The translations under genes and the position numbers were made by a program. The notes under the pieces are model-generated. The model made no database searches, was not told the origin of the DNA, and saw nothing but the letters and a program-made list of their open reading frames with translations. Shown in pieces: positions 1-64,000 of a DNA stretch of 64,000 nt (positions are counted from its first letter, which is position 1; every line of letters begins with the position of its first letter). Location: NCBI RefSeq assembly GCF_030252345.1, contig NZ_CP126980.1, forward strand, positions 9,309,501-9,373,500. Reading direction: 5' to 3'. Source of the stretch: Actinoplanes oblitus (GTDB taxonomy: Bacteria > Actinomycetota > Actinomycetes > Mycobacteriales > Micromonosporaceae).

Positions 1-510
1 CTGGATCTGCCGGACACCGGCGCTGGCCTTCTCGGTCAGCTGCGGCACCCCGTCGATGAACTGGTTGACCACCAGGGTCAGCGTCCCGACCACCGCGCCC
101 AGCCCGCCGACCAGCACCAGGAAGGTGGCCGCCGAGCGGGGCACGCGCAGCTTGAGCAGCCAGCCGACCGCCGGGCCGAGCAGCGCGGTGAGCAGCAGCG
201 CGATGGCCAGCGGGACGACCACCACGTCGACCATGCCGATGAACTTCAGCCCGGCGTAACCGACCAGGCCGACGACGATCAGCCGCCAGCTCCAGGCCGC
301 GGCGATCCGCAGCGAGTGCGGTACGTCCTCGTCGTCCAGGCTGCTGGTCGAGCCGTGCACCACGGCCGGCTCGGGCGGCGGCGGAGCGTACTCGTCCTCA
401 TCCGGCTCCGGCTCCCGTGGCGGCCGGGCGATACGCGCCATCCGGACCGTCTCCCGTCCCGTGTCGTAGGCCCTCTGCAGGTTTTCCCGGACACGTTGCA
501 AGCGGTTCAA
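1..510 (-). CDS. AI-2E family transporter, N-terminal part (cut by window edge)
   Basis: Integral membrane permease of the AI-2E/PerM family; members export or move small molecules, but the substrate here cannot be told. About 170 codons are visible and the C-terminal half lies outside the window. Seen: a basic N-terminal helix (NRLQRVRENLQRAYDTGRE), a Pro/Glu-rich cytosolic stretch (residues ~30-48), then three hydrophobic segments at ~75-91, 94-118 and 126-148, ending in NQFIDGVPQL, typical of the family's first third. I chose the TTG at 510 because the coding pattern continues upstream of the ATG at 441 and a GAGGGGG lies about 6 bases before the TTG; ATG 441 remains possible. It diverges from the GroES-like gene across ~137 bp. 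Confidence 0.72.
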   Translation of the reverse strand, partial: MNRLQRVRENLQRAYDTGRETVRMARIARPPREPEPDEDEYAPPPPEPAVVHGSTSSLDDEDVPHSLRIAAAWSWRLIVVGLVGYAGLKFIGMVDVVVVPLAIALLLTALLGPAVGWLLKLRVPRSAATFLVLVGGLGAVVGTLTLVVNQFIDGVPQLTEKASAGVRQIQ

Positions 511-647
511 CCGCCTACCCCCTCGCCCCTTCGGTTACGCCCCATCACGGTAGTCCGGTGCCGTTCCCGCCGTGCGCCCGCGACTCACCGGTCGCGATCG
601 GGACCACGCGGAACGCCGTGCCGCGCGGCGGCGTACCGTCTGCATTC

Positions 648-989
648 GTGAGTGCCGACACCGCCCGTACCGAGACCGGACTTCCGATCCGGATGCTGCA
701 CGACCGCGTCCTCGTCCGCCAGGACGGTGGGGAGGGCGAGCGCCGCTCCACCGCCGGCATCGTCATCCCGGCCACCGCCTCGATGGGACGGCGGCTGTCC
801 TGGGCCACCGCTGTCGGCGTCGGGCCGAACGTCCGGTCGATAGTGGTGGGCGACCGGGTCCTGTTCGACCCGGACGACCGTTCCGAGGTCGAGCTGCACG
901 GCAAGGAGTACGTGCTGCTCCGCGAGCGGGACGTGCACGCCGTCGCGGCCACCCGCGTCGAGTCGGACGGCACCGGCCTCTACTTGTAG
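648..989 (+). CDS. GroES-like co-chaperonin family protein
   Basis: Small GroES/Cpn10-fold protein of 113 residues. Seen: MLHDRVLVRQD near residue 14 and AGIVIPATA near 37, matching the Cpn10 core (RVLV ... GIxxP), then VGVGPNVRSIVVGDRVLF and a C-terminal EYVLLRERDVHAV, matching the closing beta strands. The sequence is divergent and the gene is not next to groEL (10 kb away), so a housekeeping GroES role is uncertain; this type is often a second, stand-alone paralogue. The GTG at 648 has no Shine-Dalgarno; a TACCGT at 634-639 would suit a leaderless transcript. Its 3' end overlaps the convergent PrsW-like gene by 10 bp. Confidence 0.75.
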   Translation: MSADTARTETGLPIRMLHDRVLVRQDGGEGERRSTAGIVIPATASMGRRLSWATAVGVGPNVRSIVVGDRVLFDPDDRSEVELHGKEYVLLRERDVHAVAATRVESDGTGLYL

Positions 990-2560
990 GGCGGCGGCAT
1001 CGGCGCGAACGGCGGCGGCCCGTAACCAGGCCCCTGGCCGGGCCCGTAACCCGGGCCGTAACCGGGACCGTAACCGCCCGGGTAGACCGGCATCGGCGGT
1101 GGCAGCCGCACCGGCACCGGCATCACCGGCTCGGCCGGCGGCGCCACGGCGCGCACCACCCCGTCCGGGAACGTGATCCGGTAACTCTGCCCGTCCCACC
1201 AGGCCGGCGGGGTCTGCGGGTCGCGCCCGGCGAAGACCGAGCGGTACCCGGTGACCGCCCCGAGCAGCTCCCGCTCCTCGGCCGCGGCCTTCGCCATCTC
1301 CACCTGGTCGCCGGCCAGCCCGCGCTGCATGCCGTCGCGGAGCAGCGCCAGCCGGGTCGCGGCGAACTGGAAGTTGCGCATCGCCTTGCCGCCGGGCGGG
1401 CCGGCCACCCGCTTGGCCCACTGCCGGGCCGAGTGCCGCCGGCCCAGGCTGCCCAGGGCGGCCACCTCCGGCGGCGCGAACCAGCCGGTGTGCACGTACT
1501 GGAACAGCACCCGCTCGGCGAGCCGGCCCTCCCAGCTGCGCAGCGCGATGGCGAAACCGACGACGGCGAAGAAGAACGGCACCATGAAGCCGAGATAGCC
1601 GTACAGCATGATCAGCGACTCGCCGGTGGCCGCGGAGAGCGTCGGCAGCAGGTTGAACGTGCCGTGCAGGATCATCGCCAGCAGCAGCCCGCCGATCGGA
1701 GCCAGCCAGCGCACGTTGCGGTCCGCGGAGCGCGCCGCGATGCCCAGGCCGATGCCGGTCATCGAGGTGAACAGCGGGTGCGCGAAGCCGGTGAACAGGA
1801 TCCGGACGATGAAGATGGCGAACACGTTGGTCAGGCCGGTGGCCGGTCCGTATTCACTGGCGCCCGCGGCGTAACCGTGACCGCCCAGGTACAACACGTT
1901 CTCCACCATGGCGAAACCGAGCGCGGAGAGGCCGCAGTAGACGATGCCGTCGGTGATGCCGGACCACTCGGCGCGGCGCTTCCAGAACAGCAGGACCGGG
2001 CCGAGCGCTTTCATCGACTCCTCGATGAACGGCGCGACCAGCACCGCGACCAGCGCGTCCGGCAGGCCGATCTTGTCGAACAGCCAGGCCGCGCCGGTGT
2101 TGACGGCGAGCGCCGCGGCGGTCGCCACCGCGGCACCCCAGGCGAAACAGAAGATCAGGTACTTCACCGGCTCCGGCTCGTACCGATCCAGCCAGGCGAA
2201 CGCGCTGGCCAGCAGCGGGACCGGCAGGATCGCCGCGGTCAGGCCGACGGCCAGGCCGGCCAGGCCGATGTTGTAACCCAGGAAGATCAGCATGCCGATG
2301 GCGGCCAGGGCGATCAGCGCGATCACCGAGGCGACCGGCAGCCAGCGGCGCCAGCCGGCCCGGCGGCCGGGAACCGGCGCCACGTGCCGCGTCGTCTCGG
2401 TCGGGAACGGCGGCACCGCGTCCGGCGAGACGGCCTCGGCGGTCACGTTGACCGGCGTGTACGCGGGCGCCACCCCGTCGGCCGGCCAGGACTGCGCCTC
2501 CGGAGGGGAGCTGGGGCGATTGACCGGGTCGGGTGACCCGGTCGGCGAGACGTCGGCCAT
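980..2560 (-). CDS. PrsW family intramembrane metalloprotease
   Basis: Membrane-embedded glutamic/metalloprotease family that cleaves membrane anti-sigma factors in Bacillus; the target here is unknown. Seen: a Pro-rich cytosolic N-terminus of ~70 residues, then eight or so hydrophobic helices. The family motif EESMK sits in PFIEESMKALG (~residue 180), with later conserved HPLFTSMTG and ILHGTFN. The C-terminus is a Gly/Tyr/Pro tail with repeated GYGP units, a low-complexity cytosolic extension. About 526 residues from the ATG at 2560; in-frame GTGs at 2581 and 2578 would add up to seven residues and neither start has a strong ribosome site. Convergent with the GroES-like gene (10 bp overlap). 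Confidence 0.82.
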   Translation of the reverse strand: MADVSPTGSPDPVNRPSSPPEAQSWPADGVAPAYTPVNVTAEAVSPDAVPPFPTETTRHVAPVPGRRAGWRRWLPVASVIALIALAAIGMLIFLGYNIGLAGLAVGLTAAILPVPLLASAFAWLDRYEPEPVKYLIFCFAWGAAVATAAALAVNTGAAWLFDKIGLPDALVAVLVAPFIEESMKALGPVLLFWKRRAEWSGITDGIVYCGLSALGFAMVENVLYLGGHGYAAGASEYGPATGLTNVFAIFIVRILFTGFAHPLFTSMTGIGLGIAARSADRNVRWLAPIGGLLLAMILHGTFNLLPTLSAATGESLIMLYGYLGFMVPFFFAVVGFAIALRSWEGRLAERVLFQYVHTGWFAPPEVAALGSLGRRHSARQWAKRVAGPPGGKAMRNFQFAATRLALLRDGMQRGLAGDQVEMAKAAAEERELLGAVTGYRSVFAGRDPQTPPAWWDGQSYRITFPDGVVRAVAPPAEPVMPVPVRLPPPMPVYPGGYGPGYGPGYGPGQGPGYGPPPFAPMPPPYK

Positions 2561-2632
2561 GCCCGCCAGCGTAGTCACCACGAGCCTGCCCGGCGCCCCC
2601 GAGGACCGCCGATGCGATCACGTGGTCATCGA

Positions 2633-3820
2633 TCAGCCGGCGTCCGCCTCCGGTGACGGACCGGGCGGCGGGCCGGGCGGCGGTGCCGGTGGCCGGGATC
2701 GGGCGGTGCGGTTCCGGGCGCCGCGCGGCCGTCCGCGCCAGCCCACGGCGTTCCGCACCTGCCGGGTGGCCTCGGCGTACTCCACCCCGGTGGCACGCAA
2801 CAGGTCGGCCACCGAGGTACGGATCTGGGCCACCACCACGCCACCGGAGTAACCGACCCCGGTGTCGTACGCCCGCCCCGACTCGGCCGCCGCCCGCAAC
2901 GCCCGCTCCCGGGTGGCCACCGGCTCGACCCCGCGCGCCCACTCCTGCCGCAGCAGGTCCACCGCGTCGCCCAGGTGCCGGACCGAGGCGGGCAGCACCT
3001 CGGGCACGCGTTCCCGGTCGCTCAGCGCGGTCTGCGCCCGGCGGATCATCACCCGCACGTTCCGCAGCGCGTAGGTCAACTGGGGAGCGCCGGCCACGTA
3101 CTGCGCCAGGGCGCCCCGGCTGCGCCAGCGAGCGGGCGCGAACGCCACGTTCTCCCGGGCCGCGTCGATCGCCGTACGAAAGGCCTCGAACGTCCCCTCG
3201 GCGGACCGCAACCTGGTCAGCGCCGCCTCGATGACGTCCGGATCGCCCTCGGCGAGCCCCAGCGCCGCCTCGTGCAGCCCGGCGGTGAAGGCGCGCAGCG
3301 CCGGATCGGCGGCCCGGCGCACCACGCTGAGCGGGTTGATCGGCAGCAGCACGGTCATCACCGCCAGGCCGATCCCGCCGCCCACCAGCGCGTCGAAGAA
3401 CCTGGTCCAGGGATGCCCGGTCTGCACCGTCAGCGTGGCGACCAGCACCGCCGAGGAGGCGGACTGCACGATCAGCGGCGGGCCACCGCCGACCGCCGTC
3501 GCCACCAGCACGGCCAACAGCACGATCAGCCCGATCTGCACCGGCCCGGTGCCGATCAGCAGGATGATCCCGTCGCCCAGACCGATACCGACGGCGACCC
3601 CGGCGACCAGCTCGGCCGTCCGCCGCATCCGCTGGCCGACCGAGGAGGCCAGCGTGATCACCGCGGCGATCGGGGCGAAGAACGGCGCCGGGCGGCCGAT
3701 CAGATCATGTGCGACATACCACGCCAGGCCCGCGGCCAGGCCCGCTTGCAGGGCAAGCATCAGCCCGGCCCGGGCCCGCATGGCCACCGCGTCGGCCCGA
3801 TCCTTCGCGACGCCGATCAT
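2633..3820 (-). CDS. FUSC family (aromatic-acid-exporter-like) membrane protein
   Basis: Inner-membrane permease of the FUSC/ArAE-like group (395 residues), presumed exporter of aromatic or phenolic compounds. Seen: an N-terminal membrane half of five to six helices, including LMLALQAGLAAGLAWYVAH and IGLIVLLAVLVATAVGGG, the FFAPIAAVITLASSVGQR stretch typical of FUSC proteins, and a ~200-residue cytosolic helical half with LSDRERVPEVLP. The C-terminus is Pro-rich. The ATG at 3820 has a clear GGAGGT eight bases upstream. Only about 20 bp separate it from the divergent HD-domain gene, so the two share one promoter region. Confidence 0.8.
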   Translation of the reverse strand: MIGVAKDRADAVAMRARAGLMLALQAGLAAGLAWYVAHDLIGRPAPFFAPIAAVITLASSVGQRMRRTAELVAGVAVGIGLGDGIILLIGTGPVQIGLIVLLAVLVATAVGGGPPLIVQSASSAVLVATLTVQTGHPWTRFFDALVGGGIGLAVMTVLLPINPLSVVRRAADPALRAFTAGLHEAALGLAEGDPDVIEAALTRLRSAEGTFEAFRTAIDAARENVAFAPARWRSRGALAQYVAGAPQLTYALRNVRVMIRRAQTALSDRERVPEVLPASVRHLGDAVDLLRQEWARGVEPVATRERALRAAAESGRAYDTGVGYSGGVVVAQIRTSVADLLRATGVEYAEATRQVRNAVGWRGRPRGARNRTARSRPPAPPPGPPPGPSPEADAG

Positions 3821-3841
3821 GCGTGCTACCTCCGTGCCAGG

Positions 3842-4489
3842 ATGGCCATCGTGACATCTTTGCCCGACCGATTCCGGGCGGCGGCGCGGGGCGCCGGCGC
3901 CACCGCGACCGACACCGATCTGGACTCCGCCGCAAACTACCTGCTCAGTCGCTGGACCGAGCCGCAACGCCACTATCACGACGTGACCCACCTGTCCGCG
4001 GTGCTGGACGTGGTGGACAAGTTCGCCGGACTGGCCCCGAACCCGGACCGGGTGCGGCTGGCCGCCTGGATGCACGACGCGGTCTACGACCCGCGGGCGC
4101 TGGGCGACGCGAACGAACGGGACAGCGCCGAGTTCGCCCACGGCCTGCTGCTCGAACTGGGCACGCCGGAAGAGGTCGCGGCCGAGGTAGCCCGCCTGGT
4201 CGGCCTGACCGCCGGGCACGCCACCGAGGAGAACGACCCGGACGGCGAGTTGCTCTGCGACGCCGACCTGGCGATCCTGGCCGCCGACGAGGACCGCTAC
4301 GCCCGCTACACGATGGCGATCCGCCGCGAATACGCCCACGTCCCGGACGGCGACTTCCGCGCCGCGCGCTCCCGGGTCCTCCAGGAACTGCTGAAACTGC
4401 CGTCGATCTACCGCCTCGCCCCGATCCGCGACGAGTGGGAGACAGCCGCGCAGCGCAACCTCCAGGCGGAGTTGGAGCTGCTCGCGTAG
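3842..4489 (+). CDS. HD-domain metal-dependent phosphohydrolase-like protein
   Basis: Cytosolic HD-superfamily protein (about 215 residues) of the group annotated as predicted metal-dependent phosphohydrolase. Seen: HYHDVTHLSAVLD (~residue 46), the diagnostic His-Asp pair in AAWMHDAVYDP (~76) and a later LCDADLAILAADEDRY that supplies the distal Asp. Substrate unknown; nucleotides or phosphoesters are typical. Start is ambiguous: ATG 3842 with no ribosome site, or GTG 3851, which has AGGA nine bases upstream. It is divergent from the FUSC gene, and its 3' end faces repeat element A. Confidence 0.8.
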   Translation: MAIVTSLPDRFRAAARGAGATATDTDLDSAANYLLSRWTEPQRHYHDVTHLSAVLDVVDKFAGLAPNPDRVRLAAWMHDAVYDPRALGDANERDSAEFAHGLLLELGTPEEVAAEVARLVGLTAGHATEENDPDGELLCDADLAILAADEDRYARYTMAIRREYAHVPDGDFRAARSRVLQELLKLPSIYRLAPIRDEWETAAQRNLQAELELLA

Positions 4490-4586
4490 CGGTCCCGTGC
4501 TGCTCGGTCGGCAGCGCCGCCGATCCACCTCCGAAAGGCCCGCACTCCAGCGATCAGAACCGGCCCGCGATCCGGCGTCAGCTCGA

Positions 4587-4720
4587 TCAAGATCTTCCTG
4601 ACTCGGATCCGCGCTGATCACCGATCGTCGCTCCCGCCAGGGACCCTTCCGGGCTTCGCAGGGCGCTGGCGCGCCCAGAACGCGAAACCCGGAAGGGCGA
4701 CGTCCGCGGCCGCTCACGAC
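4587..4720 (-). repeat. Terminal hairpin module, copy A
   Basis: On the plus strand it runs from AAGATCTTCCTGACTCGGAT through GATCGTCGCTCCCGCC to a long stem-loop. Outer arms are CCCTTCCGGGCTTCGC and GCGAAACCCGGAAGGG, complementary over 16 positions with one mismatch. An inner stem GGGCGC/GCGCCC closes a TGGC loop and is followed by CAGAAC. Three other copies exist: B (in 60475-60591), C (15175-15285) and a degenerate D (28981-29062). The stems differ between copies but remain paired. It could be a transcript-end structure, a mobile-element terminus or a structured RNA. Confidence 0.75.
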
Positions 4721-5788
4721 CGCCAACCCAACCCCGAACCCCGCCCACTCCAGCCAGCCGGAAGCCCGGACCACGCCCCGTGACAACCCGAGCCGGCCCC
4801 ACGGCGGCCTCCTGGCCCTCAGACACCACCACCACAACCAGCCACAACCAACGGCCTGGCACCCACGGTGGCCTCCCGAGCCCGAAGACCACCGTCACGA
4901 CCAGCCAAGCCCAACGGGCTGGCACTCAGGGTCGTCTCCCGAGCCCGCACACCACCACCAATACCAGCCAAGCCCGACGAGACCGGATCAGCTGGCGCTC
5001 ACGGTGGTATCAGCAGCCCGGACACCACCGCTCCGACCAGCCACGATCGACGAGACCGACCGGCTGGCACTCACGGTGGTATCCCGGCCCTGGAGAGCAC
5101 CGTCACAACCAGCCAAGCCTGACGGGCTGGCACTCACGGTGGTATCAGAAGCCCGGACACCACCATCACGACCAGCCACGATCGACGAGACCGACCGGCT
5201 GGCACTCACGGTGGCATCCCGGCCCTGGAGAGCACCGTCACAACCAGCCAAGCCTGACGGGCTGGCACTCACGGTGGTATCAGAAGCCCGGACACCACCA
5301 TCACGACCAGCCACGATCGACGGGACCGACCGGCTGGCACTCACGGTGGCATCCCGAGGCCGGACACCACCGTCACAACCAGCCGCGATCAACGGGCTGG
5401 GGCTCAGGGTGGCATCCCGACCGGGAGAGCACCGTCACGACCAGCCGCGACCGACGGGCTGGCGCTCAGGGTGGCATCCCGCGGCCGGAGAGCACCGTCA
5501 CGACCAGCCAAGCGCGACGGGCTGGCGCTCAGGGTGGTATCCCGACGCCCGACACCACCGTCACGACCAGCCAAGCCCGACGGGCTGGCGCTCAGGGTGG
5601 CATCCCGAGGCCGGAGACCACCGTGACGACCAGCCGACGGGGTTGGGGGTTTGGGCGGGCTGCCGGTAGGGGCAGTTCGGCCCGGATGCGGCCTCGCGGT
5701 CGTGAGGTGACGGCGGCCTGGCGTCGAGGCACGGGACGGGGCTGTGCGGGTGGGGGCGGGGAGGGCGTACCGGAAAGGGTTTGAATCA
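4587..5788 (-). repeat. Composite repeat element A (tail + 63/72 bp hairpin array + terminal hairpin module)
   Basis: A 1.2 kb non-coding element between converging genes. Read on the minus strand it has three parts. First is a ~148 bp tail (5788-5641) whose first bases are the TGA stop of the DUF4031 gene. Second is a tandem array (about 5640-4837) with unit starts at 4837, 4900, 4963, 5036, 5108, 5171, 5243, 5306, 5378, 5440, 5503, 5566 and 5629, i.e. periods 63, 63, 73, 72, 63, 72, 63, 72, 62, 63, 63, 63. Third is a terminal hairpin module (about 4720-4587). Each array unit carries two short inverted repeats, ACCAGCC/GGCTGG and GGTGG/CCACC. Units of 62 and 73 bp break any reading frame, so the long open frames across it are not genes. 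An inverted near-copy is element B (59313-60591). Confidence 0.9.
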
Positions 5789-6064
5789 GCTGGCGATCTT
5801 GCGTCGGGTCAGGTGTTTGGGGCGGCGGAGGCCGGCGGCTCGGAGGCGGGCGGTGAGTTCGCGGGAGGGCACCAGCGTGGCGCCGAGCCAGAGGGCGCTG
5901 CGGAAGCGGTGGGCCGGGATGTCGTAGTGGTCGCGGTCGAAGGCGCGACGGGGCGAGCCGAGCATTTCGGCGAAGGCGTGCAGCTCGGCCAGGGAGACGT
6001 CGCTGACCAGGTGTGACCAGAGGTGGCCACGGCCCGGCCAGCGAGGCTCGTCGACGAGGATCAA
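5786..6064 (-). CDS. DUF4031 domain-containing protein
   Basis: Small cytosolic protein of 92 residues matching the DUF4031 family of actinobacteria; function unknown. Seen: the family's opening ILVDEPRWPGRG, WSHLVSD near residue 17, ELHAFAEMLG, and the signature RRAFDRDHYDIPAHR (~39-53), then a basic C-terminus. The TTG start at 6064 overlaps the stop of the dehydrogenase gene (TTGA, 6064-6061), so translation is probably coupled to it. Its stop codon (5786-5788) is also the first base triplet of repeat element A. The last residues before the shared stop are basic and variable, so the true ancestral C-terminus may have been replaced. Confidence 0.82.
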   Translation of the reverse strand: MILVDEPRWPGRGHLWSHLVSDVSLAELHAFAEMLGSPRRAFDRDHYDIPAHRFRSALWLGATLVPSRELTARLRAAGLRRPKHLTRRKIAS

Positions 6065-7995
6065 AGGTCGATCTCGAGGAGGTCGGAACTTCGGTCGCCG
6101 GGCGGATCGGAGTCGGGGTGCCGGTCGCCGAGGTCGGAGCCTCGGTCGCCCGCGCCTTCCCGCCGGTCGCCCGAGCCGGAGCGGCGGTCGCCCGAGCCGG
6201 AGCGGCGGTCGCTCGGGTCGGAACGGCGGTCGCTGGCCAGGCCGCGGACGTCTGGGGCGCCGACTCGGGCGGCGTCGGCCGTGCGGTCGTCGGGCATGGT
6301 CTGGGACTCGCGTTCGGCGGTGACGCGGGCCAGGTAGTGCTCGACCTCGCGGGTGCGGACGGTGTCGTCCCAGTCCAGCACTCGGCCCATGACGCGGGCG
6401 GCGTGCTCGGCCGACGCGGAGCCGCGGTGTGCCGTCTCGATCGAGATGCGGGTCCGGCGGGTCAGCACGTCGTCGAGGTGCAGGGCGCCCTCGGCGAGCG
6501 CGGCGTAGGCCACCTCGACGGCCAGGTACTCCGGGGCGCCGTCGAGCGGGACGGCCAGCTCCGGATCGGCGGCCATCATGGCGAGCAGGTGGACGGTCAG
6601 CGTGCCGTAACGCTCCAGCAGGTGCTCGACCACGCCGGTGGTGACGCCGTGCCGGCGGGCCGTGTCCTGCCGGTCGCGCCAGGCGGCGGCGTAACCGTCG
6701 GCGCCGAGCAGCGGCAGTTGGTCGGTGCGGGACTCGCGGAACGGGCCGCCCAGCCGGCGCACCGCGCGGTCGATCACGTCGGCGGCCATCACCCGGTAGG
6801 TGGTGTACTTGCCGCCGGCCACCAGCATCAGGCCGAGCATCGGCTCGACCACCGCGTGCTCGCGGGAGAGTTTGGAGGTGCTATCCGCCTCGCCGGAGAG
6901 CAGCGGCCGCAGCCCGGCGTAGACGCCCTCGATGTCGTCGGTGGTCAGCGGCCGGTCGAGCACCGTGTTCACCTGGTCGAGCAGGTAGCTGATGTCGCGC
7001 GCGGAGGCGGCCGGGTGGGACCGGTCGAGCTGCCAGTCGGTGTCCGTGGTGCCGATGATCCAGTGACCGCCCCAGGGCAGCACGAACAGCACCGAGGTCG
7101 CGGTACGCAGGATCAGCCCGGCCTCGCCGGTGATCGCCGAGCGGGGCACCACCAGGTGCACCCCCTTGGACGCGCGCACCTGGAAGCCGGGACGGACGCC
7201 GACGTCGTGCAGCATCTGCGACATGTCGTCGCTCCACACACCTGTCGCGGCGACCACCGTCCGGGCGCGGACCTCGAACTCCTCCGACCCGGGCGCCTCC
7301 AGATCCTTGACCCGGACGCCGACCACCTCGCGGGCCTCGCGCAAGAACCCGGTGACCCGGGCACTGGTCACCACGGCGGCGCCCTGGGCGGCCGCGGTAC
7401 GGGCCAGGTTGACCACCAGGCGGGCGTCGTCCATCTGGCCGTCGTAGTACCGGATCGCGCCGGCGATCTTGTCGGCGCGCAGGCTGGGGAAGATGTGCCG
7501 GGCGCCGTCCCGGCTCAGGTGCCGGTGCAGCGGCATGCCCCGGCCGCCGCCGAAGACGCCGGCGAAGGCGTCGTACGCCGCCACCCCGAGCCCGTAGTAA
7601 CCCCGCTGCCAGACTCGCTGGGCCGGGTTGCTGGCCGGCAGCGGCACCAGGATCGGCACCGGGCGGACCAGGTGCGGGGCGATCCGGGTGGCGAGCAGGC
7701 CGCGCTCGGTCAGCGCCTCGTGCACCAGGTGCAGCTCGAGCTGCTCCAGGTAACGCAGGCCGCCGTGGATCAGCTTGCTGGAGCGGCTGGAGGTGCCGGC
7801 GGCGAAGTCGCGCGCCTCGACCAGGGCCACCTTGAGCCCGCGGGAGGCGGCGTCGACCGCCGCGCCGGCGCCGGTGACCCCGCCACCGATCACCAGGACG
7901 TCGAACTGTTCGTCACGCAGGCGCCGCAGGTCGGCGGTCCGCCGGATCGGGGAGAGCCGGCCGGCCGAGTAGCGGGAGACGGAGGGATCACGCAC
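6061..7995 (-). CDS. glpD: Glycerol-3-phosphate dehydrogenase (FAD-dependent)
   Basis: Oxidises sn-glycerol-3-phosphate to dihydroxyacetone phosphate with FAD, passing electrons to quinones at the membrane. Seen: the FAD-binding VLVIGGGVTGAGAAVDAA near residue 33, SSRSSKLIHGGLRYLE, substrate-site region ending GTTDTDWQ, GGKYTTYRVMA, and the C-terminal GlpD cap domain. Length is 644 residues from GTG 7995, against ~560-590 usually. The excess is a tail after residue ~580 built of SDRRSGSG-like repeats (a 21 bp DNA repeat), ending DLLEIDL. Upstream in-frame codons lack family resemblance, so I used GTG 7995. The stop overlaps the DUF4031 start. Confidence 0.9.
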   Translation of the reverse strand: MRDPSVSRYSAGRLSPIRRTADLRRLRDEQFDVLVIGGGVTGAGAAVDAASRGLKVALVEARDFAAGTSSRSSKLIHGGLRYLEQLELHLVHEALTERGLLATRIAPHLVRPVPILVPLPASNPAQRVWQRGYYGLGVAAYDAFAGVFGGGRGMPLHRHLSRDGARHIFPSLRADKIAGAIRYYDGQMDDARLVVNLARTAAAQGAAVVTSARVTGFLREAREVVGVRVKDLEAPGSEEFEVRARTVVAATGVWSDDMSQMLHDVGVRPGFQVRASKGVHLVVPRSAITGEAGLILRTATSVLFVLPWGGHWIIGTTDTDWQLDRSHPAASARDISYLLDQVNTVLDRPLTTDDIEGVYAGLRPLLSGEADSTSKLSREHAVVEPMLGLMLVAGGKYTTYRVMAADVIDRAVRRLGGPFRESRTDQLPLLGADGYAAAWRDRQDTARRHGVTTGVVEHLLERYGTLTVHLLAMMAADPELAVPLDGAPEYLAVEVAYAALAEGALHLDDVLTRRTRISIETAHRGSASAEHAARVMGRVLDWDDTVRTREVEHYLARVTAERESQTMPDDRTADAARVGAPDVRGLASDRRSDPSDRRSGSGDRRSGSGDRREGAGDRGSDLGDRHPDSDPPGDRSSDLLEIDL

Positions 7996-8058
7996 CCGTC
8001 CCAGGTTAGACCCCGCCGGTGTCACCCCGGCGGAGGAATGTGGCCCGCCCCACACACG

Positions 8059-8946
8059 TCACTTCGCCACCCGTCCGGCGAGGGCGGTCAGCATCTCGTC
8101 GACCGAGGCGGCCGGGTCGGTGACCGGGAACTGGATCTCCCGGATCGTGCCGGCCGGATCGACCAGCATGGTGAGGCGCTTGAGCCGGTCGGTCCCGGCA
8201 GCCCGGAAGGTGGGCAGCCGGAGCGCCGTGGCGAGCCGGCCGTCGGCGTCGGAGAGCAGCTCGTACGGCAGCCCGGCGTGCGCGGCGAAGGCGCTCAGCT
8301 GGTCGGTGCGCTGGGTGCTGACACCGCGGATCCGGGCACCGGCCCGCGCGAACCGCTCGTGGCGGGCGGCGTAGGTGGTCGCCTCCAGGGTGCAGCCGCG
8401 GGTGCCCGGGATGTCCGCCCAGTGCGGCGGATAGCCCTGTGACTCCGGGGCGAAGGCGCCCGGGAAGCAGAACAGCACGGTCCAGGCGCCCGGCTCGGCG
8501 GGCGGCACCGGGACGTCGTCCTGCCGGGGCAGGGTGATCTCCGGCAGGGCCCGGCCGCGCAGGGCGTGGGCGCGGCGGTGCTCGGCGGTGCCGGCCGCCG
8601 CGGTGGCGGTGAGCGAGCCGTCGCCGAGCACGTAGCGGTCACCCCACTCCTGCAGGGAGAGCAACACCGGGAGCAGTCCCTCGCCCTTGGCGGTGAGCAG
8701 GTAGTCGTGGCGCGGCGGACGGTCGGTGTACCGCCTGCGGTGCAGGACGCCGTGCTCGACCAGGGCGGCGAGGCGCTCGGCCAGGGCGCGACGGCTCATC
8801 CCCAGCTCTTTCTGCAGCGCGTCGAAGCGGGTCACGCCACCGGCCACGTCCCGCACGATCAGGAACGTCCACCAGTCGGTCAGGACACCGAGGGCCTGGG
8901 TGATTCCGCAGTCCACGTCCTGCGGGTCGACTCGCCTCACGATCAC
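8059..8946 (-). CDS. HxlR-type regulator fused to a peroxiredoxin-like domain
   Basis: A two-domain protein of about 295 residues. Residues ~5-110 form an HxlR winged helix, with the family's N-terminal cysteine in DVDCGITQALGVL, SRRALAERLAALVEHGVLHR as recognition region and LLTAKGEGLLPVL. Residues ~130-295 form a Bcp/redoxin-type thioredoxin fold: VLFCFPGAFAPESQGYP, then a cysteine in GTRGCTLEATTYAARHERF. A resolving cysteine five residues later is absent (Ala). HxlR proteins sense redox or electrophiles through cysteine, so the fusion suggests a self-contained peroxide or electrophile sensor. Start may be TTG 8949, GTG 8946 or GTG 8940. It is divergent from an MFS exporter with almost no spacer, so it probably controls it. 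Confidence 0.85.
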   Translation of the reverse strand: MIVRRVDPQDVDCGITQALGVLTDWWTFLIVRDVAGGVTRFDALQKELGMSRRALAERLAALVEHGVLHRRRYTDRPPRHDYLLTAKGEGLLPVLLSLQEWGDRYVLGDGSLTATAAAGTAEHRRAHALRGRALPEITLPRQDDVPVPPAEPGAWTVLFCFPGAFAPESQGYPPHWADIPGTRGCTLEATTYAARHERFARAGARIRGVSTQRTDQLSAFAAHAGLPYELLSDADGRLATALRLPTFRAAGTDRLKRLTMLVDPAGTIREIQFPVTDPAASVDEMLTALAGRVAK

Positions 8947-8948
8947 CA

Positions 8949-8956
8949 ACTATAGT
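8949..8956. promoter_or_regulatory. Shared -10/operator palindrome between HxlR fusion and MFS gene
   Basis: The 8 bp perfect palindrome ACTATAGT lies between divergent start codons. Read leftwards it contains TATAGT at leaderless distance from the GTG starts of the regulator. Being palindromic it offers the same hexamer towards the MFS gene. It is a good candidate for overlapping promoters and an HxlR operator half; no second dyad is clear. Confidence 0.45.
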
Positions 8957-8966
8957 GCGTTCCATT

Positions 8967-10199
8967 ATGAAACTGACTACCTTCTGGCGCTGGTGGACCG
9001 CGGGGGCGACGAGTCAGCTGGGCTCGGCGGTGGGCTCGATCGCACTCCCGCTGACCGCGCTGACAGTGCTGCACGCGTCCGCCTTCCAGATGGGTCTGAT
9101 CACCGCCGCGACCTACCTGGCCTACCTGCTGATCAGCCTGCCGGCCGGCGTGATCGTGAATCGCCTGCCGTTGCGCGGCGTCCAGGTCACCGCCGATCTG
9201 ACCCGGGCGCTCGCGGTGGCCTCCATCCCGCTCGCCTGGTGGCGGGGCGCGCTCACGGTGCCCCAGCTGATCGTGGTCGCCCTGGTGGTCGGCTTCGCGG
9301 ACGTGCTCTTCGACGTCGCCAACCAGACGTTCCTGCCGACGATCGTGCCCGCCGGCCAGTTGCAGGCGCGGAACAGCCTGAACTCCGGCACGCACGCGAC
9401 CACCCAGCTCGGTGGCTCGGCACTGGGCGGGCTCGCGGTCCAGCTGCTCGGCCCGGTGCCGACGCTGTTCCTCGACGCGGTCAGCTACCTGTTCTCCGGC
9501 GCGCTGCTGGGCTCGCTTCCGGCGCGGCGCACCGAGGCCCCGGGCGGTGCTCGCACGCCGATGGCCGAGCTGATCCGCGAGGGGTGGCGCTACGTCATCC
9601 GGCACCCGATCATCGGCCCCGGCATGTGGGTGGCGACCTCGATCAACTTCGTCTGCGGCGGGCAGCTGGCGTTGTTCGCCTTCTACCTGGTCCGCGACCT
9701 GCACGCGCCGCCCGGCGTGGTCGGGGTGCTGCTGGCCGCCGAGGGGCTGGGCACCGTGGCCGGGGCGGCACTGACCACCCGCTTCACCACCCGCTTCGGG
9801 ACCGCTCGCGGGCTGATCGTCGCCGGCTTCACCGGGGTGGCCGGCGCCCTGCTCATCCCGCTGGGCACCGGGACGGCCGGGTACCTGGCCTTCGCGGCCG
9901 GAAGTCTGATCTTCGCCGGCTCGGTGGTGGTGCTCAGCGTGACCACCCGGACCTACCGGATGGTGCACAGCCCGCCCGAGCTGCTCTCCCGGGTGATCGC
10001 CACGGTGAAGTTCGTGTCCTGGGGCGCGATCCCGATCGGCGGCCTGCTGGCCGGCGCGCTGGCCGGGCCGCTGGGCGCCCGGACCACCCTGCTGGTCTTC
10101 GGCGTGCTCACCCTCGGCTCGCCGCTGATCTTCTGGTTCTCCCCGGTGCGCGGCCTGCGTGACCTCACCGACGCCGGCCGGGAGAGGCAACCGGCCTGA
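8967..10199 (+). CDS. MFS transporter (EntS/MFS_3-like drug or siderophore exporter)
   Basis: Twelve-helix major facilitator of 410 residues in the cytoplasmic membrane, probably an exporter. Seen: FWRWWTAGATSQLGSAVGSIALPL at the start, the MFS motif-A-like loop around RLPLRGVQV, the family-typical FDVANQTFLPTIVP and QARNSLNSGT between helices 4 and 5, a central loop (SLPARRTEAPGG), and a second bundle ending PLIFWFSPVRGLRDL. The ATG at 8967 and a GTG at 8955 are both possible. The divergent HxlR fusion regulator suggests inducible export of a redox-active or toxic compound. A strong terminator follows within 10 bp. Confidence 0.85.
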   Translation: MKLTTFWRWWTAGATSQLGSAVGSIALPLTALTVLHASAFQMGLITAATYLAYLLISLPAGVIVNRLPLRGVQVTADLTRALAVASIPLAWWRGALTVPQLIVVALVVGFADVLFDVANQTFLPTIVPAGQLQARNSLNSGTHATTQLGGSALGGLAVQLLGPVPTLFLDAVSYLFSGALLGSLPARRTEAPGGARTPMAELIREGWRYVIRHPIIGPGMWVATSINFVCGGQLALFAFYLVRDLHAPPGVVGVLLAAEGLGTVAGAALTTRFTTRFGTARGLIVAGFTGVAGALLIPLGTGTAGYLAFAAGSLIFAGSVVVLSVTTRTYRMVHSPPELLSRVIATVKFVSWGAIPIGGLLAGALAGPLGARTTLLVFGVLTLGSPLIFWFSPVRGLRDLTDAGRERQPA

Positions 10200-10204
10200 G
10201 ACAC

Positions 10205-10240
10205 GGATCGGGCGGGCCGCTCTCGCGACCCGCCCGATCC
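10205..10240. terminator. Bidirectional terminator between MFS gene and groEL
   Basis: Perfect 12 bp inverted repeat GGATCGGGCGGG / CCCGCCCGATCC with a 12 nt loop, followed on the plus strand by GGTTTGTT. It lies between two converging genes and can serve both. Confidence 0.85.
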
Positions 10241-10258
10241 GGTTTGTTACGGCTGGAC

Positions 10259-12133
<1,875 letters not shown>

Positions 12134-12260
12134 AAACCCCATCTTCCCGCGAAACCCCCGGGCCCGGCCCGGAATCCGGCTAAAGATCTTCATGTGCAGC
12201 TCAGGACGGTTTTGCGGCAAGACGGTTGCCGGTGCCCGCCGCTGCGAGTAATGAGGACGC

Positions 12261-13213
<953 letters not shown>

Positions 13214-13356
13214 GGTTTGGTCGGGAGGACGGACGCACAACGCCTCCGGCATGAAGCCACTGGGTCAGCGTTGGGTCGTTGGGTCCCTCGGAGATTGTCG
13301 CCAAGCTCAGGTGAGGGGCCACTTACGGCGTCGCGTCCTCCCGCGACAAGCATCCT

Positions 13357-13374
13357 GCCGATCGGGAGATCGGC
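13357..13374. terminator. Hairpin in the gap before threonine synthase 3' end
   Basis: GCCGATC - GGGA - GATCGGC, a 7 bp perfect stem in the ~220 bp gap (13214-13432) between two converging genes. It is a weak terminator candidate with no T-tract. I see no gene in this gap. Confidence 0.4.
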
Positions 13375-13432
13375 GCGCAAGTCCTCGGAGGAAGGAATAT
13401 TCGACAACCGGCAGACTCGCGGTTACTTTCCG

Positions 13433-14719
13433 CTATCCCAGCAGGCCGGCTTCCCGCGCACCGCGCAGCGACGGCTTGATCCGGTGGGTCGGGCCGACCT
13501 CGGAGGCCACCGCGTCGAGCGTCTTCAGGCCCTCACCGGTGTTGTAGACGACGGTCTCCTTGGCCGGGTCCAGCCTGCCGCTGTCCACCAGTTTCTTGAG
13601 CACCGCGACGGTGGTGCCGCCGGCGGTCTCGGCGAAGACGCCGGTGGTCTCGGCGAGCAGCCGGATGCCGGCCCGGATCTCCTCGTCGTTCGCGTAGTCC
13701 ATCCAGCCGCCGGTGCGGCGGACCGCCTCGATCGCGTACGGCCCGGCCGCCGGGTCACCGATGTTCAGCGACTTGGCGATGCCGGTGGGCTTCACCGGGG
13801 TGATCACGTCGGTGTCGTTGTGCAGCGCCACGGCGATCGGGTTGCAGCCCTGCGACTGCGCGCCGAACACGGTCCAGCCACCCTCGGGCGCCTCGGCCAG
13901 GCCGATCTCGACCAGCTCGCTGAACGCCTTGTCCACCTTGGTGAGCAGCTCGCCGGAGGCCATCGGGATGACCACCTGGGCCGGAATCCGCCAGCCGAGC
14001 TGCTCGGCGACCTCGTAACCCAGGGTCTTGGAGCCCTCGGCGTAGAACGGCCGCACGTTCACGTTCACGAACGCGGTGTCCTCGAACTCGTCGGTCTCCA
14101 CCAGTTCGCTGCACAGCCGGTTGACGTCGTCGTAGGAGCCCTCGATGGCGACCAGCTCACCACCGTAGACCGCGGTGGTGACGACCTTGCCCTGCTCCAG
14201 GTCGGACGGGATGAAGACGATGCTCGGCACGCCGGCCCGGGCCGCGTGCGCGGCGACCGAGTTGGCCAGGTTGCCGGTGGAGGCGCAGGAGAACCGCTTG
14301 AAGCCCAGCTCCTTGGCCGCGGTCAGGGCCACCGAGACGACCCGGTCCTTGAACGAGTGGGTCGGGTTCTGCGAGTCGTCCTTGACCCAGAGCGGGGCGG
14401 TGATGCCCAGCCGCTCGGCCAGCGCCGGCGCGCTGACCAGGGGGGTCAGGCCGGGGTCGAGGGTCACCCGGGTGGCCGGGTCCTGGCCGGCCGGGAGCAG
14501 CGCGGCGTAGCGCCAGATGTTCTGCGGGCCCGCCTCGATCTCGGCCCGGGTCACCCGCGCGAGCGCCGCCTCGTCGTAGGCCACCTCGAGCGGGCCGAAA
14601 CACTCGTAACAGGCGTGCTGCGCGGCCAGCGGGTACTCAGCGGAACACGCGCGGCAGATCAGGCCACGGGCGGGCGAGGTGGAGGTCGTGTTTCCGGGTG
14701 CGGTGACGGCAGACGTCAT
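13433..14719 (-). CDS. thrC: Threonine synthase
   Basis: PLP enzyme converting O-phosphohomoserine to threonine and phosphate, 428 residues. Seen: an N-terminal zinc-ribbon-like CRACSAEYPLAAQHACYECF (residues ~23-42), found in the long thrC type, the PLP lysine in NPTHSFKDRVVSVAL, CASTGNLANSVAAHAARAG, and the phosphate loop MASGELLTK. The ATG at 14719 has AGGAAGG seven bases upstream. The leader is a SAM-I type riboswitch whose P1 3' strand touches the ribosome site. Control by SAM fits the branch point: phosphohomoserine is shared by threonine and methionine routes in some organisms. Confidence 0.95.
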   Translation of the reverse strand: MTSAVTAPGNTTSTSPARGLICRACSAEYPLAAQHACYECFGPLEVAYDEAALARVTRAEIEAGPQNIWRYAALLPAGQDPATRVTLDPGLTPLVSAPALAERLGITAPLWVKDDSQNPTHSFKDRVVSVALTAAKELGFKRFSCASTGNLANSVAAHAARAGVPSIVFIPSDLEQGKVVTTAVYGGELVAIEGSYDDVNRLCSELVETDEFEDTAFVNVNVRPFYAEGSKTLGYEVAEQLGWRIPAQVVIPMASGELLTKVDKAFSELVEIGLAEAPEGGWTVFGAQSQGCNPIAVALHNDTDVITPVKPTGIAKSLNIGDPAAGPYAIEAVRRTGGWMDYANDEEIRAGIRLLAETTGVFAETAGGTTVAVLKKLVDSGRLDPAKETVVYNTGEGLKTLDAVASEVGPTHRIKPSLRGAREAGLLG

Positions 14720-14731
14720 CGAGGCCTTCCT

Positions 14732-14866
14732 CTCATCTTTCCCCGGCGGCGACCTGCCGCTATGCGGGGACGGAATTAGCACCTGCCGCGCGCGGCCTCG
14801 TCCTCGAGACATACGCGGTGGTTGCCGGGGCTTCATCGGGCCGTTCCCTCTGCCCCTCTGGATGAG
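14732..14866 (-). ncRNA. SAM-I (S-box) riboswitch in the thrC leader
   Basis: On the minus strand the ~135 nt leader starts CTCATCCAGAGGGGCAGAGG, continues GAACGGCCCGATGAAGCCCC and GGCAACC, later GGTGCTAATTCC, and closes with GATGAG. These are the S-box hallmarks: P1 CTCATC/GATGAG, the GATGA kink-turn region, GCCCCGGCAACC and GGTGCTAATTCC. The closing GATGAG (14737-14732) is followed at once by AGGAAGG, the thrC ribosome site, so SAM-stabilised P1 would hide it. This suggests translational control rather than termination. Confidence 0.88.
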
Positions 14867-15039
14867 GTATTCAGTTGTTTCCCGAAGCTTACGACGAGAT
14901 CGCGCAATCTCCACAGCGAGTTCCCGAGGTGTGAGCGACCTCCTTTGCCGCGCGCCCCTCTCATCGGCTTCGTCGGCTTCTTCGGCGCTTCGTCGGTTTC
15001 CTCATCGGCCGGGGTCGCCGTCAGACTCCTCATCCGCCT

Positions 15040-15143
15040 CGTCATCGGCCGGGATTGCGGACGACCTCCCCATCGACCTCGTCATCGACCTCCTCATCGG
15101 CCTCCTCATCGACCTCCTCATCGACCTCCTCATCGGCCGGGAT
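15040..15143. repeat. 12 bp simple tandem repeat (CCTCCTCATCGA-type)
   Basis: About seven degenerate copies of a 12 bp unit (ACCTCCTCATCG / GCCTCCTCATCG). It lies in the ~440 bp gap (14870-15311) between the thrC riboswitch and the tandem-GNAT gene. Open frames across it (for example Met/Arg/Ser repeats on the minus strand) are products of the repeat. No gene is supported in this gap; its right part holds hairpin module C. Confidence 0.8.
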
Positions 15144-15174
15144 TGTGGTCGGCTTTGAAGATCAACATCAGAAT

Positions 15175-15285
15175 CCTGACTCGGGTCCGCGCTGATCACA
15201 GATCGTCGCTCCCGCCAGGGACCCTTCCGGGCTGAGCTGGCCGCTGCGCGTCCAGAACGCTCAGCCCGAAAGGGCGGCGTCCGTG
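15175..15285 (-). repeat. Terminal hairpin module, solo copy C
   Basis: Shares with element A the blocks CTGACTCGG.TCCGCGCTGA, GATCGTCGCTCCCGCC and AGGGACCCTTCCGGG. The outer stem here is CCCTTCCGGGCTGAG / CTCAGCCCGAAAGGG, i.e. CTGAG/CTCAG replaces the TTCGC/GCGAA of copy A while staying paired. The loop holds CTGGCCGCTGCGCGTCCAGA. No array or tail accompanies it. It sits just downstream of the tandem-GNAT gene, in the same orientation relative to the gene as A and B. Confidence 0.8.
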
Positions 15286-15311
15286 GGTGGGGAAGACCTC
15301 GGCAGCACCAG

Positions 15312-16433
15312 TCAGCCGAGCGGGCCGACGCAGGAGAACTGGGTGGCGACCGGGCGGTAGCCGAGCCGGGTGTTGACCGCGAGCATCGGCAGGTTGGTCT
15401 CGTCGTTGCTGGTGAAGGCCCGGGCGACGCCGGCTGCCGCGGCGCGGGTGAGGGCGACGGTCTTGACCAGGCGGGCCAGGCCCCGGCCGCGGTGCGCCGG
15501 TGCGGTGGCGGTCATGTCCGACCAGACGCGGTCGCCGTCGCGGACCAGCAGGGAGAACGCGACGATCTCACCGGCGATCAGGGCGGCCGTGCTGATCTCG
15601 TGGTCCAGGCCCGGGTTCTGCCAGACGTCGTAGCACCACGTGGTGAAGGAGGGTGGCTGCGGCGGGACGTCGCCTGGCTCGTCGGCGGCGGCAGCGACGT
15701 CGGCGGCGTACAGGACTTCCGGGGTCGTCTCGCGGAGCGAGATCAAGCGGACGTCATCCAGCGTCGCGTCGGCTTTGCCAGGAGTCGGTCCGCGCGAGGC
15801 GTCCGGCGCCGGCGGATCGGCTCGTTCGGAAGCGGCCGCACCCGGTCCGGCGGGGGCTGCCAGATCGCCTCGCCTGGAAGCGGCCGCACCCAGTCCGACG
15901 GGCGCCGGTGGATCGACTCGTTCGGAAGCAGCCGCACCCAGTCCGGCGCGCGCTGCGAGATCGGCTCGTTCGGAAGCGGCCGCGCCCGGCCCGGCGGGCG
16001 GTGCCAGGTCGAGGACGGAGTAGCGCAGTTCGCGGAGCGGTTCGAAGCCGCGGCGCCGGGCGAACGGCAGTGCCTCCGGAGTGGCGGTCGCCGCCGCTCG
16101 ACGGATCCCGGCCGCGCGCAGGTGTCCGGCTGCCGCGGCGAAGAGCGCGCTGCCGATGCCCCGCCCGCGCGCCGCCGGGTGCACCTGGAGCAGCGAGATC
16201 TGGCCGAAATCCGGTTCGGCCGTGCGCGCGTTGCGATAGGCCGAGACCCATCCGGCCACCTTGCCGTCCCGCTCGGCGACGAAGGCAGCCCAGTCCTCCC
16301 CCGGCGGCGGCTCGGCGATCATGAGCCTGGTGCGGGCCACGCCGCGCACCAGATAGGGATGGACCGTCGCGCTGAGGGCGACCACGGCAGCGGCGTCGTC
16401 CGGCTCCGCGGGTCGGATGCTGAAGTCGGCCAT
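15312..16433 (-). CDS. Tandem-GNAT acetyltransferase with repetitive linker
   Basis: Cytosolic protein of 373 residues with two GNAT halves, an architecture also seen in mycothiol synthase; substrate not assignable. First half, residues ~1-145: IRPAEPDDAAAVVALS, LLQVHPAARGRGIGSALFAA (acetyl-CoA loop RGRGIG). Second half, ~245-373: SDMTATAPAHRGRGLARLVK (RGRGLA), FTSNDETNLPMLAVNTRLGY. Between them lies a ~65-residue linker made of four 16-residue repeats (GLGAAASERVDPPAPV-like), a 48 bp DNA repeat. ATG 16433 has GAAGGA about eight bases upstream. Hairpin module C follows the stop. Confidence 0.85.
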   Translation of the reverse strand: MADFSIRPAEPDDAAAVVALSATVHPYLVRGVARTRLMIAEPPPGEDWAAFVAERDGKVAGWVSAYRNARTAEPDFGQISLLQVHPAARGRGIGSALFAAAAGHLRAAGIRRAAATATPEALPFARRRGFEPLRELRYSVLDLAPPAGPGAAASERADLAARAGLGAAASERVDPPAPVGLGAAASRRGDLAAPAGPGAAASERADPPAPDASRGPTPGKADATLDDVRLISLRETTPEVLYAADVAAAADEPGDVPPQPPSFTTWCYDVWQNPGLDHEISTAALIAGEIVAFSLLVRDGDRVWSDMTATAPAHRGRGLARLVKTVALTRAAAAGVARAFTSNDETNLPMLAVNTRLGYRPVATQFSCVGPLG

Positions 16434-16675
16434 CAGCAGATCCTTCAAGCGCGAACCCGGCCGGTCAACGCCATTTCTGCGCGTCCCCGCCCTCGCTCCG
16501 CCCGCCCCCACGCTCTGCGCGTCCCCGCCTTCGCTCCACCCGCCCTCACCCCCGCCCTCGCTCTGCCAGACCCCGCGCTCTGCCCGTCCCCGCGCTCGAA
16601 AAGATCTTGTCGCGGGTGACAACCCCGGACGAGATCCACTCCGTCTCAGGGGCAGGACGCGCGAACACGGACGGG
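16434..16675. other. Intergenic low-complexity stretch, no gene seen
   Basis: About 240 bp between the tandem-GNAT start and the ABC permease stop. It contains CT-rich repeats of a CGCGTCCCCGCC/TCGCTCC type and TGTCGCGGGTGACAA at about 16609-16623. It probably holds the GNAT promoter; no coding sequence is supported. Confidence 0.5.
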
Positions 16676-17587
16676 TCAGGAGGTGACGTCCTTGCGGGTG
16701 AAGCGATAGAAGGCGACCCCCCAGAAGACGACCGCGTAGAGGATGGCGGAGATCGCGCCCTTGGCCAGGTCCTCGGTCTGGACCGGGGTGGAGAGCAGCC
16801 CCAGCCACGCGTCGCTGTAGTGGGTGGGCAGGGCGTCGCGGATCGATCCGAGCGCGGTGATCTGGTCCAGGATGCTCGACAGGATCCAGAGCAGCACGGC
16901 ACCGCCGACAGCGCCCAGCGCGGCGTCGGTCAGGACCGAGAGGAGGAAGGCGAGACCGGCCACCACCAGCAGCACCACCGCTAGGTAGGCGAGGATGCCG
17001 AGCAGCCGCAGCACGCCCTGGCCCGGCGGGATCTGAGCCGCGACGGTGCTGCCCAGCGGATGCCAGCCGTAACGCAGTGTCCCGACCAGCAGACCCGTGC
17101 CGGCCAGCAGGAACAGGGCGAGGAAGGAGTATCCCAGCGCCACGGCCAGCTTGACCGCGAGCAGCCGCGCCCGCGGGACCGGGATCGCCAACAGGTAGCG
17201 CAGGCTGCCCCAGCTCGCCTCGCTGGCCACGGTGTCCCCCGCGAACAGGGCGAAGACCACCACGAGCAGGAAGCCGGCCGAGACCGCCAGGCAGAACAGC
17301 GCGAAGTTCAGGCCGCCGGAGGTGGCCAGGTCGACGAGGCTGCTGAAGGCTCCGCCGCCGTTGCCGTTGTCGTCGTCACCGCCACCGCCGAACTCGAAGG
17401 CGGCCAGGATGATCAGCGGCAGCAGCACCATGAAGCCGAGGGCCAGCTGAGTGCGCCGGCGGGACGCCTGGCGACGGATCTCGGCGACGAGCGGCATCGT
17501 CCGCGACGGCCGATACCCCGCCGCCGCGTCGGTGCGCTTCGGCTCGGCGGGGGCTGGGCCGGCTTGGTGCGGGGCTGGCGTGCTCAT
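16676..17587 (-). CDS. ABC transporter permease (ABC-2 type)
   Basis: Membrane subunit of an ABC exporter, 303 residues. Seen: cytosolic N-terminus, first helix LALGFMVLLPLIILAAFEF, an extracytoplasmic Gly/Asp/Asn-rich loop (GGGGDDDNGNGGG), then helices LFCLAVSAGFLLVVVFALF, YSFLALFLLAGTGLLVG, LGILAYLAVVLLVVAGLAFLL and a last one near SAILYAVVFWGVAF, with EASWGSLRYLLAIPVPR, a motif common to ABC-2 permeases. The start overlaps the stop of the hydrolase-ATPase fusion gene by 4 bp (ATGA), so the two form one operon and complex. Confidence 0.88.
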   Translation of the reverse strand: MSTPAPHQAGPAPAEPKRTDAAAGYRPSRTMPLVAEIRRQASRRRTQLALGFMVLLPLIILAAFEFGGGGDDDNGNGGGAFSSLVDLATSGGLNFALFCLAVSAGFLLVVVFALFAGDTVASEASWGSLRYLLAIPVPRARLLAVKLAVALGYSFLALFLLAGTGLLVGTLRYGWHPLGSTVAAQIPPGQGVLRLLGILAYLAVVLLVVAGLAFLLSVLTDAALGAVGGAVLLWILSSILDQITALGSIRDALPTHYSDAWLGLLSTPVQTEDLAKGAISAILYAVVFWGVAFYRFTRKDVTS

Positions 17588-20289
17588 CGGTCTCCACTTC
17601 CCCGGGAGTTGTCGCCCACCAGGGCCAGGAAGGCGTCCTCCAGGCGGCGGCGGGGCACCACCCGGTCGACGCCGACGCCGGCGCGGACCAGGGAGGCGAC
17701 CACCTCGGCGCGTGGGGTGCCGTTCATGTCGACGATCAGGCCGGTGGCGCCGTCCGGGGTGACCGAGCGGACGCCCAGGCCGGTGAGGATCTCGGTGGCG
17801 ACCGGGACGTCGGTGACGTCGATCGCCACCGACGGCGACTCACCGACGATCTCCTCGACCGGGCCCGCGGCGACGATGCGGCCCTTGTTCACCACCACGG
17901 CGTGCGTGCAGGTCTGCTCCACCTCGGCGAGCAGGTGGCTGGAGACCAGCACCGCGCGGCCGTCGGTGGCGTACCGCTGGAGCACCCGGCGCATCTCGGC
18001 GATCTGCGGCGGGTCGAGGCCGTCCGTCGGCTCGTCCAGCACCAGCAGCTCGGGCAGGCCGAGCATGGCCTGGGCGATGGCGAGCCGCTGGCGCATGCCG
18101 TGGCTGTAGTTCTTGGTCCGGCGGTGCACCGAGTCGCCCAGCCCGGCGATCTCCAGCGCCTCGTCGAAGCGGGCGTCGGCCCACGGGCGGCCGGTCGCTC
18201 GCCAGTACGCCCGCAGGTTCTCGTAACCGGACAGGTGTGGCAGGAAGCCGGGCCCCTCGACCAGCGCCCCGACCCGGGAGAGGATCTGCGCTCCGGGGAC
18301 CAGCCGGTGCCCGAAGACGTGGATCTCGCCGGCCGTCGGGGTGGTCAGGCCCATCAGCACCCGCAGCGTGGTGGTCTTGCCGGCGCCGTTCGGGCCGAGC
18401 AGGCCGACGACCTGGCCGCGCTCGACGGTGAAGCCGATCTCCTCGACCGCCACGAACCCGTCCTGGTACGCCTTGCGCAGCCCGCTCACCACCAACGGCG
18501 TGTCCACCAGCTCGGCGTTCACCGTGGTGACCCGGCGACGGCGGCGCGCTCGGCGGACGAGCAGCAGGACGGCGAGGCCGAGCGCGAGCACCAGGATCAG
18601 CCCGCCCAGCGCGTACCAGTAAAGCGCCGCGGGCGACGCGATCGCCGTGCCCACCAGGGTCGGCAGCGTCAGCTGCCCGTCGATCGCCACGGTGTAGGTG
18701 GCCGGGGCGGCGGGGGTGAGGAACGCCTGGTCCGAGGTGGCCACCACGACCTGGAGCGTGTGCCCGGCCTCGAACTGCCTGACGATCGCCGGGAGGGTGA
18801 CGGTCACCGGCCGCGCCTGGGCGATGTCTTTCGGCAGGCCGGTCAGCCGGACCGGGGCGACCAGGCCGGCGCTGAGCGTCGGCGCGCCGCTCTGGTCGAG
18901 GTCGTAGAGCTTGACGAAGACCACCGCCTCGCCGGTCGGTGAGGCGGCGCGCAGCCGGACGGTCGGCGCGCCGGCCACGTCGATCGAGCCGGCCAGCGGC
19001 GTGCTGGTGAAGGTGGCGTGCTGGCCCGGGACGTCGGTGGCGACGTTGCCGCTGAGCAGCGAACTGAGCCGGCCGCCGAGCCCGGGCAGCGAGGAGATCG
19101 CCGCCGGGTTGCCGTTCGGCGGGTTGGCGATCGGCTGGGCCGCGCCGCTGAGGGCGACGGTGGTGCCGCCGGTGCCGCCGAGGCCCGGGTACGCCCCGGT
19201 CGAGTACCCGTTGGTCACCAGGTCCCGGTCCATCGCGCTGAACCCGGCCACCCGCGACCAGGTGAAGTCGTCGCCGGGCGCGCTCCCCTCGCCCTTCACG
19301 TAGCGGTCGAGCCACTGCACCGTGAGGTACTCGACCCGGTCCTGATCGTTGCCGGGGCCGGCGCCGCCGTCGTGCCCGCCGGTGAACCAGGCGACCCGGA
19401 CGGGCGTGCCGGTGGCGGCGATGCCCCGCGCGTTGGCGTCCGCCTCGGAGAGCGGGAAGAGCGTGTCGACAGCGCCCTGGATCAGCAGCGACGGCGCCTT
19501 GATCTGGTCCAGCACGGTGGCCGGGCTGGACTCGCGCAGCAGGGCGAGGGTGGTCGCGTCCGGCACGCCGGTGGTGGCCATCGACAGGTAGGCCCGGCAG
19601 ACGTCGGCGGCGAACCGCCCGCAGGCCGGGTTGTCGCCGCCCGCGCTGGAGCCGAAGAAGGCGCCGGCCCAGCCCTTCTTGAACACCCCGGTGGCGCCGG
19701 TGGCGGCGGCCTGCGGGAGGAACGCGGCGGCCAGGTCGTGCCAGGTGATCGACGGGACGATCGCGTCGACCCGCGGGTCCCGCCCGGCCAGCAGCAGGGC
19801 GAGCGCGCCGCCGTAGGAGCCGCCGACCACGCCGACCCGGGGATCGCCGGCCGCGTCGGTGCGCACCTCGGGGCGCTCGGCCAGCCAGTCGAGCAGCCGC
19901 TGAGCGTCCTTGACCTCGTAGTCCGGGCTGTCCAGGTGGATCTCGCCGGTGCTGCGGCCGAAGCCCTGCGCGGTCCAGGTGAGCACCGCGTACCCCCGGG
20001 CGGCGAGGGACTCGGCGTCCGACCGTACCGAATCCTTGGACCCGCCGAAGCCGTGGGCGAGCAGCACCGCGGGCACCTTGCCGGAGCGCTCGCGCGGCAG
20101 CAGGAAACGCGCGTCCAGGTCGACCGGCTGGTCGCCGGCGGGGCCGGTGCGGACCGTGATCCGCAGGTCCCGGGCGGTCCAGGCGGCCCGCTCCGGCAGC
20201 ACCGCCCAGATGGTCGCGGCGGCGAGCAGCACGAGCACCACCGCGGCGGTGACCGCCCGGCGCCGGGTCACCCGGGGTAACGCAGACAT
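17584..20289 (-). CDS. Alpha/beta-hydrolase (CocE/S15-like) fused to ABC ATPase
   Basis: A 901-residue chimera. Residues ~10-30 form a signal-anchor helix (AVTAAVVLVLLAAATIWAV). Residues ~70-600 form an extracytoplasmic hydrolase of the X-Pro-dipeptidyl-peptidase/CocE type: AVLLAHGFGGSKDS, nucleophile elbow VGVVGGSYGGALALLLAG, and a C-terminal jelly-roll-like part. A second helix (LYWYALGGLILVLALGLAVLLL, ~605-627) leads inside to an ATPase: LLGPNGAGKTTTLR (Walker A), YSHGMRQRLAIAQAM (signature), LLVLDEPTDGLDP (Walker B), SSHLLAEVEQ. It is operonic with the permease, so one polypeptide couples an outside enzyme to a transport motor. Start is ATG 20289; TTG 20298 is also possible. Confidence 0.88.
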   Translation of the reverse strand: MSALPRVTRRRAVTAAVVLVLLAAATIWAVLPERAAWTARDLRITVRTGPAGDQPVDLDARFLLPRERSGKVPAVLLAHGFGGSKDSVRSDAESLAARGYAVLTWTAQGFGRSTGEIHLDSPDYEVKDAQRLLDWLAERPEVRTDAAGDPRVGVVGGSYGGALALLLAGRDPRVDAIVPSITWHDLAAAFLPQAAATGATGVFKKGWAGAFFGSSAGGDNPACGRFAADVCRAYLSMATTGVPDATTLALLRESSPATVLDQIKAPSLLIQGAVDTLFPLSEADANARGIAATGTPVRVAWFTGGHDGGAGPGNDQDRVEYLTVQWLDRYVKGEGSAPGDDFTWSRVAGFSAMDRDLVTNGYSTGAYPGLGGTGGTTVALSGAAQPIANPPNGNPAAISSLPGLGGRLSSLLSGNVATDVPGQHATFTSTPLAGSIDVAGAPTVRLRAASPTGEAVVFVKLYDLDQSGAPTLSAGLVAPVRLTGLPKDIAQARPVTVTLPAIVRQFEAGHTLQVVVATSDQAFLTPAAPATYTVAIDGQLTLPTLVGTAIASPAALYWYALGGLILVLALGLAVLLLVRRARRRRRVTTVNAELVDTPLVVSGLRKAYQDGFVAVEEIGFTVERGQVVGLLGPNGAGKTTTLRVLMGLTTPTAGEIHVFGHRLVPGAQILSRVGALVEGPGFLPHLSGYENLRAYWRATGRPWADARFDEALEIAGLGDSVHRRTKNYSHGMRQRLAIAQAMLGLPELLVLDEPTDGLDPPQIAEMRRVLQRYATDGRAVLVSSHLLAEVEQTCTHAVVVNKGRIVAAGPVEEIVGESPSVAIDVTDVPVATEILTGLGVRSVTPDGATGLIVDMNGTPRAEVVASLVRAGVGVDRVVPRRRLEDAFLALVGDNSRGSGDR

Positions 20290-20405
20290 GGCGCCCAACC
20301 TAGCCGGGCGCTGCTGAGCAGCACCTGTGAAACCCGATCCGCCGCCGGGACGGCTAGCGTTGACGGTCTACGGTCCGTCCTGTCGATCAATCGGAGGCTT
20401 CCGCG

Positions 20406-22616
20406 GTGGCAGATGAGCTCACGCTGACCGTGACCCTGCGGCCGGCGGCCCTGGATGCCCGCCGCGGCATCGTCCGGCTGCACCCGGAGGTGATGGCCGC
20501 TCTCGCCCTGCGCCCGGGCGACCCGGTGCGGCTGGCCGGGACCCGGGTCACCGCCGGGATCGCCGCCAAGGCCTCGGCCGACGCCAGCCGGGCCCTGCTC
20601 TACGCCGACGACCTCACCCTGGGCAACCTCGGGATGCGCGACGGCGGGCAGGTCACCGTCGGTCCGATCCCGGTGACCGCGGCGCGCCGGGTGACATTGG
20701 CCGGGGCTCCGGAGATCGTCGCCGTGGTCTCCCCGGAGATGCTGCGGCTCGCGCTGCTCGGCAAGGTGGTCAGCGCCGGCGACGACGTGTCGCTGTTGCC
20801 GCAGGACGTGCTGCCCGAGGCCGGGAACCGGTCGCTGGTCGAGGCGGCCCGGCGCAGCCTGGCCAACCGGGTCGGTTACGCGTGGACCAGCACCCTGCTG
20901 ACCGTCGTCGGGGTCGAGGACACCGACGCCGCCCTGGTCACCATGGACACCGTGGTGGCCTGGCAGGACGGGCCGGCGGCGAGCCCGGCCCGGCGGGTCA
21001 CCGGCGCGACGGCCCCGGGCGAGGCGCCCGCCTCCACCGATCCCGACGTGCCGCCGCCGAGCCTCGACGACCTGCCCGGCCTGCGGTCCCAGGCCAAGGA
21101 GCTGGAGGAGTTGCTCGACCTCGGCTTCCACCACCGGGAGGTGCTCGCCAAGCTGGGCACCAGGGTCAGTCTCGGGGTGCTGGTCTCGGGACCCGCCGGG
21201 TCCGGCAAGTCCGCATTGGTGCGGGCCGTCGCGGCGACGGTCGGAGCCGAGGTACGCCAGGTCTGGGCCCCGGAGCTGGCCGCGCTCACCAACGACGCGG
21301 CCGCCCGGCGACTGCGCGCCCTCGCCGGCGAGGTGCGTGGCGGCAAGCCCGCGGTGCTGCTGATCTCGGACGTGGAGGCGCTCGCGCCCCGTGCCGAGCC
21401 GGGCCCGCTCGCGACGGTGTTCCGGCAGGTGCTCCTCGAGACGGTGGCCGCCGGTGCGGCGGTGGTCTGCACCACCAGCAAGCCGGAGGCGGTCGACCCG
21501 TCGCTGCGCTCTCCGGACCTGCTCGCCGTCCAGCTCACCGTGCCGCTGCCGGACGCCGCGATGCGCCGCGAGCAGCTGGGCGTGCTGACCAGGGGGATGC
21601 CGCTGGCCGAGGACGTACGCCTGGACGACGTGGCCGGGCGTACCCCCGGGTTCGTGGCGGCCGACCTGGGCGCGCTGGCCCGGGAGGCCGGGGTCCGGGC
21701 CGCGCTCCGGCAGAAGGTGGCGGACGCGCCGACCGTGACCATGGCCGACTTCGAGGCGGCGCTCGACGTGGTCCGGCCCACCTCGATGGCCGAGTCCACG
21801 CTGGAGGTCGCCAAGATCACCCTGGACGACGTCGGCGACCTGGCCGAGGTCAAGCAGGTGCTCACCGAGTCGGTGCTGTGGCCGCTGACCTATCCGGACA
21901 CCTTCGCGCGGCTCGGCGTCTCCCCGCCCCGCGGGGTGCTGCTCTACGGGCCGCCCGGCTGCGGCAAGACGTACCTGGTCAAGGCGATCGCCGGGACCGG
22001 CAAGGCGAACGTGCTCTCGGTCAAGGGCGCCGAGCTGCTCAGCAAGTGGGTCGGCGACAGCGAGAAAGCGGTACGCGAGCTGTTCCGCCGGGCCCGGGAG
22101 GCGGCACCGACGCTGGTCTTCCTGGACGAGGTGGACGCGCTGGCGCCGGCCCGCGGCCAGGGCACCGACGGCGGCGTCACCGACCGGGTGGTCGCGGCGC
22201 TGCTCACCGAGCTGGACGGGGTCGAGGACCTGCGCAACGTCGTGGTGATCGGGGCGACCAACCGGCCCGACCTGATCGACCCGGCGCTGCTGCGGCCCGG
22301 CCGGCTGGAGCGGCTGATCTACGTGCCGCCGCCGGACGGGACGGCCCGGGCCGCGATCCTGCGGGCGTCGGCGCGGGCGGTGCCCCTGGACGAGTCGGTC
22401 GACCTGGACGCGCTCGGCGCGGAGCTGGACGGTTTCTCGGCTGCCGACTGCTCGGCGCTGATCCGGGAGGCGGCACTGGCCGCGATGCGCGACTCGCTGG
22501 AGGCGTCGACGGTCACCCCGGCGAACGTGCGCGCCGCCCGCGAACGGGTGCGCCCCTCGCTCGACGCGGCGCAGGTCGCCTGGCTGGAGGCGTACGCCGA
22601 AAAGCGTCAGGCCTGA
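20406..22616 (+). CDS. CDC48/p97-like double AAA ATPase
   Basis: Cytosolic AAA+ unfoldase of 736 residues, of the actinobacterial p97/VCP-like type. Residues ~1-185 are an N-domain (LTLTVTLRPAALDARRGIV, ...LHPEVMAALALRPGDPVRL). D1 (~215-450): GPAGSGKSALVRAV, but Walker B is LLISDVEAL, lacking the catalytic Glu, and the arginine-finger region is replaced by SLRSPDLLAVQL. D2 (~470-720): YGPPGCGKTYLVKAIAG, FLDEVDALAPAR, GATNRPDLIDPALLRPGRLE, all intact. So D2 should power the hexamer and D1 may only bind nucleotide. GTG 20406 has GGAGG nine bases upstream. Confidence 0.93.
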   Translation: MADELTLTVTLRPAALDARRGIVRLHPEVMAALALRPGDPVRLAGTRVTAGIAAKASADASRALLYADDLTLGNLGMRDGGQVTVGPIPVTAARRVTLAGAPEIVAVVSPEMLRLALLGKVVSAGDDVSLLPQDVLPEAGNRSLVEAARRSLANRVGYAWTSTLLTVVGVEDTDAALVTMDTVVAWQDGPAASPARRVTGATAPGEAPASTDPDVPPPSLDDLPGLRSQAKELEELLDLGFHHREVLAKLGTRVSLGVLVSGPAGSGKSALVRAVAATVGAEVRQVWAPELAALTNDAAARRLRALAGEVRGGKPAVLLISDVEALAPRAEPGPLATVFRQVLLETVAAGAAVVCTTSKPEAVDPSLRSPDLLAVQLTVPLPDAAMRREQLGVLTRGMPLAEDVRLDDVAGRTPGFVAADLGALAREAGVRAALRQKVADAPTVTMADFEAALDVVRPTSMAESTLEVAKITLDDVGDLAEVKQVLTESVLWPLTYPDTFARLGVSPPRGVLLYGPPGCGKTYLVKAIAGTGKANVLSVKGAELLSKWVGDSEKAVRELFRRAREAAPTLVFLDEVDALAPARGQGTDGGVTDRVVAALLTELDGVEDLRNVVVIGATNRPDLIDPALLRPGRLERLIYVPPPDGTARAAILRASARAVPLDESVDLDALGAELDGFSAADCSALIREAALAAMRDSLEASTVTPANVRAARERVRPSLDAAQVAWLEAYAEKRQA

Positions 22617-22622
22617 CAGCGG

Positions 22623-22949
22623 TCAGCGACGCCGGGTGCGGGCCCGGGCCGACCGCAGACGCCGCAGGCGGCCGATCAGGACCGGGTCCCGCTCGAGCGC
22701 TGCCGGATTGTCCAGCAGGGCGTTGAGCAGCTGGTAGTACCGGGTCGAGGAGAGGTCGAAGGTGTCCCGGATGGCCTGCTCCTTGGCCCCGGCGTGCTTC
22801 CACCACTTCGCCTCGAAGGCGAGGATCTGCTCGTCCCGCTCGGTGAGCGCGGGCGCGGCCGTGGTGGCCGGCTCCGGGGCCCGCGGGGCGGGAATGTGCT
22901 GCTGCTCCTCGACCGGCTGGTCACCGGTCGGTTCGGCGGCGGGCTGCAT
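22623..22949 (-). CDS. DUF3263 domain-containing protein
   Basis: Small protein of 108 residues. Seen: a disordered Pro/Glu-rich N-terminus (to ~45), then the DUF3263 domain: LTERDEQILAFEAKWWKHAG, AKEQAIRDTFDLSSTRYYQL and LLDNPAALERDPVLIGRLRR. This domain is helix-turn-helix-like and widespread in actinobacteria, so a DNA-binding role is plausible but not shown. The ATG at 22949 follows AGGGAG; GTG 22967 would add six residues. The gene converges on the AAA ATPase gene with a 6 bp gap. Confidence 0.85.
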   Translation of the reverse strand: MQPAAEPTGDQPVEEQQHIPAPRAPEPATTAAPALTERDEQILAFEAKWWKHAGAKEQAIRDTFDLSSTRYYQLLNALLDNPAALERDPVLIGRLRRLRSARARTRRR

Positions 22950-22988
22950 GGCACTCCCTGACGGCACGGATCGGCTTGCTCGGATGTC

Positions 22989-23033
22989 TACGCGGGGATC
23001 ATCAGCATAATGGCGGCCGGCGATCCCCGCGTA
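22989..23033 (-). terminator. Inverted repeat after the ABC permease gene
   Basis: TACGCGGGGATC and GATCCCCGCGTA, a perfect 12 bp inverted repeat with a 21 nt loop. It begins 8 bp past the permease stop and lies before the DUF3263 start. Likely terminator of the ABC operon; it could also be an operator for the DUF3263 gene. Confidence 0.65.
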
Positions 23034-23040
23034 CGCTACC

Positions 23041-24039
23041 TCAGGTGATGTCTCGCTTACGGATTGTCATCATGGCGGCACCCACAATGATGAGCGCCAC
23101 CGTGGCGAACAGCCCGCCGGCCATCTGCCAGGTGATGGTGAACGTCGGCTGTTCGCAACCGTTGGTGGCGGAATAGTCACACGGCGCGTTGTAGTCGACC
23201 ACTTCGTAGGACTTGAGCATCCATCCGCCGATCCAGGCCGGCAGCAGATATGCCTCGTAGAATTTCGCCCGCGCCAGCTCGAGCACGATGCCCAGGCCGA
23301 ACTGGAAGATCACGATGACGCCGATCGCCGCGCCCAGCGCCGCCGCGGTGTGCCGGCCGATCGAGGCGACGCCGAAACCGATCGCGCCGGCCACCAGCAC
23401 CAGGGCGAGCCCGCGCAGCCCGGTCAGGCCGATCGACTGCCAGGCGCCCGGGGTCACCCGCTCGGTGGTCCCGCGCAGCGTCGCGATCAGCCAGAACAGC
23501 CCGGTCCACACCGCTCCGGACAGCACGCTCAGCCCGAACAGCCAGCTCAGCAGCGCGACCAGCTTGGTGGACAGGACCCGCAGCCGCTGCGGCCGCCAGA
23601 GCAGCAGATTCATCATGCCGCCGCTGTTCCACTCGGCACCCACGAAGGACGCCCCGATGATGAACGCGACGAGCGCCAGCATGGCCGCCCAGGCGACCAC
23701 CAGCACGCCGAAGTCCTCCCGGAAGTCGAACGGGGGCGTCAGGAACTGATCGGACGAGATGTCCTCGCGGGCCGGCCCGCTGATGTTGTCGCAGTCGCCG
23801 CCGAAGTTCGACGGGTTCTGCCGGCACTCCTGCCGAGCCTGCTCGGCGAACTGCAGCTGTTCCTGGTAATCCCGATCGGCCGCCGCCTCGGCCGCGGCCC
23901 GCGTCTTCGCCGTGGTCTTCTCGTGCGTGTACGCCGTGCCGCCGGCCAGCAGACCCAGCACGACCAGCGCGATCAGCACGAAGAACTTGGTGAAGCGCCG
24001 CTTGGTCAGCCGGCGCATCTCCGCCCGATAAAGGCTCAC
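23041..24039 (-). CDS. ABC transporter permease
   Basis: 332-residue membrane subunit of an ABC-2-type exporter. Seen: a basic N-terminus (LYRAEMRRLTKRRFTK), helix FFVLIALVVLGLLAGGTAYT, a ~90-residue extracytoplasmic loop with two cysteines (QECRQNPSNFGGDC), then helices including VAWAAMLALVAFIIGASFVG and a second outside loop with CDYSATNGCEQP, which may form a disulfide. SFVGAEWNSGGMMNLLLWRPQR is the family-typical motif. GTG 24039 overlaps the stop of the ATPase gene by 4 bp (GTGA), so it is coupled. Confidence 0.87.
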   Translation of the reverse strand: MSLYRAEMRRLTKRRFTKFFVLIALVVLGLLAGGTAYTHEKTTAKTRAAAEAAADRDYQEQLQFAEQARQECRQNPSNFGGDCDNISGPAREDISSDQFLTPPFDFREDFGVLVVAWAAMLALVAFIIGASFVGAEWNSGGMMNLLLWRPQRLRVLSTKLVALLSWLFGLSVLSGAVWTGLFWLIATLRGTTERVTPGAWQSIGLTGLRGLALVLVAGAIGFGVASIGRHTAAALGAAIGVIVIFQFGLGIVLELARAKFYEAYLLPAWIGGWMLKSYEVVDYNAPCDYSATNGCEQPTFTITWQMAGGLFATVALIIVGAAMMTIRKRDIT

Positions 24040-25016
24040 TGACCCCACCCGCTCCGCGTCGCCGCCACCTGGTCCACCTGCCGGTTCGCCCCATCGACCG
24101 GCGCGGTGCCGGTCAGCTCGAGGAAGACGTCCTCCAGGTCCGCCGAGACCGGGGTCAGCTCGGAGACGTAGATCTGCCGATCCGCCAGCAGCTTGGTGAT
24201 CTGAGCCGGATTACTGGCGTTCCCCACCGTGAAGTGATCTTTCTCCAGGGTGATCTGCGCACCCGCGGCGCGCAGCAGCTCGGTCGCGCCGAGCAGGTCC
24301 ACGCCCGGCTCCAGGCGCACCTTGACCGTCGTCGAGGTGTGGCTGGCCAGCACGTCGGAGACCGACCCGGCGGCCACCCGCCGACCGGCCGCGATGATCG
24401 TCACCGAGTCGCAGATCAGCTGGATCTCGCCGAGGATGTGGCTGGACAGCAGCACTGTCATCCCGGAGGCGGCCAGGTCCCTCATCAGCGTGCGCATCTC
24501 CCGGATGCCGCCCGGGTCCAGGCCGTTCGCCGGCTCGTCGAGGATCAGCAGCTTCGGCTCCTTGAGCAGCGCGGACGCCACCGCGAGACGCTGCTTCATG
24601 CCGAGCGAGTAGGTCTTCACCCGCTCCTTGGACCGGTCCCGCAGGCCGACGAGCTCGAGCACCGCCGGCACCCGGAGACGGTTCACGCCACCCGCGTCGG
24701 CGAGCAGCGACAGCGTGGTCTCCGCGGTGAAGTTGCCGAAGAACTGCGGGCTCTCCACGATCGCACCGACCAGGCCGGACACCTCTGGCAGGTGCCGGGG
24801 CACCTCTCGGCCCAGGATCGCCATCCGGCCATCGTTCGGCTTGATCAGGCCGAGCAGCGTACGCAGGGTGGTCGTCTTGCCGGAGCCGTTCGGACCGAGG
24901 AAGCCGTGCACCTGCCCGGCCTCCACCACCATGTCGAAGCCGTCCAGCGCCTTCCGGACACCCTTGCGGCCGCGATACGTCTTCCGCAGCCCTGATATCT
25001 CGAGTACGGCGGTCAT
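24036..25016 (-). CDS. ABC transporter ATP-binding protein
   Basis: ATPase subunit (326 residues) for the adjoining permease. Seen: GFLGPNGSGKTTTLRTLLGL (Walker A, ~residue 40), Q-loop IVESPQFF, signature YSLGMKQRLAVASALL, Walker B LLILDEPANGLDP, H-loop LLSSHILGEI, and a ~100-residue C-terminal regulatory part as in BcrA-type exporters. BcrA-like ATPases serve antibiotic or lipid export; the substrate is unknown here. It lies 31 bp downstream of the DeoR-type regulator gene on the same strand, so co-transcription is possible. Confidence 0.9.
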   Translation of the reverse strand: MTAVLEISGLRKTYRGRKGVRKALDGFDMVVEAGQVHGFLGPNGSGKTTTLRTLLGLIKPNDGRMAILGREVPRHLPEVSGLVGAIVESPQFFGNFTAETTLSLLADAGGVNRLRVPAVLELVGLRDRSKERVKTYSLGMKQRLAVASALLKEPKLLILDEPANGLDPGGIREMRTLMRDLAASGMTVLLSSHILGEIQLICDSVTIIAAGRRVAAGSVSDVLASHTSTTVKVRLEPGVDLLGATELLRAAGAQITLEKDHFTVGNASNPAQITKLLADRQIYVSELTPVSADLEDVFLELTGTAPVDGANRQVDQVAATRSGWGQ

Positions 25017-25047
25017 CGCCGCACCCTAAGTGATCGACGCTCGTTTT

Positions 25048-25833
25048 TCAGGCACAGATCACTTCGACCCCGGCCTCCCGGAAGGCCGCGATCGTCGCGG
25101 GGGTGGCACCGGAGTCGGTCACCAGGGTCTCCACCTGGGTGATCGGGCAGATCCGGGCGAACGCGTGACTGCCCAGCTTCGACGAGTCGGCGATCACCAC
25201 GACCCGCTTGGCCCGGGCCACCATCAGGCTGTTCATCGCCGCCTCGCCCTCGTGGTGCGAGGCGGCGCCCAGCTCCACGTCCAGCGCGTCGACGCCGAGC
25301 AGCGCGATGTCCAGCGTCACCTCCTTGAGCAGCGCCCCGCCGAGCGGGCCGACCACCTCGAAGGACTGCGGGCGCACCACGCCACCGGCCACCACGATCT
25401 TCATCCGGGAACGGAGCAGCAGTTCGTTGGCGATGTTCAGGGCGTTGGTGACCACGGTGAGCTGGGAACCCTCACCGACGGCGTTCAGGTCCGGCCGTAC
25501 CGCCAGGGCCCGGGCCACCTCGGTGATCGTGGTGCCGCCGTTCAGGCCCACCACGGCACCCGGGCTGACCAGTTGGGCGGCAGCTTCGCCGATCCGCTGC
25601 TTCTCCGCCGAATGCTTGGCGCTCTTGTAGCGCAACGGCAGGTCGTAGGAGACACCGTTGGCCACCGCACCGCCCCGGGTGCGAGTGATCATCTGCTGCT
25701 GAGCGAGCTGATCGAAGTCCCGCCGGATGGTCGCCTGGGAGACGTCCAGGCGCTCGGCGGCCTCCTCGACGGTCACCCGGCCGCTCTCCGTGAGTAGCTC
25801 CAGCAGGGCATTCCACCGCGCGTACCGGTCCAC
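25048..25833 (-). CDS. DeoR/GlpR-family transcriptional regulator of amino-sugar use
   Basis: 261-residue repressor. Seen: N-terminal winged helix (RVTVEEAAERLDVSQATIRR, recognition helix ~residues 28-40, TRTRGGAVA wing) and a C-terminal sugar-phosphate-sensing DeoRC domain (GLNGGTTITEVARAL, VVTNALNIANELL, VVAGGVVRPQSFEVVGPL, VIADSSKLG). GTG 25833 follows GGGGAGTGTCGG. It is divergent from the SIS-ROK-nagA operon across ~180 bp, so it very likely represses that operon and responds to an amino-sugar phosphate. Confidence 0.9.
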   Translation of the reverse strand: MDRYARWNALLELLTESGRVTVEEAAERLDVSQATIRRDFDQLAQQQMITRTRGGAVANGVSYDLPLRYKSAKHSAEKQRIGEAAAQLVSPGAVVGLNGGTTITEVARALAVRPDLNAVGEGSQLTVVTNALNIANELLLRSRMKIVVAGGVVRPQSFEVVGPLGGALLKEVTLDIALLGVDALDVELGAASHHEGEAAMNSLMVARAKRVVVIADSSKLGSHAFARICPITQVETLVTDSGATPATIAAFREAGVEVICA

Positions 25834-25849
25834 CCGACACTCCCCGATG

Positions 25850-25960
25850 CACGTTTCATGGTAAGTGTGTGCACATTAGTGCGCGAAAGGCGGGGAAGCA
25901 AAGCGAGCCGCTGCGCGGTACTTGCCCCCGCGCCAGGCCCATGAGCACAATAACGCGCGA
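25850..25960. promoter_or_regulatory. Divergent regulatory region of the amino-sugar operon
   Basis: Between the DeoR-type gene and the SIS gene. Seen: the 8 bp palindrome TGTGCACA at 25868-25875 and two direct copies of a GYGCGCGAAA motif (about 25880-25889 and 25952-25961). One or both may be DeoR-type operators. No unambiguous promoter hexamers. Confidence 0.4.
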
Positions 25961-26011
25961 AATACCCGGGTACCGAGCTTGAATGCGCAGCACAACCGCT
26001 GAGGATGAGCC

Positions 26012-26947
26012 ATGACGCACGTAAAGGCGGAGATCGCCAGCCAACCGGACTGCTGGCGGCAAGCGGCCAAACTGGCCTCGTCGCCGGGACTGCCGGCCCG
26101 CGGTGAGCGCGTCGCCGTGGTCGGCTGCGGCACCTCCTGGTTCATGGCCAAGTCCTACGCGGTGCTGCGGGAGCAGGCCGGGCACGGCGAGACCGACGCC
26201 TTCCAGGCCTCCGACTTCCCGTACGGGCGCCGCTACGACCGGCTGATCGCGATCACCCGATCCGGTACCACCACCGAGACCCTGGACGTGATGCGCGCCG
26301 TCGGCGAGCAGACCCCGGTCACCGTGATCACCGCCGACCCGGCGCAGCCGGCCGTCGACGTGGCCGGGCACGCCGTGGTGCTGGACTTCGCCGACGAGCA
26401 GTCGGTGGTGCAGACCCGGTTCGCCACCAGCACGCTCGCCCTGCTCCGGGCGCACCTGGGCCAGGACATGGACACCGTGGCGATGGACGCCGAGGTGGCC
26501 GTGCGGCTGCCGCTGCCGGTGCACCCGGCGCTCACCGACCAGATCACCTTCCTGGGCCGCGGCTGGACCGTCGGGCTGGCCGAGGAGGCCGCCCTGAAGT
26601 GCCGGGAGACGGCCGGGTTCTGGACCGAGTCGTACCCGGCGATGGACTACCGGCACGGCCCGATCTCGATCGCCGGCCCGCGCCGGGTGGTGTGGGCGTT
26701 CGGCGAGGTGCCGCCCGGCCTGGCCGACGAGGTCGAGGCGCGCGGCGCCGCCTTCGTGCACAGCCGGCACCACGGCGGGTACGCCTCGCTGGGCCGCTGG
26801 GTCGGCGGGCGCGCCCCGCTCGACCCGATGGCCGACCTGGTCCTCGCGCAGCGGGTGGCGGTGCTGCTGGCCACCACCCAGGGCCTGGACCCGGACAACC
26901 CGAGCGGCCTGTCCCGCTCCATCGTGCTGCCCGACTCGCTGTCGTGA
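26012..26947 (+). CDS. SIS-domain sugar-phosphate isomerase/deaminase (AgaS/GlmS-like)
   Basis: 311-residue cytosolic double-SIS protein. Seen: first SIS fold VAVVGCGTSWFMAKSYAVL (~residues 35-53), the phosphosugar loop ITRSGTTTETLDVMR, then the second SIS part FLGRGWTVGLAEEAALKCRE and YPAMDYRHGPISIAGP, the family-typical ExxHGP-like motif (RHGP). Proteins of this kind act as amino-sugar-6-phosphate deaminases/isomerases, turning GlcN-6-P or GalN-6-P into a ketose phosphate. First gene of a three-gene operon with ROK kinase and nagA, so it probably supplies the deamination step. GAGGATGAGCC before the ATG is a good ribosome site. Confidence 0.88.
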   Translation: MTHVKAEIASQPDCWRQAAKLASSPGLPARGERVAVVGCGTSWFMAKSYAVLREQAGHGETDAFQASDFPYGRRYDRLIAITRSGTTTETLDVMRAVGEQTPVTVITADPAQPAVDVAGHAVVLDFADEQSVVQTRFATSTLALLRAHLGQDMDTVAMDAEVAVRLPLPVHPALTDQITFLGRGWTVGLAEEAALKCRETAGFWTESYPAMDYRHGPISIAGPRRVVWAFGEVPPGLADEVEARGAAFVHSRHHGGYASLGRWVGGRAPLDPMADLVLAQRVAVLLATTQGLDPDNPSGLSRSIVLPDSLS

Positions 26948-27870
26948 GCGACACCGTCGTCATCGCCCTCGACGTCGGCGGCACCGGGATGAAGTGCGCC
27001 CTGGTCCGCCCGGACGGCGTGGTGCACCACGAGGAACGCCACCCGACCCTGGCCGCCCGGGGCCCGGCCGCGGTCACCGAGAACATCCTGTCGGTCGCCG
27101 AGGGACTGGCCGGCAGGGCGCGGGCGGACGGGCTCACCCCGGTGGCGGCCGGCATCGCGGTGCCCGGGGTGGTCGACGAGACCACCGGGGTGGCGGTCTG
27201 GTCGGCGAACGTGGGCTTCCGCGACGTACCGTTGCGCGACCTCGCCGCCGGCCGCCTGGGCCTGCCCGCGGCCCTCGGCCACGACGTGCGGGTCGGCGCC
27301 CTCGCCGAGGCCCGCCTCGGCGCCGGGCGCGGCCGGCGGCACGTGCTGTTCGTGGCGATCGGCACCGGCATCGCCGGTGGCCTGGTGGTGGACGGCTCCG
27401 GCTACTCCGGCGCGCACGGCGCGGCCGGCGAGATCGGACACGTCACGGTCCGGGCCGGCGGCACCCCGTGCGGCTGCGGCCTGCGCGGCTGCCTGGAGGC
27501 GGAGGCCTCGGCCAAGGCGATCGGGCGCCGGTACGCCGAGCTGTCCGGCAACCCCGACGCCACCGCCTTCGACGTGGCCACCCGGGCCGCGGCCGGCGAG
27601 GAACTGGCCGGGCAGGTGTGGCGGGACGCGGTCGAGGCGCTCGCCGACGGCCTGCTCACCGCGCAGGCGCTCTACGACGTCGGCGTGGTGGTGCTCGGCG
27701 GCGGGCTGGCCGAGGCCGGCGACCGGCTGCTGCTGCCGGTCCGCGACGCGTTCGCCAGGCGGGTCACCTTCCACCGCACCCCCGAGATCGTCCGGGCCGA
27801 GCTGGGCGACACCGCCGGCTGCCTGGGCGCCGCCCTGCTCGCCCTCGACTCCCTGGGGACCCCCGCATGA
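26944..27870 (+). CDS. ROK-family sugar kinase (probable amino-sugar kinase)
   Basis: ATP-dependent kinase of 308 residues. Seen: phosphate-binding ALDVGGTGMKCALV at residue ~7, GIAVPGVVDE, GTGIAGGLVVDG, and the ROK zinc site: GEIGHVTV followed by CGCGLRGCLEAEASA. The GTG at 26944 overlaps the upstream stop (GTGA). Between a SIS deaminase/isomerase and nagA the natural substrate is N-acetylglucosamine or a similar acetylated hexosamine, which would need kinase entry if imported by an ABC system rather than a PTS. Confidence 0.9.
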   Translation: MSDTVVIALDVGGTGMKCALVRPDGVVHHEERHPTLAARGPAAVTENILSVAEGLAGRARADGLTPVAAGIAVPGVVDETTGVAVWSANVGFRDVPLRDLAAGRLGLPAALGHDVRVGALAEARLGAGRGRRHVLFVAIGTGIAGGLVVDGSGYSGAHGAAGEIGHVTVRAGGTPCGCGLRGCLEAEASAKAIGRRYAELSGNPDATAFDVATRAAAGEELAGQVWRDAVEALADGLLTAQALYDVGVVVLGGGLAEAGDRLLLPVRDAFARRVTFHRTPEIVRAELGDTAGCLGAALLALDSLGTPA

Positions 27871-28946
27871 CCCGCATCTCCGGCCGGATCGTCACCCCGT
27901 CCGCGATCGTCACCGGTCACCTCGACATCGCCGACGGCCTGATCACCGCGATCACCCCGGACGACACGGCCGGCGACGACGTGATCGTGCCCGGCTTCAT
28001 CGACCTGCACTGTCACGGCGGCGGCGGGCACACGTTCACCACCGGTGACCCGGCGGCGGCCCGCGGCGCGGCGGCGTTCCACCGCTCGCACGGCACCACC
28101 ACGATGCTGGCCAGCCTGGTCAGCTCGCCGTTCGAACTGATGCGCTCGGCGACTCTGGCCTACAAGCCGCTGGTCGACGAGGGGGTCCTGGCCGGGATCC
28201 ACTTCGAGGGGCCGTACCTCTCCGCCACCCGCTGCGGCGCGCAGAACCCGGCATACCTGCGCGACCCGGTGCCCGCCGAGATCACCGAAGTGATCAAAAT
28301 CGGCGAGGGCAGCGTGCGGATGATGACCGTAGCCCCCGAACTCGACGGCGCCCTGGCCGCGATCAGCCAGCTTCGCGACGCCGGCGTGCTGGCCGCCATC
28401 GGGCACACCGACGCCTCCTACGAGCAGGTGCACGCCGGCGTCGCGGCCGGCGCGACGGTGGCGACCCACCTCTTCAACGGCATGCGCCCGGTGCACCACC
28501 GCGAGCCGGGCCCGATCGTCGGCCTGCTCTCCTCGACCGCGACCGTCGAACTGATCGCCGACAACATCCACCTGCACCCCGGCGCGCTGGCCTTCGCCGC
28601 CGGGACCGCCGGCCCGGCCCGGGCCGTCCTGATCACCGACGCGATGGACGCCACCGGCATGCCCGACGGCGAATACGACCTCGGTGGCCAGGCCGTCGTG
28701 GTAGCCGACCGCGTCGCCCGCCTGGCCCGCGACGGCGCGATCGCCGGCAGCACCCTGACCATGGACGTGGCCCTGCGCAACGCGGTCGCCGCCGGCCTGC
28801 CCCTGCAGTCCGCGGTAGCGATGTCCGCGACGACACCGGCCCGCTTGCTGGGCCTCACCGACCGCGGCGCCCTGGAACCGGGCCTGCGCGCCGACGTTGT
28901 CCTGCTGGATGCGGATTTGTCGCTCAAGCAGGTATTTGCCGCCTGA
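27867..28946 (+). CDS. nagA: N-acetylglucosamine-6-phosphate deacetylase
   Basis: Metal-dependent amidohydrolase of 359 residues removing acetate from GlcNAc-6-P. Seen: PGFIDLHCHGGGGHTF (HxH metal pair, ~residue 50), the glutamate ligand in GIHFEGPYLS, histidines in AIGHTDASYEQ and THLFNGMRPVHHREPG, and the catalytic Asp in LITDAMDATGMPDGEY. The C-terminus ends in the usual strand LRADVVLLDADLSLKQVF. ATG 27867 overlaps the kinase stop (ATGA). Together with the kinase and SIS genes it gives GlcNAc -> GlcNAc-6-P -> GlcN-6-P -> fructose-6-P. Confidence 0.95.
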   Translation: MTRISGRIVTPSAIVTGHLDIADGLITAITPDDTAGDDVIVPGFIDLHCHGGGGHTFTTGDPAAARGAAAFHRSHGTTTMLASLVSSPFELMRSATLAYKPLVDEGVLAGIHFEGPYLSATRCGAQNPAYLRDPVPAEITEVIKIGEGSVRMMTVAPELDGALAAISQLRDAGVLAAIGHTDASYEQVHAGVAAGATVATHLFNGMRPVHHREPGPIVGLLSSTATVELIADNIHLHPGALAFAAGTAGPARAVLITDAMDATGMPDGEYDLGGQAVVVADRVARLARDGAIAGSTLTMDVALRNAVAAGLPLQSAVAMSATTPARLLGLTDRGALEPGLRADVVLLDADLSLKQVFAA

Positions 28947-28980
28947 GTCGGCAAGCTGGCACACGATCTTTATTTGCGCA

Positions 28981-29062
28981 GGTCCGCTGGGGTGCGGATC
29001 GCATGCTCCCGCGCGGGCCGAGGCCGGCGATCTGGCCGCTGCGCGTCCATAGCGATCGCCGC
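28981..29062 (-). repeat. Degenerate hairpin module, copy D
   Basis: Contains GGTCCGC, GATCG, GCTCCCGC in the order seen in module C and then the same loop CTGGCCGCTGCGCGTCCA, but the stem is now GGCGATC (29026-29032) / GATCGCC (29054-29060). Loop sequence conserved, stem sequence replaced, pairing kept. It lies 35 bp past nagA in a 980 bp gene-free stretch. Confidence 0.55.
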
Positions 29063-29926
29063 CCTCTGCACGGCCCGCGGGTGGTCACCGAAACCCTGCC
29101 AACCCGCACCGCCGCACGACCCGCACCGCGCTGTCCGCACCGGTGCGCCATCCGTACAGCCGCGCCTCGTGCACCCCGCTCTGCCCGCACCGCTGCGCCA
29201 CCCGCACAGCCACACCCTGCGCCGCTGCAACCTCGCACGGCCGCGCCACCTGCCCCACGCCACCTGCACAGCCCACCGCCGGACCCACGCACCTGCACAG
29301 CCGCGCTGCTAAGACTGCGGCGCCACCCGCACCGCCGCGCCACCCGCACCCCCGCACCACCCGTACCCCCGCATCACCTGCGTAGCCGCACCGCCGCGCA
29401 ACCCGCGCCTTATCCACAACTGCCCGCTTGTCCACAGCCCGCCTCGTCGCGCCCCTCGAAATTCGCCACACTGTCCAAGGAAGGTCCCCCTTTGGGAGGG
29501 TGGGCTGCGAGCGCGGCCCGGTGACTGTGGGGCCGCCGAGCGCAGGAACCGCCGCACGCAGAAACCGCCGCACGCAGAAACCGCCGCACGCAGAAACCGC
29601 CGCACGCAGAAACCGCCGCACGCAGAACGCTCGACCGCAGGTCAGCCCACCGCGGGGCCCCGACCGCACCACTCTCCCCCATGCAGGAGTCCGATCGCAG
29701 GATCCACCGACCTGAGCGCCCTGTAAGAGCGAGCGACCCGCTGGAGGCGGGCCGGTCGGAGCGGCAGGTGGGGGCGGCCGGATAGAAGCGGCAGGTGGCC
29801 GGTAGAAATGGCGGGTCATGAACGGCGCGCCGGAAGCGGTCACCTCGGAGTGGCGGGTTGCAGCTGCTGCTCGAAGCGGGAGCAGGCACGTCTAGCGGCT
29901 CGAGAGCCAACCCGCCCCGCCAACCC
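29063..29926. other. Gene-free low-complexity region with 16 bp tandem repeats
   Basis: Between nagA and the MBL gene. 29085-29430 is made of short CGCACC/GCCGCGC-type iterations. At 29547-29627 five copies of a 16 bp unit (CCGCCGCACGCAGAAA) follow each other. Long open frames on both strands here are Ala/Arg/Cys-rich products of the composition and lack start signals. I see no gene. Confidence 0.7.
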
Positions 29927-30571
29927 TCAGGACACGGTCTGGGAATGTCCCGGCGCTAGGTGCACATAGGGTGCCCCGGTCGGAGCCGGCCCCTGCTCAC
30001 CCAGAAAATTGCCCAGCATGGTGACCCCGAGCGAGTTCAGGGCACCGTCGTGCACCCCGATCGCCCGCTCCGGCTTGACCTCGCGGACCCAGTCGATCAG
30101 ATCGGCGACCCGGGACCACGGGCCGTGCACCGGCAGGAGCAGGGTGCGCACCGCGACATCAGGCACGGTGAGCGCGTCGCCGGGGTGGAAGACCGCCTCG
30201 TCGATCAGGTAGCCGACGTTCGGCACGCGCGGGATGTCCGGGTGCAGTTCGGCGTGCCAGCGGCCGTAGGCGCGGATCTCGAACCCGTTCGCGGTGAAGG
30301 TGTCGCCCTCGCCGACCACGTGTACCCGCGCCGGATCACCGTCGAAGGCCCGGGCCACCGACTCGTTGGTCCACACCCGCAGGGCTGGGTTCGCCGCCAG
30401 CGCCGCCGCCAGCTTCTCCGGGCTGAAGTGGTCGAAGTGCTCATGCGTGATCAAAACCGCGTCGGCCCCGGCCAGCGCGTCCTCCGAGGTGAGCCCGCCC
30501 GGGTCGATCACCAGCCGGCGGCCGTCGCGCTCCAGCCGCACGCAGGCATGGCCGAACTTGGTCAGTTCCAT
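29927..30571 (-). CDS. MBL-fold metal-dependent hydrolase (UlaG-like)
   Basis: 214-residue metallo-beta-lactamase-fold protein. Seen: MELTKFGHACVRLERDGRRL, the metal motif THEHFDHFSPEKL (HxHxDH, residue ~35), HPGDALTVP and a C-terminal VHDGALN. Such UlaG-like proteins hydrolyse lactones or phosphodiesters; substrate unknown. ATG 30571 follows GGAGGGTCAC, a strong ribosome site. Its promoter region is shared with the divergent MarR regulator and carries two overlapping operators, so it is very likely the regulator's target. Confidence 0.9.
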   Translation of the reverse strand: MELTKFGHACVRLERDGRRLVIDPGGLTSEDALAGADAVLITHEHFDHFSPEKLAAALAANPALRVWTNESVARAFDGDPARVHVVGEGDTFTANGFEIRAYGRWHAELHPDIPRVPNVGYLIDEAVFHPGDALTVPDVAVRTLLLPVHGPWSRVADLIDWVREVKPERAIGVHDGALNSLGVTMLGNFLGEQGPAPTGAPYVHLAPGHSQTVS

Positions 30572-30616
30572 GTGACCCTCCAGGTCTCGTCCGGCGCCAC
30601 GCACCACGGCGCCATT

Positions 30617-30648
30617 TGTACAACAGTGTTGTACAACAGTGTTGTACA
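30617..30648. promoter_or_regulatory. Two overlapping MarR-type operators
   Basis: The 19 bp palindrome TGTACAACAGTGTTGTACA occurs at 30617-30635 and again at 30630-30648, sharing six bases. Both copies are exact except for the odd central base of the dyad. The pair lies between divergent MBL and MarR genes and ends two bases before the MarR ATG, so a bound repressor would block both. Confidence 0.9.
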
Positions 30649-30650
30649 TT

Positions 30651-31100
30651 ATGGCCATGGCCGTGAGCAACGAACCCGATCTACCGGACGTCGCCGAGCA
30701 ACTGCGGCAGGCGATCGGCAGGCTGGTGCGCACCACCCGGGCGCACGCCGACTCGCTGCCGCGCACGCACGCCGAGACGATGGGCTATCTCAGCCGCGAG
30801 GGTCCACGCACCATCGGCGAGTTGGCCGCGCTGCGCCGGGTCAGCCACCAGAGCATGAGCCGCACCATCGGCGAGCTGGAGAAACTCGGGTTCGTCAGCC
30901 GCGCCCCCAACCCGGCCGACGCCCGCGGTTTTGTGATCACCCTGACCGCACCGGGCGAGGAGGCGCTCGACCACGACCGAGCCGCCCGCCGGGAGTGGGT
31001 CGCCTCCCGCATAGCCAGCAGCCTCACCCCGGACGAGCAGCGCCTGCTCGCCGCGATCCCCGCCCTGCTCGACCGGCTCTCCGGCACCGCCGGCCGGTGA
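30651..31100 (+). CDS. MarR-family transcriptional regulator
   Basis: 149-residue dimeric winged-helix repressor. Seen: N-terminal helix DVAEQLRQAIGRLVRTTRAH, the HTH RTIGELAALRRVSHQSMSRTIGELEKLGFV (recognition helix SHQSMSRTIGELE), wing SRAPNPADARGFVITLT, and C-terminal dimer helix. Starts at ATG 30651, ATG 30657 or GTG 30663 are possible; no ribosome site is visible because operators fill the upstream bases, so a leaderless message is likely. It probably autoregulates and controls the MBL gene through the tandem palindromes. Confidence 0.93.
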   Translation: MAMAVSNEPDLPDVAEQLRQAIGRLVRTTRAHADSLPRTHAETMGYLSREGPRTIGELAALRRVSHQSMSRTIGELEKLGFVSRAPNPADARGFVITLTAPGEEALDHDRAARREWVASRIASSLTPDEQRLLAAIPALLDRLSGTAGR

Positions 31101-31104
31101 CGGG

Positions 31105-31809
31105 TCAGCGAGAGGCCGAGAAGGCGGGACCGTTCCAGCCGCGCGGGGCGGGCAGGGGGATCCGGTCCCACGGGATGCGGTCGAGGAGGCGGGCCAGGAG
31201 GAGGCCGAGCAGCAGCCCGGCGATCGAGTCGGTGAGCCAGTGGAAACCGGTGTAGACGGTGGTGACGAAGACGATCGCGACCGGCAGGACCCGGATGGCG
31301 AAGAACTCCCACCCAGTCAGGGCTCGGCCCAGCAGGGCAGCCGCCAGGATCGCGAAGACCGCGTACCAGACCAGCGAGTTGCCCAGGTGCCCGGACGGGT
31401 AGCTCATGCTCAGCTTGCCGCTGGCCACCGCATTGAACATCTCGACCTTGTCCGGGCCGGTGTATCGCGGCGCGGCCCGGTCGAAAAAGATCTTCATCGG
31501 CCCGATCGTCAGAAATGTCACGACGTAGGCGGCGATGCCCGGCAGGGCCGCCCGCAGCGAGTGCGTCCGCCGCACGAGCAGCCCGGTCAGGATCAGTGCC
31601 ACCGGGGTGAGCACCTGACCGCCCTGCCCCAGATAGTTGAGCGCCCGCGCGGTCCAGTACGGCACCGCCGGCTGATGTGCCAGCGACCACGCGGCCACCC
31701 GCTCGTCGAGCCCCAGCAGGTGGCCGTCGATCAACGCCACGGTCAGTGCCCCGAACGCCGCGAGCAGCAGAAGGTCGGGCCACCAGGACAGGACGCGGCG
31801 TTGGATCAT
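31105..31809 (-). CDS. PAP2-family membrane phosphatase
   Basis: 234-residue integral membrane lipid or isoprenyl phosphatase. Seen: six hydrophobic helices, and the three phosphatase motifs: KIFFDRAAPRY (K-x6-RP-like), YPSGHLGNS (PSGH) and TGFHWLTDSIAG (H-x3-D). The active site faces outside in this family; substrates include phosphatidic acid and undecaprenyl pyrophosphate. It starts 9 bp after the stop of the secreted protease gene on the same strand, so the two are probably co-transcribed. Confidence 0.92.
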   Translation of the reverse strand: MIQRRVLSWWPDLLLLAAFGALTVALIDGHLLGLDERVAAWSLAHQPAVPYWTARALNYLGQGGQVLTPVALILTGLLVRRTHSLRAALPGIAAYVVTFLTIGPMKIFFDRAAPRYTGPDKVEMFNAVASGKLSMSYPSGHLGNSLVWYAVFAILAAALLGRALTGWEFFAIRVLPVAIVFVTTVYTGFHWLTDSIAGLLLGLLLARLLDRIPWDRIPLPAPRGWNGPAFSASR

Positions 31810-31818
31810 TCGTAGAAG

Positions 31819-33225
31819 TTAAAGGTACGCGCGCAACTTCGTGGCCAGCAGGTCACCACGAACCCCCGAATTGGGGCAACCGCCGAAGTGGTGCAGCGCC
31901 ACCACCTTGTTGGTCTTGCGGGACAGCACCGGCGAGCCGGACGAGCCGCCGGCCGTGTCACAGAAGTACGAGACGTCGGAGTGCGCGGCGTACCCGGTGT
32001 AGTCCGGGTTGTCGACAGCGCAGTTGCCGGCCTTCTCCCCCTTGGCCCCGGCGATCCGGGTCGGCTCGCCGGCCGGGTGCTGCGGCACGTAGAGCTCGGT
32101 CCCCTTGGCCGGCCGCGCGGTGTCCAGCGTGAGGTAGCCGAATTTCGCCACGTCGTCGAAGCCGTCGACGCTGAACAGCGTGTAGTCCAGCACGTGGTCG
32201 GTGGAGACCACCTGGTCACCCCACACCTTGGTCGGCTTGAACACGTCGTCGCCACGGCACTTGGCGCACTGGTAGTTGAACCACACCTCGGTGTCGTACG
32301 CCTCCTCCGAGGTGGTCAGGCAGTGGTTGTTGGTGAGCATCCGGTTCTTCGGGCCGACCCGCCAGCCGGTGCACAGCTCGGTCCCGTTGATTAGCAGCCG
32401 GGCGATCGCCTTCGACTTGATGTAGGCGACCGGGTCCGCGGACTGGTAGCAGACCGCGTCGATGGAGGTGTCGCTGCCGCAGACCGACTCCTCGCGGCCG
32501 GTCCGGCCGGTCCGGCCGCCGGCCGGCTCGGGGACCCGGGCCTGTTCGGTACGACTGAACCCCCGCGCCACCCGGTCCACCCGCACACCCAGCCCCTCCA
32601 GGGCGGTACGCAGCCCGAGCGGGTCCAGCGCCCGATGGATCTCGACGATCGCGGTGTCCCCCGTGATCGACATCGCCCATTTACCACCATTTTTCGCCGC
32701 ATAGCGGTAGGACTCGGTGCCGTCCGCGCTGGAGACGGTGACATAGTCCCCCGGCAGCATGGCCATCCGGGCGAAGTGCAGCTTGACGTAGGACGCCCCC
32801 GGATACCGGAAGGTCTGCCGCGACGGCCCGGCCAGGTAGCCGAGCAGCTTGCCGACGTGGAGCAGCTCTCCCACCCGCTGCCGCACGGGCGCCACCCCGG
32901 CCGACTCCAGGACACGCTCCGCACGTGCCGGAGATTTGTCCGTTTTGTGGGAGGATTCCGGGGCGGGTGAGGCGGATGTGGCGCGGACGGCGGACGGCGA
33001 GGCGGTGGGCGAGGCCCGACGCGGCGCCGGCGGATCAGCCGACCGCACGGCGACCGTCGCGCCCGACGGCAGCGCGGCCGCCACCGGCGTACGCGGCACC
33101 CCGGGCGCCTGCTGCCAGGTCCCGACCGGACCGTCGTCGCCGTGCTTCGCCGTCATCGCGCCGGCCACCCCGGCCAGCACGAGGGCGGCGCATGCTCCGA
33201 CGACGATCGCTGTCTTGCGTCGCAT
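31819..33225 (-). CDS. Secreted trypsin-like serine peptidase
   Basis: 468-residue exported protein. Seen: signal peptide RRKTAIVVGACAALVLAGVAGAM, a Ser/Pro/Ala-rich region (~35-100), a helical propeptide-like part, then a chymotrypsin-fold domain from ~250 with the triad His301 (LTNNHCLTT), Asp347 (HVLDYTLFSV) and Ser429 (TAGGSSGSPVL). Cysteine pairs such as CTGW...NHC and CAKC suggest disulfides. ATG 33225 follows GGGAG. The domain resembles secreted bacterial proteases of unknown target. In an apparent operon with the PAP2 phosphatase. Confidence 0.88.
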   Translation of the reverse strand: MRRKTAIVVGACAALVLAGVAGAMTAKHGDDGPVGTWQQAPGVPRTPVAAALPSGATVAVRSADPPAPRRASPTASPSAVRATSASPAPESSHKTDKSPARAERVLESAGVAPVRQRVGELLHVGKLLGYLAGPSRQTFRYPGASYVKLHFARMAMLPGDYVTVSSADGTESYRYAAKNGGKWAMSITGDTAIVEIHRALDPLGLRTALEGLGVRVDRVARGFSRTEQARVPEPAGGRTGRTGREESVCGSDTSIDAVCYQSADPVAYIKSKAIARLLINGTELCTGWRVGPKNRMLTNNHCLTTSEEAYDTEVWFNYQCAKCRGDDVFKPTKVWGDQVVSTDHVLDYTLFSVDGFDDVAKFGYLTLDTARPAKGTELYVPQHPAGEPTRIAGAKGEKAGNCAVDNPDYTGYAAHSDVSYFCDTAGGSSGSPVLSRKTNKVVALHHFGGCPNSGVRGDLLATKLRAYL

Positions 33226-33316
33226 GCCACTCCCGGGTACGTCGTAGGCGTTTTCGCACCTGTGTAACGAGCCACCTACGAGCACGACGCGGAGCCGGAC
33301 CGGGCACACTTGGTCG

Positions 33317-34528
33317 GTGCGCATCACCTCCGCCCTCATCGACCCCGCGCTGCTGGACCTGCCGTGGCACGTGCCGCTGGAGGACTGGCCGGCGGATCAC
33401 CTGGTCGCCCTGCCGCAGGGCATCTCCCGGCACGTCGTGCGCTTCGTCAAGCTCAACGACGTGGTCTACGCGATGAAGGAGACCAGGGAGCGGATCGCGG
33501 AGAAGGAGTACGACCTGCTCCGCGCGCTGGAGCGGATCGACTTCCCGGCCGTGCAGGCGGTCGCCATCGCCACCGACCGGCAGACCCTGGCGGGCGAGCC
33601 GCTGGAGACCGTGCTGGTCACCAGGCACCTCCAGTTCTCGCTGCCCTATCGCGCGCTGTTCTCCCGGGTGCTCCGGCCGGACACCATGAACCGGCTGCTC
33701 GACGCCCTCGCCGCGCTCGTCGTCCGGATGCACCTGACCGGCTTTTCCTGGGGCGACTGCTCGCTCTCCAACACGCTGTTCCGCCGGGACGCGGGCGCCT
33801 TCGCCGCCTACCTGGTGGACGCCGAGACCGGGAACCTCTACCCGAAACTCTCCGAGGGCCAGCGCAGCGAGGACATCGAGATCCTCCGGCTGAACATCTT
33901 CGGCGAGTGCCTCGACCTGCAGGCCGCCGAGCTGCTGCACGAGTCGATCGACCCGGAGAAGGTGGTCGACGACATCGTCGGGCGCTACGAGCGGCTGTGG
34001 CACGAGGTGACCTATGAGCAGGAGGTCGCCAGGGACGCCCGGCACCACATCGAGCGCCGCATCCGCCGGCTCAACGAGATGGGCTTCGACGTCGCCGAGG
34101 TGTCCATGTCGACGGTGGACGACGGCTACCGGGTGCGTCCCAAGGTCGTCGACGCCGGTTACCACACCCGCCGGCTGATGCGCCTGACCGGCCTCGACGC
34201 CGAGGAGAACCAGGCCCGGCAGCTGCTCAACGACCTGGACACCTACCGCGCGGAGAGCGCGCTGACCGACGAGCAGCAGGCCGCGCACCGATGGCTGACC
34301 GAGGTCTTCGAGCCGGTGGTCCGCGCCGTCCCGCCCGCGCTGCGGCGGAAACTGGAGCCGCAGGAGATCTTCTCCCAGATCATCCAGCACAAGTGGCTGC
34401 TCTCCGAGCGCGCCGGCCGCGACGTCGGGATGGCCCCGGCGGTCCAGTCGTACCTGACCGAGGTGCTGGTCAACAAGCCGGACGAGCAGGCGGTGCTCGG
34501 CGTCGACGCCGACGAGCTGTCGGTCTAG
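33317..34528 (+). CDS. DUF4032 domain-containing protein (kinase-like N-terminus)
   Basis: 403-residue cytosolic protein of an actinobacterial family with an N-terminal domain resembling lipopolysaccharide/protein kinases and a C-terminal DUF4032. Seen: VYAMKETRERIAEKEYDLLRAL (Lys and Glu as in a kinase N-lobe), MHLTGFSWGDCSLSNTLFR (catalytic-loop-like D-x4-N), YLVDAETGNLYPKL (DxE in place of DFG), then GYHTRRLMRLTGLDAEENQ. Function unknown. GTG 33317 has no clear ribosome site. Its 3' end faces the RCK-channel-like gene over a double terminator. Confidence 0.85.
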   Translation: MRITSALIDPALLDLPWHVPLEDWPADHLVALPQGISRHVVRFVKLNDVVYAMKETRERIAEKEYDLLRALERIDFPAVQAVAIATDRQTLAGEPLETVLVTRHLQFSLPYRALFSRVLRPDTMNRLLDALAALVVRMHLTGFSWGDCSLSNTLFRRDAGAFAAYLVDAETGNLYPKLSEGQRSEDIEILRLNIFGECLDLQAAELLHESIDPEKVVDDIVGRYERLWHEVTYEQEVARDARHHIERRIRRLNEMGFDVAEVSMSTVDDGYRVRPKVVDAGYHTRRLMRLTGLDAEENQARQLLNDLDTYRAESALTDEQQAAHRWLTEVFEPVVRAVPPALRRKLEPQEIFSQIIQHKWLLSERAGRDVGMAPAVQSYLTEVLVNKPDEQAVLGVDADELSV

Positions 34529-34558
34529 GTCCGCTTCGGCGATTCCGGTCAGAGCCTC

Positions 34559-34623
34559 TTCCGGTACGCCGGGAGCGCGCTGCCCGGCGTACCGGAAATC
34601 GGCCGCCGCGAGCCGCGGCGGCC
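34559..34623. terminator. Double hairpin between converging genes
   Basis: First hairpin: TTCCGGTACGCCGGG / CCCGGCGTACCGGAA, perfect 15 bp stem, 9 nt loop (34559-34597). Second: GGCCGCCGCG / CGCGGCGGCC, perfect 10 bp stem, 3 nt loop (34601-34623). Symmetrical, suited to stop transcription from both sides. Confidence 0.85.
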
Positions 34624-34641
34624 CGTGACCGGCGAGCGGGG

Positions 34642-36360
34642 TCAGGGTTTCGATCTCTCGACCAGGGCTCGCAGCGCGCGCTGGCGGGCGACGACCAGGA
34701 TCCGGTCGCCGGGGGCGAGCACCCGTCGCGGGTCCGGCCGCCAGTCCATCCACTCCTCGCCGGTCGAGGCGCCGGACATGCCGATCACCCGGGCCTGGCC
34801 GGGGTGGTCGACGTCGCTCAGCAGCGCACCGTCCAGAGTCGACGCCTCCCGCACGGTGACCGTGCCGACCAGCAGCACGTGCCGGTCGACCGGGATGCTG
34901 GCGTGCACGTTGCGGTCCAGCAGGGCGGCGGCGAACACCGGGGCGCAGAGCCGGGACACGCTGCGCGACGCGGTGATGTCGAACGCCGACTCGATCCGCT
35001 GGGCGAAGTCGTCGTCGAAGAGCCGCAGCACCACCCGCAGGTCCTCGCGGATGCCGCGGGCGTGCAGCGCCGCCTGCAGGTTCACCGGGTCGTTGGTGGA
35101 GACCACGACGAGCGCCCGGCAGGTGGCTATCGACGCGGCCTGCAACGTCTCCTCGCGGGAGGCGTCGCCGACGATCACCGGTACGCCGCGCCGCTGCGCC
35201 GATTTCACCCCGCGGGCGTCGGCGTGCCGGTCGATGGCGACCACCCGGACGCCCAGGTCGTGCAGCTGGCGCAGCACCTGGGTGCCGACGTTGCCGAGCC
35301 CGACCAGCACGATGTGATCGCGCAGCGCCCCGGCGAGCCGGCCCTGGCTGAGCGCCAGCCGGGCGTTCACCATGCCGTCCACCACCGCCGCGGTGATCAG
35401 CGGCAACAGCGCCAGGCCGGCGATGGTCAGCACCAGCTGGGCGGCCTGCGCGACAGCGTTGCGCTGGTCCTCCACATCGGACGCGCCGACCGCTGTCATC
35501 AGCGTGACGTAGATCGACTGCCAGAGGTCGTGCCGGGTGTCGTCCCAGGCGTTCAGCACCGCGCCGGCCAGCACCGTGGTGATCAGCGTGATCAGCACCG
35601 CGACGCCGAGCTTGCGGTTCAGCGCGGCGCGCAGCGCCCGGCCGAAGGCGGCCAGCGGGCGACGCCGGCGGCCGGCCCGGGCCAGCAGCCGGCGGGTGAC
35701 GTCCTCGCCGGGCGGGCCGGTGGCCTCGGCCAGCACCAGGTCGTCCGGCCGCGCGGCGCCCGGCGGCGGCTCGGCCGGCAGCACCGCCACCGCACCGTCG
35801 TCGCCGCTGGCCAGGGTCGCCATCACGGTGCGGTCCGGCACATCGCCGCGGTGGGCGACATAGAGGGTACGGCCACCGTGCCGGAAGTGGGTGGGCGCGA
35901 CCTCGCCGAGCGCCGCCGCCACGAACGCGGGCGCTGCCATCTCGGCGTCGGAGAGCACCACGTGGTCGGGGAAGATCCGGCCCACGCTGCCGGCCAGCCC
36001 GGTGTTGAACATCCGGACCACCACCCGCAGTTTCTCCTCGACCTCCCGGGCGCACAGGGCGGCGTGCAGGTTGACCATGTCGTCCGGCATGACCAGGGCC
36101 AGGGCGGTGGCGCCGGTCAGCCCGGCCGCCCGGAACGCGCGCTCGTCCAGCCGGTCGGCCTGGCGCAGCTCGACACCGCGCTCCTCGAGCACCTTCAGGT
36201 CGGGCACGTCGGCCCGCAGCTTGGGCGGAGTGATCACGGTGAGCCGAATCCGATGGCGGGAATTCGCCACCTCTTCGGCAAGCGTCCAGACGAGTGCGTC
36301 GGCGCCACAGACGACCAGGTGGGGACGGGTATCAGCGGCAGAACCGGGCGACGCACTCAC
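34642..36360 (-). CDS. RCK/TrkA-N membrane protein, ion-channel-like
   Basis: 572-residue protein with two NAD-binding RCK (TrkA-N) domains flanking a two-helix membrane core. First RCK, residues ~14-150: HLVVCGADALVWTLAEEVA. Membrane helices ~250-272 (LGVAVLITLITTVLAGAVL) and ~300-330 (AAQLVLTIAGLALLPLITAA), joined by a pore-loop-like LWQSIYVTLMTAVGASD that lacks the K+ filter TVGYG. Second RCK from ~345: HIVLVGLGNVGTQVLRQLHD. A TrkA-C-like end follows (RRVLAPGDRILVVAR). Likely a gated cation channel or transporter with unusual selectivity. GTG start 36360 lacks a ribosome site. Confidence 0.85.
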   Translation of the reverse strand: MSASPGSAADTRPHLVVCGADALVWTLAEEVANSRHRIRLTVITPPKLRADVPDLKVLEERGVELRQADRLDERAFRAAGLTGATALALVMPDDMVNLHAALCAREVEEKLRVVVRMFNTGLAGSVGRIFPDHVVLSDAEMAAPAFVAAALGEVAPTHFRHGGRTLYVAHRGDVPDRTVMATLASGDDGAVAVLPAEPPPGAARPDDLVLAEATGPPGEDVTRRLLARAGRRRRPLAAFGRALRAALNRKLGVAVLITLITTVLAGAVLNAWDDTRHDLWQSIYVTLMTAVGASDVEDQRNAVAQAAQLVLTIAGLALLPLITAAVVDGMVNARLALSQGRLAGALRDHIVLVGLGNVGTQVLRQLHDLGVRVVAIDRHADARGVKSAQRRGVPVIVGDASREETLQAASIATCRALVVVSTNDPVNLQAALHARGIREDLRVVLRLFDDDFAQRIESAFDITASRSVSRLCAPVFAAALLDRNVHASIPVDRHVLLVGTVTVREASTLDGALLSDVDHPGQARVIGMSGASTGEEWMDWRPDPRRVLAPGDRILVVARQRALRALVERSKP

Positions 36361-36485
36361 GGTGCTGAATCGTAGTCAGCCGTTACCGCCTGGTGGGGCC
36401 CTCCGTTGCCCCATCCGACACCATTCGTCCGAGTTGGTGGGTATTTCCAGCAAACCCATCGTCCGAAGTGGTCTGGAGAAGATCA

Positions 36486-37460
36486 GTGCGTAAGTTGTGG
36501 TATGCCGGAGCCGGAATGATCGCCGGTGGATTCCTCCTGTTCGGGGCCGCGCCCGCGCAGGCGGACGACACGTCACCGGACCCGATCAGCTCCGTGGCGC
36601 CGTACGCCGACCCGCTGGGCGACGTGCTGGCCAAGACCAACGGCCTGCGCCTGTCCAGCCCGGTCGGCACCGACCCGCTGGGCCGGGCGCCGCTGGTCAC
36701 CGTGGACCAGGACGGCCAGCGACTGTTCCCGATCCGGCCAGGTCAGAACGACATCGCCGGTCACTCGCTGAGCAAGGCCCAGCGGCCGGCCCGGCAGGAG
36801 TCCGGCGACACCGACCGGCGCGCCCTGCCGGCCGCCGACGTGATCGGCGGCAGCTTCCACAACAGCCCCGGCGACCGGTTCGCCGGCTCGCTCCAGGGCG
36901 TCCCGTTCACCGACGCGAACACCGGCGCGGCCCGCCTGCCGCTGCTCGGCCGGCTCCCGATCGTCGGCGGCCTGCTGCCCGACGGCAGCCGCACCATGAT
37001 GGGCGGCAGCCCGGCCCTGGAGAGCGCGTCGAGCGAGTACCCGCTGCTCGACGACCTGGACGGCGACCTCTCGGTGCGCGGCCTGCCGAAGCGCCTCCCG
37101 AACTCGAACCGGGCCGCGCTGGCCGGGCTGCCGCTCGGCGGCTCCCCGGTCACCCCGGCCGACCTGCTCCCGGAGGCGGCACCGACCGCGTCGCCCTACG
37201 CGTCGGCACCGGCCCGCCCGGGCCTGGCGTCGCCGCCGGCCGCCGTCGCCCCGTCGGAGGCGCCCGCGTCCGAGCTGCCCGCGTCCGAGGCGCCCGCCTC
37301 GGTCGCGCCGTCGGCTTCGGTCGCGCCGCCGGTCGCCGTCACGCCCTCGGCCCCGGTCACGCCGTACACCAAGGCGGCCGGGCCGCGGTCCAAGGCCGGC
37401 GACCCGCGGTCCAAGGTGGACGACCCGCGCCTGCTCGAAGAGCCGCTCGACCGCAACTGA
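36486..37460 (+). CDS. Secreted Pro/Ala-rich protein of unknown function
   Basis: 324-residue exported protein. Seen: signal peptide RKLWYAGAGMIAGGFLLFGAA ending APAQADD, a mature part with repeated DPLG and LPxxG-like turns (LPLLGRLPIVGGLLPDGSR), and a C-terminal half dominated by Ala/Pro/Ser (SEAPASELPASEAPASVAP), suggestive of a cell-wall spacer. No sortase motif seen. GTG 36486 follows GGAGAAGATCA, a good ribosome site. No family recognised. Confidence 0.75.
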   Translation: MRKLWYAGAGMIAGGFLLFGAAPAQADDTSPDPISSVAPYADPLGDVLAKTNGLRLSSPVGTDPLGRAPLVTVDQDGQRLFPIRPGQNDIAGHSLSKAQRPARQESGDTDRRALPAADVIGGSFHNSPGDRFAGSLQGVPFTDANTGAARLPLLGRLPIVGGLLPDGSRTMMGGSPALESASSEYPLLDDLDGDLSVRGLPKRLPNSNRAALAGLPLGGSPVTPADLLPEAAPTASPYASAPARPGLASPPAAVAPSEAPASELPASEAPASVAPSASVAPPVAVTPSAPVTPYTKAAGPRSKAGDPRSKVDDPRLLEEPLDRN

Positions 37461-37520
37461 TCGCCAGGCGTCGCGCCGCGTGCCACCCGACGGGACCGAT
37501 CACGACCACGTCGCATCCCG

Positions 37521-37622
37521 CCGATCCGGCTGATCCCGGTCGCGGCACCTGCCGCCGATCCGGCTGATCCCGGGCGCGGCGCGCACCGCCGATCCGGCCG
37601 ATAGCGGCCGCGGTCCCGGCTG
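37521..37622. repeat. 34 bp direct repeat, three copies
   Basis: CCGATCCGGC recurs at 37521, 37555 and 37589, each within a 34 bp unit CGCCGATCCGGCTGATCCCG..., decaying in the third copy. It lies in the 217 bp gap between the secreted protein and the MSMEG_6728-like gene. Otherwise no features in this gap. Confidence 0.8.
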
Positions 37623-37677
37623 CGGCCGAGCCGATGATCCACAGTTTCACCCCCGCCGGTCAGGGAAGAATCCGGAT

Positions 37678-38142
37678 ATGCAGACTTTTCTGCCATATCC
37701 GGATTTCCTGGCGAGCGCGCGGGTACTGGACCAGAAGCGGCTCGGCAAACAGCGGGTGGAGACCATCCAGGTGCTGCGCGGTCTCACCGTCGCCGACTAC
37801 GGCTGGCGGCATCACCCCGCCGTGCAGATGTGGCGCGGTTACGAGGAAGCCCTGGTCCGCTACGGCCTGGCCATGTGCGAGGTGTGGACCTCGACCGGCC
37901 GCGCCGACACCTGCGCCGGCACCCTGGTCGACGACCTGCGCGCGGCCAAGGGCATCACCATGGTCCGCACCCAGGAGCAACTCGCCCGGGTGGTCGGCCT
38001 GCCCTCCTGGCTCGGCGACCCGGACCTGCACCGCAGCCACCAGTCCGCACTGCTCCGCAAGGACCCGGCGACCTATCGCCCGATCTTCGGCGACGTCCCG
38101 GACGACCTCCCGTACGTCTGGCCGGTGGCCACCCCCGCCTAG
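37678..38142 (+). CDS. MSMEG_6728-like / pyrimidine-dimer glycosylase-fold protein
   Basis: 154-residue cytosolic protein matching an actinobacterial family named after MSMEG_6728 and linked to the Pyr_excise fold (T4 endonuclease V-like). Seen: MQTFLPYPDFLASARVLDQK, RLGKQRVETIQVLRGL, then GWRHHPAVQMWRGYEEALVR, a conserved block, and HRSHQSALLRKDPATYRPIF near the C-terminus. A DNA-repair role is inferred only from the fold assignment. GGGAAGA lies about nine bases before the ATG. Confidence 0.82.
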   Translation: MQTFLPYPDFLASARVLDQKRLGKQRVETIQVLRGLTVADYGWRHHPAVQMWRGYEEALVRYGLAMCEVWTSTGRADTCAGTLVDDLRAAKGITMVRTQEQLARVVGLPSWLGDPDLHRSHQSALLRKDPATYRPIFGDVPDDLPYVWPVATPA

Positions 38143-38171
38143 CGTCCGGGGGTGCGGGGAGAGGCCCCGGG

Positions 38172-38588
38172 TCAGCCGAGCAGATCCCAGCTGAGCATCC
38201 GGAACGACGTCTCGTCGGACGCGCCGGCCGACCGGTAGGTGGCCAGCGCGGCCACGTTGTCGTTCTCGGTGGCCACCCACATCCCGTAGCACCCGTTCTC
38301 GCGGGCCAGTGCGGCCAGCGCGGCGACCAGCGCCGTCCCGATCCCCTGCAGCCGGGCGACCGGCGCCACCCCGAGCTCGTAGATCAGCATCTCGGTGCCC
38401 TTGTCCGGATGGGTGGTCTCCACCCCCGAGATCATCCCGACCGGGCGGTCCGCGTCGTCGTAGGCGAACAGCAGGTGATGCGTCGGGTCGTGCAGGAAGC
38501 GGCGGGTCGCCTCGTCGAGCAACGGCGCGTCGAAGAGATCAGCCCCGCGAAGCACCTCGTCGGCGGCGGTCACACGTTCGATCCGCAT
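38172..38588 (-). CDS. GNAT family N-acetyltransferase
   Basis: 138-residue acetyltransferase resembling small aminoglycoside-3-N-acetyltransferase-like GNATs. Seen: MRIERVTAADEVLRGADLFD, LLFAYDDADRPVGMISGVE, LIYELGVAPVARLQGIGTAL (acetyl-CoA loop ARLQGIG) and ENGCYGMWVATENDNVAALATYRSAGA (motif B) with the chain broken after NVAAL. ATG 38588 is preceded by AGGTGGCGGGC. Resistance is possible but cannot be claimed from sequence. It converges on the MSMEG_6728-like gene across a short CCGGGG/CCCCGG hairpin (38146-38170). Confidence 0.85.
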   Translation of the reverse strand: MRIERVTAADEVLRGADLFDAPLLDEATRRFLHDPTHHLLFAYDDADRPVGMISGVETTHPDKGTEMLIYELGVAPVARLQGIGTALVAALAALARENGCYGMWVATENDNVAALATYRSAGASDETSFRMLSWDLLG

Positions 38589-38695
38589 GCCCGCCACCTT
38601 AGCTCCCGCCGCACCCGGCCCCCGCCGCGCAGCGTGATCGGCAAGCCCCCGCTCGGTAGCATGACGGCCGACACCACGACGGCGGAGGCGACGAG

Positions 38696-40393
38696 ATGCC
38701 AGTTCCGGGTGACGGCTCCGACGAGTCCGCTGCCGCCAATCAAGATCAAGACCGGTTACGGTACGCGATGGGCACCGCCGCCGCGGCCACCCCGGCGCCC
38801 ACCCCGTCCACCGCGCCGCACGAGCCCCCGCCGCGCACCGACACCAGCGCCGACCCGGCGGGCCGGCCGTCGGCAGCCGACGAGCCGTCGATCCGTTTCG
38901 CCCAGCCGGTCGACCCGTGGGCCGAGGCCGAGGCGGCGGCCCGGGCGGCCGGCAGCCCGCCGCCGTACTCGATGGCGCCCCCGACGGCGGCGACCACTGC
39001 CGGGGCGGCCTGGCCGCCGGCTACTCCGGCCCGGGGCGGCGGCGGACCGTCGTACCGTAAATCGTTCTGGATCTTCGGTGGTGCCGCCGCGGCCGCTACC
39101 GTCGCGCTCGCCGTGGCCGCCGGCTACCTGTTCTGGCCCGGTTTCCGGGCCCTGGACTTCCACGACCTGGAGGACGTCGCCCGGCTGGATCCGGCCGTGC
39201 CGATCACCTCGGGCTGGGCGGATACCGCGGTGCGCGGCGACCGGGCCTACTTCGCCGGCACCAGCGAGTCGGGCGAGGCGGTGGTGACCGCCTACAACCT
39301 CGCGGCCGGCAAGGAGATCTGGAAGAGCACCGAGGCCGGCACGGCGCGCGCCTGGTCCCGGCTCTGGGCACTGCCGGAGGCCGCGGTGCTGCTCTCCGAG
39401 CCGGACTACACCACCAGCACCGCTCGCCTGGTCGTGCTGGACGGCCGGACCGGCGCGGTGCGCTGGGAGAAAACGCTCGACAGCTCGGACGACACCGTAC
39501 GGTTCGCCTCCGACATCGTGCTGGTCGAGGACCACCACGCCAAGACGCTGCGCGGTTACGCGCTGACCACCGGCGACGAACGCTGGCACGCCGACGACCC
39601 GGACGGCACCACGCAGAGCGGGCTGATCACCGTGACCGTGCCGGACGACCTGGACGGGCCGTCCGGCACCCTGGGCAGCGTGGCCGCACCGGACCTGAGC
39701 GACAAGGACCGGGTGGTGCAGGTGTTCAGCGACCGCTCGGCCCGGGTGATCGACGCGCACGACGGGCGGATCGGCGCGTCCCGCCCGGACGTCGCCTACG
39801 GCAGCGACGCGATGGTCGCGCACGACGGCCGCCTCTTCGTCGAGGAGTCCAGCAGTCACCGGCTGCTCGCCTACGACCTGACGAGCTTCGGCGGCGAGGA
39901 GCCGCAGCTGCTCTACACCGCCAAGAAGGACGGCACGGTGACCGGGCTGGCGCCCTGCGGCGACGACCGGATCTGCTTCATCGAGACGGTGTCCTACGCC
40001 TACGAGAAATCCGAGGTGGTGGCCGCCGACCTGCAGCAGCACAAGGAGGCGTGGCGCCGCACCACGCCGAAGGTCAAGGCGCTGATCCCGGTCGGGGACG
40101 CGGTGCTGGCCGTCGGCGACGAGTCGAACACCCTCTACGACGCCGACGGCAAGCCGGAATGGGAGGGCGTGCCGGGGGCCGCTGCCCGGCTCGACGGCGG
40201 CAACGTGCTGCGCTTCTCGGACGAGCCGTCCGCGTCGGTCGGCGACCGGTACCTGGAGGGCGTCCATCTCGGCGACAAGAAGGCGCCGATCGGGGCTCTG
40301 CAGGACGTGCGCAGCAGCAGCTGCTCGTGGAACACCTCGGTGGTGGCCTGCGTCGGCGAGAAAGACTTCGTGATCAAGCGGTTCGCCGGCTGA
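38696..40393 (+). CDS. Membrane-anchored PQQ-like beta-propeller protein
   Basis: 565 residues. Seen: a cytosolic Pro/Ala-rich N-terminus of ~120 residues, one membrane helix (FWIFGGAAAAATVALAVAAGYLF, ~125-147), then an outside propeller with repeated WD/PQQ-type strands (AYNLAAGKEIWKSTE, LVVLDGRTGAVRWEKTL, GYALTTGDERWHADD). Cysteines near the end (CGDDRICF, CSWNTSVVAC) may form disulfides. Role unknown; possibly a sensor or scaffold. ATG 38696 has GGAGGCGACGAG before it. A second, shorter paralogue-like protein is at 62469-63746. Confidence 0.82.
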   Translation: MPVPGDGSDESAAANQDQDRLRYAMGTAAAATPAPTPSTAPHEPPPRTDTSADPAGRPSAADEPSIRFAQPVDPWAEAEAAARAAGSPPPYSMAPPTAATTAGAAWPPATPARGGGGPSYRKSFWIFGGAAAAATVALAVAAGYLFWPGFRALDFHDLEDVARLDPAVPITSGWADTAVRGDRAYFAGTSESGEAVVTAYNLAAGKEIWKSTEAGTARAWSRLWALPEAAVLLSEPDYTTSTARLVVLDGRTGAVRWEKTLDSSDDTVRFASDIVLVEDHHAKTLRGYALTTGDERWHADDPDGTTQSGLITVTVPDDLDGPSGTLGSVAAPDLSDKDRVVQVFSDRSARVIDAHDGRIGASRPDVAYGSDAMVAHDGRLFVEESSSHRLLAYDLTSFGGEEPQLLYTAKKDGTVTGLAPCGDDRICFIETVSYAYEKSEVVAADLQQHKEAWRRTTPKVKALIPVGDAVLAVGDESNTLYDADGKPEWEGVPGAAARLDGGNVLRFSDEPSASVGDRYLEGVHLGDKKAPIGALQDVRSSSCSWNTSVVACVGEKDFVIKRFAG

Positions 40394-40404
40394 GTTACGG
40401 TCTG

Positions 40405-40463
40405 CCGGGCTGGTTCTCCTGGTGGTGTCACGGTCCGTGACACCACCAGGAGAACCAGCCCGG
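40405..40463. terminator. 59 bp perfect palindrome after the propeller gene
   Basis: Two 29-base arms, 40405-40433 (CCGGGCTGGTTCTCCTGGTG...) and 40435-40463, are perfectly complementary around one central T. It begins 11 bp after the stop. It can act as a terminator, and is unusually long and exact for one. Confidence 0.85.
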
Positions 40464-40474
40464 GACAACATGCG

Positions 40475-40506
40475 GAAGGGCCGCCCGGATCACCGGACGG
40501 CCCTTC
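40475..40506 (-). terminator. Terminator of msiK
   Basis: On the minus strand GAAGGGCCGTCCGG - TGAT - CCGGGCGGCCCTTC, a 14 bp stem with a single G-U pair, about 125 bp past the msiK stop and after the 31 bp repeats. Confidence 0.8.
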
Positions 40507-40521
40507 TCAACGCTCAGCGCT

Positions 40522-40631
40522 GCATCAGACGCGCTGGCTCATCGCTCGGCGCTGGTCAGACGCGCTGGCTCATCGCTCGGCGCTGGTCAGACGCGCTGGC
40601 TCATCGCTCGGCGCTGGTCAGACGCGCTGGG

Positions 40632-40634
<3 letters not shown>
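40522..40634 (-). repeat. 31 bp tandem repeats copying the msiK 3' end, with TGA
   Basis: Minus strand: msiK ends CAGCGCATCTGACC (Q-R-I-stop). Right after it comes CAGCGCGTCTGACC, then units of 31 bp, each holding ATGAGCCAGCGCGTCTGA. TGAs fall at 40634, 40620, 40589, 40558 and 40527 (first base). So each unit repeats the gene's last codons with the stop. Four copies at plus-strand starts 40526, 40557, 40588 and 40619. Confidence 0.88.
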
Positions 40635-41717
<1,083 letters not shown>

Positions 41718-41734
41718 GGTGAATCGACTTCCTT

Positions 41735-41780
41735 TCCACCGGCAGGAACGTGCCGGACGATCCGAGTAGAAGGAACAGCC
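41735..41780 (-). ncRNA. Candidate msiK-leader RNA motif
   Basis: The short leader between the predicted transcription start (~41779) and the GTG folds a perfect hairpin CCGGCA-CGTTCC-TGCCGG (41756-41739), ending four bases before the AAAGGAAG ribosome site. A conserved msiK RNA motif in this position is known in actinobacteria. I match it by place and hairpin, not by a covariance model. Confidence 0.6.
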
Positions 41781-41785
41781 CAGCC

Positions 41786-41814
41786 ACCGTATTTGTTTTT
41801 CACCCACCTGCCAA
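41786..41814 (-). promoter_or_regulatory. msiK promoter
   Basis: Minus strand TTGGCA (41814-41809) and TACGGT (41791-41786) separated by 17 bp, about 70 bp before the start codon. Confidence 0.65.
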
Positions 41815-41854
41815 GATGGCGATTACATAACGGGACGTTATGCTGATGTCCGTC

Positions 41855-41928
41855 GCCTCCATAGCTCAGCTGGCCAGAGCACCCGTCTTGTAAACGGGAG
41901 GTCGTCGGTTCGAGCCCGACTGGGGGCT
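41855..41928 (+). tRNA. tRNA-Thr, anticodon TGT
   Basis: Complete cloverleaf: acceptor GCCTCCA / TGGGGGC (one G-U), D-arm AGCTCAGCTGGCCAGAGCA, anticodon stem CCCGT / ACGGG around CTTGTAA with anticodon TGT, T-arm GTCGG-TTCGAGC-CCGAC. Discriminator T; CCA is not encoded in full. A GC-rich hairpin follows. Confidence 0.96.
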
Positions 41929-41938
41929 CCGGTGGCGG

Positions 41939-41972
41939 GGTCCCGTGTCCGCGGAGTGCGCGGACCGGGGCC
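41939..41972 (+). terminator. Hairpin after tRNA-Thr
   Basis: GGTCCCGTGTCCGCG - GAGTG - CGCGGACCGGGGCC, about 14 pairs with one bulge and one G-U. Likely end or processing structure of the tRNA transcript. Confidence 0.6.
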
Positions 41973-42937
41973 TCCTCGCATGCTGGCCGGGGGGGCCGAG
42001 CCCCCCGCACCCCCCGCGTTACGGTGGGGACGGGGCTGCGGCGGTCACGGTTACCTCGGGGCGCGGTGAGCAAGCCCGGCGCGGTCGCGGGTCGCCGGGC
42101 TATCGCCTTGTAGGTCTGCTGAGCCGGGCTGCCGATCGAGCGGGCGTCCCAACCGCCGCCATCTGCACCCGGCCGCCATCTCGGGGCGGGCGCTGTCTCG
42201 GGACGGGCGCTGTCTCGGGGCGGGCGTACTCGGACGGCGGTCTGTCGTCGCTGAGCCCGGGCCTCTCGGTCACGCTCGTCGGCGGGGCCGGCCTTTCGGA
42301 CGTGGTGGTCCGGCGCATGCTCCATGGCGCGAAAAGAACTGGGGTCAATTGTCAGCCGGCGGGCGGCGAGGGCGAACGATGTCATCGCGGGAAGCCGCCG
42401 TTCGGTTGATCCATAAAGGACGTTGCCGACTGTGTTCACATTCGAGTGACGATTGTCATTATCGGCGACGATAAGTGTCGCTGATCGGCTCGTTCCGGTA
42501 CGTTCCCGCATGAGGTCAAGGACAGTCCACGGGGGGCTTCCGTCAGCCGTTGTTCGTGGACGACGGCCGGCATCTCGCAGCTTCACACATTCGCCGTCAG
42601 CCTCGCGCATGAGTCGCCGTGGCCGGCTTTTCTTGTGTACGCGAGCGGCACCCTTCGCTGACAGCGACAGGAGAAGGGAGCCGGGCGGCTGTCGCGCCGC
42701 CACCCGGGAATGCGCCCGTCCGCCGTACGGCGAGCCGTGGCCAACGGCGTGACGATCCACACTCGCGCCCCCGCGGATCCCAGCGATTCCGGGCCGAGAT
42801 GTGGCCGACTTTCCACATGGTACGGACGGCACATCGCGCCGGTCCATTTTGTTCATCCGGGCTGTGGCGGGCCGGTCGCGACACCATTCGCGCCGGCCGA
42901 GGCCACAGAACAACCATGCCCATCATCAGGAGTGTCC
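41973..42937. other. 965 bp without a supported gene between tRNA-Thr and the pseudoprotease
   Basis: Contains a GGGGGGC/GCCCCCC-type hairpin near 41990, three 17 bp repeats (CTCGGGGCGGGCGCTGT-like, about 42180-42230), and a lower-GC part at 42410-42490 with dyads TGACGATTGTCA and TATCG-GCGA-CGATA. Open frames on either strand have no ribosome site or family resemblance. It may be decayed DNA next to the tRNA or a long regulatory leader. Confidence 0.6.
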
Positions 42938-44887
42938 ATGCGGGTTACACCCCGTTTGTTGATGTTCGGTCTGCTGACCAGTTCGCTGCTTTCGGCGGCC
43001 GCCACCCCGGCCACCGCGGCCCCGGCGGGAAATGCCGAAACACCTCTCGTCGAGGGGTTCGAGTACCCGCTGCAGGAGGCCATTCCGGGGATCACGCTGT
43101 CCCGTGGTAACGGCCGCATCCAGCTGGTCGACTGCGCGAACGGTGGCGCCGGCCTGCTACGCGTCCGGAGTTCGGTGCGCGAGGAGGAATTCTGTTTCGA
43201 CGTCAAGGGGCCCGGCGGCTACTTGGCGCTGGAGCTGCGCCAGACCTATCAGCTGCGCGGTGACGATCAGAACCACGTCGAGGCGACGGTCACTGTCAAC
43301 AATGTCGAGCAGCCGGAGGTGACGGTACCCGACCGGAGCTGGGTGACCCTGCCGGTGAAGGCCGGCGACGGCGGCAACACCCTTGTCGAGTTGCGCTCGA
43401 AGGACGAGGCGCCGGCGAACAACGCCGCACCGGCCGGTCCGGTCCCGTTCGCGGCGAAGGTGAACGTCGGCGACCCCGCCGACGGTGGCCGCAGTTGTTC
43501 CGCGGTGCTGGTGCACCCGTCGTGGGTGATGACGACGAAGCAGTGTCTCGCCGGTGCGCTGACGCCGGAGGGCGCTCTCCAACGCGCCACGACGGTGACG
43601 GTCGGCCGTGCGGACGTCTCCGGCTCCGGCCCTGGATACGTGGGCAGCGCCGGGGCGGTCGTCCAGCATCCGGATCGGGACGTGGTGCTGGTCCGGGCCC
43701 GGTTCGAAGCCGGCGTCAAGCCGGTCACGGTGCCGGACGCGCCGGTCGGCCTGGACGGCACGCTGGAAGCTGTCGGCTTCGGCCGTACGGCCAGCACGTG
43801 GGTGCCGGACCAGGCCCACTCCACCGATGTCACGGTCACCCCGGCGACCGACACGACTCTTCAGGTCGCCGGCACGGCGCCGGAGGCCACGTTCTGTCAG
43901 GGTGACGCCGGTGGGCCGGTGCTGCGTCGCACCGGCGACCGGGTGGACGTGGTCGCCCTTCTCGACGCGGGCGGTCAGAAGGGCTGCCTCGCCGCGGCCG
44001 CGGACGCCACCGCCGGCGCGGTCGCGACCCGGGTGGACGGCCTGGGCGACTGGGTCCGGCGGAGCATCAGCGAGGTCTCGCTTCTGGGCGTCCACGGCGT
44101 GGACGGCGGTCGCTTCACCGAGCGGGACGGCCTGATCGGGGTCAGCGAGCTGAGCGGAAAGCTCTGGCTCTACCCGGGAAGCCCGACGCCGGGCGTCCTG
44201 GACATGCCCATCATGATGGGCACGGGCGGCTGGAACGGCATGGCCGAGGTGACCGTCGGCGACTTCACCGGCGACGGCAAGGACGACGTCGCCGCCGTCG
44301 AGAAGTCCACCGGCAAGCTGTGGATGTACCCCGGTGTGGCCGGCCCCGCCCTGGGCTCGCGCGTGCTGATGGGCTCCGGCGGCTGGAACGGCATGGCCGA
44401 ACTGATCGCCGGCGACTTCACCGGCGACGGCAAGGACGACGTCGCCGCCGTCGAGAAGTCCACCGGCAAGCTGTGGCTCTACCCGAGGACCGGCTCGGCA
44501 GTGCTGGGATCACGCGTGGTGATGGGCACGGGCGGCTGGAACGGCATGAAGCACCTCACCGCCGGCGACTACAACGGTGACGGCCGTGCCGACGTGGTCG
44601 CTGTGGAGACGTCGTCCGGCAAGCTGTGGCTCTACCCGCGTACGACCGCGTCGGGCGTGCTGGGTGCCCGGGTGCTGAAGGGCTCGGGCGGCTGGAACGA
44701 CGCCTGGGAGATCGCCCCCGGCGACTTCAACTACGACGGGCACGCCGACCTGTACGTCGAGCTGCACCACTCCCTGCCGTCGGGCCAGATCGGCAGCCCG
44801 CCGCTGCCGCAGAGCCTGCTGTATCCCGGACCGAACCTGTCCGGCCCGGTGACGCTGCGCATGCTGCCGTCCAACGTCGACAACTAG
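42938..44887 (+). CDS. Secreted trypsin-like pseudoprotease with FG-GAP/VCBS repeats
   Basis: 649-residue exported protein. Signal peptide RVTPRLLMFGLLTSSLLSAA. A beta domain follows (~40-160), then an S1-type domain (~170-370) whose catalytic sites are changed: VMTTKQCLAGA has Gln202 where the His of the TAAHC motif belongs, and CQGDAGGPVL has Ala324 in place of the GDSGG Ser; the Asp position is retained (DRDVVLV, ~248). Residues ~375-640 are four ~55-residue FG-GAP-like repeats (GTGGWNGMAEVTVGDFTGDG, KDDVAAVEKSTGKLWMYPG) with DxDGxxD-like calcium loops. Likely a binding protein, not an enzyme. CAGGAGTGTCC precedes ATG 42938. Next downstream is the toxin-like gene. Confidence 0.87.
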   Translation: MRVTPRLLMFGLLTSSLLSAAATPATAAPAGNAETPLVEGFEYPLQEAIPGITLSRGNGRIQLVDCANGGAGLLRVRSSVREEEFCFDVKGPGGYLALELRQTYQLRGDDQNHVEATVTVNNVEQPEVTVPDRSWVTLPVKAGDGGNTLVELRSKDEAPANNAAPAGPVPFAAKVNVGDPADGGRSCSAVLVHPSWVMTTKQCLAGALTPEGALQRATTVTVGRADVSGSGPGYVGSAGAVVQHPDRDVVLVRARFEAGVKPVTVPDAPVGLDGTLEAVGFGRTASTWVPDQAHSTDVTVTPATDTTLQVAGTAPEATFCQGDAGGPVLRRTGDRVDVVALLDAGGQKGCLAAAADATAGAVATRVDGLGDWVRRSISEVSLLGVHGVDGGRFTERDGLIGVSELSGKLWLYPGSPTPGVLDMPIMMGTGGWNGMAEVTVGDFTGDGKDDVAAVEKSTGKLWMYPGVAGPALGSRVLMGSGGWNGMAELIAGDFTGDGKDDVAAVEKSTGKLWLYPRTGSAVLGSRVVMGTGGWNGMKHLTAGDYNGDGRADVVAVETSSGKLWLYPRTTASGVLGARVLKGSGGWNDAWEIAPGDFNYDGHADLYVELHHSLPSGQIGSPPLPQSLLYPGPNLSGPVTLRMLPSNVDN

Positions 44888-44897
44888 TCGATCCGGG

Positions 44898-44953
44898 GAA
44901 CGCCGGCCGGCTTCGCCGTCGCCCGTCACGGGCCCCGGCGCCGGCCGGCGTTC
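44898..44953 (+). terminator. Terminator after the pseudoprotease gene
   Basis: GAACGCCGGCCGG / CCGGCCGGCGTTC, a perfect 13 bp stem enclosing a loop that itself holds GCCC-GTCAC-GGGC. It begins 10 bp past the stop, so the toxin-like gene likely has its own promoter or depends on read-through. Confidence 0.8.
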
Positions 44954-44993
44954 CTTCTCCGCCAACCCACTTCATCTCGGATCCGGGGGATTC

Positions 44994-47900
44994 GTGTTCA
45001 ACAGGCGTGGTCACAAGACCGGAAGACGCCGACGGCAGACGTTGACAGCTCTGCTCTCGGTACAAACTCTGCTGGCGGGCCTGCTCGCGACGCCGGCACA
45101 GGCGGACGACACCGTCGGGGTGGTGACCTCCGAGGAACGTGCGTACGCGATCGATCTGATGCGGTCGGGCGGTCCGTTCGTCGCGGAGGCGGCTCGGGCG
45201 GCGTTGCTGGGCTCGGACGCGGACCTCCAGCGATTCTTCGACCAGGAGTGGAACCGGGCGCAGATCCACGACGATCGCCTCCAGATCGGCGAGCTGATGG
45301 CGCTCGGCGGCCCCACCGTCACGGATGCCGGAAACGCCGCTCTGGACAGCACGGATCCCGCGGTTGCCGGAGAGTTCCTGGACACCGGCTTCGACGCGGC
45401 GTGGGTCCACGACGAGCGGATCCGAGCGGGTGAGGCGGTCAACACCGGCGGCCCCACCGTGGTGGACGAGGGTACCCGCGCGCTGGACGCCGGTGACGAT
45501 GCGGTCTTCGAGTTTCTCACCACCGGGCTGAAGAGCGCCCGCGAGCACGATGATCGCATTGCCGTCGGCGAGATCATCAAGGTCGGTGGCCCGGCGGTGC
45601 AGGCCGCCGGCAACACCGCGCTGGACGGCACCATCGAGGATGTCCGCGAGTTCCTGGCCAAGGGCCAGTACACCGCGCAGGCACGCGACGAAGAGATCGC
45701 CACCCTCGCGCAGCTGGCCGAACGGGCCCGCCTGGCACGTCAGGAGGCGCAACGCGCCTCCGCGACAGTCAAGCTGCTGACGCAGAAGACCGCCAAGCAG
45801 GCTGTCGCCGCCAAGGCCGCGGCGAACACCGCGGTGCACGAGGCAGCCGCGGCCAAGGGTTCGGCCAAGGCCGCTGCCGCCGCCGCGGGGCGAGCGGCGG
45901 AGGCCGCGAGGCAGGCCGCGGCGGCGATGCGGCAAGCGATCGCTGCCGCTCGGGCGGCGAACCAGGCGGCCCGGGTCGCCGCGAATGCCGCGGCGGCGGC
46001 GTCGGCGGCAGCCGTGCGAGCCGCGTCCGCGGCATCGCGAGCCCACGACAAGGCGAACGCCGCACTGGCGAACAAGAACAACGCCCACGATGCCCGGCTG
46101 GCGGCCGACGATGCCTCCGCCGCCGCGCAGACCGCCGACGACGCCGGCGAGTCGGTCCGGCAGGCTGTTGTCGCGCTCAGCGACGCACTGGACGCGTTGG
46201 GCTCACTGCTGGACGCGGCCCTCAACGCCTCGCAGGCGGCAGACGCAGCCGACGCGGCGAGCAGCGACTCGCAGGAGGCGCAGGCGCAAGCGGCCAAGGC
46301 GCGGCGGGCGGCCCAGCAGGCCCGCATGTACGCCCAGCAGGCCCGTCAGGCGATGCAGGCCGCCCAGAAGTTCGCCGGCCGGGCGAAGACCGCCGCCGAG
46401 CAGGCACGCACGGCGGCCAAGGCCGCCGCCGATCATGCCCGCAAGGCGGCCACCGCGGCGAAGGACGCCGCCGATCACGCCGGGCAGGCGACCAACCTGG
46501 CCAAGCAGGCCAGATTGCAGGCCACCGCCGCCGACACCGCGGCGAAGACCGCCACCGACGCCAGCACCCGGGCGGCTGACGTCGAACGAGCCGCGCGCGA
46601 ACTCGACGCCGAGCAACTGCGGCTCGATACCGAAGAGGCGATGCAGGCCGCGCACGGTGCCGCCGAGGAGGAGGCCGCCGCACCCCAGCGCGTCCCCGAC
46701 TCGACGCCGCAGCTCGCTCGAGTGGACGCCGAGACGACCCGGCTGCTCACCGAGGCCACCGCGGCGGGCGCGCCCGCCGACGTCGTCCTCGGCAGCGGCC
46801 GGCGCGCCGCGATGCGGCTGATGGACTCGGGCGGGTCGTGGACCCAGACCGCCGCCCGGCGGGCTCTCGCCGGTGGCGAGGCCGAGATCCGTGACTTCCT
46901 CACCACCGGCCGGTTCCAGGCCGCCGACCAGGACGACCGCGAACGCGTCGCCTCGATCTCCGAGTCCACCGACCGGCCCGCGCAACGCGACGCCGCGGAG
47001 AAGGCGCTGGCCGGAACGCATGACGACGTCGTCGCGTTCCTCGCCACCCAGAATTACCCGGGTAAGGCGCACGACGACCGGATGGCGGTCGGCGCCCTCG
47101 TCGAGTCCGGTGGGCCGACGATGAAGGACGCCGGCAACAAGGCGCTCGACGGGACCCCGCAGGACGCCGCCGAGTTCCTGCGCACCGGTCAGTACATCGC
47201 CGCCGAGCACGACACCCGGATCGCGGTGGGCGAGATCGCCCGCACCGGCGGTCCCGAGGTGCAGGCCGCCGCGAACATCGCGTTGGAGGGCACCGCCGCG
47301 CAGCGGACGGCGTTCCTGGAGGTCGGCCAGTTCAAGGCGGCCCAGCGTGATCAGGTCGCCGCCGTGCACGCCGCCACCGCCGCCCGCTACGTCGCGGACG
47401 CCGCCAGGTCCGCGGCCCTCGCCCGCCAGGACGCGGCGGACGCCGCCTACCAGGCCGCGAACGCCGAACACGACGCCGCCAAGGCGCAAGCCAGCAAGAA
47501 GCTCGCCGACGCCGCGTCCAAGGAGGCCACCGCCCAGGCCACCAACGCCGCCGCGTCGTACCAGCAGGCGAAGAGGTCCGCCGACCAGGCCGAGGCGTCA
47601 GCCCGAACCGCCCGCAACGCCGCGGCCCAGGCCGCCAAGTCCGCGGCGGCCGCCCAGTCGTCGGCGAACGAGGCAACGAACGCGGCTTTCCGCGCCGCCC
47701 GCTCGGCACAGAGCGCCCGCGAATCCGCCGACGTGGCCTACCAGGCCGCCATCGACGCCGGCAAGGACACCCGCGCCGCGTTCGAGTCGGCCGGGAAGGC
47801 CTGGAACTCGGCCATCGGCAAGGAGGCCGCCGCCGCCAAGGCCGCCCGCGACCAGAAGGCACAGCAGGGCAAGGACGCGACGCAGCGCATCCTTCTCTGC

Positions 47901-49061
47901 CAGGATCCCAAGTACAAGCTCTACTTCGGTGACTGCGCCGATCAGGGTGACACCCTCAACGACGGCGCCGACTGCCCCAGCGAGATCGCGTTCGGCACCG
48001 AGCGCTACTGCGACGGCGAGAAGCAGGTCTACGAGGACTGGCACCAGCGCGACCTGCGCACCGTGACCCAGATGCAGGAGGCGCTGAACTACTGCGGCAT
48101 GTTCGAGAGCCCGGTGGCCTTCGTCTGCGACCTCTTCAACGCCGCCGCCTCCGCGATGCAGGGCGACTGGGAAGGCGCCGCGACCAGCGGCATCGCCGCG
48201 ATTCCCGGCCCGGGCGAGATCGCCAACGCCAAACGCGCCCTGGAGCTGGCCCGCCAACTGGAGAACCAGCGTCGGAAGAAGGGCTGCAAGGTCGGCCGGA
48301 CGGGCAACAGTTTCGCGCCTCGCACTCCGGTCCTGCTCGTCGGCGGCAAGCGCAAGTTCATCCGCGACATCCGGGTCGGCGACCGAGTCCTCGCCACGGA
48401 TCTCCTCACCGGCGCCACCGTCGCGAAACCCGTCATCGCCCTGCACCACAACTTCGACTCCGGCCTCACCGACGTCAGGGTCAAGACCGCCCACGGCCGG
48501 CCGGCGACCATCAAGACCACCCGGCACCATCCCTTCTGGGACGACACGAACCAGCGATGGGTGGATGCCGGCGAGCTGACGGCGGGAACACGGCTCCACA
48601 CCCCGGACGGCGAGCCGGCCGAGGTCACCGGGATCCGGCCGCGCACCGGCAGCCGGTACATGGACAACCTCACCATCGAAGGCATTCACACCTACTACGT
48701 GATCGCCGGGGTCGCACCGGTCCTGGTGCACAACGAGGACGGCCCGCCGGGGTTCATCACCGACGAGGTCGAGAAGATCAAGGCCGGTCGCGGGACGCGC
48801 CGGCAGAACCCCGATCACTCGAACGATGTCTTCGGGGGTTACGGCGTACCCGACAAGGTGGCGAAGAAGTGGAAGAATTCGCAGATCTACAACGTCACCG
48901 GGAAGCCGGAGTACCGGATCCTCGTCAACCCTTACGGCGATGTCGGGTACACCAAGGAAGGTAAACTGAAATACAAGAAGACGATCATCGTGCCGAATGT
49001 CAAGATGCCGGCGAGCACCATCGCACCCGGCGTGACTTACCTCGGCGGTGGTTGCGATTAA
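44994..49061 (+). CDS. Polymorphic-toxin-like protein: ALF repeats, Ala-rich helices, Hint domain, C-terminal toxin candidate
   Basis: 1355-residue exported giant. Signal region (RRQTLTALLSVQTLLAGLLA), ALF-type repeats ~45-235 and ~590-790 (GGPTVTDAGNAALDSTD, GGPTMKDAGNKALDGTPQD), each followed by very Ala-rich coiled-coil-like helices (~235-560, ~790-955). Then a Cys-containing pretoxin stretch (~960-1100), a Hint domain (~1104-1247: NSFAPRTPVLLVGG, IRDIRVGDRVLATD, TRHHPFWD, IHTYYVIAGVAPVLVHN) and a variable 108-residue C-terminus (~1248-1355). Hint normally opens with Cys-Asn-Ser-Phe; here codon 48303-48305 is GGC, so residue 1104 is Gly. The C-terminus (VFGGYGVPDKVAKKWKNSQI, EYRILVNPYGDVGY) may be an RNase-like toxin, unassigned. 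A small gene follows in 21 bp. GTG 44994 follows CGGGGGATTC. Confidence 0.88.
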   Translation: MFNRRGHKTGRRRRQTLTALLSVQTLLAGLLATPAQADDTVGVVTSEERAYAIDLMRSGGPFVAEAARAALLGSDADLQRFFDQEWNRAQIHDDRLQIGELMALGGPTVTDAGNAALDSTDPAVAGEFLDTGFDAAWVHDERIRAGEAVNTGGPTVVDEGTRALDAGDDAVFEFLTTGLKSAREHDDRIAVGEIIKVGGPAVQAAGNTALDGTIEDVREFLAKGQYTAQARDEEIATLAQLAERARLARQEAQRASATVKLLTQKTAKQAVAAKAAANTAVHEAAAAKGSAKAAAAAAGRAAEAARQAAAAMRQAIAAARAANQAARVAANAAAAASAAAVRAASAASRAHDKANAALANKNNAHDARLAADDASAAAQTADDAGESVRQAVVALSDALDALGSLLDAALNASQAADAADAASSDSQEAQAQAAKARRAAQQARMYAQQARQAMQAAQKFAGRAKTAAEQARTAAKAAADHARKAATAAKDAADHAGQATNLAKQARLQATAADTAAKTATDASTRAADVERAARELDAEQLRLDTEEAMQAAHGAAEEEAAAPQRVPDSTPQLARVDAETTRLLTEATAAGAPADVVLGSGRRAAMRLMDSGGSWTQTAARRALAGGEAEIRDFLTTGRFQAADQDDRERVASISESTDRPAQRDAAEKALAGTHDDVVAFLATQNYPGKAHDDRMAVGALVESGGPTMKDAGNKALDGTPQDAAEFLRTGQYIAAEHDTRIAVGEIARTGGPEVQAAANIALEGTAAQRTAFLEVGQFKAAQRDQVAAVHAATAARYVADAARSAALARQDAADAAYQAANAEHDAAKAQASKKLADAASKEATAQATNAAASYQQAKRSADQAEASARTARNAAAQAAKSAAAAQSSANEATNAAFRAARSAQSARESADVAYQAAIDAGKDTRAAFESAGKAWNSAIGKEAAAAKAARDQKAQQGKDATQRILLCQDPKYKLYFGDCADQGDTLNDGADCPSEIAFGTERYCDGEKQVYEDWHQRDLRTVTQMQEALNYCGMFESPVAFVCDLFNAAASAMQGDWEGAATSGIAAIPGPGEIANAKRALELARQLENQRRKKGCKVGRTGNSFAPRTPVLLVGGKRKFIRDIRVGDRVLATDLLTGATVAKPVIALHHNFDSGLTDVRVKTAHGRPATIKTTRHHPFWDDTNQRWVDAGELTAGTRLHTPDGEPAEVTGIRPRTGSRYMDNLTIEGIHTYYVIAGVAPVLVHNEDGPPGFITDEVEKIKAGRGTRRQNPDHSNDVFGGYGVPDKVAKKWKNSQIYNVTGKPEYRILVNPYGDVGYTKEGKLKYKKTIIVPNVKMPASTIAPGVTYLGGGCD

Positions 49062-49082
49062 CCACGAGGGAACGGTCTGACC

Positions 49083-49658
49083 GTGGATTTCTCGGAACGC
49101 CTCCGACGGCTGTCGTCCGCCGGCATCGAGGTGATCGAACTCTTCTCCGCCGATGACGGTCGCGTCACTCCGGTGTCCGTCGCCTCAGCCGTGACGAGCT
49201 GCGGCGCGGACAGTGGACGGGTGGATCGCGCCATCGACGACGCGGATCCCGACCGCATCGTCGAGGGAAACGCCGCCTGGGCGGAACTCGCTCAGCAGTT
49301 CTCGCTGTCCGGCAGCGACGGAACATTCCTGCTCGCTATCGATACCGCCGGCGGCGAGGACAGTTCCTACGAATGGTTCCGGGTCCGACTCACCGACCAG
49401 TGGGATTTGATGGGCCGAGGTGCCGCGGAGGGCGTACTCGGCGGGGGTTGGGGCATTCCTGAATTCCGGATGCACTCCCTTGACGGCGAGGTGCTGCTGG
49501 CGGCGAGCTGGTACGAGACCTGCTTCAGCGTCCTGGCCGTTCCCCGGCCGTACCGGGCGGCCGTTCTCCGGGGCGAGGCCGAATATCTGCTGACCCGCCG
49601 GCCTTCCGCCGGTCGCGAGGCCCTCTTGCGACGCTGGTTGGCGCGGGGAGCGGGATAG
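49083..49658 (+). CDS. Candidate immunity protein for the upstream toxin-like protein
   Basis: 191-residue soluble, acidic protein without a family I recognise. Seen: FSERLRRLSSAGIEVIELFS at the start, a Trp/Tyr/Phe-rich middle (DSSYEWFRVRLTDQWDLMG) and VLAVPRPYRAAVLRGEAEYL, no signal peptide or helices. It starts 21 bp after the toxin-like gene on the same strand, the usual place and size of an immunity gene, with GAGGG about 12 bases before GTG 49083. The role is inferred only from this context. Confidence 0.6.
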   Translation: MDFSERLRRLSSAGIEVIELFSADDGRVTPVSVASAVTSCGADSGRVDRAIDDADPDRIVEGNAAWAELAQQFSLSGSDGTFLLAIDTAGGEDSSYEWFRVRLTDQWDLMGRGAAEGVLGGGWGIPEFRMHSLDGEVLLAASWYETCFSVLAVPRPYRAAVLRGEAEYLLTRRPSAGREALLRRWLARGAG

Positions 49659-49704
49659 GCGAACCGCGAGACACGCTGACGTTCCGGCCGTTGCCGGACA
49701 CGAG

Positions 49705-49738
49705 AACAGGGGCCCGGCATCGCTGCCGGGCCCCTGTT
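49705..49738. terminator. Bidirectional terminator after the toxin/immunity pair
   Basis: AACAGGGGCCCGGCA - TCGC - TGCCGGGCCCCTGTT, perfect 15 bp stem with a 4 nt loop, flanked by TTGCG. It sits between converging genes. Confidence 0.9.
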
Positions 49739-49755
49739 GCGATCTCGTACGAGAA

Positions 49756-50883
49756 TCAGCCGTGCACGCGCCGCCGGGCGACCTCGGCCAGCGTCACCGC
49801 TGCGGCCACGCTGGCGTTCAGCGACTCGACCTCGGAGGCCATCGGGATGCTCACGCGCAGGTCGCAGGTCTCGCCGACCAGGCGGGAGAGACCCCGGCCC
49901 TCGGAACCGACCACCACGATCAGCGGGCCGATGGCGGCTTCCAGCTGGTAGAGGTCGGTTTCGCCGTCGGCGTCCAGGCCGATCGCGGTGAAGCCCTGTT
50001 TCTGGGCCGCCTTGATCGCTCGGGTGAGGTTGACGACCTGGGAGACCGGCACCCGGGCGGCCGCGCCGGCGCTGGTGCGCCAGGCGGTCGCGGTGATGCC
50101 GGCGGCCCGCCGCTCGGTCATGAAGACGCCGTGCCCGCCGAACGCGGCCACCGACCGGATCACCGCGCCCACGTTGCGCGGGTCGGTGATCCCGTCCAGG
50201 GCGACCAGCAGCGGCGCGGTCTGCTCCAGCGCCGCGGCCACCAGGTCGTCGAACTCCTCGTAGGCGAACGGCGGCACCTGCAGGCCGATGCCCTGGTGCA
50301 GCACGCCACCGGTCATCCGGTCCAGCTCGGCGCGGCTGATCTCCAGGATCGGGATGCCCCGGTCGCCGGAGGTGCGGACCGCCTCGGCGACCCGCTCGTC
50401 GATGTCGATGCCCTGCGCCACGTAGAGCGCGGTGGCCGGCACCAGCGTGCGCAGCGCCTCGACCACCGGGTTACGGCCGAGCAGCAGCTCGGGGCCTTCC
50501 TTGGTGGGGTTGGACCGGCGCCCGGGCGCGACCCGCGGGCCACGCGGCCCGGCCGCGCCGCCACGGCCGCGGGTGGTCTGGGTACGGGTGATGCCGGGGG
50601 CACGACCGCCGCTGCGACCCCAGGTGGTGTCCTTGGTACCGGGCTGGCCGACCTTGGGCGTCCGGCCCTCGGCGGCCGCCGCCCGGCGCTCCTTCTCCTG
50701 CTTGCGCGCGGTCTTCTCGGGCAGTTTCTCGGTGCCCGAGTACCCCTTGTGCCACGGCCGCTCGTCGGCCGGCAGCGTCTTGCCCCGCCCCTTGAGCCCG
50801 GAGCGGTTCTTGCCGCCGGAGCCGGCCGGGGCGCCTTTCTTGGAGGTCGCGCGCTTGCTCGCGTTCTGTGAATTACCCGGCAT
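49756..50883 (-). CDS. rlmB: 23S rRNA (guanosine-2'-O-)-methyltransferase RlmB
   Basis: SpoU-family SAM methyltransferase, 375 residues, modifying 23S rRNA. Residues 1-130 are a long Lys/Arg/Gly-rich N-terminal extension common in actinobacterial RlmB. Then the substrate-binding domain ([20 protein letters not shown]) and the knotted catalytic core: [35 protein letters not shown] and [20 protein letters not shown], the three SPOUT motifs. ATG 50883 shares one base with the cysS stop (TGATG), so it is coupled to cysS, the usual actinobacterial order. Confidence 0.94.
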
Positions 50884-52298
50884 CAGTGCTGCTCTCCTAC
50901 CGTCCAGCGCGGACCGGCCGGAGTGTCCTCCACCTGAATACCCGCGTTCTTGAGCTGGTCCCGCACCTGATCGGCGGCCGCCCAGTCCTTCCTTGTGCGG
51001 GCCTGCGCCCGCTGTTCCAGAGCCAGCGCGACAAGCGAGTCGACGACCGGCTTCAGGTCGTTGCCGCTCTCCGCGCCACCCCAGGCGTCGTCGAGCGGGT
51101 CGAGGCCGAGCACCCCGAGCATGGCCCGGACCGCTGTCAGCGCGCCCCGGATGGCCGGCTCGTCGCCGGCGGCCAGCGCGGTGTTGCCCTCCCGGATGGT
51201 GTCGTGCACCACCGCGAGCGCGGCCGAGGTGTTCAAGTCGTCGTTCATCGCCTCGGCGAACGCCGGCGGCACCGCCTTGGGCCGGCCGGGACCGACCACC
51301 TCGGCGGCCCGGTGCACGAAGCCCTCGATCCGCTGGTACGCCACAGCGGCCTCGCGCAGCGCCTCGTCGGAGTAGTCGATCCGGGACCGGTAGTGCGGGC
51401 TGCCCAGGTAATAGCGCAGCTCGACCGGACGGATCCCGGTGGCCACCAGGGTGGGCAGGTCGATCACGTTGCCCAGCGACTTGCTCATCTTGGACTTGCC
51501 CAGGTTGAGCAGGGCGTGGTGCACCCAGAACCGGGCGAAGCCGAAGCCGGCCGCCTTGGACTGGGCCACCTCGTTCTCGTGGTGCGGGAAGGTCAGGTCG
51601 AGGCCGCCACCGTGGATGTCGAACTCGTCGCCGAGGTAGCGCCGGGCCATCGCGGAGCACTCGATGTGCCAGCCCGGCCGGCCCCGGCCCCACGGCGACG
51701 GCCAGTACGCGTCCTGCGGTTCGTCCGGTTTCACGCCTTTCCACAGCGCGAAGTCGCGATGGTCGCGCTTGTCCCGCTCCAGCGCCTCGCCGCCGGCCCG
51801 CATGTCGTCGGGTTTCTGGCCGGACAGCGCGCCGTACTCCGGATAGGAGAGCACGTCGAAGTAGACGTCGCCGTTGGCGGCCACCGAGGGGTAGGCATGA
51901 CCGCGCTCGATCAGCTCGGCGATCAGGTCGTGCATCTCGGTGATGTGCCCGGTGGCCAGCGGCTCGTAGGTGGGCGGGAGAACGTTGAGGGTGCGGTAGT
52001 CCCGGTCCAGCAGCAACCGGTTCTCGAAGGCGATGGCCCAGTAGGGCCGGCCCTGCTCGAGTGATTTCTGCAGGATCTTGTCATCCACGTCGGTGACGTT
52101 GCGGATGAACGTCACCTCCAGGCCGGTGTGCAGCAGCCAGCGGCGCAGCACGTCGTAGTTCACGGCGGAACGGAGGTGGCCGATGTGGGGAGAGGACTGC
52201 ACGGTGACGCCACACAGGTAGATCCCCACCTGACCGGGCGTCATCGGGACGAAGTCCCGGACCGATCGGGTCGCGGTGTCGTACAAGCGCAGAGTCAC
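50883..52298 (-). CDS. cysS: Cysteinyl-tRNA synthetase
   Basis: Class I aminoacyl-tRNA synthetase of 471 residues. Seen: zinc Cys and HIGH motif in [20 protein letters not shown] (HIGH ~residue 38), the substrate region [35 protein letters not shown], and KMSKSLGN (~270). The C-terminal anticodon-binding helices ([20 protein letters not shown]) are present, which separates it from the shorter mycothiol ligase MshC. GTG 52298 follows a TTGTACG with no ribosome site. Upstream of rlmB in a two-gene operon. Confidence 0.95.
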
Positions 52299-52356
52299 CG
52301 TACAAGGGTACCGACCGGGGCGATCGGATTAACCGCCCCGGTCGTCCGACTTCTCC

Positions 52357-52443
52357 ACACCCTTTTCGGGTGTTGCGGCGAAGCCGCCTCGGCTTGCTCA
52401 ACGCCCTTTCGGGTGTTGCGGCGAAGCCGCCTCGGCTAGCTCA
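52357..52443 (-). repeat. 43 bp repeat pair starting at the S8 protease stop codon
   Basis: Minus strand: the gene ends GGCCGCTGAGCTAGCCGAGG, followed by hairpins GCGGC-GAA-GCCGC type (GGCGGCTTCGCCGC) and ACACCCGAAAGGG. A second unit 43 bp on repeats GGGCGTTGAGCAAGCCGAGG and the same hairpins. So the terminal Arg codon and TGA are included in the repeat. A third, decayed start (GGGTGTGGAG) follows. Confidence 0.85.
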
Positions 52444-54093
52444 GCGGCCGCCGACCGCCGCGTACGCGTCGACGATGCCGTAACCGTAGAACCCGTTGAA
52501 GTTCGTCCCGCCCTCACAGAGCGCGTCGAACTCCGCCGACCGGCCCTCCTGCGCGTAGCTCTGCAGGCGCGGCGTCGGGCAGGCGTGCTCGTCCGCCGTG
52601 CGGTACAGGATCTGCTCGACCAGCGACGGCGGCAGCGTCTTGCCGCCTCGGTGGAAGTCCGGGATGCCGTACCGGCTGACGATCAGGGCGCCGACACCCG
52701 CCGCGTGCGGCGAGGCCATCGACGTGCCCTGCAGGTACGTGTAGTAACCGCACTTGCCGGCCTTGGTGCAGTCCTTGAACACCGAGCCCTGGCCGGCCGC
52801 GGTGATGTTGCCGTCCGCGTCGACCAGGCCCTCCTCCTTCAGCACCTTGAGCGGGTAGCTGGAGAGGATCTCGTTGCCGACGGTCTGGTAGGTGTCGGTG
52901 CCGAAGCCGTCGCGGTACCAGCCGCCGGGCGCCGAGACCGAGATCTGCTCGGTGCCGTAGTTGGAGAAGTCCGACTTCTTGCCCGACGGGCCGAGCGAGG
53001 ACACGCCGATCACGTGCGGGCCCTCGGCCGGCAGGTCCCAGCAGGACGCGTTGTCGATCGGCCGGGAGTACGGGTCGCCCCCGTAGTCCGGGCTGGAGAC
53101 GTCGGTACGCGGCTTGCCCAGGTCCTCGTGGTTGTTGCCGAGCGCGCCGAAGAGCGTGACGCCGTGGGCGTGCGCGTAGTTCAGCGCCCGCTTCATGCCC
53201 GTGATGATCGCCTGCTGCTCGGCCTGCGCCTGCGGGCTGTCCGCCGGGTTGGCGGTGCAGTTGTAGAGCCACGGGTCGACGTAGAACGACATGTTGACCA
53301 CGTCGATGCCGTGGTCACCGGCGTACGTCAGGGCGTTGACCACCGGGTCGAGGAAGAAGAAGCCGGAGTCCTGGCCGCCCTTGAGCTCGACCAGGGTGAC
53401 GCCCGGCGCGACACCGGAGATGCCGCTGCCGTTGAGCGCGGCGCCGATGGTGCCGGCCACGTGCGTGCCATGCCCGCCGTCGTCGGTGCCGACCGGGTCG
53501 AGGCAGCCCGCCACCTCGCACTCGCCGTCGATGCCGACGATGTCGGGCGCGAAGTTGCGGGACAGCCGGGTGCTGAAGTGGGCGCCGAGGTCCGGGTTCG
53601 AGGCGTCCAGGCCGGTGTCCAGCACGCCGACCGTCACACCCCGGTCACCGGACTCGATCTTGCGGGCCTTGTCCGCCTTGACCATGGCCAGGCCCCACAG
53701 CTTGTCGTCCAGCGGGTCGGCCTTGGCCGGGCCGTGGCCCTTGCCGCCGCGCGACTTGAGGCCCCGCTCCACCTTCTCCAGGCCGTTCGGCGCGTAGCCG
53801 ATGGCCTTGCGCTCGGTCGCCCCGACGAGTTCGGCGGAGGCCGTCGCCTTGCTCTGGAACGTGGCGTCGGTCGAGGTAACCCGGTACACCCCGACGGCGT
53901 CGTTGGCACTGACCACGGTGCCGCCGGCCGCCTTGATCGCGGCCTGGGCATCCGACGCGGAGACCCCCTCGGCGGCGACGACCGTGTAGTCGGTCGCCGC
54001 CGTCGGCTCCGCCTGAGCGGATCCTGGGACGGTCGTAAGGAACGCCAGACCCGTCAAGGTGACGACGGCTCCGACAGTGAGGCGTCTTCTCAT
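52441..54093 (-). CDS. Secreted S8 (subtilisin-like) serine protease
   Basis: 550-residue exported protease. Signal peptide RRRLTVGAVVTLTGLAFLTT ... AQA, an inhibitor-I9-like propeptide (~35-110: YTVVAAEGVSASDAQAAIKA), then the catalytic domain: Asp in VTVGVLDTGLDASNPDLG, His in DDGGHGTHVAGTIGAALNG, and Ser in YLQGTSMASPHAAGVGALIV. Several cysteines (CEVAGC, CTKAGKC) suggest disulfides. ATG 54093 has GAGGAG ten bases upstream. Downstream of fumC on the same strand (80 bp), transcription may be linked. Its stop codon is embedded in a repeat. Confidence 0.93.
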   Translation of the reverse strand: MRRRLTVGAVVTLTGLAFLTTVPGSAQAEPTAATDYTVVAAEGVSASDAQAAIKAAGGTVVSANDAVGVYRVTSTDATFQSKATASAELVGATERKAIGYAPNGLEKVERGLKSRGGKGHGPAKADPLDDKLWGLAMVKADKARKIESGDRGVTVGVLDTGLDASNPDLGAHFSTRLSRNFAPDIVGIDGECEVAGCLDPVGTDDGGHGTHVAGTIGAALNGSGISGVAPGVTLVELKGGQDSGFFFLDPVVNALTYAGDHGIDVVNMSFYVDPWLYNCTANPADSPQAQAEQQAIITGMKRALNYAHAHGVTLFGALGNNHEDLGKPRTDVSSPDYGGDPYSRPIDNASCWDLPAEGPHVIGVSSLGPSGKKSDFSNYGTEQISVSAPGGWYRDGFGTDTYQTVGNEILSSYPLKVLKEEGLVDADGNITAAGQGSVFKDCTKAGKCGYYTYLQGTSMASPHAAGVGALIVSRYGIPDFHRGGKTLPPSLVEQILYRTADEHACPTPRLQSYAQEGRSAEFDALCEGGTNFNGFYGYGIVDAYAAVGGR

Positions 54094-54173
54094 GAAGTGC
54101 GCTCCTCGTGAGAGTTGGATCCCCGCATCACATCGAGAAAGGTCGCTCGGCGCAAGGTCACCGACCGGCCAAT

Positions 54174-55571
54174 TTACGGGCGTGTCATCTTCAGAACATC
54201 AAGCGCCTGATCCAGCTGTTCCTCGGTTAAGGTGCCCGCGCTGACGTGGCCGCGCTCGATGACCACCTCGCGGATCGTCCGGTTGGTGGCGAGTGCCTGC
54301 TTCGCGATGGCGGCCGCCTCGTCGTACCCGAGGAACCGGTTGAGCGGGGTGACGATCGACGGGGAGCCCTCGGCGTACCCTCGCGCGATCTCCTCGTTCG
54401 CTGCCAGGCCGGCCACACAGCGGTCGGCGAGCTGGCGGGCGGCCGCGGCCAGCAGCCGGATCGACTCCAACAGGTTGCGGGCCATCACCGGCAGCATCAC
54501 GTTCAGCTCGAAGTCGCCCTGGGTGCCGGCGAAGGCGACCGTCGCGTCGTTGCCGATCACCTGGGCGCAGACCTGCCGGACCGCCTCGGGCACCACCGGG
54601 TTCACCTTGCCCGGCATGATCGACGAACCCGGCTGCAGGTCGGGCAGGCGCAGCTCGCGCAGCCCGGCCCGGGGTCCGGAGCCCATCCAGCGGATGTCGT
54701 TGGCGATCTTGTAGAGGCCCACCGCCACCACCCGCAGCTGCCCGGACGCCTCGACCAGCGCGTCCCGGGCGCCCTGCGCCTCGAAGTGGTCGCGGGCCTC
54801 GCTCAACGGCAGCCCGGTCTCCTGCCGGAGCAGCTCGATCACCGCCGGCGCGAAGCCGGGCGGGGTGTTCACCCCGGTACCCACGGCGGTCCCGCCCAAG
54901 GGCAGCTCGCCGAGCCGGGGCAGGGTGGCGGTCAGCCGCTCGACGCCGTTGGCGACCTGCTGGGCGTACCCGGAGAACTCCTGACCCAGGGTGACCGGGG
55001 TGGCGTCCATCAGGTGGGTACGACCGCTCTTGACCACGCCGGACCACTCGCCGGCCTTGGCCCGCAGGGCGCCGGCCAGGTGCTCCAGCGCCGGGACCAG
55101 GTCGTCGCGGACCGCCTCGGTGGCGGCCAGGTGGATCGACGACGGGAACACGTCGTTGCTCGACTGGGACGCGTTGACGTGGTCGTTCGGGTGGACCGGC
55201 CGGTCGGCGGCGCGGGACGCCAGGGTGGCGATCACCTCGTTGGCGTTCATGTTCGACGAGGTGCCCGAGCCGGTCTGGAACACGTCGACCGGGAACTGGT
55301 CGTCGTAGCCGCCGGCGGCGACGTGCGCCGCGGCGGTGGCGATCGCCTCGGCCAGCTCCTTGTCCAGCACGCCCAGCTCGGCGTTGGCCCGGGCGGCGGC
55401 GCCCTTGATCCGGGCCAGCGCGCGGATGTGCGCCAGCTCCAGGCCGCGCCCGGAGATCGGGAAGTTCTCCACCGCCCGCTGGGTCTGTGCCCGCCAGAGG
55501 GCGTCGGCGGGAACCCGCACCTCGCCCATCGTGTCGCGTTCGATCCGGTAACCGCTCTCGTCAGAAGTCAC
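54174..55571 (-). CDS. fumC: Fumarate hydratase class II
   Basis: Hydrates fumarate to L-malate in the TCA cycle, cofactor-free tetramer, 465 residues. Seen: [20 protein letters not shown] at the start, [36 protein letters not shown], and the fumarase/aspartase signature [15 protein letters not shown] (~residue 325). GTG 55571 is 21 bp after the regulator gene stop, on the same strand. A second, iron-sulfur fumarase (class I) is encoded at 60731-62398. Confidence 0.95.
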
Positions 55572-55592
55572 CCGGCCATCCTCTCTCGCGGA

Positions 55593-58520
55593 TCAGTCCA
55601 CCGCTGCGATCTCCTCGGTCACACCCATCCGCTCGAAGGTCTCCCGGGCCTGCGCCCGGAGGCGGTCCGCCTCCGGATCACCCGGGTCCAGGCAGTCCGC
55701 CAGTCCCAGCTGCGCCCGGGCCGTCCAGTACGGGATCCGTCCCGCCGCGGCGACCCGCAGCGCCTCGGTGAACATCGCCCGCGCCCCGGCCCGGTCACCG
55801 AGACGCCGCAGGGTGACCGCGTATCCGTGGCGGAACCCGGCCTGGTGCCGGGAGTCGTTGAGCCGGACGCTGATCTCCACGGCCCGGCGGTGCTCGCCCA
55901 GCGCCTCGGCGTACCGGCCCTCGTCGCGCAGTAGCCGGGCCCGGTCGTTGTGCGCGTCACCGGTCGTCGACTGGTAGCCGGTACGCCGGGTCACCCACAG
56001 GGCCATGTCGATGTAGTGGTGCGCGGCGGCGGCGCTGAGCGTGCCCAGCCGGTAGCGCAGCCGTTGCAGGGTCAGCAGGGTCCCGGCGAGCTGCCCGTCC
56101 TCCCGGTTCTCGATGGTGGAGAGGAGCCGGCGCCGGGCGTAGTGCAGCGCCTGCTCCGGCCGGCCCAGCGCGGCGAAGATGTCGGCGGCGATGGCCAGCG
56201 TGGAGCTCGCCGAGCCGAGGTCACCGAAGCGGGTGTGCAGCCGGATCACCGTCTGCACCGTCTCCAGGGCCTCGGCGAGCCGGCCCTGGCTCAGGTAGAT
56301 GGTGCCCAGGTTGCTGTACCCGACCGACGTCGCGTCGATCTCGCCCAGTTCCTCGCGCAGCCGGATGGAGAGCAGCAGGTACTCCTCCGCCTTGTCGGTC
56401 TGGCCGGCCCGGCCGTACACCGAGGCCAGGTAGTTGGCGGTGGTGGCGATCGCCGAGCGGCTCCCGGACGCCTGGGCGGCGGCCAGGGCGAGCAGTTGCA
56501 GCCGCCGGGTGTCGTCCATGTAGCCGCGATAGAACATCTGGTGCCAGACGGCCCGGGGGATCTGCCAGGCGTAGTCGGTCCGGCCCGCCGCCTCGACGTA
56601 CGCGACGAGGTTCGGGCGCTCCCGCTCCAGCCGAGCGATCGGATCCCCGGCCACCAGGTCGGGCCGGGCCGCCACCGGCGCGCCGAGGTCCCGGGTCAGG
56701 ATCGCCCGGTGGCTGGGGATGGTCGCGGCGATCGCGGCGTGCAACTGGAAGTCGAGGACCGCGGTGAGGGCGGCGGCCCGGTCACCGGCCGGCAGCTCGG
56801 CGGCGAGCATCCCGGCGTACTCGCGCATCAGGTCGTGCAGCCGGAACACGCCCGGCTCCGGCTCCTCGACCAGGTGGACGTCGACCAGGTCGTCGAGCAT
56901 CTCCTCGGCGGTGTCCCGGGCCAGGTCGGCGAGGGCGGCGACGGCGAGCGCGTCGAAGTCGGCGCCCGGATGGACCCCGAGCAGCCGGAACACCCGCTGC
57001 AGCGGAGGGCGCAGCTGGCCGTAGGTGAGGGCGAAGGCGCCGGTCACCGTACGGTCCTCGGCGGCCAGCTCGGGCAGCGCCGCCTCGCTCAGCCGCCGCA
57101 GCAGGTCGGCCACCCGCCATCGGGGGCGGTGCGCCAGCCGGGCCCCGGCCAGCCGGATGGCCAGCGGCAGCAGCCCGCAGCGCCGGACCACCTCGGCGGC
57201 CGCCTCGGGCTCGGCGCGCACCCGCTCCCCGGCGATCTGCTCCAGCAGCGCCACCGCCTCGTCCGGCGCGAGCACCGGCAGTGATTCCACCCGCGCCCCG
57301 TCCAGCCCGGCCAGCCGGCGCCGGCTGGTGACCAGGGCCAGGCTGCCCGGCGCGGTGGGCAGCAGGTCGGCGATCTGGCTGCTGGACGCGGCGTTGTCCA
57401 GCACCACCAGCAGGCGCCGCCGGGCGGTCTCGGTCCGCCAGCAGGCCACCCGCTGCATCGGCTCCAGGGGGATGTCCTCGGCGGGCAGGCCGAGCTGGCG
57501 GAGCAGGATGAGCAGCGCGGCGGCCGGCTCAACCGGGTCCCGCTCGCTGTGTCCCTGCAGGTCGACGAAAAGGTGCGCGTCCGGGTAGCGGTCACCGACC
57601 AGCGCGGCCAGGTGCAGGGCCAGCGTGGTCTTGCCGCTGCCGGCCATCCCGTCGATCACCGCGACCAGCGGGCCGGACTCGTCGCCGGCCAGCCGCCTGG
57701 ACAGCAGCCGGTCGATCTGCTCGCGCCGCCCGGTGAAGTCGCCGACCGTCCGCGGCAGGCAGCGCACCGGGACGGCCGCCCGCGACTCCGGACCGGCACC
57801 GGCCGCGGTCTCTCCCTTGAGGATCTCCCGGTGGCGTCCCTGCAGCTCCTCGCCGGGTTCGATGCCGAGCTCGTCGGCCAGCAGCTGGCGGGCCCGGCGG
57901 AACTCGGTGAGCGCGTCGGCCTGCCGCCCGGAGCGGGCCAGGGCCAGCATCAGCTGCCCGCGCATCCGCTCGCGCAGCGGGAACCGCTCGACCATGGCGC
58001 TCAGCTCGCCGGCCAGCTCGCGTTCCCGGCCGGCGGCCAGCTCCAGGTCGGCCCAGTCCTCGACGGCGAGCGCGTACCGCTCGTCGAGAACCGTCGCGGC
58101 CTGGCGGATCACCGGGGCGTCCAGCTCGGCGCAGGCCGGGCCGCGGCGCAGCGCCAGCGCTCGCCGGTACGCCTCCGCGTCCCCGTTCGCGCGCGCCTTC
58201 GCCACCGTCCGGGCGAAGACCTCGGCGTCGAGCTCGTCCGGTCCGACCCGAATGCCGTAGCCTGCCCGATCGGTGAGGATCACCCCGACTGGTAGGATCC
58301 GCCGCAAACGCGATATGCATGACTGCAACTGACCGCGGGCGGTGGCCGGCGGAGTGCGGCCCCAGAGCGCGTCGATGAGTTCGCCGGTGCCGACGATCCG
58401 ATTCGGATCGAGCAGCAGCATCGCCAGCACGATCCGGTCACGCCCGGCAGTCACGGCCACCGGCTGTCCGGCCACAGTTACTGACAGTGGCCCCAAAATG
58501 CGATAGCGCATAGTAGCCAT
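55593..58520 (-). CDS. AfsR/SARP-family regulator with NB-ARC and TPR domains
   Basis: 975-residue cytosolic regulator. Residues ~5-95: OmpR-like DNA-binding domain (YRILGPLSVTVAGQPVAV, GELIDALWG, LQSCISRLRRIL). ~100-245: bacterial activation domain BTAD (RPACAE-like, LADELGIEPGEELQ). ~285-560: NB-ARC with Walker A IDGMAGSGKTTLALHL and LLVVLDNAASSSQIADLLP, then RNBS-like ALVTSRRRL. ~700-975: TPR repeats (GYSNLGTIYLSQGRLAEALE). Such proteins switch on secondary-metabolite or stress genes; no cluster is next to it. ATG 58520 follows GGGGGAACGG; ATG 58511 is the alternative. Divergent from the lipoprotein gene. Confidence 0.93.
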   Translation of the reverse strand: MATMRYRILGPLSVTVAGQPVAVTAGRDRIVLAMLLLDPNRIVGTGELIDALWGRTPPATARGQLQSCISRLRRILPVGVILTDRAGYGIRVGPDELDAEVFARTVAKARANGDAEAYRRALALRRGPACAELDAPVIRQAATVLDERYALAVEDWADLELAAGRERELAGELSAMVERFPLRERMRGQLMLALARSGRQADALTEFRRARQLLADELGIEPGEELQGRHREILKGETAAGAGPESRAAVPVRCLPRTVGDFTGRREQIDRLLSRRLAGDESGPLVAVIDGMAGSGKTTLALHLAALVGDRYPDAHLFVDLQGHSERDPVEPAAALLILLRQLGLPAEDIPLEPMQRVACWRTETARRRLLVVLDNAASSSQIADLLPTAPGSLALVTSRRRLAGLDGARVESLPVLAPDEAVALLEQIAGERVRAEPEAAAEVVRRCGLLPLAIRLAGARLAHRPRWRVADLLRRLSEAALPELAAEDRTVTGAFALTYGQLRPPLQRVFRLLGVHPGADFDALAVAALADLARDTAEEMLDDLVDVHLVEEPEPGVFRLHDLMREYAGMLAAELPAGDRAAALTAVLDFQLHAAIAATIPSHRAILTRDLGAPVAARPDLVAGDPIARLERERPNLVAYVEAAGRTDYAWQIPRAVWHQMFYRGYMDDTRRLQLLALAAAQASGSRSAIATTANYLASVYGRAGQTDKAEEYLLLSIRLREELGEIDATSVGYSNLGTIYLSQGRLAEALETVQTVIRLHTRFGDLGSASSTLAIAADIFAALGRPEQALHYARRRLLSTIENREDGQLAGTLLTLQRLRYRLGTLSAAAAHHYIDMALWVTRRTGYQSTTGDAHNDRARLLRDEGRYAEALGEHRRAVEISVRLNDSRHQAGFRHGYAVTLRRLGDRAGARAMFTEALRVAAAGRIPYWTARAQLGLADCLDPGDPEADRLRAQARETFERMGVTEEIAAVD

Positions 58521-58814
58521 CCGTTCCCCCGTGCCAGCCATCGAGACTAGCCGACACGTGAGAGTGGATCGACAGTGGAACGAGAGCGCCCTGGCGCAGA
58601 GTGAGGTCCAGCGCCGTTCCATCGCCGATGCTTACCCATCGCCCCCAGAACGCGGTGGGACGGCCAAAGGTCTGGATACACGGGGGCGTTCAGCCCGTCC
58701 ACGGGTCGCCGTGGGCGGGCTGTTCGCATCTCGCCGATCACCCTCGGTTGGACGCGGGTGCGAACGGAACGTACCGTCGGTTCCGCCGTGCCCCCCCGAC
58801 CGCGAAGGATCCAG

Positions 58815-59315
58815 ATGCGACCCGCCATCCTGGCCGTGCTCGCCGGCGTCCTGTTCACCGCCGCCGCCTGCGACAGCGACGCACCCGTGTACGAGACGGG
58901 AGCAGCGCCGGCCCCGGCGACCAGCACCACCCTCCCGCCGCCCCCGGACTACTCGGCCGACACCGCGAAGGTGTGCGCGCGGCTCGACAAGGTCTTCGAC
59001 GGCGAGCTGGACGACTTCGGCGCCGCGCTCGGCAAGATGATCGCCTACAAGGAGGCGAAGAAGGCCGCCGAGGCGACCAAGGCGGAGAAGGCGGCGGCCG
59101 CCGAGCTGCGGTCGGCCGGCGCCCAGATCCGCAAGGAGACCGCCGGCGCCCAGGACCCGGAGTTTAAGGCGGCCGGCGAGACCTCGGCCCGCAAGCTCGA
59201 GGCCAGCGCCACCGACCGCGCCTACCTCAAGCGCGTCAAAACCCCCGCCGACCTGGACAAAACCCTCAAACCCCAGTTCGCCGAGTGGCTCAGCCCGGTA
59301 GCCGGCTTCTGCTGA
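58815..59315 (+). CDS. Putative lipoprotein
   Basis: 166-residue exported protein of unknown function. Seen: signal peptide RPAILAVLAGVLFTAA with lipobox-like TAAAC (Cys ~20), a Pro/Thr-rich linker, and a helical Lys/Ala/Glu-rich domain (KMIAYKEAKKAAEATKAEKA) ending AEWLSPVAGFC. ATG 58815 follows AAGGATCCAG, a fair ribosome site. Its stop TGA (59313-59315) is at the same time the first bases of element B, and the last residues (GFC) may be set by the element. Confidence 0.78.
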   Translation: MRPAILAVLAGVLFTAAACDSDAPVYETGAAPAPATSTTLPPPPDYSADTAKVCARLDKVFDGELDDFGAALGKMIAYKEAKKAAEATKAEKAAAAELRSAGAQIRKETAGAQDPEFKAAGETSARKLEASATDRAYLKRVKTPADLDKTLKPQFAEWLSPVAGFC

Positions 59316-60591
59316 TTCCAACCCTTTCCGGTACGCCCTCCCCGCCCCCACCCGCACAGCCCCGTCCCGTGCCTCGACGCCAGGCCGCCTTCACCTCACG
59401 ACCGCGAGGCCGCATCCGGGCCGAACTGCCCCTACCGGCAGCCCGCCCAAACCCCCCAACCCCGTCGGCTGGCCGTCACGGTGGTCTCCAGCCCCGCGAC
59501 ACCACCCGCAGCACCAGCCCGTCGCGCTTGGCTGGTCGTCACGGTGGTGTCCGGACCCGGGACACCACCCCGAGCACCAGCCCGTCGATCGCGGCTGGTC
59601 GTGACGGTGCTCTCCGGACCCGGGATGCCACCCTCAGCACCAGCCCGTCGGTCGCGGCTGGCCGTCACGGTGGTCTCCAGCCCCGCGACACCACCCTCAG
59701 CACCAGCCCGTCGCGCTTGGCTAGTCGTCACGGTGGTCTCCAGCCCCGCGACACCACCGTGAGTGCCAGCCCGTCGATCGCGGCTGGTCGTGACGGTGCT
59801 CTCCGGGTCCGGGATGCCACCCTCAGCACCAGCCCGACCGGACCCACCACCCCGGCTGGCCGTCACGGTGCTCTCCAGCCCCGCGACACCACCCTGAGCG
59901 CCAGCCCGTCGCGCTTGGCTGGTCGTGACGGTGCTCTCCGGGCCCGGGATGCCACCCTGGGCGCCAGCCCGTCGATCGCGGCTGGCCGTCACGGTGGTCT
60001 CCAGCCCCGCGACACCACCCTCAGCACCAGCCCGTCGCGCTTGGCTGGTCGTCACGGTGGTGTCCGGACCCGGGAAACCACCCTCAGCACCAGCCCGTCG
60101 CGCTTGGCTGGTCGTCACGGTGGTGTCCGGACCCGGGAAACCACCCTCAGCACCAGCCCGTCGCGCTTGGCTGGTCGTCACGGTGGTGTCCGGACCCGGG
60201 AAACCACCCTCAGCACCAGCCCGTCGCGCTTGGCTGGTCGTCACGGTGGTGTCCGGACCCGGGAAACCACCCTCAGCACCAGCCCGACCGGACTTACCGA
60301 TCGCGGCTGGCCGTGACGGTGGTATCCGGGCGCGGGACACCACCCTGAGCACCAGCCGATCGGTCTTGCCGGTCGCGGCTGGCGCCCGCGGTGGTATCCG
60401 GGCGCGGGAGACCACCGTGGGTGCCAGCCGGGGAGTGGGCGGGGTTGTGGGTTGGCGGTCGTGGCCAGCCACGGGCGTCGCCCTGGAGGGTCGGGCGTTT
60501 TGGACGCGCCAGCGTCCTGCCCGGCCCGGAAGGGTCCCTGGCGGGAGCGACGATCAGTGATCAGCGCGGATCCGAGTCAGCAAGATCTTGA
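59313..60591 (+). repeat. Composite repeat element B, inverted near-copy of A
   Basis: Reads rightwards from the lipoprotein stop. Tail 59313-59460 (TGATTCCAACCCTTTCCGGT...) is nearly identical to the element A tail over ~150 bp (e.g. CGTGCCTCGACGCCAGGCCG). Array 59461-60440: unit starts at 59513, 59576, 59639, 59702, 59765, 59828, 59900, 59963, 60026, 60089, 60152, 60215, 60278, 60351 and 60423, period 63 with some 72/73. The four units from 60026 to 60277 are identical, a recent expansion. Hairpin module: 60475-60591, with inner stem GGACGC/GCGTCC. Confidence 0.9.
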
Positions 60592-60730
60592 ATGTGATCT
60601 TCAGTTTTCGACGCATGTCGATACGCGAAGACCACTGCTTGCCGATGCCGCGAAGATCACCGCTTGCCGGGGCCGAGAAGATCACCGCTTGCCGGGGCCG
60701 CGAAGATCACCGCTAACCGGTGCCGGAAGC

Positions 60731-60733
<3 letters not shown>
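60592..60733 (-). repeat. 25 bp tandem repeats copying the class I fumarase 3' end, with TGA
   Basis: Minus strand: the fumarase gene ends GGCAAACGCTGAGCTTC (G-K-R-stop). Downstream units, ~25 bp each, contain GGCAAGCGGTGATCTTC with TGA first bases at 60709, 60684 and 60659, and one decayed copy at ~60627. So Gly-Lys-Arg-stop is repeated. Fills the 140 bp gap between element B and the gene. Confidence 0.85.
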
Positions 60734-62398
<1,665 letters not shown>

Positions 62399-62468
62399 GA
62401 GCGGCAAGCCTAGGCCAGCCGGGGTGGGCGGTGCGAACCCGCACCCGGCAAACGTGCCTGTCGGCGTG

Positions 62469-63746
62469 TCAGCGGTAGGGCAAATAGGCCATGTCGCGAC
62501 CGGAAACCAAGATCAAACCTTGGGCGCCGACGGTGAACACCTTCGCATCCGTCCGCACATCGGCACGTATCGCACCATTAGCCGGATTCAGTGCGGTCAC
62601 CCGACCGGACGAGACCACTATCACCGCGTGCGGGGTCACCGCCGCGCCCGCCTTGGCCCGGCCGTCCTGCCGCCACACCGCCTTGCCCTTGCCGAACGAC
62701 CACCCGCGCAACGTGTCGCCGTCCCGGACCACCGCGTACCTGTCGTCGACGGCGAGCACCTCGGCGGCCTTGTCGCCGTACCAGAGGATCCGCCCGTCGG
62801 CTCCGTTGATCAGCTCCTGCCGGCCGTACGGATCGACGCCGAGCAGCACGTCGTACCCGCCGGCCGGGTCCCGGTCCTGCTGGCAGTCGCTCGCCGCGGT
62901 CCGCAGGTTGAGCCCGTCCCGCTTCCACACCACCCGGTTGCCCGGCGGGGCGGTGGCCACCACGCCGTAGTAGCAGGTGCCGTCCCTGGCGGTGCCGCTG
63001 ACCGTGAGCACCCGGCCGCCGACCACCGCGATCCGCTGGTCCGCCCCGGCCTTCGCGGTCTGCACCAGCCGGCCGGTGGCGGTGTCGATCACCCGGACCC
63101 GATCGCCGTCCGGCAGGCCGAGCAGGCCGGGCATCACCGCCGGGCCGGCCGCGTCGTCGTCCACGTCATCGGTGCCGAGCCGGCGGGCGTCCGGCAGGTC
63201 GGGGTTGGCGGCGTGCAGCACGAAGCCGATCCCGCCGGTGGCCACCGACCAGAGCTGGGTGCCGGCCCGCGGGTCCCACGCGGTGAGCCGGCAGTTGCCG
63301 CCGCCCGAGCAGCGCAGGTCGACGATCCCGTTCCGGTACGTCCAGACCGCCGTCGCCTCGGTGTCAGCCCGGCGCACCGTGCCGGTCCGCGGGTCGAGCA
63401 CCTGGTACCCCTTGGTGAGCAGCCGCCCGGTGACCACCACGGCGTCGGCACCCTGCCCGGCCGGCGCGGCCCAGTCCGCGTCGGTCTGCCACATCCGCAC
63501 CGCCGTGCTCAGGTTGTACGCCTCGACCGAGGTGCGGTACTCGACGATCACCGACTCGCCGGCCACCGAGACGCTCTGCGGGGAGCCGCCGAGCCGCTGC
63601 TGCCACGTGGTGCCCGGCGCGACCGGCGAACTCGTGTTGACCCACTCCCAGAGCTTCGGGAACGGGTTCCACACCCCGGTCGTGGCCAGCACGGTGACCG
63701 TGACGGCAGCGACCAGCGTGACTCCCTTGACGGTGCCCGAGGCCAT
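62469..63746 (-). CDS. Membrane-anchored PQQ-like beta-propeller protein
   Basis: 425-residue protein with an N-terminal signal-anchor ([19 protein letters not shown], ~6-24) and an extracytoplasmic propeller of WD/PQQ-type blades ([54 protein letters not shown]). Cysteines CSGGGNC and CYY... may be disulfide-linked. No catalytic motif seen. Similar in layout to the protein at 38696-40393 but without the long cytosolic tail. Function unknown. Next to class I fumarase on the same strand, 70 bp apart. Confidence 0.8.
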
Positions 63747-63808
63747 GCCGGAACCCTAATGACCTCGATCCACCGACCCCGCGAGCGCAGAAAGTCCGTG
63801 TCATGGGC

Positions 63809-64000
63809 TTATATAACAGTTGCCGCCTTTGTCAACGGGACCGTCCGGTACGGAATCAGCTCGGCCAGCGCGATGATCGTGTGCGCCCGGCGGATCCCCT
63901 CGTAGCCGACGATCTTGTCGATCACCCGCTGCAGGTCGGCGTTGGAGCGGGCCACGATCCGGCACAGGATGTCACCGCTCCCGGTGATCGTGTGCGCCTC
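63809..64000 (-). CDS. Lrp/AsnC-family regulator, C-terminal part (cut by window edge)
   Basis: The last 63 residues plus stop of an Lrp/AsnC transcription regulator. Seen: AHTITGSGDILCRIVARSNA, DLQRVIDKIVGYEGIRRAHT and IIALAELIPYRTVP, the conserved RAM/AsnC ligand-binding core (G-x-x-D-x-x-x-R; Y-x-G-I-x-R). These proteins respond to amino acids. The N-terminal HTH is beyond the window. The gene ends at TAA 63811-63809. Confidence 0.88.
   Translation of the reverse strand, partial: EAHTITGSGDILCRIVARSNADLQRVIDKIVGYEGIRRAHTIIALAELIPYRTVPLTKAATVI

Follow-up and report, generated by a model that had tools for sequence, protein, structure and literature searches.

A Dispersed, Structured Intergenic Repeat in Actinoplanes oblitus with Strand-Specific Covariation in the Stem of Its Hairpin

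Repeat Copies in the Window

The window (the whole analyzed stretch of 64,000 nucleotides of the Actinoplanes oblitus genome) contains a hairpin at 15175-15285, which was found to be one copy (copy C) of a dispersed repeat of ~150 bp. Nearby lies a gene for a PLP-dependent enzyme (13433-14584), and upstream of this gene a SAM riboswitch on the minus strand (14730-14868) adjoins copy C. A low-complexity repeat of the CTCATCGRC type occupies 14960-15150, between the riboswitch and copy C, and is absent from the syntenic place in the sister species G010. Copy C itself is absent at the syntenic place in both G010 and G029. Three further copies, A, B, and D, are present in the window (Table 1). Another dispersed repeat, likewise hairpin-like (CTGGCACTCACGGTGGTATCC ... 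GGAGACCACCGTCACGACCAGCC), adjoins some copies, at 4750-4900 and 60300-60470 of the window and also at L004, L006, and L051. Elsewhere in the window an msiK RNA motif was located on the minus strand at 41723-41781, beside a tRNA-Thr gene (41855-41930).

Table 1. Copies of the repeat in the window (ends of whole repeats approximate) and copies split by IS110 in the sister species G010.
Feature	Position or locus	Folded strand	Remarks
Copy A, whole repeat, subfamily A/B	4586..4722	minus	common to G010
Copy A, main hairpin	4644..4697	minus	stem TTCGC/GCGAA; 136-nt fold, z -4.01
Copy C, whole repeat, subfamily A/B	15165..15290	minus	matched by models R1 and R2
Copy C, main hairpin	15222..15274	minus	stem CTGAG/CTCAG, apex GGCCGCTGCGCGTCC; 136-nt minus-strand fold, z -2.34
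Copy D, whole repeat, second subfamily	28955..29090	minus	common to G010 (L043/L196)
Copy D, main hairpin	29020..29066	minus	stem GGCGATC/GATCGCC; 136-nt fold, z -2.01
Copy B, whole repeat, subfamily A/B	60472..60606	plus, opposite to A, C, and D	common to G010 (L011/L147)
Copy B, main hairpin	60481..60534	plus	stem CGGGC/GCCCG; 139-nt fold, z -2.43
D-type repeats of G010 split by IS110, both ends	L181, L189, L190, L198, L353, L367, L376, L381		
D-type repeat of G010 split by IS110, left end only	L170		

The original prediction described a hairpin module with changing but always paired stems in four copies. The closing stems of all four hairpins were borne out on re-reading, as were the inner stems GGGCGC/GCGCCC in A and GGACGC/GCGTCC in B. 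The inner stem of C and D reads GGCCGC/GCGTCC, with one C.T mismatch, so that the stems are not always paired. Copies A, B, and C do belong together, but D represents a second subfamily with a large copy set of its own, and instead of four copies the genome holds 86 collected copies and five further matches to the core.

Anatomy, Copy Number, and Distribution

On the folded strand the repeat was found to consist, in order, of a 5' box ACCACYCACGC, ACGTCGCC, a long hairpin whose apex is conserved and whose stem is hypervariable, the core GCGGGAGCGACGGTC, a 3' domain and GACATC-N6-TTGATCTTGA. Fifty-three distinct 5-bp stem types occur among the extracted copies, which were selected by an apex pattern; the conservation of the apex is therefore partly by design, which does not hold for the stem. 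Sequence versions specific to single species were also seen.

About 90 copies are dispersed in the A. oblitus genome (a single contig of 9.81 Mb). Of the 86 that were collected, 38 have CTCCCGCC upstream of the apex and 48 do not, one of the 48 labelled D (L040) being without the D core. This core is found at 52 places with no more than one mismatch, 47 of them among the 86 and five further ones (resulting in a total of 91); with three mismatches it is found at 184 places, vs. 79 for a reversed-pattern control. In blastn searches of the same genome copy A had at least 44 matches (the best 40 of 110 candidates being scored) and copy D at least 49, nine of them weak and on the opposite strand (the best 40 of 282 candidates being scored).

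In the GTDB collection the apex pattern matched at least 120 stretches, and all of the 80 matches listed lie in Actinoplanes or Paractinoplanes. The exact pattern was not found in viral contigs, where copies with another apex would escape it, and a blastn search with copy A gave no match in plasmids or phages; an origin from a phage, plasmid or viral contig was rejected on these grounds. A model of the repeat (R1) matched 27 of 60 relatives, corresponding to 27 of the 36 same-genus genomes (A. oblitus included), and did not match any of 24 genomes from other families of the order. The number of R1 copies ranges from 0 to at least 62 across the 36 genomes. However, three of the nine R1-negative genomes (G024, G025, and G028) were matched by a second model (R2), and the zero counts are lower bounds because R1 missed weak copies. 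Within the family, R2 matched 26 of 150 genomes, comprising 13 of the 15 same-genus genomes among those listed (104 non-matching family genomes are not itemized) and 13 genomes from six other genera with weaker scores; the E-values of both models are rough and the copy numbers are lower bounds. One of the matches in another genus (L416) is unlike the repeat on reading. Some of the species labels used below overlap, as certain named genomes and G-numbered genomes are one and the same (e.g., palleronii and G014), so not every label is independent; identical copies entered the counts only once.

In the other genera the boxes TGGCAG, GCGGGAGCGACGGTC, GGACCCGGGAC, and TTGATC are largely kept, and the hairpin they enclose differs, is short or is missing. 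It was considered, as an unlikely explanation, that the repeat is a lineage-specific parasitic element moving in the form of a folded single strand, be it RNA or ssDNA, by an undescribed mover, with a fixed scaffold kept across the genera of the Micromonosporaceae and a replaceable hairpin cassette that is swapped, shortened or lost.

No match in Rfam release 15 overlaps the repeat in the window or at five of the collected loci (E up to 5). The family was likewise not found described in the consulted parts of the open-licence literature on Actinoplanes repeats and small RNAs, palindromic repeats of the Micromonosporaceae, ERIC and bcr1 (including PMC3733652, PMC3364876, and PMC3446304). A large structured repeat family without a match in Rfam or a description in these papers is thereby added to the genus of the acarbose producer.

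Position Relative to Genes

The copies sit at the 3' ends of genes, which were called with a GC3-based script and not taken from an annotation. None of the 86 copies of A. oblitus lies within a called gene; 47 are between convergent genes, 16 and 18 between tandem genes in the two orientations, three between divergent genes and two are open. Only one of 241 copies from all species was placed inside a called gene, the other 240 being distributed over 122 convergent, 104 tandem, and 14 divergent gaps, although these counts are given without a background expectation and orthologous copies are not independent. Between tandem genes the two orientations occur 58 and 46 times, with no clear strand preference (two-sided binomial, 0.28).

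No site with a hairpin followed by a T-run was detected on either strand in the 351-base stretches surrounding the four copies of the window. At other copies terminator likeness was judged by reading, and the canonical form was not seen there. The canonical intrinsic terminator was rejected in view of the four window copies and of orientations that are not clearly unequal; a non-canonical terminator function could still apply.

Covariation in the Stem of the Hairpin

The arms of the hairpin could be read outward from the apex in 249 of 259 extracted copies (ten, with no upstream box or with N, were dropped), yielding 168 distinct arm pairs. The arms of one copy pair at 7.70 of nine positions on average, vs. 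6.04 (maximum 6.37) when arms were permuted within species labels and 5.13 (maximum 5.51) when they were permuted overall (500 permutations each). In an alignment in folded-strand orientation of 70 sequences from many species (of 131 eligible), RNAalifold predicted 24 pairs, 14 of which change on both sides. This alignment was compared with a phylogenetic null in which the substitutions of each branch were re-placed at random columns (60 simulations with our own script, in the manner of R-scape). The stem pairs 51-101, 61-90, and 62-89 exceed all 60 nulls and are standard pairs in nearly all of the 70 rows. Pair 72-83, the covarying inner-stem pair of the original prediction, is also above all nulls, yet it is A.G in 40 of the 70 rows, G-C in 26, G.G in three, and C-G in one. 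The variable position of the inner stem is thus coupled but mostly does not form a standard pair, for which reason three covarying stem pairs are claimed and not four. Cross terms between neighboring stem columns account for two other pairs (E 0.017). Among the 36 distinct rows of subfamily A/B in A. oblitus, the inner pair is unpaired in 15 and the outermost pair of the variable stem in four.

Since the covariation survives both the permutation within species and the phylogenetic null, pairing of the outer stem appears to be selected, as had been predicted, and the covariation analysis proposed with that prediction, run here as a home-made form of R-scape, does not refute it. For the inner stem, whose variable position is mostly A.G in the 70 sequences, selection is less clear. 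Support from covariation is confined to the main hairpin and was not obtained for the 3' domain or for other helices drawn by eye. In subfamily A/B of A. oblitus two helices located 5' of the hairpin on the first-read strand are invariant. A 5' terminal hairpin (GCGTGA/TCACGC) seemed by eye to be paired on the first-read strand, which would speak against a single folded strand for the whole repeat.

The Folded Strand

Mismatches in the stems were counted over 15 positions of 147 distinct arm pairs and compared with 200 arm permutations. Read on the reverse of the first-read strand, the stems hold 166 G.U and five A.C mismatches (166 A.C and five G.T on the first-read strand). The G.U mismatches are at about chance level (187 in the permuted arms, lowest 166), while A.C mismatches are strongly depleted (75 in the permuted arms, lowest 57). 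The ratio of G.U to A.C is 100:4 when each combination of species label, position, and pair type is counted once, and 12:0, 12:3, 11:0, and 143:2 in four separate sets, A. oblitus and G010 sharing ancestry. As the mismatches on it are G.U and hardly ever A.C, the folded strand is the reverse of the first-read strand, on which the hairpin had originally been described. Counting G.U against A.C in this way can reveal which strand of a repeat folds.

The hairpin had been attributed to a structured RNA, a terminator or a cruciform, and it is the structure formed by a single strand that is favored by these counts. A bidirectional terminator or cruciform between convergent genes, acting symmetrically on both strands, would be in keeping with the stable hairpin and with 122 convergent against 14 divergent locations. 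However, a cruciform uses both strands alike and is therefore disfavored by the strong asymmetry of the wobble pairs; as conserved boxes also lie outside the hairpin and none of the four copies in the window has a canonical terminator site, this symmetric explanation is considered improbable. Only in the outer stem of the main hairpin was covariation found together with strand-specific G.U, the combination expected of a structured RNA.

One orthologous copy (L006 vs. L166) has its stem changed en bloc on both arms between the sister species, a difference that gene conversion or re-insertion can produce, and part of the stem variation may hence be due to conversion or replacement. This change, and the wholesale replacement of hairpins in other genera, would also agree with palindrome correction, in which template switching at replication makes the arms complementary without selection and the covariation is mutational. 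Later decay should then give G.U and A.C mismatches in about equal numbers and not 166:5, making this extremely unlikely as the sole cause.

Turnover between Sister Species and IS110 Insertions

The presence of the repeat differs between sister species. G010 has syntenic intervals for 37 A. oblitus loci. Of these intervals, 19 hold a repeat of the same subfamily and orientation, 11 have no match, three hold the other subfamily, three an inverted copy and one both. This set is not random, as some G010 stretches were chosen for holding a copy and others for having no R1 match or for synteny alone; it includes one ambiguous locus with two copies (L009) and one doubtful entry under the other subfamily (L040). 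At shared loci the orientation is the same or inverted in 15 and eight cases between A. oblitus and G010, 28 and seven between A. oblitus and other species, seven and five between G010 and other species, and 59 and 12 (with three odd cases) among the other species. A clean empty site with a target duplication was not found in 11 interval alignments between G000 and G010 and no clear ends were seen, because the intergenic DNA of the two is too diverged. At L064/L195 and at L014/L153, one intergenic locus carries the repeat in opposite orientations in the sister species.

One IS110 transposase, its family confirmed by Pfam, is matched 34 times in the G010 genome (90–100% identity). At all nine of the 34 places that were examined, the left end of the element falls within a D-type repeat, at CGGCCCGCGC^GGGAGC, and at eight of them both ends do so (Table 1). 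Halves of the repeat were not found at 26 other loci of relatives, three of them in A. oblitus. Many single copies can thus be split, which speaks against each copy being essential. The left end of the G010 element contains GGCCCGCGC, which on reading equals the target's left half, as a bridge-RNA guide of an IS110 element might. With its many copies, its presence and absence in sister species, and the fixed landing site of an IS110, the repeat offers a system in which the spread of small structured bacterial repeats can be tested.

A functional structured RNA (a 3' UTR or small RNA, e.g., a binding site or stabilizer at gene ends) that has been amplified without being selfish would fit the covariation tolerating G.U on one strand, the position of copies close to gene ends and in convergent gaps, and the loci common to several species, which more often keep the same orientation. 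The many loci common across species in the same orientation also fit long retention with a function. However, tandem copies show no clear preference of orientation (58 and 46), 11 of the 37 loci are without a match in the sister species, IS110 splits the repeat at all nine places examined, and nine of the 36 same-genus genomes have no R1 match, though three of these have R2 matches. Such an RNA is accordingly regarded as possible but rather unlikely.

Proposed Origin and Comparison with Known Repeat Systems

The explanation preferred here, and judged moderately probable, is that of a new dispersed structured intergenic repeat which folds as a single strand, is probably mobile and resembles REP, ERIC (the name of the 127-bp RU repeat), and bcr1 elements. 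From the turnover and the strand bias we infer mobility with a single-stranded step. The repeat would spread by being copied into intergenic gaps behind genes, by way of a single-stranded intermediate that has the sequence of the folded strand, is either RNA or ssDNA, and is recognized by its fold. As proposed, it is because of this recognition that the hairpin would have to pair on the folded strand, its sequence being free to drift or convert. Survival of copies would be highest in the gaps that follow genes. The analysis linked neither a transposase nor an integrase to the repeat, and the mover may act in trans or have been lost. A site like the attC of integrons was considered and set aside.

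A more specific route would be retroposition of the SINE kind, in which a structured RNA is turned back into DNA and the copies end in a short 3' tail rich in TTGATC. In its favor are the RNA-like folded strand, the TTGATCTTGA-type words at the 3' end, which are repeated in some copies, and 3'-half units following full copies in tandem in six cases. However, tail repeats also fit slippage, and there is no clear signature of 5' truncation, 148 matches including 127 full copies, ten 3'-only (the six tandem ones included), and five 5'-only (L345 and L266 adjoin runs of N). Reverse transcriptase (RVT_1) has two matches in A. oblitus but none in the copy-rich G010 and G023, though 28 of the 36 genomes have one; the link to reverse transcriptase was set aside for this reason, and a retroposon is considered very unlikely. 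The extra 3'-half units (GGGAGCGACGG...GACATCnnnnTTGATCTT) directly follow a full copy at L276, L288, L294, L231, and L326.

REP elements, as far as the consulted parts of the source describe them, are 20–40 bp long with a short stem and fall into GTAG and CGTC superfamilies, the CGTC REPs having no known transposase (PMC3733652). The same parts show a likeness to the present repeat in high copy number, palindromic form, heterogeneous stems, and an intergenic position at the 3' ends of genes and between convergent genes; ACGTC precedes the present hairpin too, and neither CGTC REPs nor the present repeat have a known transposase (PMC3733652). Compared with REPs as described there, however, the present repeat differs in its length of ~150 bp, its 3' domain, its conserved apex with a bulge, and its one-strand wobble bias, so that CGTC is present but size and tail are not those of a 20–40 bp palindrome with a GTAG or CGTC tag. 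The RAYT-type Y1 transposase PF01797 has no match in A. oblitus, and a REP/RAYT system was therefore rejected. It was detected in ten of the 36 same-genus genomes, being absent from the copy-rich G016, G033, G034, and G003 and present in the copy-rich G010 (five matches) and G014 (three matches).

The enterobacterial RU-1, RU-2, RU-3, and related small mobile repeats are described, in the parts of the sources consulted, as intergenic and non-autonomous with sizes of 127, 168, and 103 bp (PMC2229807, PMC2759123). They are similar in size and likewise intergenic (PMC2229807, PMC2759123) but enterobacterial, the likeness to these partly consulted accounts being one of description and not of sequence. 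Bacillus cereus bcr1-bcr18 are reported in the consulted portion as MITE-like dispersed repeats, some of them transcribed and some with a conserved structure (PMC3446304). In dispersal and structure conservation they resemble the present repeat (PMC3446304); as far as that portion allows comparison, they differ in belonging to another phylum and the present repeat in being without established terminal inverted repeats or target duplications.

That IS elements can take REPs as their targets has been published, again as seen in parts of the sources (PMC1525189, PMC11208160, PMC11187229). The IS110 of G010 is similar to the IS110 systems with repeat targets described in those parts in using the present repeat as a fixed landing site (PMC11208160, PMC11187229, PMC1525189), although the repeat here is the target and not the IS110 element itself.
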